From: Mansonella perstans
Lineage: Eukaryota; Nematoda; Chromadorea; Rhabditida; Onchocercidae
DNA: 64,000 nt
Direction: 5' to 3'
Assembly (NCBI GenBank): GCA_037074765.1
Contig: JBAMDO010000219.1
Location: forward strand, 1-64,000
Position numbers and translations under genes: made by a program. The notes under the pieces were generated by a model. That model saw only the letters and a list, made by a program, of their open reading frames with translations, did no database searches and was not told the DNA's origin. Numbering within the stretch: the first letter of the stretch is position 1; every line of letters begins with the position of its first letter. Shown piece after piece: positions 1 through 64,000 of this stretch.

Positions 1-38
1 ATGAAAATAATACGGAGAAGCGAAAAGAAAGGCAAAAG
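1..38 (+). CDS. possible exon cut by the window edge
   Basis: An ATG-initiated frame (MKIIRRSEKKGK) runs into a consensus donor AG|GTAAGT at position 39. Nothing upstream is visible and the peptide is too short and basic to identify. It could be the end of a first exon of a plus-strand gene, or a chance match. Confidence 0.2.
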
Positions 39-3000
39 GTAAGTAAAGTAAAAATGAAGTAATGGAATTGGTGAAAGTTTTCCAAACGATTGTTTGATTG
101 CTACTTAAAAGTGAAAAATGCGCTATTTTATAATGGCCTCGTCGATAAAAGTGCGTATATACAATGATTGGCCAATAGCAATGAGTATGAATGAGCTTTG
201 AGATATGTCAGTGCCTTTAAAGGCTTATTGCAAATTAAAAGCAATTTGCACAAATGTTAAAATGTTACTAAAAATAAAAAGGGCAACACGTTAACGTGAT
301 GGAAAATTCACTGATGATAAATAATTCATTACTTTTAAATAAAAATGTAAAATTTTAAAGTATGAATATCATTAGTGTAATTGAAATAAAATTTGTTAAA
401 TTAAATTACTTTAGTATAATTAACTAATTAATTTGATAAAAAAAATTTAAATAATTTATTTGTTTACAAAAAAAAATTACTATTTAATTTAATTAGCATT
501 GAAATTTTAATAGAATGTTATGCTGTTTTTGCCTTTATGATAATTGTTAATTGTACTGTTTTGTTTTGCCTTTCAGCAAAGAATCCCAACCAATAATTGA
601 AATTAAAATAATTAATTTGCTACACTGTGAACTAATAGCAATGTGAATTAATTTTACATGCTCATTTCATTGATCAGAAAATTTTGTTCGAAGTCTTTTT
701 TCACTATTTCGAATTGATGATTTGCTTTAAATTTTTCTTTCTTTAGTGTTTTTCTCAACATAATTATTATTTTTATTAATTGTAACTATAAATTATTTAC
801 TAGCCTTTTTTTTAATTAGAATATGCAGAAAAAGTAATTGCTGCCTAATGAAATTTTTAAGATACAAATAAATATATTTTCGAGCACGTTGCTAGGATTT
901 TTTTTTGGATTCATTCTTAATAGTAATTTTTTGCTTGGTCAAAAAAATGGACAGCACTAACAATTAAAAAATTCTCATAAAAGGTTCAAGTTCTGGAAAA
1001 TATATATTAATATGATTTTTAGCAAAATCAGTTTTATTTTTATTCAATTGAATAAAATTATTATTACTATATTTTTAAAAAAAAAATTAGATCATTTAGT
1101 ATTAGCATTTGATAATATGCATAATATTCTAAGGCAAGTTTAAAATATGTTACTTTTTTCTTTTAAATTTTAGTTTATTACTTTTTTTGCTACGAAATAT
1201 TGTGTGGTTGCATTTAATTGAATTAATTAAATTTAACATTTCAAAAATTAGCAATAATTCAACGGCAATGCAACTTTATTTTATCCATCTTTTTCAAAAT
1301 AATTAAACATTGTCGCGTTGTTGTAATACGTAATTATTATTTATTTAAGTATCAAAGCCTTATAGGTTGATTTTCGGTATTCAATCAATGAATGAATGGA
1401 ATGATTGCAAAAAGAAAATTAGTTATCATTAAGGAATAAAAAATAAAATTTAGGTCAAAGTTTTAAACGTCACTCTCCTACATCTTCGCTTGTTGCATTT
1501 TCTATTAACTTCAGTTGTTTAACTTTGCCATTATTATGAATAAATAAATTCTCAAAAGGATTTTATCAAGCAAAATTGACAACCAGAATTGTTTTGCAAA
1601 TAATTAAAAAGCGATAAAATGAAGTAAAAAATGCTGCAGTACATATTTCACTTTATTTGCTTTATTTTTCCCATACAAAAACTTTTTCATCATGCTCATT
1701 AGTTAATTAATTTTAATTAAGTAATTTCGCATCAACAAAATACTCATATTTACTTTTTTGAAATTTTTATTTATTTTTTAAATCCTTTCTTAAGATTTCA
1801 AAAGTTGAAAAATTTTCAAATTAATTAAAGTAATGTGATGATATCAATGCATCATGGTGAAACACTATAAATTGCAAGGAAGCTTAACTGAGGCAGCAGA
1901 ATTGAACCAAACTTACAATTTTCGTATTTTGCTTTTCTAAAGTTATTTGGGAATGTAAAAAGCCTTTTGAATTTGCTAAAACTCTTACATTTGATAGCAC
2001 ATCTAATATCACCAAAAAAATTTTTCCCTTTTGGAAATTTCAACGTATTTCATTTTAAATTTCGAAAAAATTTCTTCACAAAAAAAATTTGCTAATAATT
2101 ATTTTTTTTTGCTTTCTTTACCAGTGAAAAAGATTTTATCATATTTTGCAAAATATTTTGCAGTATTAATTACAACTTTTGCTAATTTTTAATAAATAAA
2201 ATCAGCAAGATGATTTGATAGATGCATTGTTGTTTTATAGGCTACATACGTCAATTTTTTTTTGCTTGACGTATAATCAAAGTTTACGGGTAATCTAAAA
2301 TTGGTAAAAAACAATGCTGTGTATTCAAATAGTATTTTTACCAATTAAGAAAATGTCACGAATTTAAAATATGTAGAAACATATAAAAAACGTAAAATAA
2401 ATATTATGTGTGAATGCATAAGAGTAAAAGGCGAAACGAAAACCAAAAAATCAGTAATTAAAAAATAAGCAAAGAAAACGAATTTTTGTCTTTTAAATTT
2501 CTTACAAGAAATTTTAAAAAAAAATTTTTGCGAAATTCTAATTAAAATTTTTATTGAATATACATATTTAATCATTCTGCATTCATTTAATTTTTTCAAT
2601 GCATTTAAATTTTTTTTTTTGCATGACAAATAATTACTCTTATTTGTTATGTAATAAAAGATCTTTCTCAAATCATTTTGCACTGAACGTTTACGATGCA
2701 ATTATTAATAATAATAATAATCTCTGCAGTTATTGCTGCAATTTGCATAAATGAGAATGTCCACTCTCAATGACCATTCTCAATTTACAATTTAAGTTCA
2801 CGAAGCTTTAATCAAAGCTGAATGGTGATGGATCGCTGAATAACTCTAACAATAATGTTTAATAATAACAATAAAAATAAGAGCATTAAAAATGATAATT
2901 ATATGTGATGATTGATCACAGCATCACAAAATTCCGTACCGGAAATACGGTTCATCATTTTATAAATAATATAACGATGGTATTCATTGGATAGATGAGA

Positions 3001-3289
3001 CTGTGTGACCCGTTTTAGAATTAATATGAGCAAAAATTTAATTGAAAATTGATCAATTATTAACTATTATTATAACCATTATTTATTGACGTTATTTTTG
3101 CTATTATTAGTATATTGTTTGATGATCCGATATGATAACAAATGAGCAACTAATTAATGAATCAATTTAAATAGTTGATAATTTAATGAAAAGGACAAAA
3201 TTCAGATCAAGAGCATTAAGTTATACGTTTGAAAATTTCACTACTGCTATTACTATTATTATAAATTACTTTTGCTGTTGTTGTTATTT

Positions 3290-3440
3290 TCGTTGTTAAC
3301 TTGATATTATTATCATCAGAATTTATTACCATTATTTTTATTACTAATATAATTTACTAGTCGTTGTTATCTTGATATTATTATCATATTATTTTGTTGT
3401 TGTTATTATTTTTATTGCCATTATAATTTATTATTATTGT
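3290..3440. repeat. imperfect tandem repeat, TTGATATTATTATCAT units
   Basis: A unit of about 70 bp containing CGTTGTTA-(A/T)CTTGATATTATTATCAT occurs at about 3292-3318 and again at about 3362-3388, followed by further ATT/GTT-rich low complexity. No coding frame is involved. Confidence 0.5.
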
Positions 3441-3663
3441 TATTATTATAATTTTATATACCATTGTTGGAGTAATTTAGTATTATTTGTTTCGTAATTA
3501 TTATTTTTGCTAAATAACATTATTATTATTATCAATAATGAAATTAATGTGTTTTTGTACAAAATACTATTAAAAGTAGGAGTGCAGTAATTATTAAAAG
3601 GTGAATGCAAAATTTTTGATAAGTGATGATTGCTTACTCATTGAAAATGAAAGCTATCCCTCT

Positions 3664-3713
3664 TGTGTGTGTCTGTCTGTGTGTGTGTGTGTGTGTGTGT
3701 ATGTGTGTGTGTA
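3664..3713 (+). repeat. (GT)n microsatellite
   Basis: This is a GT dinucleotide run with a few interruptions. It generates an artificial frame rich in alternating Val and Cys, which is not a gene. Confidence 0.9.
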
Positions 3714-5125
3714 TCATGTCTGTGCGTATGTGTGAATTTGCAAAAGATGCAATAGAAAATTCTATGTTAAAAGTTCCAAGGTCAAATTTTCAACAAATAC
3801 TATATATTGAATATTATTTAAAGTAAATAAATATTTCAAATTGAACCTTTAAATTAAGACATTTTGAAAAATAAAAACAAATTTAATTTTCGACTGTGGA
3901 AAAAAAGATTGTAGTAAATTATTTTTTGTCATTAAGTAGTTCATATACAATAATTTGCATTATCTAATTAAAAAAAAAACTCTAATTAAGCATAACTTAT
4001 TTATTATTTAATTTAAAATTTATTATTTTACCTAAATTTAAAATTTTGTTCATTTTTTATAAGATCATTGCGTAAACAAAATTTATTAATAAAATTATAA
4101 TTCAACGAACTTTTCTTGTCTGATTTCACATCTGCAGTGCTATTTTTATGCCTTTTTTTTTCACTCGTCTAATTTGCTAAATTTCCCATAAAAGTTTACT
4201 GTAAAACGGGAAGACAATATCAATTAATCAGTTTTTTCCTTAACTAATTAACTGAAATAAACTTTGCACAAAAAAATTCATTTCAAAAAATTCATTAAAA
4301 TGAGAAAATCAAAGAAAAAAAATTATTTTTTTTTACAGCTCCGTTTTTTACCAGATAATCATCATATACCAAAGTCAAGTAAAAATGATCTGAAGAAAAA
4401 ACAAATAAACATGAATACTGGTTGATTTACTTGTTCCATTCCGGGAATTTCTATTTCCAAGTCTTTTGTACAAAAATTAAAAAACAAGCAATGTGGGAAT
4501 TGCTAAAAGAGAAAATAAAGTTAATTTGAAAATAACCGTTATTAATTATTTCAAGATTAGCGGATAATTCTTTTCCTTTTTCAGATTTTCCGTTTGTTGT
4601 TTGCTTTTATTTTTTTTGTGTCTGTCAACATTTTCATCAATGATTGTCAACCGTTTGTTATTTAATGTAGGATTTTTTCACTTAAATTATTTTTCTGTAA
4701 CAATAAACGTAATCCTAAATAAAAAGATATCACTTTGTAGTACTTCAGGAGTATCAGTGATAAGACTGATAAGATCAATGATATATTAATGTGCTTTTTT
4801 TTGGTATAATGTATTTCAGTTAATTTTTTTTTATCATTTAATTGAAAGTGAATTTATCACTTTATCAGAGAAAAAAGCTGAAAATATATATGTTTCCAGG
4901 AGAACAATTTTCTGTATACGAATAACAATTAAATATTTATTTCTCTATCTTCACCAAAAAAAAAAAAAAAATGAATTAAAAAAGATTACATCATATTTTC
5001 AAAACTTCTTGAATAATTAAAAAATTTTTCTAGAGTAATTTGAAAACGATGAATTGAGCAAAATTGTCAAGTAAAAAAAAAGAAAAAACCATTCTTTATT
5101 ATTTACTGCATATACTGACTATTAG

Positions 5126-5308
5126 GTAACGGAATGCGTGGAAATGTTTAAGAAGTTTAAAAAATTCAAACTAGCGCAAAATTTGTCTAACCGGATATTT
5201 TTCATGGATGGATATATCACAAGAGGCGGAGTTGACCGGACATCATTGGAGCGTTGTGGTAAAATGCATTTGCCTGCTAATTGTGCCAAAATGTCGAGAG
5301 CACAAACT
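5126..5308 (+). CDS. candidate N-terminal exon of the EFF-1/AFF-1-type fusogen
   Basis: After an acceptor-like ACTATTAG the frame reads VTECVEMFKKFKKFKLAQNL and continues for 61 codons, to a possible GTAGTG donor at 5309. It contains three cysteines and polar, globular-looking sequence (RGGVDRTSLERCGKMHLPAN) unlike the surrounding A/T-driven frames. It ends in phase 0, which matches the phase-0 reading VVNAAMEAYN at the next exon (10448). No signal-peptide exon was found upstream, so the true N-terminus is missing. The 5.1 kb intron is long for this window. The exon could belong to a separate gene, but composition and phase favour the fusogen. Confidence 0.45.
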
Positions 5309-5840
5309 GTAGTGATTTGAATCAGTTAAATTTGCAATTGGAATTTTTTACTCAGTTTGATGAGAAATATTTCAAAACTGCTTACTTGCTTAATTTGCTT
5401 TTGTAGCGATCTCTTTTAATGGTCATTTTTCTTTCATTTCTATCATTTGATAGTTTTTTAAAATTTTTCTTCAAAAATTGATTAATTTTCTGCGCCTAAA
5501 ATTATTAATTTAATTAACTACTTTAATTGTATGATAATTTTTGAAATTATTTCAGTGGTCAATTTTTATGGCATAATAAAATGAATAAAATTTTATCATT
5601 TTCAATTGTATAATTAAACAAATTTATCGTGATAATATAGTAATATTATTATGATTTTTTTGTTATGAAAAGATGAAAATGAATTTTAGTGTTTTTTATT
5701 TGCATACTTATCGTGATTCATATAATAACTACATTTGAGTAATTAATTATATTGCAAAAATATTCCGGTAAAAGTCAAAAAGTTGAATTTTGACAAAATT
5801 AATAAATTAAAGCATTAGTCGTTTTAAAAATGAATTTCTT

Positions 5841-5915
5841 ATACACACACAGACAGAGACACACCATACACACACATATAAACACATACACACGCAAACG
5901 TACACATATACACAA
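5841..5915 (+). repeat. (CA)n-rich microsatellite
   Basis: CA/TA dinucleotides with interruptions. This is the inverted counterpart of the (GT)n run 2.2 kb upstream. The minus-strand frame through it (alternating Val/Cys/Tyr) is a by-product. Confidence 0.85.
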
Positions 5916-8599
5916 CAAACATAGTTAAATGAAAATTCCCATAAAATTAAACGAAAAATTTTACAAAAAGAATTTAATGGACAGAGAAAAAAGTTGTGAA
6001 TTTGTTGAATTTTGAAAAGAAAGCAAAAAACGAAAATGAAAATGCGAAACACAGCAAAATATTAATTTTCACATTTTAAATTTTAAATAACGTATATTAA
6101 TTGACTAGCATTAATTGGTCTAGACATAACTGTCTAATACAAGATTTCTTCAACTGAATAGAAATCACTAATTTAATTAGAACTGCTTCGTTTGATCATT
6201 ATTAAATGCATTAATTTAGTACATTTTAAAATATATATATATATAAATAATTTTATAATTTCAATAAATGATAATATCACTTAAATATATATATATAACT
6301 TAAAGAAAAAATAATTAATATATTTGCTACATTTAAAAAAAGAAAAAAATATTGACTTTAATTTGAAATTGAATACTGTTACACGACTTCCGACAATTAA
6401 CTACCTGATTATAAATTATTAATAAGTAATTTTACAATTTGTTCTCACTTTTCAAAACAAATTCAAAATAAGCGTTTCTTCTCATTTTAAATACTGTAAT
6501 TAAAATAAATAGGCGTTTAAAATATATCGTAAAAATTTTCAAACTTACTAACAGATGCTTGCCAAACTTTCCATATGCTTCATATTTTTGCATTTATTAA
6601 CAATTTCATTTACTTTCATTTTGTCTTATTGAAATGATTAGCAAGTATTAATAATTAATAATCAACCTAAGTTTTATTTTAATTATACTTTCAGTTTTGA
6701 AAATCCACGATTAATATTTCACTGGTAATTTTTGCATGTTTATTCAATGCAAACATAGTTTCGTTGCTGCATCAATAATCAAATATTTTAACTTATTTAC
6801 TTACTAAATCTGACCTTGAGGTCATGCTAATCCTGTTTATGTCAATTGGTCAATTGGTTATTTTCAACCATAACCATATTCCATCGTCTAATCCTTATTC
6901 TGTCTTAGAATTTGTTCTTTTCAGATCTATTAGTTGTATTTCTTTTTACATACTTTGAAATTCCGTACTGTTGTTACTGTGTTGTAATTTTTTTATTGCC
7001 TAAAATTATTCCAATTAAAAATTTTTGAACTTTTGTTTTCTTTATTGAACAGGAAAAATTTTTAAGATTTTACTTGCACAATAGCATAGGGCTAAAATTA
7101 AAAAGTAAATTATACTGAAAAAAGTTGAACGAAAAAAACATAGAATTATTTTTTTTTGTTATCATAAATAATAGCTATAATTTCGGAAATTTTTCAAAAT
7201 TTTTTGAATTTTATAAAATAATAAATTTCTGAATTAAAATAATGTATTAATGATAAAACTCAGTTCAAGTGAAAGTAGTTTATAAATGATCGCAATATTC
7301 TGATGAATATTTATGCCAATTCAAATTATTCAATTGAAAATTTAAATGCACTTTTGTAAGATTGATTGTTTAAATGGTGCCATCATTTGCACTTAAACCA
7401 TTATGAATTATCAAAACATTTTGATAGCATCTACACTATGTTTATGGTCAGTTCTTGAAGAAGTAATCAACAATTAGTGAATTACGCAATGAATAATTAA
7501 TCAAATTACATTAGTCAGTTACATTCGCTTCAACGAGTTAGTCGAATTTTTGATATTTGAAATTTCGTGTATATTTTATCACTTAATTCAACTGCTATTA
7601 TCATTTTTATTTTTTATTGCTGTTCAGTTTATTGCATAACACTGATTTCCAAATTTCAATTCAAATTCGTTCAGTTTTAAATTTAAAAATAACTATTTAA
7701 GTAAAGATAGCATATGGATAAATAAGCAAGTAATTATTCATTCAGTAATGATATTAAGTGCAAAGATTGGTCAATTTTAAAATATTTTTTTTTTTTAAAC
7801 TATGCAAAAAAAAATCTTTGAATTTCAATTTTGGATATTAGAAAAATTGCTAAATTGTCATAGGCTAAATTAATGTATATTTTGCTTGATAACATTTGGC
7901 TGATAAAAAAGGGATGAATTTTTAATATATTTGCAAATTACTTTTACTTTTCGTTTCAAGTACCAAAAAAAAAATTCTTTATTGGTTAATTTGTCATTTC
8001 CAGTAAGTTAATAATTACTGATTACTTTTGCATTTATGAAGAAATATTTTCAATGTTGAATGGAAAAGTGGAAAATTAAAGAGAAAAGTGGTACTTTTGA
8101 AAAAAGAACAAAATTACTTATTCCAGAAAATTCTGCAAATTTATTGCAGTTTCATTGTTATTAACTGATTGCCCTAGAAAAACACATTCCGTACATTATG
8201 AACTTATTTCAGTATTGCAAAATTTCATTAAGGATTGATAAGAATGAGACTGAACAAAACTTTTTCTTATTTTTCAAAGTAATTAATCAATAATTAACAA
8301 TCAATAATTATTTTTCGGGAAAAAAAAATTCCAAAATTAGGAGCGTTTAAAAAATAATCGGATATGCTAATTATTAAATCAATATTAACTTGAACAAAAA
8401 AAAGCACAAGTGATATTATAAAATGGAAATTCAGTGTAAACATATTCAATTTGTAAATTCAATTAAATTTGGAAATTTATTGAAAAAGACTAAAGAACTT
8501 TTTCCGAGGAATAAGAAACAAATGATGAAAAATGTTTTTCTTAAAAAAATGATAATAATAGCGATGATGATGGTTATAATAATATTTGAAGAAAAATGA

Positions 8600-8960
8600 T
8601 AAGTTTGACAATTATAAAATCATAATTAATGCTAATTAGTATTTCTAATTGTCTAATAAAAACAACTCTGTAATAGTGATAGCGTTAGCTGTAATAATAA
8701 CAAATAACCGATGTTAAAAATTATAAAATCATTATTAATGGTAATTTGCATTTCTGATTGTCTGATAACAGCGATAATAAAATCTTGGTAATAAACAGTT
8801 GTAATAATATATTTGCCAAGAATAAAATCATGATTAATTGCAATTTATATTCCTAATCAGCAAAAAGCAACAAGTGCAACAGTGATAATATTAGTTATAG
8901 CAATAACAACAATTAGCAAACAAGGAAAATGTTAAGTTCTTTTTTTCATTAATTATAATT
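8600..8960. repeat. minisatellite-like array, three to four diverged units of about 100 bp
   Basis: Units begin with an ATAAAATCAT-(A/T)ATTAATG-like core followed by AATT..CATTTCTAATTGTCTAATAA. They recur at about 8617, 8722 and 8822, with a weaker copy near 8950. Units are clearly related but not identical. The array lies inside the long fusogen intron. Confidence 0.6.
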
Positions 8961-9734
8961 ATAAAATTATAATTAATGAAATTGTTATCGTAATTAGTTA
9001 CTAAACTTACTTGCACACAAAAAAAAAATTCATTAAATTCAGTTTCAAATTTCAATTTTCACTTTAATTTGTCTTCCTTCTACTTTTTCATTATCTTTTA
9101 AAATCTACACTAATTCATTGATACTCTTCTTTTATTGTGTGTTCGTTTATCTTCTAACTATTTCACTGATCTTATAATCTAATAAATATTTTTAAATTGC
9201 ATTTAGTTTATTTATTTTATTTTTCAACACTGTCAAAAGTTTTTCAATTATCTAATTAATTACTTCAATATTTGTGTACATTTGTTCTTTTGTTCTTTCT
9301 AATCCATCGATAAATACAAAAAAAAGAAATGTTCTAACTAATTAGCAAAATATTAATGAAATTAATTTTCACTTTCTTATTTTGTCGTTTGTTTGTTTGT
9401 TTACCCCCAAAACCTTTATAATCCGCCAGTTTGTCTTAATTTAAAATTACGATTCCAACAATTCGACGCAATTTTCCTAAATGTGTTTGTTTATCAAATT
9501 AATATAATTGTTCTATCTAATTAGAAATATTAAGTCGATTAAATATGAAATATGGAAATTAATAGATTAAAATGTAGTGATAATAACATTTATCCCTCTC
9601 TTTCTTTCTATCTTTGTCTTTTTTTCCTCTTTTTTTAGTATTATGCAATAAATGATTCGAGCATGATTTTAAAAAATGCTCAATATGAATGATTCAATTC
9701 AAATTGCATGCTTTATTTTAGTTACTTGTTACGT

Positions 9735-10010
9735 ACCCTACGGCATACTTAAAAATGACCAGTTTTGGTCAACGATGAAAGTAACAACAAACAGCCTGTT
9801 GTTGTTATATGCTAGTGTGTGAAGTTCGGACAAACTGAGACGGGTAACACTTAAGATTCACAATCTACAAGGATAGCTCAGTTGATCGCTAAGAACCCTT
9901 CAGATGTTCACAATCAACAGAAATTTCTATATTTTGTAAGTGAAAGTACACTTAGAAGGTCATGTCAAGTCATGTCCACTTTCACCACATTCAAAACACC
10001 CTGTATATCT
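9735..10010. mobile_element. degenerate retroelement-like interspersed repeat
   Basis: Two clues point to an old element. First, on the minus strand (about 9960-10017) the frame reads KRYTGCFECGESGHDLT, the C-x2-C-x4-H part of a gag CCHC zinc knuckle. A TGA stands where the fourth ligand (Cys) would be expected. Second, at 9870-9900 a segment GATAGCTCAGTTGATCG...AAGAACCC resembles one at 23831-23890, so the sequence is dispersed. No polymerase, integrase or LTR pair is visible. A gag-like LTR or BEL/Pao remnant is inference. Confidence 0.35.
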
Positions 10011-10447
10011 TTTGGAATGTAAACTTCTTATGTAATACTCACTTGGAACAAAATATGATTGTAATTTGAAAAGATTGAATAAATGGGGAAAATAAAGCGA
10101 GCATATTTCCTGCACAGAATTGTCAATCGTAATATTTATCATTATCTGTGATGGAAAAGTTAGATTAGAATTAATGCTGAAAAATTAAAAGTACGTTAAT
10201 TCAACATTGAAACATTCTTTGAAACTTGAAATTTAATCTAAAATTTGAAAAAAAAGCAAATTTATTTACTTTGAAAATTAATGAAGAAAAAACGAACAAT
10301 ATTTTACAAATCTAAAAAAAATAATTTTCAAATTAATTTTTTTTTCAATAGAAATTCATTTAATTAAGATTTAATTAATTTCACTTAATTTTTTTTCCAA
10401 AGATGATTTAAAAAAATACAAGAAGCAAATCGAATTATCAATTTTAG

Positions 10448-13400
10448 GTTGTTAATGCTGCTATGGAAGCATATAATTTGTGGTACACTAACAGATGAGG
10501 TGCATTGCACCCGGATAACACCAATTCAGGGTAATGCTGCAAATATGGATGACTCCGGAAAGCGTATTCAAAAAATCAGTGCAACTGCAGCTGATTTAAC
10601 ACTTAAAGAAACATTATGCCTCAATTTCTCGGTATCGAAACAAAAAATACTCAAAATTTGTTTTAATTTGTTACTTTCAATGATTTATTAAATTTTAATC
10701 AAAATTTTTTTAATTCATACAACGATCAATTTGTCAAAAAAAAATGTTAACAGTAATAATTATTATTAATAATAATAATAGTGATAATGATAATAGTTGA
10801 CAATAATGATTGACAATAATGATAAAGGATGGGATGAGAACACAAATTCACACAATTGAATATGTTCGAATGGAGCAGCAATTTCCCGTATCAGCGTCGT
10901 ATAAATTTGGCATTCCACTAATTACAACAACATGCATTTGTGACTGTGCTGGTGCTGAGCAGTATTGCAGTGTGGATGATTATAAATATAAGTAATAAAA
11001 AAATAAATTGTTTTCTCAAAAATAAACAAATGCAAAAATTTTTTCATTTCCAACTGCTTATAGCATTTGCTAATTAATTAATTAATATTACTAAAATTTC
11101 TTTGCAAATTGTTTTTAATTAGCTTTTCTTTTTGGCTATTTAAACTTAACAATGAATCAATAAAAATTGATAAATTATTTGAATTAAAATAGCATATATT
11201 TTGATGAGAAATTTTAACTATGTGATTAAATTAACAAATAATTTTTCATCTAATTAAATCAAAAAATAATTTTTAATCTAATTAAATTAAATTAAATTTA
11301 ACAATGACTATTTCTTTGTCGGAAAAATAAAAGAAAAAAAACAGGAATTGTACGAAAAGCTCTGTTTGTTATCGAACATATCATGCACATCAGTCAAGCA
11401 GTGGTTGTTTGATGTCATCGAAAAGTGAAGTTTGTTGTGAAGTAGCAATTGAACCATATGAGGTGCTGTTTCAATTTTACATAATCATTCAATTTCCATT
11501 TTTGGTTTAGCTTAAATGCATATTAATAAAAACATTTATTTAATTTTCTCGCGGTTTAATTATCAATACATATACTACTAATTCTACTCAGTGCTAAACT
11601 TATTTCATATTATTTGTTTGCATTGACTTATTCATTTCTAGGATTGTTTCTATTAAATATATATGCTTCTTATTACTACTACTGATTATTTATCTTATAG
11701 ATACATATTTAATAAAAACAAGTAATCGATTAAATTTAAATAAAACACTTGTTTTATTCATATATAACTATGCCCTATAGTTGTTTCGTATTTTATATTT
11801 TTATACTTTTGCTCATTTTGCTTACCAGCATTTCTAACTTATAACTCTCATAATGTTTTATAAATAATTATTAAAGTAATGTGTTCATTCAAATTTTATT
11901 TATCATAATTATTTGTACAGCCACTTATTCAGAAAAAATTTTAATATCTCGAATTTCTTATCAATTTTAAACTTTTAAAAGTTGGGTTTGTTCATTTATA
12001 TATTTATTTGCTTGCTAGTTCCATTTTTTATTATAGGGAAGAATTTATACAGCTGTAAAGCTAACTCAACCTGATACAATAATCATTTTACGACATCGTA
12101 TCTATGAACGAGTGAAAAATCGCTGGAGTGAAGCAGCTTCAGAAGAATTTGAAGCAATTGTTAATAAAGGATCAGCAAAAATGGAAACAATTGATAAACG
12201 AAAAGTTCCCCATTTAGATATATTATTTTTCAAATACTACAAAAATTTTTTTTTAGACTCAAAAAATCCAATTAATTAATAATAATTAATTTGAAAAAAA
12301 AGTATAGGTTAATTGAAAACATTTTGCTAATAGTTAAGTATTTTTTCATCTTTACATTATCAATTATAATTGAAAAAAGTTAATTCCTCTTTTAAAAAAA
12401 TGGTCAATTATCAAAAAGGTTATATCATTTATCTGTAACTTTTTTTTTGTAGATGGAAATACGAACTACAACAGGTCGTGTAATTCGTGAAATGTCACAT
12501 GGAATGTATTATTTTTCAAATGATAATCGAGCATTAATGATGGGTGTACGATTAAATGAACCAACTGAAAGTGACATTCATAAGTTGGGTTGGTTGAGAA
12601 AAAATGGCAAAACATGGTTGATACGTAATGGAATTATAAAAATTACCGAATCACAGGTTAATTAAAAAGTTAATTCAAAAAAAAAGAATTTTTTTTTTGT
12701 CAAATTATTTTTTTTTAATTAAGATTAAAATTAGTATGAACAAAAAAAGAGAAAAAAGTTTTGTTTGATTTTATCAGAAATTTTAAAATATTTTTTAATT
12801 GGCATTTTTTTTTTGTTTTTTTTTTGTAGCATATTACAATCGAAAATTGTAAAGGACAGCACTATTTAACTCGATATAATGCGGAATACTTTATCACTTC
12901 TGATGATCGCCTGATTGATCTTGATCTTGGTCATCAAGTTGATGAGCAAAACTGGATTGAACGAGTGGAAATTTTAAATGGTGATCGAGCAGTACGAATT
13001 ATTCATGCTGAAGGCGCCGTTATACATGTTAGCGTTAGTAGTGGTACAAGGTAATAAAATTCAGAAAAAAAAAATTTCAATTTAGAAACTTTCGAAGTTT
13101 TTTTTTTAATTATTCATATTATATTGCTGGCTGTTTACTGAAAACTTATTTAATTAAATCTCATAATTTATTTTTTGAATATTAAAAGTTTTTTTGTCAC
13201 TACAAAATATTCATTTATTTTAATTAAGCATACTTACTTAATAATAAAGTATTTATGCAAATTTCTTAAATTTCCAAACAAATTGATATATTTAAAATGG
13301 CAATTCTAATTAATAAATATTCGATTAATTACTGGAACAAAATAGACTAGTTTCCATTTTTATATGATCATGATTTTCCGAACAATCGTAATATCCTAAA

Positions 13401-14734
13401 TAAATATCTTAAGAAAATTTTTTAAGGCCTATCATTGTACGGCATGCCTCACATTTGTTAACATTTAATGGAACAATTCGAATGGATGAACAATCAAATC
13501 GATTTCTCAACCTTACTATATTAGTTCAGTTTTATAATATTGGAATTAAATAAGCATGAAATTGAAATATGAGTTACAAATTTCGTTAATTAATCTATTT
13601 TAAAGTACGTTTTTGATTGGTGAAAAGCTTTGACCGATGAAATTGAAATATTTTAAAAAAAATTCTTCCCATTAATTTGCAATTTTTCATTTTTTCCGTT
13701 TTTTTCGAATTTGCTTTTAATCTTGTATTTATACCACCAATTGACCTAATATATTATTGAAGAAAATTTCCAATACATTGCATTTTTTTGGATTTAATAT
13801 TTTTATTGCCCGAAATTACGTTGACAGATTTGAGAACGATTTTATTACGAAAGTTTTAAAAGCAAATTTTAGCACAGTAATTAAATTATTGGTCATTTAA
13901 ATCTTTCGATGGTTAATAGGCGTAATTGTTTGTGTATTGTTTTAGCGAGCGATAAAGTAAAACTGGAAAATTTGAATTTTTTGAAACAAATTTTATTTTA
14001 TTTTACAGGGTGGCAAAGGAACATTAATTGGTTATGTGCATCGATCTGAGGACAAATCAAGTACTGATTGGAGTTTTAGTATTGAAATCGGTACAGCAAC
14101 AAGGACAAAATTTACTGCAACAATAGGTGGAATTCCAGCTGGAATAATTTCTGATCGATATGTATGCTTACAGCCAGCTGGTGATGCAAATGCAGAGCAA
14201 TGCAAATGGTTGAAGTAAGTTAAACAGTATGGAAATCAGATTAAATTTAAATTTATGGCAAGTTAATTATAACAGCTTGGAATAAGTTACATATGAATTT
14301 TAATTTATGGCTAAATTAATTTACTATTTTCTGTATAAATAGATGTATATTTTTGCTTATATTTTTTAATTTTAATTTCTATTTCATAGTTTCAAATTTG
14401 CATGTTTTTATTACCCATTGATTACCCATATAGATTACCCATGTAATCTAGATATGAAGCATCACCGTTACGTGAACGACATGTGGCACATCGTTGGCAA
14501 GCAGGAATCGGCAATTGTCCCGGATGTAATGAGCGTGGTATTGAGAATTTCTTACTCAAACTTGATCCACGACAATGGCTTGATGGTTTAAATTCAACAA
14601 CTGAAGCAGTTACATGCGCCTTAGAAATTGCGCTTATTATTGTAAGTATTTTGGCTACCGTATTGATATGCACAAAATGTATTATACCGTTAGCACGATG
14701 TACAATTTCATTGAGTAAACCACCAAAAAAATAA
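10448..14734 (+). CDS. EFF-1/AFF-1-family cell-cell fusogen (body and transmembrane tail)
   Basis: Likely homotypic cell-fusion glycoprotein of nematodes; family members fold like class II fusion proteins and act at the plasma membrane. Nine exons fit in phase: 10448-10631, 10828-10991, 11345-11462, 12037-12204, 12453-12656, 12830-13050, 13427-13523, 14009-14214, 14452-14734. The ectodomain is cysteine-rich: CGTLTDEVHC, then CICDCAGAEQYC, then CYRTYHAHQSSSGC, then a CC pair, then CPGC just before the membrane. A hydrophobic helix (about 14616-14685) follows, with a short basic tail ending KPPKK and a stop at 14732. With the 5126 exon the length is about 610 residues, close to the family. Donors at 12205 (GTTCCC) and 13524 (GTTCAG) are weak. 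The first exon has a frame conflict near 10477. I cannot tell EFF-1 from AFF-1; the short cytoplasmic tail may favour AFF-1. The family call rests on recalled pattern, not a search. Confidence 0.78.
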
Positions 14735-16185
14735 TTTTTCATTTAAAGTAACTAAATTTGACAAATTCAGTTTAAACATTTTAAAATGGTTAATTAATGA
14801 TAATCTTTAATCTTCCACATGTTTGGAATTGCTGATATTTTGTTTAAAAAAAAAAATTTTGTAATATTTTTTTTAAACTTTACAACGCTTCTATTAGAAT
14901 GTGCCTTAATGATTGATTAATTGCTTATAATCACTTCTTCAATAATAATTTATGTCCAGTCTTACAATGCATATTAATTATCAGCATATTTCATTTAATT
15001 ATCTCGAAGTTGTATGAAAATGTCACATCAATTTTATTCTCAATTTGCTCAAAGTGACATCTGACATAATCAGTTAGAGAGCAGTTTTAATTCAAAATTT
15101 AATAGCTTCTGCTTGTTTATTTACTGAAAAATTGATTTATTTACCAGATATTGTGCACAATTTTTAAAACTAAATTTTTTTCTTAATGATCATTAAGTTA
15201 TAATTTGCATTAATTAGCGAAAAATTCGGTGATACAATACACATTTTTAATTAACTTTAAAAAATTATGATTCACTACATTTTAGCGAAAATAGCAATTA
15301 AACTATATGAATAACATAATATCATTGCTGTTATCATCGGTATAATAACGCATTGTATTGTTGTAATTTCAATAGCATCATATGACATTTGAAAAGATTT
15401 TACCTAAGAATCTTTGCAATAATTTCGATAAAACTTTCAAAAAAAGTTTTCATGTTCACGAGGTATTTAATTTGAGATTTCTTTCATGTAGTACAAGCAA
15501 ATTTTTTTTTAATTTCAAAATGGGTCGAATGCAAAAGTTAAATTTATTTATTGGAGTACTATTGCCGTAATATTATTCTCACGACAAAACAAAATGTCTA
15601 ATTTTTTGTCTTCACTTACTTAGATTTCTTATTACTACTGATAAAATTGCTAAAAAAATTAAAAATATAAACTTTTAAAAATTTCATAAAAATCTTTCTT
15701 ACTTGAAGAGAAGAAAAATTGCACGTTAAAAATTAACTTATGTAACTGTAAAAAGAGAAAAATAAGCTTTAGATAAATTTAATTCAATTGAAAAATGCCA
15801 TTTTACTTCTTCATTCGTCTCCCTAATTACTATTCCTGTATATTACCAATAATTCTTTAGTTACTCCACAAATGTTGCATTGTTTTCCTTTGCACCCATC
15901 ATTAAATGTTAACAGAATGCTAAAAAAAAAAACTTTAGTAATTAATACAAATTGTCAACTGTTCCATTAGCCATATATCATTTGTTAGTATTGCATGAAA
16001 GAAATGCATGTTATTGCATGCATTTCTTGCACGGAGCTAGATGAATCCATGTAGCTTGGAAGTATTTTATTTAATTGTTGAAATTTGTTTGCTAATTGCA
16101 TTTTCAATTTTTCAATATATAATTGTTTTTCTATCGCCATTTTTTTCTTACAACATTCCAACCATTTTTTTCTTCATTCAATTTT
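14735..16185. other. intergenic, no gene seen
   Basis: AT-rich spacer between the fusogen stop and the C-terminal exon of the convergent membrane-protein gene. The plus-strand frame at 15382-15570 has no splice or codon support. Confidence 0.6.
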
Positions 16186-17066
16186 TTATGTTCCTAACGG
16201 TTTTAATATAGCCGCTTTCCGGACTGTTTTGCCCTTCTCTACTGGTTCTTCCTGAAAAACAAAAAACAGTATGATTTCCTTTTTTTTGTTTCGAAAATAA
16301 AATTTATTTGAAAAAAGAATAATTTTTCCAAAACAGGCTTAATGAAAAATCTCAAACATACACACACATACACACTCATGCATATGCGCACTTCTGTTTC
16401 TGTAATGTTATGCAGCAAAAAAAAAAAGTGGACTGTAAAGGTAATTTTTAAATTAAGATATCTGAAATAGGTTTAAAATTGGAAATTTTAGAAATGTTTA
16501 TCTTTTTAATCATTCATTGAAATTTTTATTTATTTCCAGTTCTTCTTTCTTTTTTCTTTCTTATTACTATCACTTGAATTACTTATTAAAAGATCATTGC
16601 TTATTTGGTAAAATATTTTTGATTCCAATAAATTTCAAATAAACAATGTGAATAGCAAAATAACATTTGTTTCATTTCACTTACTGCGATTATTATTATC
16701 ACAATATTAATTGATGCCATATAAGTATTAATATCATCTTCAGCAGAATGATAAAATCGGTAAATAGCACGAAAAAAAAAAGTTAATTTTTCTCTTTACT
16801 ATGATTTATTTAAAATACAACCATCGTAAGTTCGATTCAAAAACTTTATTTCAAAATTTTTCACAGTCCTTGAAGATATTCAATACCAAATATTTTCCAA
16901 CATATGATGGTGCATGGGCAAAATATGAACTGTCCAAAATAGGCCCTTGCTGATAACGATATCGTTTACGCTTATATTTTTTTATTGCTAAAAATGCCAA
17001 AATGCAGCGTATGATGCAAATTACAATAACTTCCAGCAGTATACAAATAAGTGGTATTTGTATTAC
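16186..17066 (-). CDS. C-terminal exons of an unrecognised single-pass membrane protein
   Basis: Two minus-strand exons join cleanly in phase 0. Exon 17066-16887 (60 codons, acceptor TTTTTCTAG) opens with a strongly hydrophobic helix (IPLICILLEVIVICIIRC), continues with a very basic stop-transfer stretch (KKYKRKRYRY) and then QQGPILDSSYFAHAPSYVG. It ends at a GTATTG donor. Exon 16251-16186 (acceptor TTGTTTTTCAG) encodes EEPVEKGKTVRKAAILKPLG and one more residue before TAA. The topology looks like ectodomain, membrane helix and about 60 cytoplasmic residues. I do not recognise the family. Upstream exons are in the next entry and do not join cleanly. Confidence 0.65.
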
Positions 17067-17419
17067 CTAGAAAAAAAAGCAAAAGAAATAAAAGAAATTT
17101 TTAAAAGAAATTTAAAAAAGTTAAAAAAATACAATTTTATAAGATAAATTAAAATCTTTTATTCTCAACAAAACTTTGAAATAAATTCAAAAAATTTAGA
17201 AAATGCAAATTTCATAGACTAAATTGAAAATTGTTTTAAACAGAATTTTAAACTTGTTATTTGCTTAAACGATAAATAATATGGCAATTCAAATCCGATT
17301 TGAAATAACATTTTAAATAATCTATTAATAAAATAATTTTAATTGGTTTTACGATCGGATTAATCGCACAGTTTGAACTGTTACAGACTGTGAATTAATC
17401 AATTAATTAATTAATCTAG

Positions 17420-18400
17420 CAAAGCGAGACGGAATGTATTAAAACCCAATTTTCGATCATTTGCTCCTCGGAAATATAATGCATTTTGTTTAGAATAAAC
17501 TAACAACCGTTCCTTTAGAAAGACAAATATTTCACTAAATGAAATTAGGAAAAAAATTTCATTAATCTAAGAGCAGGAAATAATTATAAAATTATTTACA
17601 ATTTTAAGATTTATCAAATTTTTCAAGTTCTTTAGAAATTATTAAAATATGCAGAAACAATTTGTTTCATGGACAAATTTTCCTATGTATAATTTTACTA
17701 ATATATCATTGAATTTGAAAATTAACTTATCTATTGGCATTTCTTATTTTCCTCTCCTCTATCTTACAGGTCAGCTATCTTAAAAATTACTTCTTAATTT
17801 TAATGGAAAGCGGATCAAGATAATTTAATCCGATTCGTGCAATGGTTCTTGATTGCATAACTTGAGCTTCTAGTTCATTATGGTTGGTAGTTTGAATAGT
17901 TTGGCTATTCAATAATTTGAACGGTATTCACTTAAGATATTCGAGTCTCATCTTTAAAAGGATATGCGATTCCTAGAAAATTGACTTCTTTATATTTCAT
18001 TTCCTTAAAGAAGTTTAATTAAAAATTTTGTCTTCGTTGGTTATCTCTCCACTCCGCATACTTCTCTTCATTTCTTTTCTATGTGATCGCACATTTCTGG
18101 ATATATTCGATTCATTTCTCACTGACTGTTTTAAATTCTTATGAATGGTTCGAAGTGAATTATTTTTTCTTCTGTGATCTTTCTCTTGGTCTCGAATTGC
18201 TGCTCTTTTTCTCAAATGACGAACTTCTTTAACTTTTTTTTTTGTCATTGGTCATTTTAATTGTAGCAGCGAGCATAGTTCCCGGTTCGCAGTATCCAAA
18301 TTGTAAAATTGTTTGATTTTGTAAGTAGTGTTTGTTATTGAATTGTTGTGATGGAACGGAGGAATTTTTGTGATAGAAGTTTATCGATGAACTTTATCAC
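17420..18400 (-). pseudogene. probable upstream exons of the same membrane-protein gene, frames in conflict
   Basis: Reading minus, four coding-like pieces appear in order. About 18390-18245 includes LQFGYCEPGTMLAATIKMTN. At 18248-18015 is a basic stretch with VKEVRHLRKRAAIRDQ and later KEMKRSMRSGEITNEDKIFN. About 17940-17800 includes HNELEAQVMQSRTIARIGLN. About 17515-17415, after TCTTTCTAAAG, is ERLLVYSKQNALYFRGANDR. The first two are in different frames separated only by a run of ten A (18234-18243 as T); nine would join them. The third and fourth lack in-phase donors toward the 17066 exon. Either a gene with small assembly errors and unseen exons, or a decaying gene. Function unknown. Confidence 0.45.
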
Positions 18401-18539
18401 TTACAAAAAACTTGACAGGGAATAAAAGTAAAATATTAATCATAAGTTTCTAAGCATATGAAAAGCGAATAACACTGATAGCCTTTTTTGGAAAGAGTAT
18501 TCCGATTTCCTAATCTAACTTATATACAATAAATATCTG

Positions 18540-18662
18540 ATTTGCAATATACGAATAGATGCATTTTAGGTCTTCGCAGTATTTTTACAACTGCATCTAA
18601 AAAACCAACAGTAACCAATTTAACAGTATTCTTACAAATTCTTACAACTGTATCTAAAAAAC
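18540..18662. repeat. two-copy tandem duplication
   Basis: TTACAACTGCATCTAAAAAA plus CCAACA at about 18583-18610 is repeated as TTACAACTGTATCTAAAAAA plus CCAACA at about 18641-18667, with related AGTATTNTTACA upstream of each. It lies just downstream of the permease stop. Confidence 0.6.
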
Positions 18663-18753
18663 CAACATACATTTTAAATTAAAGAAAATGAACTTTTGTA
18701 GAAATAGAATTCCAATCATAAATAAATATTTGTGAAATTTTATTCATTTCAGT

Positions 18754-21700
18754 TTAATTACAAACTAATGGTTCTTGTGATAGTAATTGAACAGATGCAT
18801 TTGTTGGAGCATTTTCCAAAAATGATAAATAGCAAGGCATTGTAAAATCTGTTGATGACATTTCCACTATAGCAGTATATGTTGAAGCCATACCAAAAAA
18901 TATCGATATCGCTGCAATCATCTCGAAAAATAATCTCCAAAATGCACTGCATTACTGTTATTACCGTATTTGTGAATATGAAATTTTCTAATAGCAATTT
19001 GATAATTAGATTGATAAATATTAACAGGTTGCCAAAAAAAAGTCAATCTAATAAATTTGCATCATTTCCTAATTCAAATAACATTCTTCACATTTCATTT
19101 TTTTAATTAAATATATGTTACCAGCAAATTAAACCTACAAGTATTCAGGCATTAAAATTGTAGTGATCATATTTTCGTTATTATCATAATGAGTATAATT
19201 TTGTTTACTTTTTTTTGTTCTGTATTTATCAATAAAAAGAATAATATATTGGAATATTCATCTGATTAACGATAATAAAAAAAAAAAAGGAAAACCGAAA
19301 AGCAAGAATCTTCATCCTTACCAATAACAATGAAGTCAATCAATAATTTGCTTTTTGAATTTCGTTGAAGTACTCTAAAAAATTAAAATTTTAAATTACA
19401 TTTTCATAATGATAAATATCATTAGCAGTAATATTATCAATAATAATTAATAAGGATAGCAGAAATTAATTAACACTATATTTGCCGAAGTTTCAGCGTT
19501 AAAAATTGAAACAGTTAGACAATATTCAAAATACTACTTCAGGCAATATTCAAAATGCAATAAAATTTTCAATTAAATGGAGTAAAACAAATAGACAAAT
19601 TTAATACTATTTGACTGAAAAAAAAAAAGTTAAGTGAATGGTTGATACTGTTGAAATGTTGGCCGTTTATATTTGTTTTCAATTGGATCATGTATGGATG
19701 CATTTAAATAATGATTGTAAATAAGTGGTAGCGCTGCTGATGTTAGCGCAATTGTAGATCCACCAATTATGTTCAGGATTGGTCCAAATTTGGGCACTGT
19801 TTCGGCAACAAATAGAATTGCTAGGATGACAAGAGTACGAATAATAACACGATGCCAACCAAAATCTACAATTAGTCGTACATTGATAACAAATATAAAT
19901 CCATGATAATATTCAAAATGATTGCGATAGTTATTGTTATTGTAATCATTATAAAAAGCAAGAATGATTATTATTTAGTCTATTTTTAATGTATGAAATC
20001 CGGTCAGGTTAAATATTGAAATTATGAAGATAACAGTCCTAATACAGACGTGATACGTAAACAATAATAATTAACAATAATTACTTGATCAAATTGAAAA
20101 ATGCAAATGATAATAATTATATGATCAATGTCGTGCAGCGACGATTAGAATAAGTGTTAGCTAATTATAATTATTTCATTTGCATGCAGAGTTCATTGAA
20201 ATCACAAAAAAAAAAAGAAGTAAAGATCCCGAAAAAAAAACATACGATGAGGAGCATTGACAAAATTTTCAATTTCCTGATTTAATGGATTTATCACAAC
20301 GGTAAAAGCTAATATGCAATGCACTCCGATAAACAAATTAGCGAATTGTCGAATCCAACCAATCAAAAAATAAAACAACATATAAAATCAAAAAAATTAA
20401 TAATAAATCTTTCATTTCATTCGTTAAAAATTCAAACTGCAATATAACAAAAAGAAAAAAAATCAAATTTCTTACGGTTTTATAATTTACCTGCTCATAA
20501 TTTTTCAATAGTGCAACGATCTGAATCATTAAATTATTTAAATTGAAATTATATTAAATTATACTTAAATCGAAGTTTTGTATTAAATTTACTTGTATCG
20601 AAATTATTTTAATTTTATTGTTATTGATTGGACTTTATTTTACCGCTTGTTATTTCATCCAAGTTTATATTTGAGAATTTTATTCAACAAAATTTACAAA
20701 TCAATAACACTCAAACTTTTAAACAACTAATTCTTACTGTTAAATATGAATTAAGTTTTGTAGCAGTAACAAATGAGAAGAATAGTGTAGTGAATGAAAT
20801 AAAATTTCGAATTGTTGATTTGAATGATACCTGTATAAGATTGATAACAGAATCATGGAGTAAATTACCATATGCTGCATAACCAAGTACTGATACCGGT
20901 AGATATAAAAGTGCTACTGCTGTAATTGACAAAATCGACTATAAATTTGAGTATTTCATGTAATGAAATTAATCTCAAGAAATAAAATGAATTTTTAAAT
21001 TGCAGTTTCAAAATTTTCATATTAATTTTTTTGAGAATTTAAGTATTTCAAAAGAATTAAAAAATATTAATTCAAAAAATAAATGATTATAACATTATTC
21101 TGTTTGAGAAGAAATATTATAGCGTTAAATATTTTTTTGATACTTAAATTTACTAAAGATAAATATAGAATTTTTGAAAGATTTTCACTCGAAAGATCTC
21201 ATTCCGAAAGATCGAATAAACATCTGAAAGAATCCAGAGCTTTTACTTATTTCACTTTGATTATTATTATTGCACTTAATAATATCAAATTTTAAATTAA
21301 CGATTTTTTTTAACGGCGTTTAATTTTTTAAATTTGAAACGAAAATTTGAAACCAAAAACGAAATTTAAAAAAATTTGGAAGCATTTTCAAGAAATTTGT
21401 TTATAATATTCATAAGGAATACAGGAGAAAAAAAACTGCAGTAATTTATCTTGTATTACTGTAAAAAAGAAATAAAAAAAAAAACATTGCTTAAAAATAT
21501 TTTAATTTCTACAAAAATATAATTAAATTTGATTTATTTCTAAAAGCATTTTGATTTCTTTTTTTAAAATGCAAAATGATTAACAAAAAATTTTTTCCAT
21601 TTTTCTCTTTTGAAAAAAAAATCAATTTTTTTAAAATTTTGTCCATTAATGTGAAGGAAGGAAACGGATTTTTCGTCAAAACAAACTGGTAAAGGCAAAA

Positions 21701-23542
21701 ATTGCCGAACGGATAAAATACTTCGGATATTTCATATCGTGTTGTACACTTGGAAATACGATATGTCCACCAAAGCCAAATATATATGTACCCAAGGAAG
21801 CAATGATACCATCCAAATTAAAAATAGGCTTTTTATCGGGTACAGTGCTGTTGCTACATCTGCCATAATCCATCCATGAACCAATGAGAATAAGTATGAC
21901 GGCCAGTAAGGTTGTTGCCATAGCTAATACAACTGCCCACCTATAAAATAACCGATATTAAGTAGTTTTTCTTTTTTTAAACCATTAATTAATAAATTTA
22001 TCGTACTCATAAGAATTGCAATTATTCGTTTAAAATTATCAATTAATTATTAGATTAAAAGATCAATCTGTCCAATAATCAACCAATTTTAATTAAACAT
22101 TTGTTCAAAATACATTCATTTATTAACAATGCTCATTAAAGTACTTTCATAAATATTTAACCTTTCATGGTTCTTTACGAAAAAATTTTTAAATAAGTAA
22201 AATTTAAAAAAAAAATTTTCAAATCTTTTTTTTAAATAAAATTTGATATATTACCAAAAATCTTGCGGTGATCGTAATAATGTTATTGGATAAATTGCTA
22301 CCGCAACAAACAGCAAAAGATAGCAAAAGCCAACATTATAATTTGTAATTGAACTGACAAAATCATTAATAATATGTGCTGCTAATAAACAAAAAACAAC
22401 ACCAACACCAAAGAGAACAGTACTGATAATCAATGAGCAAATAGATCTGCAATCGCAATTTTAAGCAAAATTATCAAAACTATTTATTTAAAAAAAAAGT
22501 TTTATTAAAATTTCATGTAAATAAGATATACCAAAATTTCTATTATTCACAATTTCATTAATTAATAAACTAATCGTACTTATAAGAATTCATAAGAATG
22601 AAATTATTCGTTTGAAATTATCAATTAATTATTAGATTAAAAGAACAATCATCAATCTGTTCAACATTTCCGAATATGGCTTCACGCAGTAAATTAACAA
22701 CGAATAAAATAATAAAAACCAGAAAAAAAAGAAATTTCTCTTTATTCTTCTGGGCTTTTTTTCTCAAAAAATTTCACTCAATATTTTATAAAAGTTGATA
22801 ACAAACGGAAAGAAAAAGTTAAGGTGGGAAAAGTTACACCTTGCAGTAGTACCCATTGCACGATATGCCATTTCCGGATATGGCTTCCGGCAATGTTTAG
22901 CATAAACAGTCCATCGATTGCACATAATCATCCAGTTATTCGAAAGTATGCATGCTGTGTAACAGAATGTAATCGCTAGTAATATCACGATAATTATACC
23001 ACCAAAAGTGCCTAAATATTATACACTCATAAGATTTCTTCTGATCATTTCAATAATTATTCAAATTGCTAAATTGCTAATCTGTTAAAATTTTCTTATT
23101 TAATTAATACAAGTATGTTCAATAGATTTTTATGTGGATACATTTAAATCATATTATTAAAATAATTTTAAGATTTTTCTACATATCTTAAGGCGGCACT
23201 TTTAAATGAGGAATGCAATTCAATTAAACTAATTCATAGCTAATTAATTGATTTATTAATTAATTTGGAATATTGTATCAAAGAAGGGTTTAACTTCATC
23301 AACATTTGATTTTATGCATGTCGTTGTCATTCTTGCACCAATTTAACTATTACACGATTTTTATCAAAATTAATTTAATCAAATGTTTTACCGGATCGGG
23401 CCATTGCTACCGGAAACGCAACAATACCGGCACCAGCCATATTACCGACGAGGAATAATGCAGCAGTAATCCAGTGAAGACCATTTGGTTTTCCAAAATT
23501 TATCGATGTATCGTTGGTATCAAATGCAGCAGTTATGACCAT
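18754..23542 (-). CDS. amino-acid permease, AAAP (Aa_trans) family
   Basis: Multi-pass transporter of amino acids or derivatives, probably proton- or ion-coupled, at the plasma or an organelle membrane. Exons (minus): 23542-23392, 23011-22840, 22446-22255, 21940-21687, 20919-20831, possibly 20520-20491, about 20360-20246, 19865-19649, 19374-19322, 18911-18754; about 465 residues. TM1 has the family signature GNMAGAGIVAFPVAMARSG. Other landmarks: LLRSPQDFWW, LGTYIFGFGGHIVFPSVQHD, YLPVSVLGYAAYGNLLHDSV, VINPLNQEIENF, VAETVPKFGPILNIIGGSTI, and the last helix with ASTYTAIVEMSSTDFTMPCY. Phases agree at all junctions except entry to the exon starting WIRQFANLFIG, where no AG acceptor exists (see findings). 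The ATG follows an acceptor-like GATTCAG by one base. The substrate cannot be read from sequence. Confidence 0.88.
21985..22095. repeat. intron repeat, copy 1
   Basis: Within a permease intron, TTATCGTACTCATAAGAATT...TTATTCGTTTAAAATTATCAATTAATTATTAGATTAAAAGA closely matches the segment at about 22557-22665 in the adjacent intron. No coding role is apparent. Confidence 0.7.
22557..22665. repeat. intron repeat, copy 2
   Basis: Second copy of the element at 21985-22095, with a short internal duplication of CATAAGAAT. The two copies lie in consecutive introns of the permease gene, in the same orientation. Confidence 0.7.
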
Positions 23543-23549
23543 GCTGAAT
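23543..23549 (-). promoter_or_regulatory. putative trans-splice acceptor of the permease gene
   Basis: On the minus strand GATTCAG sits one base before the ATG. In a nematode this placement suggests spliced-leader addition. It could instead be a normal acceptor of an internal exon if the protein extends upstream. Confidence 0.4.
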
Positions 23550-23744
23550 CGTAATTTGTGAAAAATTAAATTTTAAATTGATTTTGATGAATTGAACGAT
23601 TGTGAATTGCGTAAACTACAGATAACGTTGGATAGGCATATCATTTAAATTATTTTCGGAAAGAAGAATTGGATGATCCTCCAGAAAAAAATATTTAGAA
23701 ATATCGATGTTAAATGATAATTTTGATTTTCAGCTAATCTAATC

Positions 23745-23905
23745 TAATAACGAATGTGACATTGCCCGCCTGTAGTCAGTTTTGATATACATTTAAATTA
23801 TTTCAATGTGTGTATTGGTACTGATAACTTAGATAAGCTCAGTTGACCGGTCCAGTTGACCGGCACAAATTGAACGATAAAGAACCCTTTCTCAGAAATC
23901 GGTTA
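23745..23905. repeat. dispersed repeat related to 9735-9925
   Basis: GATAAGCTCAGTTGACCGG is followed by a short duplication (CAGTTGACCGG twice) and AACGATAAAGAACCC. It resembles GATAGCTCAGTTGATCGCTAAGAACCC at 9872-9898. The core also looks like a pol III A box, but no B box follows. Confidence 0.4.
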
Positions 23906-25475
23906 TTTTGATTATCTTGGCAATAAAATAAAAGTAAACAAAGGAATAAAGTAAACAAGTGTAGATTATCTTATTCCATGTTTCACAATGAAAGTAGTCC
24001 ATTGCATAAGGAGGTTCATATCATGATATCGTTATCCACACTGAATTTTTAATTACAATACAAAACTAGCTCCTACTAATCTTCAAAACTATTAAGGAGC
24101 AACATACTAAGCTAAGAAGATTTCAAACAAAAAAGGTAATGAAATGGAAAAGCATAAAATGTTGAGAGGGGAGAAAGTACCGAGAAAGTACTAGGGAAGT
24201 AACGAGATCTCCTTAGAATAGCAGATGCATACAGAGCTGATAGTATTAACTAAAAAGGAAGTAATTGTTTGGATTGAAGATGTATTGCACACTATATGTG
24301 ACCTCTGACATATGAAAAAATCGATAACATTTGTACATCCCTTATTTATGTTAACAAGAAAACGACGACAATCAAAAATGAATTCAAACCAGGAGAAGCA
24401 ATTATTGGCTTGAATGAACACTTTGTATATATTTTATGTGTAAATTTTAAATGTTAGATTGGAACATTCAAAAATACTTATAAATATATTTTCCAGAATA
24501 TTCCGAAAGAAAAGTGAACACTTAAAAAGGATCAAGAAATGAAACCAGGAGGAACAAGTTAGTCCATGTTATACGAATCTCGTGAAACAAGAGTAGAAGA
24601 AATTTTATTGGTAGAAAAACCTGAAACTTCTTGACCTTTATGAAAGACTTGAAAAGAAAAAGTTGAAAAAGAAGAGCATTAATCGGAGATACCAAATAGT
24701 AAACATCTGATAAGATCAATAAAATACTGTATCCCAGAGGATCATAAATTGGACAAAGGTGTAAAATGATCTAAAGGAAGCGAGAATAACCAAATGAAAG
24801 AATGACGTATAGGAAATATGAATGATATAATATATAAATCGGTGCAAAGAAAATGATATGTTGGCCAAAATAAACTCTAGCTAGAGCTGAAAGTTTTAAG
24901 CTTTTTCAATTTGAATTGTCCGAAAAATAAATAAAATGTAATTAGTTTTATGTGGACATTTATTTCGAAAACGAAGTGTTGAAGGGTTAGAATAATCACT
25001 TTTGAGGAATTTATAGGACTGTGTAGGGAATAGCAATTATTTGAGAACGATATTATTATATGTTACAGCTAGTTCTAACAATAGATGACTAATCTATTAA
25101 AATAAGCTTGTAAAAATCATTCCGGAGTAATGGTGAGCAGAATTATACGAGTAGTTTGAGCACGTCGAATTTGTCCTTTTTTCCTGTTCCGGTTAATTAT
25201 TAATTATTATATCCGGAAATCCGATAGTAGATCAAATTGTTGTCGCATAAAACACATAATGGACTCGTGAAATTTGAAGCATCTCCATTAAAATTTACAG
25301 AAATTTAAAACATCTTCATATTTTTCAGATTTTGAAACGAAATTTCGCATATGTCAAATATTTTGCTAAGTAACAAAAAAAAAGAATGGAAATATGAAAA
25401 GAATTTATTATTAGCATAAAAGAGATAAAAAAAAAGAAAAAAAATGAAAATATGAAAGGAATTTTATTGCTAGCA

Positions 25476-25494
25476 AAGAGAGAGAGAGAGAGAG
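25476..25494 (+). repeat. (GA)n run
   Basis: Short uninterrupted GA dinucleotide repeat. Confidence 0.85.
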
Positions 25495-25847
25495 GAAAAA
25501 AATTAAACTGTAATAAGAGGAGAAAACTACTAAATTACCTAGAAATTCTAATCAATAAATTTGCATTTATTCATCTCCTTTTATCATTTCATCGAGTGAT
25601 AAGAATAATTTATTAAAAATTAAAGATTGTTTAAAACTGAAATGACATAAGCAAAAAAGTGTTCAGCTTGTCATTTATAACAATCATTGTTGAATTTAAA
25701 TTGTAAAAAGCAAGAAAGGAAATTGTTATCAATTTGCAATCAAATGATAACAAAATTAACAACGATTTTCTATGCATGTTTATGTGAAATTATAATGTAT
25801 AAAACATGTATACGTTACATTTAAACATGTTTTGATCATTAGAACTT

Positions 25848-25975
25848 TGTTTAACAGTTTGACTTATGATGAAATGAAAAGTAGCGAGAAATTATCATTT
25901 TAAATCCACACTTTGTTTGATAGTTTGACCTATGATGTTTGAAATTTGAAAATGTATGAAATTATCATTTGAAAT
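25848..25975. repeat. two-copy tandem duplication
   Basis: ACTTTGTTTAACAGTTTGAC-TTATGATG...GAAATTATCATTT (25850-25900) is repeated as ACTTTGTTTGATAGTTTGAC-CTATGATG...GAAATTATCATTT (25912-25968). Confidence 0.65.
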
Positions 25976-26447
25976 GAAAATGCTATTTGGTAAGAAAAGT
26001 TTGTACAAAATTACGAACTCTTTCTTTTACGTAAATTATATATGTCAACAGCATATATTACTATCTATAATTTATGAAATTGATACGACCTCCCTTGGTA
26101 TTACCATTTATTAATGCAATCAATGATGTGATATGTTATGAACCAATTGATACTATGTTACACTGCCAATCTTAATGGATTAATTAAATTAACTACTTTG
26201 GCATTATTACACTTTCATCATTTTAAGATTTATTAAATCGATCAGATCATATTATTTTCATTTATAGTTTATGCAATTGATAAGAACTGTAATACAGCTA
26301 TGAACAATTGTTTATTGTTAGTATATTTTATCAGGATTTTGCTAATTAAATAAGAATAATTATAATGCACGATTTATTGGTAATTATTTGATATGAAAAT
26401 GAAATGGATTTTTTAGTGAATTCGTTTATCAACTACCAGCATCTATG

Positions 26448-26600
26448 ACTAATGATAATAGCAGTAACAGTAGTAGCAATAATTAATAATAATAATTGCA
26501 TTATAATAATCAATAATAATTCAATGAAATTATTAATAATAATAGTAATAATTCATCCAATTATTATCAATTATAATTCAATAATAATAAGAGTTAATTC
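26448..26600. repeat. AAT/ATT-rich low-complexity block
   Basis: Irregular AATAAT and TAATAG repeats. The Asn/Ile-rich open frame across it is compositional. Confidence 0.7.
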
Positions 26601-27683
26601 TTACAGTAATAGATTAACATTTTCATTTGGAACCATAGAATCAGCACTTCTTATTCCTTTTCTGGCTTTTATAAGCGAACAAAAACTGATAGCCTAATTA
26701 ATCGAAACAAACAAAATTTTATCTTGATTATGCAAATAGATGTGAGTTATCTTTATCAGAATGATATTATGATATATATATCATTAGTAATTTAATAATA
26801 AAATATTAAGAATGAAAGAATGCAATATAAAATATTCCCCATATATGAAATAATACAGATATGAAAAAGCTATAATTGATGGATCGATTGATAGAATGTA
26901 AACAATTCTGCAGTCCTGGAATAACAAAACAAATAAAAAGTCTAAACTATTTAACAAAATTTAAGTTGGAAAGTCCGAGTTATTCCAAATTTTTACTTAG
27001 CAAAAATTTCACTATAGAAAATGATAAATTCTACATAAAGAATTCTACTACTATGATATAACAAATAATTAAAACATTACGATCAGTTTACTTCAAAAGT
27101 ATTTAATTCATTTCAGAAAATCACACAATAATGTGATTAGCTTTCATCATATATTGCGTGTATGTAGTTCATTCCTTAATAATTTTCAATGGAATAATTA
27201 TGGGTAATTATTCAAACTGTTTTAAACTTATATTTATCCATTAGAGTTAACACTTAATTCATTATATGAACACTGCAATTTCATTTTAAATTAGCTTTTC
27301 AGTCTTCCTTCTTTACCATACACCCTTTGAAAAAACAATTTCAAAATACGTGTAAATAAACCAGAGAAATAGAATTCCTGAATAAAAATTAAGGCTCGCA
27401 AAACTTCAAAAAAAGAAAAAAAATTGAGCATATTGGATCCTAAAACTTCTGAAAAAATATTGTTTTTCATGATGGTGCCGATATGAACATATACGAAAAC
27501 TGGAAACAAAAACAATTTTTGAAAAGGAATTAGAAATAATACTTTCATCATCAGAATGAATACTGTGAAGATAGTTGGTAAATGTGAGAAACATGGTGCA
27601 AATGGTGAAACATTTCCACAAAACAAAAGAAACCGGCAACAACTTCTAATTATAGAGAGGAAAAGACGCTTCATTGATTTCTA

Positions 27684-30600
27684 TCATAGTTTTCGTCCCC
27701 TCTGCATCATTCGGCGTCCACGCTGTGATTTCGATTTCTTACACTGCTTGAACGGATCATATGTGTTGGATATTGACACGGCGTTTTCTATAAATTCATT
27801 TCGCATTAATTGGAAGAATCATTTCGAAACCGAACGATTAAATCAAGCAACAATGTATGCAACTATTTTTGATGTTTTCAAACTTGCGTTCCCATAATTT
27901 AATGAAAATATTTTCGTTCATATATGACAATTCAATTCAATTATAATCCCTGAATTAACTTCAAATTTTAATAAAAGGAAAATTAATTTATAATTATCAA
28001 ATGAGTAAAAAATATTATAAAATAAAATTTACTATTGAAAATATCAGGATCAAAGGCACTGTAGTCAACTCGTTCACAGTTTTCTGCTGCATCAGTCCAA
28101 TTACTTTTTCGGCCTCGCTTCTCTACAACTTTTGCGTCTTTTTTTTGTCTTTCACTAGCCTCTTGCGTCGTAGCGATACTGATTTCACCCGCTTCCTACA
28201 GCATTCTCATTAAACATTCTCATCAAAATATTTGTTGAGAATGTTTAGGATTTTAAAATATTTTTAAAATATTTAACTATATTTTAAAACCCACGTGGAA
28301 GAACAATTAATAAAATGTAGATGAAAATCATACTCGTTTTCTTTTTCTCTTTAATTCTGTTTTTGTTAAAGTCATTTCTTCGTAGATGTTCATCTCTCCT
28401 TCGGCATTTCTTCTCTGTTCACTTTCCATTTGCAATTCATTGGCTGTCATCTAAAATTTAACTGCGGCAATGAATGTTTCAAAAAATAAACGCGGAAAAA
28501 AATCAATAATAAAAAGAAAAAAATAAAAGCGACACTTTCCCTCTCGTCCTCATCTTTTTCGTCCTAAATAAACAATATCATACCAATGAAAGAAGGAAAA
28601 CTGCAATAATATCGGAATTATAGAGTGCATTAAAGATTAAAAAACAGTCTGCAGAACTGACAAGTATGCAGTATGCAGAGTCAGAAAAAGAGAACGAAGA
28701 TATAAGAAAATGTGGGTTTTGAAACAAAAAAACAGCACAAAAAAGATCACTTTTTCCTCAGTAAATTGAAGTTTATTTGTAGCGGAATCGAGATGTGACC
28801 ATAATTTTTTCTCCCCTGAGGCACTTTGTTCGTTTCTCGCTGCATCTTTTTCTTTCTCTTTGCTCTGCAAAAAAGTAAATTCCCTCGGACGCTGAGTTTT
28901 CAACTATTTTTTTGATTGCAATTATAGTAAGTAAGAATATCGGAAATGTTTTACCAAAATCAAAGTCAAGAGCTGTATGTAACAATTTATTCCTTTAATA
29001 ATAACTCAGCTTTTGATAATTATAATAAATTAATATAATAATACCTTGCTTTCTGCTTTCGAACTTTGCTCAATTAGAGCAATCCGATAACATTCATAGG
29101 GCGTTGCCCAGTCTTGCAATTTCTCCATGACTTTCGTTAAACGTTCATCTTCTTTTTCATTATCCTCACCAATTATATAAAGCTCTGTGGCAAATAAACC
29201 ATCACAACATTTAGTTTCTACACCACCTTCACATATAGCCCTGTCAACATCTTGTGTAACAATATCACGAATTTCTTCATTATATTTGGTTGATGAAAAA
29301 TCCAAATGACACCTGGAAAAAATAAAATGATGGAAAGACAAATTTCTTTTTCAAAAGCAATAGAGATATCTGAAAGAATAAACCGCTGCCTACATGTCTG
29401 TCAGAAAAAGTTTAGTAAAAAGAAACTTAACGAAGTGAGTAAATAAAATCTTACATCAAAAAGAATAACAAAAATTAGACAAAATAAGTTATTTGAATAC
29501 TACAGACAGCTGTGGACTATTAAGATGTTTTGTGCGCAATCATGTAAAAAGCCGGAAATTCAAATAATAAAATGCAGCCTTAATATTCTCAAACTAACCT
29601 TAACATTGCTTTAACTGCATTCATTTTGTTCAGTTGAGATGTAACACCTTCTAAAGTTAGCGAACCAATATTTGGTGCATTAATTGAATGTTTTACAAGC
29701 GGCTGATCGCGCGCGGTATTGATGATTTGATGTAAAACATGTAATTCTTGTTTAACATGCTTTGGGACAGGACTGCAACACGCTAGAATACCTTGCATTT
29801 CCCGAGGAAGTACCTGAATAATAAGAATAAAAAGCGAACAGCTATCCAAAAATTCAGTTTTATGGATGAAACAAAAATGATTTTGTTAAAAAAATTTCCT
29901 TAAGAAAAAAGATATAGTATCATGATTTGCATTCTTTTACTAACGAAAAGAAATTAGCCGTAGAAAATGAAATAACCAAGAAACCTCAGAAATCTGTAAC
30001 ATCATGTGACACGGTAGGACATACTGCACACTTTCATCATCTTTTCTTGCACGCTCATCACGCCATTTCCATAAAGCAGCTAATGCAAACTGTTGACGAG
30101 AATTCAAAGGTTTCCTTCCAACCAGGAGTTTTTCATACCCATCGCTTTCAAACACTGGCTTATTATAGACCTTTGAAAAGAAAGCACAAAATTGAATTCT
30201 AAAATTAATCAAAAAGAGGAGAAACAAACGTAAGATAGGACTAAAATATCACGGAAACTCCAAAACAGAAAGGCATCAATATCATAAACCTATTAGAAAT
30301 AACAACGAATATCAGCTTTTATTTTACATGACAAGTATTATAAATGAAATAAGCATTTTACTCATATTATTCCTGATCCCAGATTAACCTTTCGAAAAAA
30401 AGATAGAAGAAAAAATCAAGGAACTAACAGTAAGACAAGTCTGAACAGATTCATTGTAAACAATTTCAAGAAGACTATTTCCCTGATCGAGAAGTTTTTT
30501 TCGAAGTTGATCATAACAATGTAACAAATAATGAGTATCACTTCTCGCATACGTTTTATGAGCATCCGTGAGTGGTCTGAAAAAAGAAAACAAGTTCCAC

Positions 30601-33600
30601 TGAAGAGACATTTTCAAGACAACAGATTTTTCGATAATTACATATATGTTATATAATGTTGGCAAAAATTTCAAAATGAAAGATAACGAACTGAAATCAT
30701 ATCAAAATCAGAATAATTGAGAAATGTGTAGAAAATAGTACCTCAGACGCCAATCAGCTTTCTGGAACTTCTTATCTAAAGTGTGGTTGCAACAATTTTG
30801 AACCAAATGCTGGTAGGAAAATTTTGAATAATTAAGCAACCTCATTGCTTTGTATGTGTCGAACATATTAACAACATAGATGCCGAAATCCCGTTGCAAC
30901 CAAACAATATCCGAATCTGCCCCGTGAAAAACCTGAGAAGTGAGTTATCTTTTCTGCACATTAAAATGAAGTAAAAAATGGTAGAATGAAACTCGATATT
31001 CGGTATTTCAACCTAGTGAAGAAGAAAACGATATTAATTTGGCATTAGTTTTAAAATTAATTAGGTATTTTACCCTTTTACACCCAATAATCCGACTAAA
31101 AACAACAAACTAAAATTGAATTTATATTACTCTGTTTCTGGAACAAATCATGATAGAATTTATAAAATTTCCTTAAAAAAATTTATAAAACACTTTCATT
31201 AATTACTTTTAATATGTTTGGATCTGTAAATGGTTCATTTAGGATATGCATGTCTTTCCATAACGGGAAAGGATCGATGATGTAATCCACTTTACGTGTT
31301 GAAATTTGCATGAGACATGTTAATCCAAGGAACGAACGTTGTGCATTGTGCTGCAAAATATCAAAAACTTTTTTTCAGAATATGTAGTCGTTACGAGATC
31401 AAAAATGTATTCGACTCTAAACAAGATTTTAAGAGCTACAAATGAAGAAATCTGAAATTAAGCTAGAAGAACTTCTTAAAATATGAGTAGACGAGAAGCA
31501 TAGTTTCTCGTATGTCATAAACAGGAGGACAATGAAATAATTGATACCTCAAGATCTACACTGAATTCTTGTTCCTTATTCAAAATGTCCCGCAAACTTT
31601 TCAACTTTTCCACCATGTCGACGTAAACTAATTCCGTGTCCGATAGTGTTTTCAGCGGTTCAACTATTCCTGCGATTAGCTGTCTTGCAGGAATCTGCAG
31701 GAAAAAAAGAAAGGATATTTCAGGCTATTAAAGAAAATTAACAGATTAAAGTCTCACTCAACAACAACCGTATGATATCCGAGAGAACGAAGCATTGAGT
31801 AAGAAAAGAACCAGAGAGAAAAAAAAAATTAAAAAAAAAGAAAAAACCTTAAAATGATTTAGTTCCTTGTGATAAGGATGTAAATTCGTCCCTTGATCGT
31901 TGCGCCATATGATGCTATCAGTACCATCGTCATTGTTGTCGACGATTTGCAAATTGTTTACACAATTTTCCATAGCATGGTACTTTTTCTTTAGCTTAGG
32001 CTTGAATTCCGCAAAGCTATTATCAACCTCAATCCCAAAAACAATCTGTGGCTTTTCTTTGGACGTCTAAAAATAGGCTGATCAAACCTACTTTTTAAAA
32101 ATTACAAAAAAAAAAAAATGCGTAAACAAAATTCTTAAGTCTTGAAGAAAAAAATGAATATCTCAGAAAGCTTTATTATAAAAAGCCAAAATTCTATGAA
32201 AAAGCACTAAATATTATCACAACAACTTTTTCAAAACAAAGTTCCAAAACAACATTTGTTTCGTAAATTACGATACTATGGCCATCAAAATGTCATGCAT
32301 GACAACGAAATATATCATATAAAAACATAAACTACATATAAACATAAAACTAGTTCGGCTTTCTGGACTTAAAGCAAAAATAAAAACACACAATTAAACT
32401 GGTTATTCATAAGATAACGCCCAAAAGCGGAATAATAATCCACCATCAAACTAATTCTGAGCATAAAACTTTAAAAAAACCTTATAAAACTATGCGCACT
32501 AACTATTTAAAAGGGTTAAATAAATCCATACAATTTTTGAAAAAGAATTTACCAGCAAAGGAGCGGCAGTATCAATTGCTGGTGATAGTAATTTATCCTT
32601 ATACCCAGGTAAACGTCGCAAAAGTGCAACGTAACGTCCCTGTCTCTCAAATAACGTTTGTTCAGACGCAGCTGTGCTTTCTGCATCGATGATTTGCTGC
32701 GGTACAACCACTTCCTCCATACGTCTAGCTTTTTGCAACAAATCAAGTAAGATACTCTGCAATAAACCAGAGAGATGATTGACTTTGATAGCTAATAAGA
32801 AACCCGTACAAGCCTTTCATAAGATTGGTAAATATCATACTGCTCTTTCGCAGATACTATCGTTTGCCTCAACGATTCGATCTAACAATTCATCGAGATC
32901 ATCAATCTTCACTGGTATTGGAATTCGGCAACCGGCATTTCTCAACACTTCGCGTAATCTGAAAATCGAAGAAAGGTCATACTATACAGCAGATGAAGCA
33001 GAAAACTGAAGTATTTGTTCAGGACAAAACAGGATATATTATAACTTACATTGCAGTAATTCTTTTTTGCTGTTCCAACATGAGATTGGCATATACTGGA
33101 AAACTTGCGTACAATTCATAACTTTCATGCCGCATCGGTAAAGCATTTGCTTCTCCAACAGCTCGAACTGCACATAGTTTCACATTCTAAGCATATACTA
33201 AGTTAGAACTGGGCAGTATGGAGATTTGACAGTATCAAATATAGGATTATCTTGATGTTGTCTTAATGATTTAACAAAATAAAATACTGAAAGCAATATA
33301 AAAGAAATAAAATTGAAAATAATGAAGTCCTTGGTACAGTCAATATTATTATTGCTATAAACAGCAATTTATAAATACATAAAATTGAACTACAAGAAAT
33401 GGATGACTATCATTAAACATATATGCAGATATTGGAGATTTCAAAAAATTATGTACTACCAACTTTGTATCTAAAGTATACAAACTTCCAAATTTGGAAG
33501 AAAAAAGCTACATCAATTAAGTACTTCATTAGAATAATTATTTCTTGGATTTCTTTCACAAAGCAAATTCTTACTTTTACTGAATCCAATATGTTATTCG

Positions 33601-33628
33601 GATTACTGGTTGATTGCTCATCACTCAT
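27684..33628 (-). CDS. EXOSC10: exosome component 10 / Rrp6, DEDDy 3'-5' exoribonuclease
   Basis: Nuclear exosome exonuclease trimming rRNA, snoRNA and aberrant RNAs (C. elegans homologue crn-3). Seventeen exons, all phase-consistent: 33628-33581, 33186-33050, 32958-32841, 32756-32553, 32066-31848, 31694-31548, 31350-31207, 30932-30742, 30576-30429, 30170-29985, 29813-29599, 29312-29045, 28864-28751, 28563-28534, 28450-28334, 28195-28033, 27787-27684; about 850 residues, like human. Order: N-terminal PMC2NT-type region (LREVLRNAGCR), spacer with HPYHKELNHF, exonuclease motifs EFSVDLE (D289, E291), VFHGADSDIVWLQ (around D345-D347), YARSDTHYLL (Y412, D416), then HRDC (ALAALWKWRDERARKDDES, LPREMQGILACCSPVP) and a basic C-terminal tail ending RRMMQRGRKL. 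All catalytic residues are present. The small acidic exon (28563-28534) uses a weak GTCGCT donor. Start chosen at 33628, 15 bases after an acceptor-like TTTGCAG. Confidence 0.96.
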
Positions 33629-34855
33629 TCTAAAGATCACAATCTGCAAATGCAGAATATAAATATATCATATGGATAAAATAAATGCATCTACAACGCA
33701 CTAAAATGATAGAAGACTAAAATTTAATTTCCTTTGATGACCAGAGCTTACTTTCAATAGTACTAATTTAACCTTAAAAATTTTAATGTAATTTTTTTAG
33801 GAATTTACTGATTGAAATCTTCAGCAATGAAATAAAAATTAACAGTAAGTATATCCTACTCAAATAATAAACTTACATCACTAAAACTCCAATTCACAAC
33901 TCACACATTTCTGATATCACTGCTAAAGTATTCAACAAACAATACCAAATTAAGATTATTGAGAAATTAACTTCATCAACAAATTTGATTCATTCTGTCC
34001 AATTTAAAATTGATGCATATTACGAAGATACTACACTATTGGAATTTGCTAAATTCTACTGAAAGTTGCTAAACTGAATTGGAAAAAACGCTTTTCTTTA
34101 ATTTTACATTTCGCTAAAATGTCAAAACAATTAATGAAATTAAATAAAATCTCCAATAAACAATTTTCGAGAAGTTTTATTGTTATTAGCCGAAAATATG
34201 CCTTATTAAATGCCAAACCTTCCATACACATAGTCCCAATCAAAAACTTTAAAAACTTAACTAATTAAGCCCACCTTTGCCTCATTCAATTTCCACTCAC
34301 TTTACGTCTAATAATCCGTGTTATGCGCATCTTCACTTTTTAATGGAACATCATTATGATAACGGACGATTTGTGCAATAACTTAATCCCTGGTAGTTAC
34401 TTTATTGTTCAGAGCTTTTTCTTTCTTCTTTCAATGATTTCCTAACTTCTTTGGTAGTTATTCATTTCTGAATTCCATTACGTTTTATTTATTTTCCAGA
34501 ATTATTTCTATTGTTTTTTCTGGGATAACATTTTTAATGCTTAAGAAAAAAAAAATAAATGAATTCGAAAATAAAATTTTTCAGAAATTTATTTAAAATG
34601 GAAATTTCGAGGACATTTCCAAATTTTATTTGACAACAATTTGTAACTTAGAAGAAAATAATGTAGTTTTAATTGCAAAATTATCTTACTTTTCTGTTTC
34701 CCAGTCAATGACAATATTTTCTTTACCATTTTGTTTATTTATTTATTTATCCGTCTTAAGATTTTGTTATGAATTGTGAAATCTGTCAAAAAGATATGTT
34801 TATGTGATTTACGTAATTATGATATATATATATATATATATATATGTATAGCATT
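33629..34855. promoter_or_regulatory. divergent intergenic region EXOSC10 / ALG9
   Basis: About 1.2 kb separates the two oppositely oriented start codons, so both promoters presumably lie here. TTTGCAG (33650-33644, minus) and TATAG (34847-34851, plus) are acceptor-like sites immediately before the two ATGs and may take a spliced leader. No other element is recognisable. Confidence 0.5.
34822..34844. repeat. (TA)n run
   Basis: Alternating TA repeat directly upstream of the ALG9 start. It could act as a pyrimidine-poor spacer before the putative trans-splice acceptor or simply vary in length. Confidence 0.85.
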
Positions 34856-37800
34856 ATGATGCGAAAAAGTTCATCATTGATGAAAGGGACGTCGGATCGA
34901 CTATTGAAACGAACATGTCAATCTTCATCAGATAATGTAATGGCAGATAAGCAAACATATTCATCGCAAGCTAATGAACTTTGGAATTATCCAGCATTAA
35001 ATTCGTTTTCTAAGCTTTATGTACCCGAAGGACAAATAGATTTAGAACGGCAGCTATCGATTGTCGTAGTTTTCGAGGTTTGCTTCAAATTTTGAAAAAA
35101 TTAAAAAAAAAAAGGAAAAATTATGTAAGTGTTTTGTTTTTTGCGGCAACTTTTCGAAATTATTAAATTTTTGGAGTTAAAAAAGTAAGATATTGTTTTT
35201 TTTTGAAAATGAATTTGAAAATTTTCCCCTAGTGCAGTTTTTAAACTTTAACTTTTTAAATTAAAAGAATTTTTCTTCAGGATGTGGTTTTTAAAAATTT
35301 GTTTAACTTTATATCGTTTTTATTTCCTCAAAATAAATCAATAATCTTTACTGAATAGTAAGATTAATGCATTGTTAAGTAAGTTAATGGGTTACTTTCA
35401 TGACCGGACTTTTTTGAGTCCTATTTTATTACTCAGATCGGGATTCATTTTTCTGAGATTTTTTCCCGTAATCTTGAAAATTTCTGTTTGTTTAAACATC
35501 TTTTACAGAGTTTTGGAATGTCATTTCAATCTAATATTAATTTAGCATTAAAAAGCTTTCTGTTCCATCACATCATAAGATTTAAAAGATGGAAGGATTT
35601 TTGTAACATTTTTTTTGGACGAAATTCCAGATTATATTTTTCTTCCGAATTTCCGCTGCAATGTGGAGTGTAATAAGCGATTGCGATGAAGTATACAATT
35701 ACTGGGAGCCTCTTCATTTATTTCTCTATGGTACTGGTTTTCAGACTTGGGAATATTCTCCACTTTATGCTATACGGTTTGTTCTTGCATTCAGGTTTAC
35801 GATATCATATTTTAATCCAGAGCGTCAGGATTTTCTTGGTAGGAGTGTTGGGATAACCGTTTCCCCTTTCTTTCCTGTACAGCCATTTTTTTCCTCAAAA
35901 TCTATAAATACTGTTCAGTCATTGGCAAAACTTGGTGATACAACCACAGCGGTATGAAGGCACTAGTTTGAAAATATCCGTTTACCGGAAATAGCCGGTG
36001 GTGTGAATCATTTACTGTGTAATTGTTATCACTTTATGTCTGTTGAATAATACATGACATTGGGTATTCTCTCTTATGTCAAATTAAAACCAACAAAGTA
36101 TAAGTCTTGTCAATATTTTGATATTCTTAATAATATATCCTACTATTCGGGCGTTAAACCGCGACATTCTGTGGTAATTAGCTATCCAGATCATATTTTT
36201 GTCATCTTTGACGTCCAGCATCGGTAATGTTGTAAATGATAAAGTTGCTTTGACTGGCATTTATCACTTTTATATTTTTAACATTCATTAATTATTTATA
36301 GCTTTCCTTTTTTTACACCTGTCACTCTTTATCCATACTGTTTCGGAAAGGAAAATCTGGCCGAAATTTTTTTTATAAAGAACTTAAATTTCAGATCGTA
36401 TTTCTATATATTATTGCATTATGGACCCGCTGTAATTTTGAAAAGGATATTTTTTACTAACAAATTAGGCGTTTTCATGGCAATGCGGTGTCTACTTGGA
36501 TTATTTAACGTGGGTGCTGAAATAAAAATGTATAAAGCACTCTGTTCACGGTTCGGTAATGGTATCGCTCGGACATACGTTGTGTTAACATCTCTTTCAC
36601 CTGGAATGTTCATCGCAAGGTTTCACTTTCTTCGTAATACTTACTGAAAAGTTTAGTTTTCGAGATTGTTTGTTGTAAAATTTGGTTTTCGTAGAATTTT
36701 TATCCGAGTATTTAATGTTTCTTTTTCTTGATAATCTTTTTATCAAAAAATAGATATGTTTCGATTTGATATCATAAAAATTATAAAGAAATAGAGACAT
36801 TGTGCTTTCAAGGTAAAGATAAATCGTTAATTGCATTGTATTATACTATTAACCGTACTACTTAGATTAATATTTCTCAATTAAGATTTAATATATATTT
36901 GGCTGAAGAGAATTTTAGCTACTTCTATGTCGAGCGAAAATTTTAAATCATTTCTTTGATTTTGCTATTTTCAAAAACTCAACATAGATACCGTATAAGA
37001 AATGCAAAATTCTAAGTTGAATTAGCTGCACTGAATCATGCGTCTTATATGCACAATAGTTAGCTGAAAATATGACATTTTAGTTGCGCATTCCTTCCAT
37101 CATCGTTCAGTATGTCGGCAAATTTGTTCGCTATGGCAGCATATATCAATGAAGAATGGTTTCTTTTCTTATAATTTATTGTTTGATATTCTTTAATGAA
37201 TATCGATTTTGCAACAAAAAAAATTAGGATATCTTGCAATTATTTTATTTTCAAGAAATATGCGAATTTCTGTTTACAGGCTTATAGCAATATCGTTTAC
37301 TGCGTTTAGTACGTTGGTTAGTTGGCCTTTTGCAGCCATACTTGGCTTACCGATTGTGCTCGAAATGCTAATCGTTCGGCCTCGAGAATTAGCTTCTACT
37401 TTTTGTATATATGCATTAATTTCTGGTTCTTTCATTATCATAGCACTGGTTATCGTTGATTCGTATTATTTTGGTAAGGTCGTTCTGGTAAGTTCAACTT
37501 TTAGATTTTTGAAGGATTCTAAAAACTCTTGTGATTTTCATTTCCTCCATATTTCATTGCTGTTTTTTTTTTCTTTTTTTTTTTTGAGCAGTCTATTTTC
37601 ATCAGAAAAGAATATTCACAATGTACGGCCACTTTTCATCTGTTCATATTTATCCAAACAAATGTAATTATATGCGTTACAAATAATATTTCAAAGGATT
37701 TTTTTGTTTCGCTTATATGTAAATGCGATTTTTTAACGTTCCCTCTCGAAATTCATCCATATTTGAAGCATTTCAAGAGACATTGAAGAGTTTGTAATTG

Positions 37801-40151
37801 TTTTTGCATCATTTTTAGGCTCCGCTAAACATCATTTTGTACAATGTATTTTCATCACATGGACCAAATCTCTATGGTGTTGAGGATATGAAATTTTACA
37901 TCAAAAATCTGTTGCTTAATTGGAATGTCATTATCATCTCAATTCCGTTTGCAGCACCGTTTGCTGGATTGGCATACGTTTGGACACGTTCATCTCGGCA
38001 GCTAGTCCATTCCGTTTCACGAGGTCATTTCAGTGATTCTCATTTAATAACTGGTTTCTTCTTTTTTTTGCTATTGCTTTCGGTGATTTCAGTTTAGATT
38101 ACCAGCGAACTATTGAATCTGTCTGGAATCATCCTATTTTAAGCTGACTATGGGTATAACCGAAGGTTTTCTGCTTCTATGTCATTATTCTCTCAAATAT
38201 GGCTGAAAAAAAAAAACTTTTTTTCTTTCCGATAAAATTTGAATTTCGCAATTTTTGTAGAAATATCATTGGTTTATTGGAGACATTTTTTGCCGATTCT
38301 TTTTATTTTCCTAACAGTTATGCTATGGTTAGCAATATTTTTCTGGCAGCCTCATAAAGAGGAGCGGTTTCTGTTTCCCGTTTATCCCCTTATAGCCGTT
38401 TTGGCAGCCATCACACTTGATGCTTTGCCTCGGTAAGGTTTTCACCTGATATTATTTTTAGGACTTTTATTTATTCTTTATTTGATTTCTACTCTTCCCA
38501 CCTCTTCTTTTTTTTGAATGGTCATTTCAGGGTTGGTGTTTTTTTAGTTGGCAGACGATCACTTGGCTTTTGGCAAGGATGCGTTATTGGATGGTTGTTG
38601 ATTTTTTCTGTTTTATCTGTTTCCAGATCAGCCGCGCTTTATCGAAACTTTTACTCCCCGATGGAAGTTTACAAACAACTCAATGAACATATGCTTAATT
38701 ATAGTAATCATAATGACTTATCCAGTACTGCAGATGTGAGTTTTTGATTAATGGATGAAAAAATTTCTAGTATTTAAGATATCAAATGTTCAAATACTTA
38801 AATGTGAGAAATATCAGTTTTCTTTTTTTGGAATTTGAAAAACTTTTTTGTAAATAAGCCATTAATGATAGAATAACAGAATCTCCCAAAAGTTAACACA
38901 GCAAAATTTGTGATGATTATTGCAAAGTCAGTCATTTTTTTAAAATGCAATACGTGTTTAATAATATTGCGCTTTTAGAATTGTACGGTGATACATATTT
39001 GTGTTGGTAAGGAATGGTATCGATATCCGTCTTCTTTCTTTTTACCATCTGGTATAAAAAACAATAAAAATCAGGTGTTAACTGCACAATTGGACTTTAT
39101 AAAAAGTGAATTTGCTGGTTTGCTGCCAAAAACATATGCAAAAGGTTCTTTACCAAATGTTACACGTGTTATACCAACAGAGATGAATGATCTTAATCGA
39201 GAAGAAATTAATCGGTTAGTAGTGCTATATTCTTAGCTGAAATTTCATACTTATATTCAAAAATTTATTTTTCACTTGAAACCTCTAGGATACAGAATTA
39301 TATTGGAAAAAAAAATTTAAATAATAATAGAGCATAAAAAGATATGGCGATTTTCGAACGAAATGGTAACCATTTTTATCGATTAATATTATAAATATAA
39401 ATTAATAAGTTAATATTATGAATGTAAGTTGTACTTCATAGAATAATTTGCCATCTGTTATGATTATCTCATTTATTCATCCGTCTTCAGCATATATATG
39501 GATTAGTCTTCCTTAATAATCTCTGCAGTTCTATCAGAATTGTTTATATTAGCATATTTAAAAGATTTTTGAAACTTTCGCTTTATTTTGATCATTTTAT
39601 ATCTGTGTCTGAAGAGATGTTAATCTGTATTTTCAGATATGTTGATATTGAAAAATGCAATTTTTTGATTGACTTACAAACTTTGGACACTACTATATTC
39701 GAGCCTAATTATGCGGGGCAGGTAGGTATTCGTGTATCTTCATAATCTTTATTTCCATAATTGGTTTTCATTATTTCAATTTAATATTGGGTGATTTTCT
39801 ATCTTTTTTGGTAAAAACGAATCGCACGTACAATTTTCTGTTTTGCTTAAAGCTAAATATGGACTTTTGCTCCAATTTTAATTTAAAATCTAGCATCTGA
39901 TTAAGCTAAAATGAAATGACTGGTAGTTTCTTCCAAAGTATTTATTTGGTTGCACTGCACTCAATGTTTCAAACAATTTATAGACAAATATTTGGCGTTC
40001 GATAGTGAAAAAGAAGTTTCTGTTGTCGTCATATTCTCATCCGGTTTATCGCTCATTTTATATACCGTTTATAACTGATTTTAACAATGTATACGGTTTT
40101 TATCACCTTCTTGAAAGGATCCATAATGTTCATGAAAATAAAACATTGTAA
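34856..40151 (+). CDS. ALG9: alpha-1,2-mannosyltransferase ALG9 (GT22)
   Basis: ER membrane enzyme adding alpha-1,2-mannose from dolichol-P-mannose to the lipid-linked oligosaccharide for N-glycosylation. Exons: 34856-35077, 35631-35776, 36395-36619, 37084-37158, 37280-37487, 37819-38023, 38261-38432, 38531-38735, 38979-39214, 39637-39721, 39984-40151; all phases agree, about 648 residues (human about 611). Hallmarks: the first luminal loop ISDCDEVYNYWEPLHLF (D91, D93, E94), FQTWEYSPLYAIR, FLPSSFSMSAN, SWPFAAILGLPI, FSSHGPNLYGVE, the family motif HKEERFLFPVYPL (392-397), and a C-terminal SHPVYRSFYIPF. The Ser-rich first 50 residues are less conserved and cytosolic. An in-frame ATG at 34844 exists, but 34856 follows an AG acceptor by four bases and is preferred. 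EXOSC10 is transcribed divergently. Confidence 0.96.
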
Positions 40152-40563
40152 ATGCTCTTGCCTGGGTGTTTTTTTTGATTATTTAATTAGAAAACTATAT
40201 TAATCGTACTGAGGATGGTTTTTTTATAGTACCATGTAAATGGGTAGTATTTCGCTGTACCAAATGTTTGAATTTCTGCTTTATTATCTTCCTGTTTATT
40301 TGTTTTTGTTTATTTCACTTTATCCAAACTTATTTGATTTTGATTGAGAAAAACTCCAACATTGAAATTTCTTGTTAATTTTTCAATGATTCTTGATGTC
40401 TTATCTGGAATTCTCATAAAGTACTAATGTTATCGGGTTCTTATTGTTATACAAATACTTTCTATTACCGATCCAAGTATATTTATAACATTCCATTACA
40501 TCTAATATTTTTTACCTAATTTATTGGTTTTATTTAGGTTATTCAGATATTTTTATAATCATT

Positions 40564-40940
40564 TTAAATGCCATCCAAAGCGATAGGATCGTTAGAATGA
40601 ATTGACCAACTGGCTTGATAAAATATAAAATTTAAACTCTCAAAAGAAATATAAATACTTCTAGTGCCACCTACATCACTTACACCACGAAGTTTGCGTT
40701 CTTTTCGGATTTCTTTGGTCATCGTATTATTGATGAGATTTTTTATCTTTAGTCTTATTTCATACAAGATTATCATGGTTTTTTGCCAGTTTCTTACTGT
40801 ACAAATGACAAAGTATTCTTGCTTAATTATTTTTTCGACATTTGTTACTCTCTTTTTTGATTCAGCATAGGTTGATGGCACATTTGGTTTCGCACCTTTT
40901 AAAGCCTTTCTTGTTTTGTAAATATGGAACAAATAGCTGT
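40564..40940 (-). CDS. unrecognised open frame, possibly one or more exons
   Basis: A minus-strand frame of about 122 codons without an internal ATG near its start. It follows an acceptor-like TATACAG, so it may be an internal or last exon. Coding-like pieces include KTRKALKGAKPNVPSTYAES, MTKEIRKERKLRG and, at the end, QASWSIHSNDPIALDGI before a stop. GTAACA and GTAAGT donor-like sites and a TTTGTACAG acceptor lie inside it, but splicing at them does not preserve frame. I do not recognise the protein. It lies tail-to-tail with ALG9, about 410 bp beyond its stop. Confidence 0.35.
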
Positions 40941-41824
40941 ATAATTGTTATTTGCAATAAATATGCAACTTGATTTTTTCCGTTTTTTTTTTCTCTTTTC
41001 TTTGACTTTTTCTTTCATTGAATTATTTCTAAATCCTTTTTGAAGTGGTTTTGCCTGTCATGTTTGTCTTTTTGTTCATTGAAGGGAGAAAGAAAGGGAG
41101 TCACAGGAAAAGAGAAAGATGAAAGGAAAGGCTCTACGACTACAAATTCGTAAGACGTAAAAACTTTAACACTTTGGAACATTTGGAATAACTTTAAAGA
41201 AAAATACTTTAGCTTCCAGGACTATAATAGTGTTCTGCCTCATCAATTTATCCGCTAGCTTGAGCCTTTCCCGATTTTGTAGCTTTTTCAATCATTATGC
41301 TTTTCTAGTCTTGGGGCACCGTTCCAAAAAAAACAATGGAGCTCCATCGTGGCTCTGATTTCTTCATTGAAGCGAATTTGTGGCTTTTAATATTGATGGG
41401 AAACGGCATATTGATGGAAAATTAATCAAAGAGCATGCAGTAAATAAAACTAATAAAAGAACATTCAATAAAAAAGGGCATGCAATAATGATAATAAAAA
41501 ACAATAATGACAAAAAAAGGACATGTAGTAAGGAAGTAAAGTAAAATTAACAATAAAATAAGTAAAAGAGCGTGTGAAATCAAGATTGATACACCTACAA
41601 ACACAGACGAGAAGGTGGGTGAAAAAGTGTACAAAAGGAAAATTTAAAATATGAACAAATAAAAATAAGTAGAAAAAATATGCACAAGTAAAATGACAAA
41701 AAAGACGCGATGAAACTGTTAAATAAATATGAAATGAAATAAAGTGAACAGAACGGAACAAAAAAATAATACGTAGAAGGTGTTTAGAAATATCTTCTAC
41801 GAAGAAGTCTGAAAGTTAAAAGAA

Positions 41825-41980
41825 GCATGTCATCGACATGCCAAAATTATAAACACGTGAATGCTTAGTTGCATTCACTGTCAAATATTAATTAATAGTG
41901 CTAACAAAATCATACAAATAAATCAAAGCGTTATAACTTAAATTATCCAAGGGTATTTCTGGTTTTATTCATGACACCAA
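41825..41980. repeat. dispersed duplication, copy 1
   Basis: CATGTCATCGACATGCC...AAACACGTGAATGCTTAGTT...ATTTCTGGTTTTATTCATGACACC matches the segment at about 43097-43250 with substitutions and small indels. Confidence 0.75.
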
Positions 41981-43096
41981 AATATCAATAAAAAATTATA
42001 CTTTTTACATCAATAGTTATATCTTTTTATATCAATAAAAAGTTATACTTTTTGCCGTGTAAATATGTGATTCAGTACTGTATTTCAAATAAATCATTTC
42101 ACATTTTCTGGACAAACATACTTTCCATTTTTAAATAAATGTATTTGTTTATGTTATATGGATAACTTTCATATATATATATATATTTCTATATAAACAG
42201 ATTTTTACATTGATTTTCAACATGGAAGATCAAAGAAAACTTAGAAATTTCTCATTATTTCTGACAGCTCATCTTTCTTTGCCGATCAAAAATATGGAAA
42301 TTAATGTAGAAAGCTTAAGGATAATTCAGATTTCGGTTTTGAGAATCATATGAACTTATTCAAGCTTATTGTTAGCTCATGAACTTTGTTGAATAAGTCA
42401 AGATGGAGTAGAAATGAAATCCATCAAATTTCAGATTTCTTTTTTGCCCAGAAACTTCGATTTACCCCAATTAGTAACTTAATTTTTGTTGCTTAACCAC
42501 TGCACAATTAATGTAATAATAATAACTATAAATGACATTGTTATTAGCAATGCAGTAATAAAAAGAATTATTAATACTAATTTAAAAAAAAATGTTACTA
42601 TTATATTTACGTAGCAAAATAGTAAACAGTAATAAATAAATAACATTGATGTTGGTGCTGGCAATGTAATAATATTGGTAATTGAAAATAATAAAAAACT
42701 ACAACGTTGATCGATCATTTCAATTAACTTATGCGTTGCTAATAACTTCTTAAAAGTCGTATTGATTCATAGTTTTAGGAATTTTAAAGGTAAATGGATA
42801 AGAAAAATTTCATTCATTGGCTCATTGATTCTCATCGGAATCATCACGGGATAATTCATTTCACTTTTAATCAATTAAACGTATAGCGATCTTTTATATG
42901 AAGATCATGACAGTAATACTTTATGGCAGTAATAAAAAATAAAACTTTTCTATGATCAGCAATATCTTTCCATTTTCACTTACGTAGATCACTTATTCTT
43001 CACAAAATAAATCTACCATATGAACAGTATGGTAAATGCAAAATAAAACCTCAAATCGTGTCATGTTATTAATAGAGATTTCATTACTACGAGAAA

Positions 43097-43255
43097 CATG
43101 CCATCGACACTATTATAAACACATGAATTAATGCTTAGTTGCATTCATTGCCAAATATTGATAAATACGTCTGGTAGGATCATACAAACAAACTGAAGCT
43201 ATTATAACTTACATTGTCCAAGAATATTTCTGGTTTTGTTCATTACACCACAGTA
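43097..43255. repeat. dispersed duplication, copy 2
   Basis: Second copy of 41825-41980, same orientation, 1.27 kb downstream (CATGCCATCGAC...AATGCTTAGTTGCATTCATT...ATTTCTGGTTTTGTTCATTACACC). I see no coding frame shared by both copies. Confidence 0.75.
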
Positions 43256-43649
43256 CCATATTAATAAAAAGATTTTCCTTGGCTCGTGGTAATACCACGT
43301 CATCATTATAGATATGATCTGCAGTGAAATCGATCCGAAGATTGATTGTGCTGTGTTCGGTACCCATATGTTATTTAATCTGAAAATAAAAGAAATTTGT
43401 TTCAAGATCTACAGACATAATTAAAAGTTGCCTTTATGCATTCAAGTCAAAAGGCGATCATTTTTCTTGTCAAATATGGATAAAAAACAGTGCCTTAAAT
43501 AATTCTCATCGTATGGGAAACCCAAAAACTATGCTGAAAATTACACGATAGCTTTCATCCACAATCTGATAGATTCTGCAGATTGAACAGTGATGTGAGA
43601 TTCTGAACGAAGAACGAAAAGATTTTTTTCATTCTCCATCCTGTCAGCT

Positions 43650-43688
43650 TAATAGTTTATCTCGACTTAATAGTTTATCTCGATCATA
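43650..43688. repeat. short tandem duplication
   Basis: CTTAATAGTTTATCTCGA is present twice in a row. Confidence 0.85.
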
Positions 43689-44059
43689 TTTAGAACTAAT
43701 TTAATGCCTTCAATGCATGTAATCTGTTCATCCGACTTTTGGCATGTTGCACGGATGCTACAGAACAATAAATGACATTTTGATTTTATCTGAATCCATA
43801 TACAAATCATTTTAAATGTTGTCAAACTATCAAGCATCAGAAAAACAAATTATAAAATCCTACCACAGCATACCTAAGGTTTAATAACTGTGAATGTTGC
43901 ACAGCCATAAGACATGAGAAAACAACTATTGCAAAGACAATTTTTGTTGAATAGATATAAATAAAACAACCAATGAATGTATTTGAGCGAATAATGGTTA
44001 TCGACGTCATATGTCTTTTTGAACTCAGTTGTATAAGTAGTAAATATTTATTTAGATGA

Positions 44060-44291
44060 TGAAGAACTATAAAAGGAATAAAAAGTGATCACAGTGGTAT
44101 TCAAATAACTAAACTGAATGAGAATATCGAAGGAGAAAAGCAATCCCAACGAAAAGAATGTGGAGATGCCGATTAAGACAATGCTAATGAAGATGAAACA
44201 AATGAAGAAATTACGACTGATAAATATGAGATTGAACTTTTTCGTAGTCTAGCTAATGTTCTAAGCATTTTATTTGCGTCACTTCTGTAAA
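44060..44291 (+). pseudogene. acidic coding remnant upstream of the zinc-finger gene
   Basis: The frame reads KSDHSGIQITKLNENIEGEK then QSQRKECGDAD, an in-frame TAA (about 44175), and then DNANEDETNEEITTDKYEIE, ELFRSLANVLSILFASLL and a stop. Composition on both sides of the TAA is the same (Asp/Glu/Asn/Lys-rich), so the stop looks secondary. No ATG or splice context is clear. It may be a broken relative of the acidic part of the downstream secreted protein, or a 3' exon of an undetected gene. Confidence 0.35.
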
Positions 44292-44738
44292 TTTCAGTGG
44301 TTTACAGCCTAATTATTTCAGTGCTGTTGTTGAATAAATAAAGGTACCGTATTTTTTGTAAATTTTTGGAATGAAATTGCATTTAAATGGTTAACTCCCT
44401 AGAATTTCTTTCAAAATATCCGTTTTCTAGAACATAACTAATCACTTCTGCGCTATCTTTTCAAATATCTTCAATTTCATTAAGATCACTTCCACAATAC
44501 TCGTTTCATAGATCTATCCTTCTGGTTCGTTGGTATGTAATTTCCCTTGCAGTCTAAAATCTAAAACTGTATATTTATGAACAGGAAAATGAAAAGAATT
44601 GTGGGAATTATTCCAATTTGACAACCAGATCAAAGACTACTTAAATCTTTGGTCGTTTAATTCCAACCAACCGAAATAAAAAGCTTTCATTTGAGAATTC
44701 CTGACATTGTAAAAATCACGTTGCCTTTCCTTACATCG

Positions 44739-46568
44739 ATGGCATATATCATTTGGTTCAGCATTTTCCTTTGCATCGCTTCAGCTCGGAAGAAATCCTC
44801 CTCGACACCTAATCCCAACAATGATGGCATTAATTCTAATTCACAAAATGCCGTGCCTATTTATCTTCGCCAACTTGCTGCCTCAGACACCTCATACCAA
44901 GATGCAATGGTAATTCAACCGAATCACATAAGCGATAATCTCTTCTCAGATGACTATAATGTCCTCGATCACATGCATTTGGAGTCAATTCTTGGCTCAG
45001 ATACAGGTGCATATAACAATGAATGGAGAAATATTGATGAAGAACCGCTAGAAACGAGTGATGACATTGATTTCATCCGGAAAATTGTCGAGGATAACAA
45101 TTCACCACTAAGTGATCCTGAAACAGCTGCTTTCTCCAGAGAAACTGTCGACAATTTCGATTTATCACTATTTGATCCAGACAGAAATGCACATGACAGT
45201 GGATGGAGAAATACTGTTGGCGAATTACCGGGAACAAGTGGTAAAGAACTGCGTAATTACTTTTCGTTCAATACTTTAAAATTGTTTAATTTGATTTACT
45301 TGTTTAAAATTAAGAGTGCAGGCCATAAAAAGTCGTAAGCAAAAACTGATCTATTTGACACTTATTTGTTGTGAAAGACTATTCCATCAAAAACAACACT
45401 AAGGCCAACTTTTAATTTCCAATACTCGGTAGGAAAAGTAAACAACGTCGAGTAATTCAAGTCAAAATGTGATTTGGCAGGTTTAGTATACGACACTGAG
45501 ATTCTTATGATCAACTTTTAGATTGCTAAAATAAATTGGCAAACGAATAATAGAATGTTAATTGAAAAAATATGCAATAATTGTGTTTCTTCAGATGAGA
45601 AAAGGTACAATGCGAGTATGAAGAAGAGAAAGGAATACATAAAACTTAAAAAAAGAAAGAGGACAAGAAGCCATTTCGTTTTGAATGCAAACATTGTGGC
45701 GATTTCTTTACACGTAAGCAATCACAGGAAAGACATGAACAAAAGTGTCGCGGAGTAAATAGTAAGTTTTGTAGTTTTATATTTGTCCCCGAAATATAAT
45801 GCATGTGAAATATTTTGCAAAGCATCGCTGATGTGGAATAGCAATAAAAAATTCTCCTCCATGAAGAGTCAGCTATTGGTCCCGTAATAACCAATGAATT
45901 TAGAAAGAATTTTTTCAAAAAAAATTTAAATTTGATCCTTTTACTCGAAAATGTGAGTTCGAGGAAATGAGCAACGAAAATTGAAAGTGATCCGATCGCA
46001 AGATAAATTGTAATGACAAAAGTCATATCAGAGTTCTTCAGATAAGCATGACGATTTTTATCCAGGATGTACTGCGACTATGATGGATAGAATGGAATAT
46101 ATAAAACATAAGAGTGGGCACGAGAAACCATTTTGTTATGAATGCAAAGAACCCGACTGTTGGCGAATATTCAACAGTTTAAAAGGACTTTATCAACACG
46201 TGAAAAACACCAATTTAAATTTCAATGCAAAAACTGTTTCAAAAACATATAACAATGAATGGAGAAATATTGATGAAGAATATAACAATGAATGGAGAAA
46301 TATTGATGAAGAACCGCTAGAAACGAGTGATGACAGTGATTTCATCCGGAAAATTGTCGAGGATATCAATTCACCACTAAGCGATCCTGAAACAGCTGCT
46401 TTCTCCAGAGAAACTGTCGACAATTTCGGTTTATCACTATTTGATCCAAACACAAATGCGCATGACAGTGGATGGAGAAATACTCAATGCAAAAACTGTT
46501 TCAAAGTCTTCAGACGCAAAGATAGCTTGAGAAAACACCAGAATAAGTATCACTGGACACCCTGTTAG
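44739..46568 (+). CDS. secreted C2H2/C2HC zinc-finger protein
   Basis: Three exons join in phase: 44739-45240, 45660-45761, 46042-46568; about 376 residues. The start gives a good signal peptide (MAYIIWFSIFLCIASA) followed by a polar, acidic region of about 150 residues. Exon 2 carries a C-x2-C-x12-H-x3-C finger (C177, C180, H193, C197). Exon 3 carries a TFIIIA-like finger lacking its first Cys (FYPGC...HKSGH), a second C-x4-C-x12-H finger (CKEPDC...YQH) whose last His is lost to a frame change, then a copy of part of exon 1, then an intact C-x2-C-x12-H-x4-H finger (CKNCFKVF...KHQNKYH). A secretory signal on a zinc-finger protein is odd; fingers may work outside the nucleus, or the first exon may be wrongly joined. 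The exon 2 acceptor (AAAGAAAG) is weak; donors GTAAAG and GTAAGT are good. I know no exact family. Confidence 0.6.
45010..45215. repeat. source copy of the intragenic duplication (exon 1)
   Basis: The 206 bp encoding YNNEWRNIDEEPLETSDD... through DSGWRNT are nearly identical to 46246-46484, apart from a 33-bp internal duplication and about nine substitutions. The few differences imply a recent event or ongoing conversion. Confidence 0.9.
46246..46484. repeat. inserted copy inside a zinc finger
   Basis: Copy of exon 1 sequence with the first 33 bp (YNNEWRNIDEE) tandemly doubled (about 46247-46279 and 46280-46312). Identical 21-bp direct repeats (46223-46243 and 46485-46505), encoding the first half of a finger (QCKNCFK in one frame), flank it. 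This looks like an insertion into the finger with target duplication. Confidence 0.9.
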
Positions 46569-46842
46569 TTTTGCAAATTTACATTTGTCTGTCTAAAATA
46601 GAATGAACATTTTTTAACCTTCATAAGAGAGTTACTTGTCACTTGTTTTGTAGATAATGCCAATGATAATGGTTGTTGATACCCTAATGATCTATGAATT
46701 CAAATGGTCTCTTTTTTCTTAAAAAGGTTATTTAAAAACTTCGTTGCTCATACTGGGTTATGGGATATTGAAAAAGCAGACAATAAAATATAGAAAATTG
46801 TTCATCACAATGTGTACTGTAAATATATTAGCAGTTTTTCAG

Positions 46843-47099
46843 ATAATCAGTATGACTGTCCTTATCCCGGATATATCGTCGATGATGGATCAAACGGAAT
46901 ATAGAAAACATAGGACAGGACACGAGAAAGCATTTCGTTATCAGTGCAAACGACCCGGTTATGGGAAAGAATTCGCTGGGAAATCAACATTTTCCAGATA
47001 CATGGAAGAAAAACTTCAACCTGAAATTCAGTGCGAAATTTGTCGCCAAGTCTTCACCCTTAGAGATGAATTGGAAAGCCATGAGCGTTAATGTCGCGG
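46843..47099 (+). pseudogene. decayed second zinc-finger module
   Basis: After TTTTTCAG the sequence parallels exon 3 of the upstream gene (ATAATCAGTATGACTG versus ATAAGCATGACGATT; then HRTGHEKAFRYQC versus HKSGHEKPFCYEC). The first finger starts in one frame (YDCPYPGY) and continues in another. The second has lost its second Cys (CKRPGYGKEF) and its His (SRY). The third is C-x2-C-x12-H (CEICRQVF...ESH) but stops at TAA two residues after His, where the paralogue has AAG before the last Cys. The missing ligands, frameshift and stop mark it as a decaying duplicate. Confidence 0.65.
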
Positions 47100-47315
47100 A
47101 TTACACAGTTAGTTCCTCAATTCTGCATTTGCTTATCTGAATTAGAATGAAAATATTTTTCAAAATATCGAAGACTTGATAGGCCAAAGTCTTCTTTGAC
47201 GTTTATCATTTTTTCTTTTTTTTTCTTTTTTAAAATTTTCTTTTTTTCCTTTAGTGCTTGTGGTAGTATCAACTTAAAAAATGTTTGTCCCAGACCTGGC
47301 ATAATTAAATCCACA

Positions 47316-47530
47316 ACTTTGGATTTTCTTCGACAAAGGAAGAGGCTTCGCTTCCGGAGCAAGTGTAATAGCTGATCAAAATTACTGAGGCAATGCAGAC
47401 TTTTCAGACTGTTCCTAACGACTTAAACCACGTATTATTTGGCACTGAAAGAACGAATACCAAAACTAACAGTTATTATAGCAGAAAATTTACAGTTATC
47501 TATTGTGGGGGATCCTTCTATCAGAGGTAA
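47316..47530. repeat. tandem duplication unit 1
   Basis: GATTTTCTTCGAC..GCTTCCGGAGCA..TAGCTGA..GCAGACTTTTCAGA..CACGTATTATTTGGCA..ACAGTTATCTATTG..GATCC matches the segment at about 47843-48052 in order and spacing. The copies are diverged and not obviously coding. It probably records an older duplication of the zinc-finger locus. Confidence 0.65.
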
Positions 47531-47842
47531 CGTTGTGCTTAAAATACGTGTTACATAGTTTCTTAAAATTTAAATCAGTTGAAATTAGTGTGGTAAATTT
47601 AATTTGTGGCACTTATGTTTTATGACCAACTTTGAAATTAAGTTGATTGGCGTGATAGAACTCCTATTTCAAGTATAAATACCATAGCAAGAATTTTTCA
47701 GATGAACGGGGCATAAGTATACTTTTTACTGGGTGTTCTTAGAGCACATAGAGTAAATCCAAGATATAAAACACTTTTACACTACTCGCTTTGGTGAAAT
47801 GTGGTAACATTAAAAAATTTTCATTTAGATCAAACGGAAAGT

Positions 47843-48060
47843 GATTTCGGACATTCTTCGGCAAACACATGAGGTAACGAAACTTCCGGAATAGGGGCAC
47901 TAGCTGACTGATGTATTAGTGCAGACTTTTCAAAATATTTTGATGTTTCGGATGATCACTAGCACGTATTATCTGGCATTAAAAAAAATGAAAACTAGTA
48001 GTGATCATGTTACAGCTACAAATTCACAGTTATCTGTTCGAGAGTGATCCGATACAGCCA
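47843..48060. repeat. tandem duplication unit 2
   Basis: Second unit, about 530 bp downstream of the first: GATTTCGGACATTCTTCGGC..ACTTCCGGAATAG..TAGCTGA..GCAGACTTTTCAAA..CACGTATTATCTGGCA..ACAGTTATCTGTTC..GATCC. Confidence 0.65.
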
Positions 48061-49400
48061 ATGTAATTGACTTTAGATGGACCATAACAGGATGCTGTGA
48101 TGCAGTATAATATTTTTTTTTTTTGCGCTTTTTCAAATCCGCTTTTCTATCATTTTAGAATGTTGATATGTTTTTGGGTTTTGAAAATTTTGAAGATAAT
48201 GAACGAAAAAATAAAAAAATTATTCGTTAAAATGTCATTCTCATTGAAATGGATTAGTGAGATAACTGATTTCCCTTTTAATCACAAATCACAAATGACT
48301 TTGAATTGCTTAAACTGTAAATGGAGAAATTTTGATCACATCGATGAAATAAACAATTCAAATCATTCGCATTCTTCATTTGATAAGTTTACATTACTTT
48401 AATTAAATGTACTAAATTTGCGTTCTTCTTAACCGTAAAACAAGACGAAACACAAACAGTCTAGTAATGTGTTCGAAAAGAGAATCTCCTAAAATTGTCT
48501 GGCTTTCTCAACTGCATGGGGATTCAGTGGTGGTGCAAATTTTTATTTAATACGAATTAGAAGGCAATAGAGTCAAAACATCTGGCAGAATGAAAATTCA
48601 CAAATTTATTTACATTTATTGCACGACCTTATCATGAAACGTTTTTGAAAGTTTTTATTTTTTTGATTCTTTTAATATTCAGCGATATTCACAAGGCTGG
48701 AATTTATCAAGAAATTTTTGGGGATTTGCTGAAGAAAGAAACAAAAAATCATGCTTGAAGTGTCTAAATGTAAAGTTTTCTTCTATGTTTTATATTGGTG
48801 GCTTCGTCATTTTATTCCATTCCAATAATGTTTAAAAAAAATACTGGAGAAAAAGTAAGCCTTATAGTATTGCGTGAATATCGCTGGAAAATACTGTACA
48901 TGAAAATGCCGGAAATTAAAAGTATTTCAATATTGCAGCTATTTTTTAAAAATTTAAAAGCAAACATTTGGAAATCATTGTTGAAGTGATTAAATTTTGA
49001 AAATGTTATTTTTTCCAGGCTTTTTATTTCGTGTATCATTTTATTTTAATGCCTTTCACTTGGAATATTAATAAAATGCAAAAATTGCAATCCTATCGTT
49101 CCTAGTTAGTAACTTTGCATCTTCTCTAGGTAAATAATGCTTAAAATTAACTTTTATTGCTGTAAATTTTCTCAGTTTTTCATTTTTAATTGAATAATTC
49201 AAAAATTATGTGTTTGGGGCATGTTTATATTTTAGCAAACCATAACCAATGCTGAATGTTCCTCTAGTCGTAAGATATACTAAGATGACATATGACTCAA
49301 AGAAACATCCAGAATGGTATTTGGTTTTGAAAGATCAAATGGCAAAATAGAAAACTGACCAATACGGAATGCTTTTTAAATGAGAAGAAATAAAAAATTC
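48061..49400 (+). other. possible further eroded zinc-finger locus material
   Basis: The frame at 48097-48402 contains CKWRNFDHIDEINNSNHSHS, which faintly recalls NNEWRNIDEE of the secreted zinc-finger protein. At 48830-48850 the frame reads KKNTGEK, like a finger linker. No intact finger or splice structure remains. This is suggestive only. Confidence 0.2.
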
Positions 49401-49462
49401 GATATTTGCGGAAAGTTTTTTAATCGTCGAAAAAATTTGCTCCATATATTAAATTATTTGTA
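49395..49462 (+). pseudogene. relic C2H2 zinc finger
   Basis: One frame reads KKFDICGKFFNRRKNLLHI. The spacing matches a finger (x2-C-x12-H) in which the first Cys is replaced by Phe and the second His is missing. It is isolated, with stops nearby, so it looks like a dead finger from the same duplicated family. Confidence 0.45.
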
Positions 49463-49689
49463 AATGCTTTGATGGGAAGGAAAAAGTAAGGGGCATTTTT
49501 TTTTTGCTTTTGGTATTTTGTGCAAATCATCTGATTCTGGAAAAAAAAAAACCTTTAATAATTTAGTTGAATCGTTGTTGATGGATTGGAAAAATTTTTT
49601 TTAAATTTATTGATACAAATTTTGCATTTGTCACTTTTCATTTCTGGGAAAATTTTACGACAAATGAAGAGGAATGTTTCGTCCGGTGA

Positions 49690-49977
49690 GTATCTTTTGC
49701 AAATTGCTCGCCGATGGCAAAACATTCCGAATCGTTTGACGATTCGGATCTGTTTATTGGGATGAAAAGAATGAAATTATTACTTGAGAGAAAAAAAATC
49801 CTGAATAACGTAAATTATGACAACTTACCAAACATTAATAATAATGATACTCAGACGAAATACATATTGCTTCTTTCATATGCCAAATATGGAATGTTTT
49901 ACGCCTGTCTGATTAGTTCTTGATTCAGAACTGTTTGCTGATAGACAAACATTCTCATATCGCTTGACGATAAATAA
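49690..49977 (+). other. short duplicated segment with a small open frame
   Basis: CGCCGATGGCAAAACATTCC-GAATCGTTTGACGAT at 49707-49742 is echoed by TGCTGATAGACAAACATTCT-CATATCGCTTGACGAT at 49936-49971. Between them an ATG frame (49714-49923) begins MAKHSESFDDSDLFIGMKRM. The start is coding-like, the rest A/T-driven. Whether it is expressed is unknown. Confidence 0.25.
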
Positions 49978-50144
49978 CAGATATTCAAGGAAGGGATTAC
50001 ATTTAAATATGAAATATTTCAAATTTCACCAAATTAATTATTATTTGCGTTAAAACTGGATCGTGTAAAAATACATAAGGATCGCTTCTTTTATGAACCA
50101 ACTACTAGCAATATTACTATTTATTACCTTTTAATGCAATTGAA

Positions 50145-50460
50145 CATTGATCGGTGATCGCTGCAGGAGATAGGGCCTCAACAACAGTTGTGTTGTAAAT
50201 AATCCAAATATTGTTCGTCATCTCACTTTTCCTTTTCCATCGTTTCCTCCACTGTTTCCTTTATCTTTTTCCTCTGAACTACCCCTTAATTTATTCCCGA
50301 AACCCATCCAACACCGAAACGGACATTCTTCGATGATGAGAATTACAACAGCGCCTCCCCTTACCATTGACCTTTAGCTTATCGGTTAGTTAAGTGCATC
50401 TCATCTTCTTCATTCGTCTCCTTCGATACGTAAGGCCTATCCGTGAAATAAAATACTCAT
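50145..50460. other. less AT-rich island, no assigned function
   Basis: This interval is clearly richer in G/C than its flanks and polypyrimidine on the plus strand. On the minus strand an ATG frame of 49 codons (50367-50218) reads MVRGGAVVILIIEECPFRCW... with a Gly/Lys-rich end and a possible GTGAGA donor. It could be a first exon, a promoter or a non-coding RNA. I cannot decide. Confidence 0.25.
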
Positions 50461-53017
50461 TTCATCATCTCTTCCGTTCAATTGTTTACAAAACTATTGT
50501 TAAATAAAATTTAAATGCATTACAAAAATGATTATTTAAATATCCGCATAGTTTTGCTCTTCTCGATAATGCATCTGACGCAAATTTCAAGTAAAATTTG
50601 CGTAAAAATAAATTATTCAAAGCTTGAAAGAATGAAAATAATATAGTGCATAATATTTGTTTCATTGAATCAATAATGCTAACATTTCAATCAATTAAAT
50701 AATTTGATAATTTAAAAAAAAACAAGTGAGCTAAATGAAAAAGAAAAATAACTTAACATCATAAAATTGATAATAATGATATCAATATTTCAATGCTATT
50801 GCATTTTAACGAAATTAATTAAAAAATTAATCTTATTGGGAATTGATAAAAATTGTTCTATGAGAAATGAAATGTTGTCCATATGAGAAATTAGGAAAGA
50901 ATACTACTTATATGATATGAATGACAAGATCAGATGATGGGAGAATTCTGGTCCAATAAACAATTTTAGAGAGATCTGATAATGAATAGAAGTGACAAAA
51001 TGATTATTCTCTCCTCTCATTTGTAAATATTACGAATAAGGCTATGTTATGAAATAGTACAGAAAGTGAGAAAGGGGTAGTTAAGCAAAAACATTGGATG
51101 AATAAATTTCAGTCTTATCACCAAATTTTTCAATTACGATAAGAACTTATCAACAGTGCATTGATAGAAGAAACATTATTGCTATTTGTGTTGCTGCTAC
51201 TAATGAAATATTATTCAGATGGAAGATATAAATTTGTGCTAAATTTAAAATGTCAAGTGATGAATAAATTTTATTTTAATTTTTCCATTCATAATTAAAA
51301 GTTTAATTTAAATTGAATTTAATAATCTCTCTCCGTTAATTCCATTCTCATTTAAACTATCTTCATTTACTGCTATTTAATTTTAGCACTGTTATGGTCG
51401 TAACACGAAAGTCTACCTATAAAATTGAATTATTCATTTAATGTTGCAATAAATTAAATGAATTAAATTTCCATTTTCGATTTTTTCTTTTCATATAAAA
51501 CGAAATACTTACAATTCGAGAGTAAAGAAAATTTTTTTTGTACGAATGAATCTTTTCGCATAAAATATCATGATTTCATTATTAAATTTTTTTCCCGTAA
51601 TAAACTTTCAAATTGATAGGTAAAATTTTTGAAGTAAATTAAATTAAATATTACTTCTTCATTGATTCGATCATACTGCAAGTTATTGAAATTTGTACAG
51701 CAATGTTTACTGAGACAATCAACAATTTGCCAAATCGGTCATTCCATTATTAATGAAAGGTCATTGTGAAGCATTGACCATTAGTAATCAACAATCAGTT
51801 TCGACGAAATGTCATTTATTTTGCACTCAACCTTCTCACTTCATTCAAACGACAATATACAACAACAACAACAACACTAACATCAACGGCAACAGTGTTA
51901 AATAAAAATTCTAGTATACCATATTTGCAATATTATTGCAGAGAAATTTTCATTTTGTACAATAATCGTTTGCACCAAAAATGTTGCCTAAATACTTCTA
52001 ACATATAATGAAATCTAATTATTCGATAGATGTAATTAATTTTCTTACAAGTTTGTATACAATCGCGCAATGTAATAGTGGAGTGAAAAAAGCTTTGATG
52101 AACCCTAAAAAAAAAGTGATTTAAATCAAAATCATGCGAATTATATTTGTAAATTTTGCAGCATATGAAATGGCAATTAATTAAAAAAATCAATTTTTTT
52201 CAATTTTCATTTTATTGTTTCAAAATATTTTTTAAAAGCAAACTAGAAATACTGTAATGCTTAAAGTATTTTAATGTCAATATTACAGCGCGAGCAAATT
52301 TTGAAGTTTTCTTTTGCTCCATTCATTTAAAAAATTTTTTTTATTTTTAAATCAGATACATATTGTTTTTGAAGAATCCTTTTGCGCTATATCTTTTTTG
52401 TAACATTAAAATTTTTAAAATGTACAAAAAAATCCCATTTTTGAAATTTGCATTAAAATTATTTGAATTATTGAAAGTAATTGACTGTAATAAAATGGTG
52501 GTGCAATTTTTTTTTTTTTAATTTCAAACTCATTACTGTAAAAATATCGTGAACAGTTTGGTTTGGCTGACTGTGTTTTGTTTGGTTCAAAGTTATGAAA
52601 ATTTATTGGGCAGATGGAAAATGGTTACAACTGATACAGCTGATTGATGATGAAATCCAAACAATTGCTCTAAATGCTAATGTATCACATGAGGTAGATT
52701 TAATTAAATTGCATTAATTAAATTAAAGTAAGAATATTTAGACAATAATTTTATGCGATTATTTTCTTGTCCAATGAAATCAACTTGAATTTTTAAAAAG
52801 GTGATTGTTAAAAAATTGTCTTTGTCAATAATTATGTCAACGTTTTTGTTTTTCTTGAATTCGAGAACCTTTTTTTTGCATTGAAAGTAAATGAGAAAAG
52901 ATTTGCAACCGATGTTTCTTTTTTTAGTCATCAGGAATTCTATCAAAAGATGCAAATTTTCTTTTCCATAACAATCCCATATTTTTTTTAAATAAAATCG
53001 TCAGAAAGTATGTTTTA

Positions 53018-53125
53018 ACAAGTTTGACCCTGTGCATAGTAAAAAGTAACGAGTTTGGCTCTCTGTATAATAAAAAGTAACAATTTTTTGTGCAATGAAA
53101 AATAAGTTTGATCCTATGTATACTA
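53018..53125. repeat. three imperfect tandem units of about 37 bp
   Basis: Units of the type AGTTTGACCCTGTGCATAGT-AAAAAGTAAC recur at about 53020, 53051 and 53104 (AGTTTGGCTCTCTGTATAAT, AGTTTGATCCTATGTATACT). Confidence 0.65.
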
Positions 53126-53924
53126 GGGAAAAATAAAAAGCAATAAACTGTCACTTTTTTTTTGTCCAGTACTTAACGAAAGGTAAGTCAAATCCAATAA
53201 TTTTTAAGGCAATCTTAATGAACGTCGAAAAGTTAAAATTTTCTTTTTTTGCTGAATGTGTCAAAAAACGATGAAAATTTAATAAATGTAAATTAACTTT
53301 TCCGGCGCATATCCGATTATCTAATCAATGCTTTTGTTATTATTGCCAAAATCAACAAAATGATTGAAACGTTAATTGAGTCTTCATAATTTCTTTAATT
53401 ATTCATCTCTTAAATATAAGCAATAGCTTTATGAATAGCTAATAAATTAAGGATTTACGATGTCGATATTTGATGGCATGCCTGCATATCAATGAACCAT
53501 TTCAATATAACATTAGTAATTTGAAGACAAAACAAAAAGTTCGTAATCCGTATTGAAATTTTTCTTTTTTAATAAAATTGATGATGGAAGTTTTGATTGT
53601 TGAAATCCAAAATTTGCGGATAAGTTGAAGTATTAAGCACTAAAAGTAAAACATAGGTCAAATGAACTACATTGTAGCCCAATGACAACATCACCAACGA
53701 TAATATCACATATCAGCATCATACACAGATAGCGCAAATGTAGTCAATCAATGCACTATCAACCGAGAAATTTTAAGGCATCATTATAATTGCACTTAAA
53801 TTCGATACTTTTTCATCAAATGAAATATAAGATATATCAGAATTGGATAAGAAAACTTTCGATCACATTCCCATCTGACACTTATTATTACCAGTGAAAT
53901 TTATTCATTATCAATTTCTGAAAA

Positions 53925-54045
53925 ATTGTAATTTAAAATGTGTAATTATAGTTGCAAAGATGCATAAAATTTCAGTCACAGACTACAGTATCGAAAAATT
54001 GCAGTTTAAATTGTATTTATAGTTGCAAAGAAGCGCGAAAATTTT
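53925..54045. repeat. two-copy tandem duplication
   Basis: GAAAAATTGTAATTTAAAAT-...-TTATAGTTGCAAAGATGC is followed by GAAAAATTGCAGTTTAAATT-...-TTATAGTTGCAAAGAAGC, a unit of about 62 bp. Confidence 0.7.
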
Positions 54046-55057
54046 AGGTATTATAGTAATATTACAGTAACGCTACAGTAATGTTACAATTCATGAAATG
54101 CATCAACTAAATAAGGGATAAATGAAAGGAATAAACTAATAATTGGAAATGAATTGTAGAGTGAAAGAAGTAGTAATCAATTACAAACTTATCAAAACAC
54201 AACAAATATTTATAAGAAAGGTATTTTTCTTGCACTTTTTAATCTTCAACCTTTTTTTTGCAATTTCAAATTTTAGCCTCTATGAAACAACAAGAGTGTA
54301 AGCATTCTGGTTATAATGATACTTATGGTAATGCAAGTAGTAGAAGTAGTAGCCATATCTGCCAAATTGACCAACGTAATCAGTAAATTTGTTACAAAAA
54401 CCAAAATGGTTTATGAAATAAGCAAAATCTAGTTAATACTTTTTTTTAAACAATTGAAATAGTGATAGCATTATACGATATAATGATTGATTATAAATAT
54501 TACATTAAGTTATAATAAATTTATTACTGTAAAAATATATATGTGATATTTAAATTTTACAATTTGACTGTAATAAGTTATTACAATAAATTTCTTGAAT
54601 TGATTAAAGATTATAGCTATTCGATATTTATATGATAAATCTGTTGGTCTGCCGTAGGAATGTTTGAAACAGTAAATAGTAAACATGCAGTATTTTTAAA
54701 TTGTATAAGTATGAAATAGTAATATAATATCAATAATTAAGGTAATGTGACAATTTAGTAAAGGCGCAATTTATTTTTTCTTTTTTTTCAAATCCAAGTT
54801 TATGGTTTAAATGTGTTGCCGTGTTCCACGAGCATTTCTGCTACAGTTAATTGTGTCAAACGAATTAATTCGATAAGTTTTTTTTTGCCTTTTTTATTTC
54901 AGAAAATTATTATTTCATAGTATGAGAATTAACAACGATGTTAGTATACCGTTTGATTTGTTTAATTTTAAAAATTTAAATTTTATTAGAAATATCAAGA
55001 TTTCATTTAATGCTAAGTGTTTTGTTAATTAATTTTCATTTTTTGTTTTAGCATAAA

Positions 55058-58000
55058 ATGAATGACGATAAAAAATTCAATGATGACAGCCTAACAATAT
55101 CCAAATTATTACAACAGCCAAAACATTCAAATAAGAAAAAGGTGGCAAAGTTCTATTGCGATATTGAAGGTAATGCTTTTTACGAAGGAATTAACATTGA
55201 TGAAAATTTGTTAATGAGTTAAAAAATAGCAATTGAACAATGTTGCAATTGAACAAATTTAGCGCAAATTTCTTCCATAAAAAATTTCGTTTGCTTTTTT
55301 TTGCCAAATCGTTGTACTGTAAAAAGTTGCTTCTTGTTGTACTGTTATAAAATTTTTCAATCAACGTTTAGAAAGAAATTAGTGAATGTGAATAAAATTT
55401 TAAAGGAAAGGCAAAATTTTCAGCTGCATTAGCGGGTGAAATATCTGATGCAGAAGATGATAATAGTGAAGTGATCACCTGTAACAACATATTTAAAAAG
55501 GTATTTAAATTTAAAAAATATTTTTTTAAGTCATTTAAAATAAATTTTCATTTGCCATCTAAAATTATCAAATTCTAATCTTCAAAATTAATAAAGAACA
55601 GTTAGTTATGTGGCCAAAATTATTTAACGATATGATGCTTTTCAAATAATTTCACTTGATACAACTGTATCATTAAAATAATATCAAACTTTCTGTCAAA
55701 TTTTATTTCCATCTTAAACATTTTGTTTGGTATGGAAATTTAGTACATTAAAGGTTAATTATTTAAGTAACAGTATGAATTAATATTAAAGTATGAAAAT
55801 AAAAAAAAAAAAACTGTAGGGTTAAAAGAAGGCTTTCAATTTCTTTTGAAAACTTAAATTTCTGCTAAAAATTTACGAAAATTGAAAACTTTCTATTATT
55901 TTGTTAATTCATTGATTTAAAATTGTTTGTTTTAAAATAAATTAACTTTTAAATAACTTTCATCGGATTACTTGCAGTTATCAAAATGTAATACTGCATT
56001 GAGTACCAGTGCCTCACTGGCCAAGCAGACGATTGCATTGGTGCAAGAACAATTGAAGGAAAGCAAGCAATTAGAAACAAGAATTTTTCGCTATCCAAAT
56101 GGAAAATCATTAGCACTTAATGCTATTCATAAAGTAATCATTTTCATCAAACAAAATAAGAAGACAAAAAACAAATGCTTTAATTAATTAATGAACAAAG
56201 CAAATTAATTACAATTCATCATAGTGATAGTTTTGATAAGATAATTATTGTGAAAGCTTAAATGTAAAAGTAATTATTTTTTTTCATTTTAGTGTTTCAT
56301 TATAAATTAATTGAAAAAAAATTATTATTTTTGTATTTAAGCTATCATAATAACCGCCTATCGCTATTCTAAGTTACCGTTTATCCAATATTTTTTTCGT
56401 TGCATTTAATTATGACAATTGTAAAGACTGTTATCTAACAGAGATAAACATATTCGACGCTTCTGATTATTGAAATTTGTATTACTACTACTAATACTGC
56501 TGCTACTACTACTAATACTACTACTTTTGGGTGTATGTCGTCGCATTAGAAGATGCATACGCATGGATTCGCTTATGTGATGGCAATCGACCGCCGTGTT
56601 TTGACACAGCATACGTCATGTTGAAAGCAGCAAAATCATTAGACTGGGAGGAATTGTTACCTGGAACCCCATGCGTGGTATTAACGCTTTTTCATCCACT
56701 CGATGTTGTTAATGACGGAATTGCGCGTGAACTTACAGAGGTTTGAATAGTAATCCATCATGGTTAATATCAAAAATAACAAATACCATCACTATTGCGC
56801 ATAAGCTGAATTAATACATTATAATGAACAATAATTAGTAGCAACAATTTCAGTACAAACAGAAACAGTAACAACAGCTGCTACTGTTATTACTGCAATT
56901 ACTACCGTTACTATCAACATTAACAACAACAGCTTCTATTACAACATTCATTAATACCCTTTTACTATACAGATTTTTACCATCCAGATTCATACATTCT
57001 CATGCAAACACATATAAATGTCAACAGTTCAAATATCATCTGAATAGTTCTAGCAATAATAATTTGAATGTATTGCAATCATAATTTATTATACATATGA
57101 ATAAGGCTGAAACTAGTAACATATGAATAAGGCTGAAACTATAAAAATAATTAAGTTATACTTAATTAAACATAACAGGAATTCTTTTTGATGACAAATT
57201 TTTTTGATAGAAATAATATATTTATAACGCAAATATATTATTTATAGCGTATATTTATATATATTATATTTATAATATATTTATAGCGTTGCGAATATAA
57301 AAATAAAAAAAAAGTTACATCAATTCTTTAAAATCTTTAAATGATTTAATTATTAGAAAATTTTTCTTTTCTTTTCATTAAATAACTTTTTTAAAAATAG
57401 ATCATTTCATGTGTCAAAATGTGAAAAATTTTTACACTTTTTAACTTTAGTTTGAATCATTTGCTCGTGCAATTATTGAAGAATGTGATCAAAAGACAAA
57501 AATGGTTACTGTACGTTTGGTTGATTTTGGATTTCGTCTAACACAATTAAATGCTACAGCAATTAAGCCGCTAACGACTGCATTTGATGGACCACCGCTA
57601 GCATTTCGACTATTGATTGATTTTCTACCAAAAGTAAATTAATTGCTCACTGAGATAAATATTTCCGTAGTAGCATAAAAAAAAGAAATGATTTCTCATT
57701 GCTACGTTTAATCAATCAATCAATCAATAATTCGTTTTAATGTTTAAATCTTTCAAAAAATTCAATAAAAAATTTGCTATATTTCAAATTTTTGCAACAA
57801 ATGCAAATGTGAAATGATGAGAAAATTATTTTAAATTTTATTTTTCCACATTTTATAATTTGTAAAGCAAAGAAAGGTATAAAATTTTGAAGTTTTAAAA
57901 TGGATTAAATTTAAATTTTTACAGAATACATTCATCGATTATTTTTTAAAACTTTGAACTTTGAACTTTTTTTTTGTTTTGTTGTAGCAACAAAAGGAAA

Positions 58001-60817
58001 GTTTATGTCGTTACGTAACATTACGCGTTCGATTAATGACATCACGTGAAAAGCATTTCTTGTGTTGGCCAAAAACTTGGAAGGCAATTGATATTAAGGT
58101 TGGAAAAAGTTTGCAATGAAGTTGAAAAAAAAATTGATTTGTAAATAAATAAGCATGATAGTGTTAACAATTATACAATAATTTGCGCTCAGTTTATACA
58201 ATAAATAATTTGAATTTAAAAATTTTAAATTTGAAATGAAATGGCAATATGTGTTATTAATTTAAAATATTTTAATAAACAAAAATTATTCATTAATATT
58301 TACAATAACATAATCATTCATTTTAATTAATTTTCATCTCATTATTTAACTATCAGTCAGTTAAATTATTTGACGAAAAGAAAATTAATTGATCTGAAAT
58401 TGGTTATTCGATTAATATTTTATTTAATAATTAATAATTTAATAATTTCTTTATTTGAACAAAATTTTTCTGAAAGTTTCTTATTTATAATTATCAGCCG
58501 ATTGAATAAAAATGCATAGATCAAAAAATGAAAAAAAAATTAGTAGTTATTAAGAATAAATTAAAAGTAGAATTTTAATTTTTTCGGCTTTTTTCTCGTA
58601 AAGAAATATTTTAAGAATTTTTTCGTTTCTAGAAGCAAAAATGGAATACTGTAGGAAGTGATTGTTCCTTGAGCACAAAATCATCCGAAATGCATAAATT
58701 AAATGATCAGCACTACGGTAGGGATGTCATACATTTATTTATTTTATGCAAATTAAGCACATTGATAACAAAAAAAAATTATGGCATTTAAAATAAAATA
58801 CGCTTAATTAAATTAGCACTTAGTCATAACGAGGAAAATAATTTTGCTATGAGCATTCGTCAGCTTCGTCCTCAAACTTTGGCTTGGTGACACAGGCATT
58901 CATTTCTTCATGGCTTAATAAAGAGCATAAAGGTGCCGGTGGACGAGGTATTGAGGCTGCATTATGTGGTATAGCCAAGAAACATACAGGTTTAGTCGTA
59001 TTATTTAGTTTTGAATGAAAATACTGAAAAAATATTGCAAAAAATTAATTAATTTATCAAGTTCTCTTCCTTCTCTTTTACCTTATAAAATAGTTCTCAT
59101 TTATTTCACAATAAATTAATTAGAAATTTAGAAATAGAACACAAATAATATTTGCAGATTATTACGTAATGTTAATTTTTTCTTAGGCATAAAATCATAT
59201 TAAAAAAATAAAAAAGTTTTAAATAAGATCAAATTTTAATTGATTGATTTAAATTATTGCAAAAATGAAAGAAAGAATAAATAGATCTGTAACGAGCAAG
59301 TGTTGTGCAAACAATCATTTAAATTCGTCATTCACATTGAATAGTAAAGTTTTAGTTTCATTTAAAAAAAAACAAATACTCGATTATTTTTAATTATTTG
59401 TAATTTTGCTATTTGTTAAAATTAAACCAACATTTAAAAAAAAAATAAAAGGACAAATTTTACTATGAAATTAATATTAAAACTAAAATTATTATGCTAG
59501 AAAAGAGTATTTTTTTCATAAAAACTTAGCAAAGAAAAAACAGTTACACATAAAAATTATTTAAAACTTTATTTTTAATTTCCAAGCATCCAATTGTAAT
59601 AAAAAATAAAAAAATAAATACATTAAAAGAATTTATAATATTCTAAAAAAAAGCACGTAAATTTTTTAAAGTTTTTAAATAATTTTAAATTAAATTTTCT
59701 TTTTTGATGTTTTCAAAAAAATTTCTGAATTACAAAAACTCCCATTTAGATTTGCCATTTAATGAATTTGCACTAAGCAAAAATAATAATTGCATTAATG
59801 AAAAATTGCGTCACTCTATGCGACCATTCGACCATAATTGCACCAGTCAATTAGCATCAAATCTCATTACGGTACCAATTAAGTTATTTGAGGGAAAATG
59901 ATGATGGTATGGAATGATGATGATACGGTAAGAGACCGGTATTAGATTTTGGTATTTTTCAGAAATATTCTTTCATCAAAAGGCTGTCAGAGACAAATTA
60001 ATAGTTGTTTTAGAAAACTGACAATGATGGGTCAAGATTACCGAAGACTATCCAAATGTTTTCCCGAGAATTGCCACTGAAGGAAAGTCAACTAAAAGGT
60101 AACTTTAATAAGCATAATTTATCTCATACAATTTGATGCTGTATTTCATTTTAAAATGATTAATAAATTCTGTTCAGTAAAAACTTTAAAAAATATTTCC
60201 AATTAATTAATAGTAACAATTTAAAAAAATAAAAGTTGAACTTCATGGTGATAATATAAAATTAATTATTTGGTTGCTAATTTAACAAAGACACTACCAA
60301 CTGATTCATCCAATTATTTGATTATCAATTTGATAAAAATAATAAAAATAATATCAATGGAATTATTCAATTGTCAGTTCGAATTATTGGATTATCAATT
60401 TGGTGAAAATAATATTGAGCGGATTGTTTACTTGTGCTATGGTTTAATAATTAATAATGTAATCATTTCGCATTGGTTGAATAACTAATTAATTGCTCAA
60501 TTTATTAAACAAATCTTTTCAGATATTAATTAAATAAATGCATTCAGTTTCATTTTTACACTATCGCGTTAAATTATTTTATTACTTAATTTTTCAGATG
60601 TGATGATAACAGTACATCATGTAATTATTCCTGATACCCATTGATTGTAAACCCTTTTGTTAATTTGTGTAAATTTGCAGAGAAATATTGCCAGGCAATG
60701 AAGAAGGATTCAGAAGGACGCAAACATCATCTGGTGATGGAATCTAACCATCTAATGGATTCTGTCAATCTTGTTGAGGATTTTAATAAACTAGAAAATT
60801 TTATTGATATTCAATAA
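55058..60817 (+). CDS. tudor-like domain protein
   Basis: Probably a cytoplasmic methyl-arginine-binding or RNP-granule type protein; this role is inferred from the fold. Exons: 55058-55169, 55406-55500, 55978-56133, about 56531-56740, 57451-57633, 57988-58098, 58633-58717, 58864-58989, 59750-59871, 60014-60098, 60681-60817; about 473 residues. Residues 1-120 are charged and helical (KLLQQPKHSNKKK, acidic ISDAEDDNSE). The tudor-like part spans about 120-290: AIHKVYVVALEDAYAWIRL, then FARAIIEECDQKTKMV, TVRLVDFGFRLTQLNAT (L214-V215-D216-F217-G218) and IKPLTTAFDG. The C-terminal third is polar and unrecognised (GAGGRGIEAALCGIAKKHTG). All phases agree, but the exon at 56531 lacks an AG acceptor and abuts a (TAC)n tract. 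The start follows TTTTGTTTTAG by six bases. Confidence 0.82.
56490..56525. repeat. (TAC)n/(CTA)n tract next to an exon
   Basis: TACTACTACTAATACTGCTG-CTACTACTACTAATACTACTAC occupies the place where the acceptor of the fourth tudor-gene exon should be. Confidence 0.8.
57092..57140. repeat. tandem duplication in a tudor-gene intron
   Basis: CATATGAATAAGGCTGAAAC followed by TA is repeated twice, separated by GTAA. Confidence 0.9.
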
Positions 60818-63003
60818 ATAAAGGTAAAAAAAAAATTGAGAAATCATTTTTTAAATTTTATTTACTTAAGAAATTAATTTTTTTTTCAAACTTTTTTCAA
60901 TTCCTTTTACTGTTTATCAGAAGAAAAATTAATTAACTGGAAAGAAAAAGTTGCAGCTTATGAACTTTTCATGCCACTAATACCGAAATGACAAATCAAT
61001 CTTAATGAATTAATTTTATTTAACATTTTCAATATGTCAGGGGGATTTTCAGATTTTCAGTTTTTCAATTCGTGAAAGTTTTTTTAAATATACAAAAATA
61101 AAACATTTACTTGAATTTTTAAAATATTTACTCTTTCATTTTGTTTTAAATTTTATTAAAAATTTCATGCTCAAATACAAATTTTATACTAAGGATTTTA
61201 ATTGCTATTTTCATACATAACTATCAAATTTAGCTTCGTCAAAAACGCTATTTGTAAATTTAATTAATTTTTTTTGCTTCAGAAAAAATTTGACTTTTTA
61301 TTTTTGTATTGAATCCAATACAAAATAAGTTTTGTGCCGTATATCCTGCTGAAATTTTAGGAAATAGAAAATGCTATATGAGAGGTACAAATTGCACAAG
61401 CTGTACATTCATCGTTGAAAAGACCGCGCATATTTGTTCGAGATTTACTCTGATTTCAAAATTCTTTTTTTTACACACCCCTAAAACAATAATTTAATTT
61501 TAAAAAAAAACTTCTTAATTCACACATTAAAATTGCAATCATTAATGTCTGCTTTTTAAATGTAACATTAAAATTTTATTTCAAATCTTAATTCAAATTT
61601 ATCATTTATTCATTAAAGTTTTTAAAAACACGTTTTCATACAAAATTTTGCTGTATGAAGATAACATGATAATTCTGAGGCAAAAGTTACTGATTATTTA
61701 AATGAGCCATTATTGATTACTTAAATGAGTCATTTGAAAAAAAAACCCCGCACTTTTGACAAATGCTCAGAAATGTTAAATATGATTTTCACTGATAAAA
61801 CATCTAATTTATGTACTGGAACATTTTTGTTTAAAAAATGAAAACAGAAAAATTTATCTTACAAATTTCATTTTTGAGCAAATTTTTCTCGGAGCAAAAT
61901 TTTATGGAACAAATAAATAATTTCATGTAATTATCCTTATTCCGTTATCTTTTTGTTGTATATTTGAAATTCATTAGTAAAGAAAAAGAATAACTTCTTT
62001 AACAAACAAAATTTCAAAAAAAAAAGTTTTTGGGATCAAAAAGAAAATTTCAATTACTAATTGAATTAATTAATTTTAAGATTTCATTAATAAATTTTAT
62101 TTGGTAGTTATTATATGATAGGAAAATTTGTAATGATGAAATGAAAAAACAATTGAAGGGACAATTTTTCACTGAAAAGAACAAAATTAATGAAAAGAGA
62201 GGGAGGCAGAGAAAGAGAGAGAGAGAGGAAGGAAAAAAAGATAAGGAAAGATAAAGGAAGATGATAAGAATGGATAATTATTAATGAAATAAAAAACAAA
62301 GAAAGAGAATTTTTCAAATATTTTTGACTAATTTTTATTTGTTATTATTCCAGTGATTTTTCCAAATCAAATTTTCATTGTTTTTAACGCAATCTTATGT
62401 AAAAATTCTCTCTTTCTCTCTCTCTCTTTGTTCATTTATCAAAGGCAGAATGATTGAAAATATTTTCCGTTAAGTGACACTTTTAAAGATAACAAAATGT
62501 CACATATTGTTAGTATCCGCCACATATAATGACGACAAAGAGAAGTCAAAAAGATAATCACCAACTTTTGATTTATCGTAAGCATGGTAAGAACAGCGTT
62601 AATGATAATAATAATCAAAATAATGATAATAATAATAATAAAAATGATAATGATATTGATTGCGGTAAGCAATATCAATAGTAAAATAATAACATCAATG
62701 GTAGCAGTAATGGAAAATGATGACTTTTTGAAAAGAATCAAAAATTTGGTAAAATTTTTCTATCGAAGATAAAAAGGAAGAATGTTACTGCCGGTTGGCT
62801 AAATCATAAAAGGTCATTCTCATTCTCCTCTTCAAATTCATCTTTTCAAAGAAATAACTGTCATCACTTCAGTTATCCACAAATTGACATCTTTATTTCT
62901 CAAATCCTAAATAATCACCGCTATCACTATCATCATCACTATCACTATCATTATCGTTATCACCATCATCATCACTATCATCATCACCACCATCATCATC
63001 ACT

Positions 63004-63039
<36 letters not shown>

Positions 63040-63934
63040 GCCATCATTATCATCATCATTGGAATTGTGGATGACAATGAAGGATTTCGTTGATGATAAT
63101 ATCCCATTTAAACATCCGAAAAAATTTATAAAAGAAAATAAAATCACGATTTCTTAATACATCAATGTAATTTTTCTCTTGAGTAATTTTGAAAGTAATT
63201 TTTTTCTTACCATTCAATATTTCTTAGTATTTTTGTAAATTTCATCTAATTAATTTTTTTCATTTGTCATTTTAATTTTTTCAAAATTTTAATTGACAAA
63301 ATTGAAAAAAGAAAAAACTAACAAATGAACGAATAAATTAAAGGATAAATTCTATTTGAAGTAAAAATGAAAAGAAAAGAAATAATTCTTAACTGTTTCA
63401 TTAATTAATTAATAAGTTAATATATGGACACATCTTTCCAATCATTTAAAGCTATTAAAAGAAACAACAGATGCATTTAGAACCATCTTTTCCCTATAAA
63501 CAGATGATGAATATATTAATAAATAATAACAATGAAGATGGTTGAAAATTTCCAGATGAATTTTACTGTTTGAATTTATTACTATCATAGTGCACAATAA
63601 GGTCAAACAAATGATAAATAGGAAATTTGATTTTGATGAAATATTTCGTCAAAAAGTAATTTGGGAAGATTAATACACCCTAAGGGAAGACTGAAGGATT
63701 ACTGAATCGTAAATCGAAATTTTTGCCTCTTTACTTTCTTTTTATAATTTAATTAAACAGATAAAAGATATTGCAATTAGTTTACCATATTAACCTTCAA
63801 TGTTTAATTTAGGTCGATATCATCTTTCTCATTTTTAACTATTATTAATATAAATTTATCTAAAATCATTCATCCGTTCATCCAAATTCATCCCATCTTT
63901 TTTCATATTTTTATCCACCTCTCTTGCCTTTTAG
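60818..63934. other. intergenic with simple repeats
   Basis: No supported gene. Contains purine-rich (GA)n at 62196-62240, (TC)n at 62408-62428, AATAAT-rich sequence at 62600-62645 and the (ATC)n block listed separately. Open frames here are compositional. Confidence 0.6.
62915..63060. repeat. (ATC)n trinucleotide repeat block
   Basis: ATC/ACT trinucleotides with a pure core at about 63004-63040. The minus-strand frame gives a long Asp run and another gives a Met run. Both are artefacts of the repeat. Confidence 0.9.
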
Positions 63935-64000
63935 AACCTCTTTATCCAAAGACGACAGCGCATCCACCACATCTATATATATTGAAAGAATTGTTTCACA
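63935..64000 (+). CDS. possible exon running off the window end
   Basis: After a good acceptor (TTGCCTTTTAG) the base composition changes to less AT-rich and two frames stay open to the end. One reads PLYPKTTAHPPHLYILKELF, the other SLSKDDSASTTSIYIERIVS. The product cannot be identified from 66 bases. Confidence 0.35.

What the first reader, a model, noticed from the sequence alone, without database searches (positions are those of the whole stretch)
46223..46505. Exon fragment copied into a zinc finger with 21-bp flanking direct repeats
A 206-bp piece of exon 1 (45010-45215) reappears at 46246-46484 inside the coding sequence of a C2H2 finger 1.2 kb downstream. The finger half-site at 46223-46243 is exactly repeated at 46485-46505, so the copy sits between target duplications, yet it carries no transposon ends. 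The donor piece does not start or end at exon boundaries, so this is a DNA-level copy such as templated repair. It adds an acidic block to the finger exon while keeping one long open frame. This is a direct snapshot of new protein architecture arising.
Basis: partly seen in the sequence, partly recalled or inferred. Interest (0 to 1): 0.75.

Follow-up and report, generated by a model that had tools for sequence, protein, structure and literature searches.

The report
Repair-made exon copy in decaying gene
In a worm-like genome, a 205-base piece of one exon was pasted into another exon of a zinc-finger gene, most likely by error-prone DNA repair; the copy looks real and was seen only in this gene, but the gene appears broken, so it is probably a repair scar rather than a new protein design.

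Summary
A 205-nt exon 1 piece (45011-45215) recurs at 46280-46484, its first 35 nt recur again at 46246-46280, and the copy sits between exact 22-nt repeats (46222-46243, 46484-46505). The gene belongs to a largely arrayed family of about 25 C2H2 loci in a nematode-like genome. All 23 paralogous finger exons that I aligned have the empty site with one counterpart of the flank, so the insertion is derived and, among the copies found, unique. Best explanation: one templated insertion during repair of a staggered break, or an equivalent template switch, with a 33-nt jump back, 2 nt of filler and 1 nt of junction homology, a known class of event. The 'new protein architecture' reading is weak: the two flank copies are read in different frames, the open frame depends on an upstream length change that offsets the insertion, exons 2 and 4 are out of frame with stops, and two of three fingers in exon 3 lack a zinc ligand. 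The gene's present exon 1 is not clearly the donor. Modest interest.

The parts
44739..45240 (+). Exon 1 (hydrophobic N-terminus by eye, then acidic region), open frame; contains the donor-type piece
   Evidence: 27 own-genome matches, self and the insert included
45010..45215 (+). Donor-type piece of exon 1
   Evidence: 45011-45215 vs 46280-46484, 97%; 45010-45044 vs 46246-46280, 100%
44739..45330 (+). Stretch in which this gene is more like five C325/C394/C357/C424 genes (92-100%) than two C323/C536 genes (85-96%), although its upstream flank resembles C323/C536 (86-89%): probable gene-conversion tract. Edges uncertain: beyond 45330 the two groups score alike, and at 44812-44813 the gene has the C323-type bases
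45595..45761 (+). Exon 2 (finger), 167 nt, out of frame relative to most paralogs, stop near its end in the exon 1 frame
46042..46563 (+). Exon 3 (three C2H2 fingers in paralogs), 522 nt, open, interrupted by the insertion; fingers 1 and 2 each lack one zinc ligand, finger 3 intact
46222..46243 (+). Left copy of the 22-nt target duplication
   Evidence: family D9; one counterpart in 23 of 23 aligned paralogs
46244..46245 (+). Two-base filler at the left junction
   Evidence: Sequence
46246..46280 (+). First stretch of the insert, copy of 45010-45044
   Evidence: family D2, 100%
46280..46484 (+). Second stretch of the insert, copy of 45011-45215 after a 33-nt jump back (one base shared with the first stretch)
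46484..46505 (+). Right copy of the 22-nt target duplication (T at 46484 shared with the insert end)
46843..47107 (+). Exon 4 (finger), 265 nt, out of frame with early stop

Best explanation
A single templated-insertion event during break repair in the germ line. Shown: a target with one flank copy became flank - 2-nt filler - 35 nt of exon 1 sequence - jump back of 33 nt - 204-205 nt of exon 1 sequence - flank, with 1 nt of homology at the right junction. Inferred: a break with staggered ends about 22 nt apart was filled in on both sides (giving the duplicated flank), and one end copied from an exon 1, slipped back once on its template, and was joined; a replication fork switching template and re-entering 22 nt upstream would leave the same scar. 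The template was an exon 1 of this gene family, this gene's own earlier exon 1 or a paralog's. The insertion lies in a degenerating family member that stands alone on its contig as far as the searches show, is most likely not translated as a new domain, and is a repair scar that happens to leave exon 3 open.
For: Exact 22-nt flank at both edges and the internal 33-nt repeat. Empty site in 23 of 23 aligned paralogous exons; 21 of 22 own-genome matches to the whole segment cover only the exon 1 piece, and all of these lie in exon 1-type places, so no mobile element was found. Fill-in of overhangs giving duplications is described in PMC8355091 (passages) and iterative template switching in C. elegans in PMC8654963 (passages). 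Decay: exon 2 167 nt with stop, exon 4 265 nt with stops; the first Cys of finger 1 is kept in 16 of 16 in-frame paralogs but lost here, and the last ligand of finger 2 is lost here and in 2 of 16. A stop-free insert needs no selection: 77% of 20,000 simulations with 6 random substitutions stayed stop-free.
Against: Exon 3 is open over 522 nt, entered and left in frame, which chance should give in a minority of cases. Exon 1 is intact. Exon 2 could be skipped without a frame change (introns phase 1), and two paralogs (C536_810, C394) gave no exon 2 match. Out-of-frame exons are not rare in the family where I could score them: exon 2 in 3 of 18 others, exon 3 in 3 of 19, exon 4 in 7 of 11, four of these C325-type with a similar short exon 4; some may be assembly errors or tolerated. 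The C. elegans inserts described in PMC8654963 typically map to break-flanking sequence; a 205-nt copy from 1 kb away or another locus is longer-range. The review PMC3443670 notes that long inserts from end joining may not often be flanked by direct repeats (passage).
Confidence: 0.72

Rival explanations
1. New working architecture: the insertion, offset by the upstream length change, added an acidic linker before finger 3 and the product is made from transcripts that skip exon 2.
For: Exon 3 open over 522 nt; introns phase 1, so skipping keeps frame; two paralogs show no exon 2 match between exon 1 and exon 3; a truncated acidic exon 1 piece follows a finger exon in three array units.
Against: Exons 2 and 4 broken, ligands lost in two of three fingers; an open insert is expected without selection; only 3 changes private to the insert, by my reading 2 of them replacing an amino acid, so no sign of constraint and no power to see it.
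Confidence: 0.1
2. Retroposition: a fragment of the family's mRNA was reverse-transcribed into a nick by a non-LTR element's machinery, giving the 22-nt target duplication.
For: Length of the target duplication; the insert lies inside one exon, so it cannot tell RNA from DNA; human class 1 templated insertions have such duplications (PMC5110952, passages).
Against: No poly(A), not the 3' end of the mRNA, an internal 33-nt jump back, 2-nt filler and 1-nt homology at the junctions.
Confidence: 0.09
3. Assembly artefact: exon 1 sequence wrongly placed in exon 3.
For: The family is repetitive and some copies are nearly identical; several paralogs carry single-base length differences typical of either decay or sequencing error. 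No reads were available.
Against: At 3 sites the insert has a base found in none of the other 21 aligned copies (one has a gap at one site), and at 4 more it differs from this gene's exon 1 in a base that other copies carry; the duplicated 22-nt flank and 2-nt filler are not what a mis-join makes.
Confidence: 0.05
4. Old domain organisation retained here and lost by the relatives.
For: None found.
Against: 23 of 23 aligned paralogous exons have an empty site with one counterpart of the flank; loss would have to remove insert and one flank copy cleanly, repeatedly or very early.
Confidence: 0.02

Closest known systems
Templated insertions at double-strand breaks (polymerase theta end joining; C. 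elegans HELQ-1 study PMC8654963, passages seen)
   Same: Copied sequence, about one base of junction homology, iterative copying from one template
   Different: Those typically map to break-flanking sequence and sit at deletions; here 205 nt come from an exon about 1 kb away or from a paralog, and the target is duplicated rather than deleted
Fill-in duplications at breaks with complementary overhangs (PMC8355091, passages; Vaughn and Bennetzen 2014, rice, seen only as a reference title there)
   Same: A short direct repeat of the target made by fill-in of staggered ends
   Different: Here a templated patch lies between the two copies
Templated sequence insertion polymorphisms of humans (PMC5110952, passages)
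   Same: Genomic fragment copied to a new site without mobile-element ends
   Different: Mixed features: a target duplication as in class 1, but junction homology and filler without poly(A) as in class 2
Introns gained by insertion at staggered breaks, Daphnia (via the review PMC3443670, passages)
   Same: Insert flanked by short direct repeats within a coding region
   Different: Here the insert is copied coding sequence inside an exon, not an intron
C2H2 proteins of filarial microfilariae: in secretions (PMC2569413), as transcripts with predicted signal peptides (PMC2874553), in the secretory cell (PMC10319439); passages
   Same: Multicopy C2H2 genes with an N-terminal signal-like stretch (by eye here) in a nematode
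   Different: Sequence relationship not tested; no filarial protein was found to compare

Membership tests
Templated insertion at a repaired break | Insert near-identical to another genomic sequence, absent in the ancestral site | tested here: met
   97% to exon 1 copies; 23 of 23 aligned paralogous sites empty
Templated insertion at a repaired break | Microhomology, filler or template jumps at junctions | tested here: met
   1 nt at the right junction, 2-nt filler at the left, 33-nt jump back (read)
Templated insertion at a repaired break | Dependence on a repair polymerase | not testable with these tools
   Needs mutants
Transposon or retroposed copy | Element ends, poly(A) or dispersed copies | tested here: not met
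   All 22 matches are the segment itself or exon 1-type places; no tail in the sequence
Functional C2H2 protein of this family | Intact reading frame through the exons and zinc ligands | tested here: not met
   Exons 2 and 4 out of frame with stops; two of three fingers in exon 3 lack a ligand, one is intact. Exon skipping not tested
Filarial secreted C2H2 family | Sequence homology to named filarial proteins | tested here: inconclusive
   Two protein searches gave no match at E <= 0.001 (47 and 23 candidates); how many nematode proteins the database holds was not checked

The most novel reading that the evidence does not exclude
The finger exon of this family is a hot spot of ectopic templated repair, and the insertion is an extreme by-product of the process that diversifies the fingers. 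Among 10 genes of the C325/C357/C424 arrays exon 3 is less alike (median 91.2%, 45 pairs) than introns 2 and 3 (97.0% and 96.5%), with silent differences as high as replacement ones (dS 0.091, dN 0.088; 36 pairs). That points to imported tracts rather than selection on single sites alone. Against it: exon 2 (91.7%) and intron 1 (94.3%) also vary, and in the five C323-type genes intron 3 (93.1%) is less alike than exon 3 (95.5%).
Probability: 0.15. Interest if true: 0.6.

Novelty: new member of a known kind. Interest (0 to 1): 0.27.

Why it matters
It is a readable natural example of one repair event (target duplication, filler, template jump) with an in-genome control set of empty sites. It cautions that an open reading frame across an insertion is not evidence of a new protein: here the frame holds through two offsetting length changes in a gene broken elsewhere. 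If the family's finger exons really exchange tracts by such repair, that would be a route to diversity in a multicopy family that may be secreted.

Tried and rejected
Transposon: rejected, no copies beyond exon 1-type places in the own-genome search (its first look skips very common words). tRNA: none in the window (a bacterial-code scan). Rfam: one mir-44 hairpin above threshold. Naming the donor: the tree and AU tests (insert with own exon 1 p 0.237, insert with C325:20242 p 0.234) favour but do not prove an older or other exon 1. Selection on the insert: only 3 private changes, no power. Pfam on exon 1: nothing above its cut-off; exon 3: zf-C2H2 above cut-off.

Rows left out: of 40 scored matches to the left part of exon 3 (50 candidates), one is the window and 23 others were aligned; the remaining 16 were not (several are exon 4 or partial matches; one, C357:21607-21877, matched the empty-site query end to end). 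In one search, of 21 genes taken (window included), exons were scored only where my splice-site patterns were found; one search used the 16 in-frame exon 3s of 19 others; one search compared 7 paralogs; one search used 15 genes of the 21.

Full report
OBSERVATION. The repeat search and the sequence confirm the finding: 45011-45215 recurs at 46280-46484 (97%), 45010-45044 recurs exactly at 46246-46280, and one 22-nt sequence stands at 46222-46243 and 46484-46505. Reading the junctions: left flank, two filler bases, exon 1 sequence from 45010 to 45044, a jump back of 33 nt, exon 1 sequence on to 45215, right flank, with one T shared by insert end and flank. No poly(A) or terminal repeats are seen by eye.

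CONTEXT. The genome (G000, 75.7 Mb, 539 contigs; window GC 23-34%) is nematode-like: a full-length mir-44 hairpin lies at 49239-49323 minus (67.6 bits). That the mir-44 family is confined to nematodes is recalled, not tested. The gene is one of a family: 27 own-genome matches to exon 1 (self and insert included) and 40 scored matches to the left part of exon 3 (self included), lower bounds, mostly in arrays on contigs C325, C357, C424, C323, C264 and C536. Exon mapping (stitching of loci without conflict) gives exons 1-4 with phase 1 introns in the members that read through. A donor-like site after exon 4 suggests further exons, which I did not follow.

THE SITE IS EMPTY ELSEWHERE. I aligned 23 paralogous exon 3 stretches with the window's exon. 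All 23 run through the place of insertion with one counterpart of the flank and no insert; three (L024, L025, L029) have a 6-nt length difference of their own there, and L031 ends a few bases past it. In the own-genome search with the whole 283-nt segment, 21 of 22 matches cover only the exon 1 piece. The insertion is therefore derived and, among the copies found in this assembly, unique.

FRAME AND STATE OF THE GENE. The flank-to-flank spacing is 262 nt, not a multiple of three. The first flank copy is read in another frame than the second, and the open exon goes with a length difference in an A run just upstream, where this gene departs from its relatives. Finger 2 is left without its last ligand (missing also in 2 of 16 in-frame paralogs); finger 1 has lost its first Cys (kept in 16 of 16), and finger 3 is intact (Pfam zf-C2H2). 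Exon 2 is 167 nt with a stop at its end in the exon 1 frame; exon 4 is 265 nt with an early stop. Among other members, where the exon could be scored, out of frame are exon 2 in 3 of 18, exon 3 in 3 of 19 and exon 4 in 7 of 11, four of the last being C325-type genes with a similarly short exon 4. So length changes, by decay, assembly error or tolerance, are common in the family. Read conventionally, translation would end in exon 2 and the insert would not be translated. Skipping exon 2 would keep the frame; I cannot exclude it, and two members (C536_810, C394) gave no exon 2 match.

DONOR AND AGE. The insert differs from this gene's exon 1 at 7 of 205 sites and from C325:20242 also at 7. At 4 of the 7 it has a base carried by other copies: 45067 (all 9 outgroup copies and 3 of 11 others of the close group), 45097 (6 of 9 outgroup), 45184 (3 of 8) and 45191 (5 of 8). 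At 3 (45113, 45160, 45180) its base is seen in none of the other 21. Since the outgroup disagrees at three of the four sites, this is suggestive only. The tree sets the insert outside the group of 12 exon 1 copies that includes this gene's own (support 93/85, not starred); insert plus own exon 1 as a pair is not rejected (p-AU 0.237), nor insert plus C325:20242 (p-AU 0.234). Against five C325-type genes this gene scores 93-98% over 44739-44900, 99-100% over 44901-45010, 97-99% over the donor stretch, 92-100% over the last 25 nt of exon 1 and 94-96% over the first 90 nt of intron 1; against two C323/C536 genes the same stretches score 85-96%. Yet its 5' UTR scores 74-76% against the first set and 91% against the second, and its upstream flank matches only the second (86-89%). 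From 45331 on the two sets score much alike. So exon 1 was probably replaced or homogenised by conversion, with uncertain edges. The donor-copy identity is thus not a clock, and the donor may have been an earlier exon 1 of this gene or a paralog.

IS IT AN ARTEFACT? Bases found in no other copy, filler and a duplicated target argue against a mis-join, but no reads were available.

MECHANISM. Shown: the parts and their order. Inferred: fill-in of a staggered break and templated synthesis with one slip back. Fill-in of complementary overhangs producing duplications is described in mouse cells (PMC8355091, passages), and iterative template switching in C. elegans (PMC8654963, passages). Inserts between direct repeats at staggered breaks are also proposed for Daphnia introns, though the review adds that long end-joining inserts may not often have such repeats (PMC3443670, passages). 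Human templated insertions fall in two classes (PMC5110952, passages), and this case mixes their marks.

SELECTION. With 6 random substitutions the insert stays stop-free in 77% of 20,000 simulations (73% with 7, 84% with 4), so openness of the insert is no evidence of constraint. Three private changes cannot show selection either way.

FAMILY. Several C2H2 proteins were found in secretions of Brugia microfilariae (PMC2569413), many C2H2 transcripts with predicted signal peptides are raised in B. malayi microfilariae (PMC2874553), and expanded C2H2 subgroups are specific to its secretory cell (PMC10319439); I saw passages only. Whether the window family is that family was not testable: protein searches gave no match. 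The signal-like N-terminus was judged by eye.

VERDICT. A real, derived, single templated insertion in a probably degenerate gene: a known kind of event, readable in detail, with a weak case for new function.

Noticed in passing
window 49239-49323 (minus): Full-length mir-44 family microRNA hairpin, 67.6 bits.
   Followed up: partly
window 44739-45330: Exon 1 and the start of intron 1 resemble C325-type genes while the upstream flank and 5' UTR resemble C323/C536 genes: probable gene-conversion tract with uncertain edges.
   Followed up: partly
C323:40914, C536:808992, C264:63733 (L062, L060, L063): In three array units a truncated, acidic exon 1 piece follows the previous unit's exon 4 and is preceded by a possible 3' splice site in the right phase (by eye), so it may serve as an internal acidic exon between finger exons.
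   Followed up: partly
C325, C357, C424 arrays: Exon 3 is less alike between 10 members (median 91.2%, 45 pairs) than introns 2 and 3 (97.0% and 96.5%), with dN about equal to dS (36 pairs, 15 with dN above dS); exon 2 (91.7%) and intron 1 (94.3%) vary too, and five C323-type genes do not show it clearly.
   Followed up: partly
C536:809152-810859 and C394:23584-25268: Members in which no exon 2 match was found between exon 1 and exon 3.
   Followed up: no
window 47000-48633: Downstream flank matches stretches upstream of the C536 and C323 genes, there in the opposite orientation to the gene, with an exon 4-like relic.
   Followed up: no
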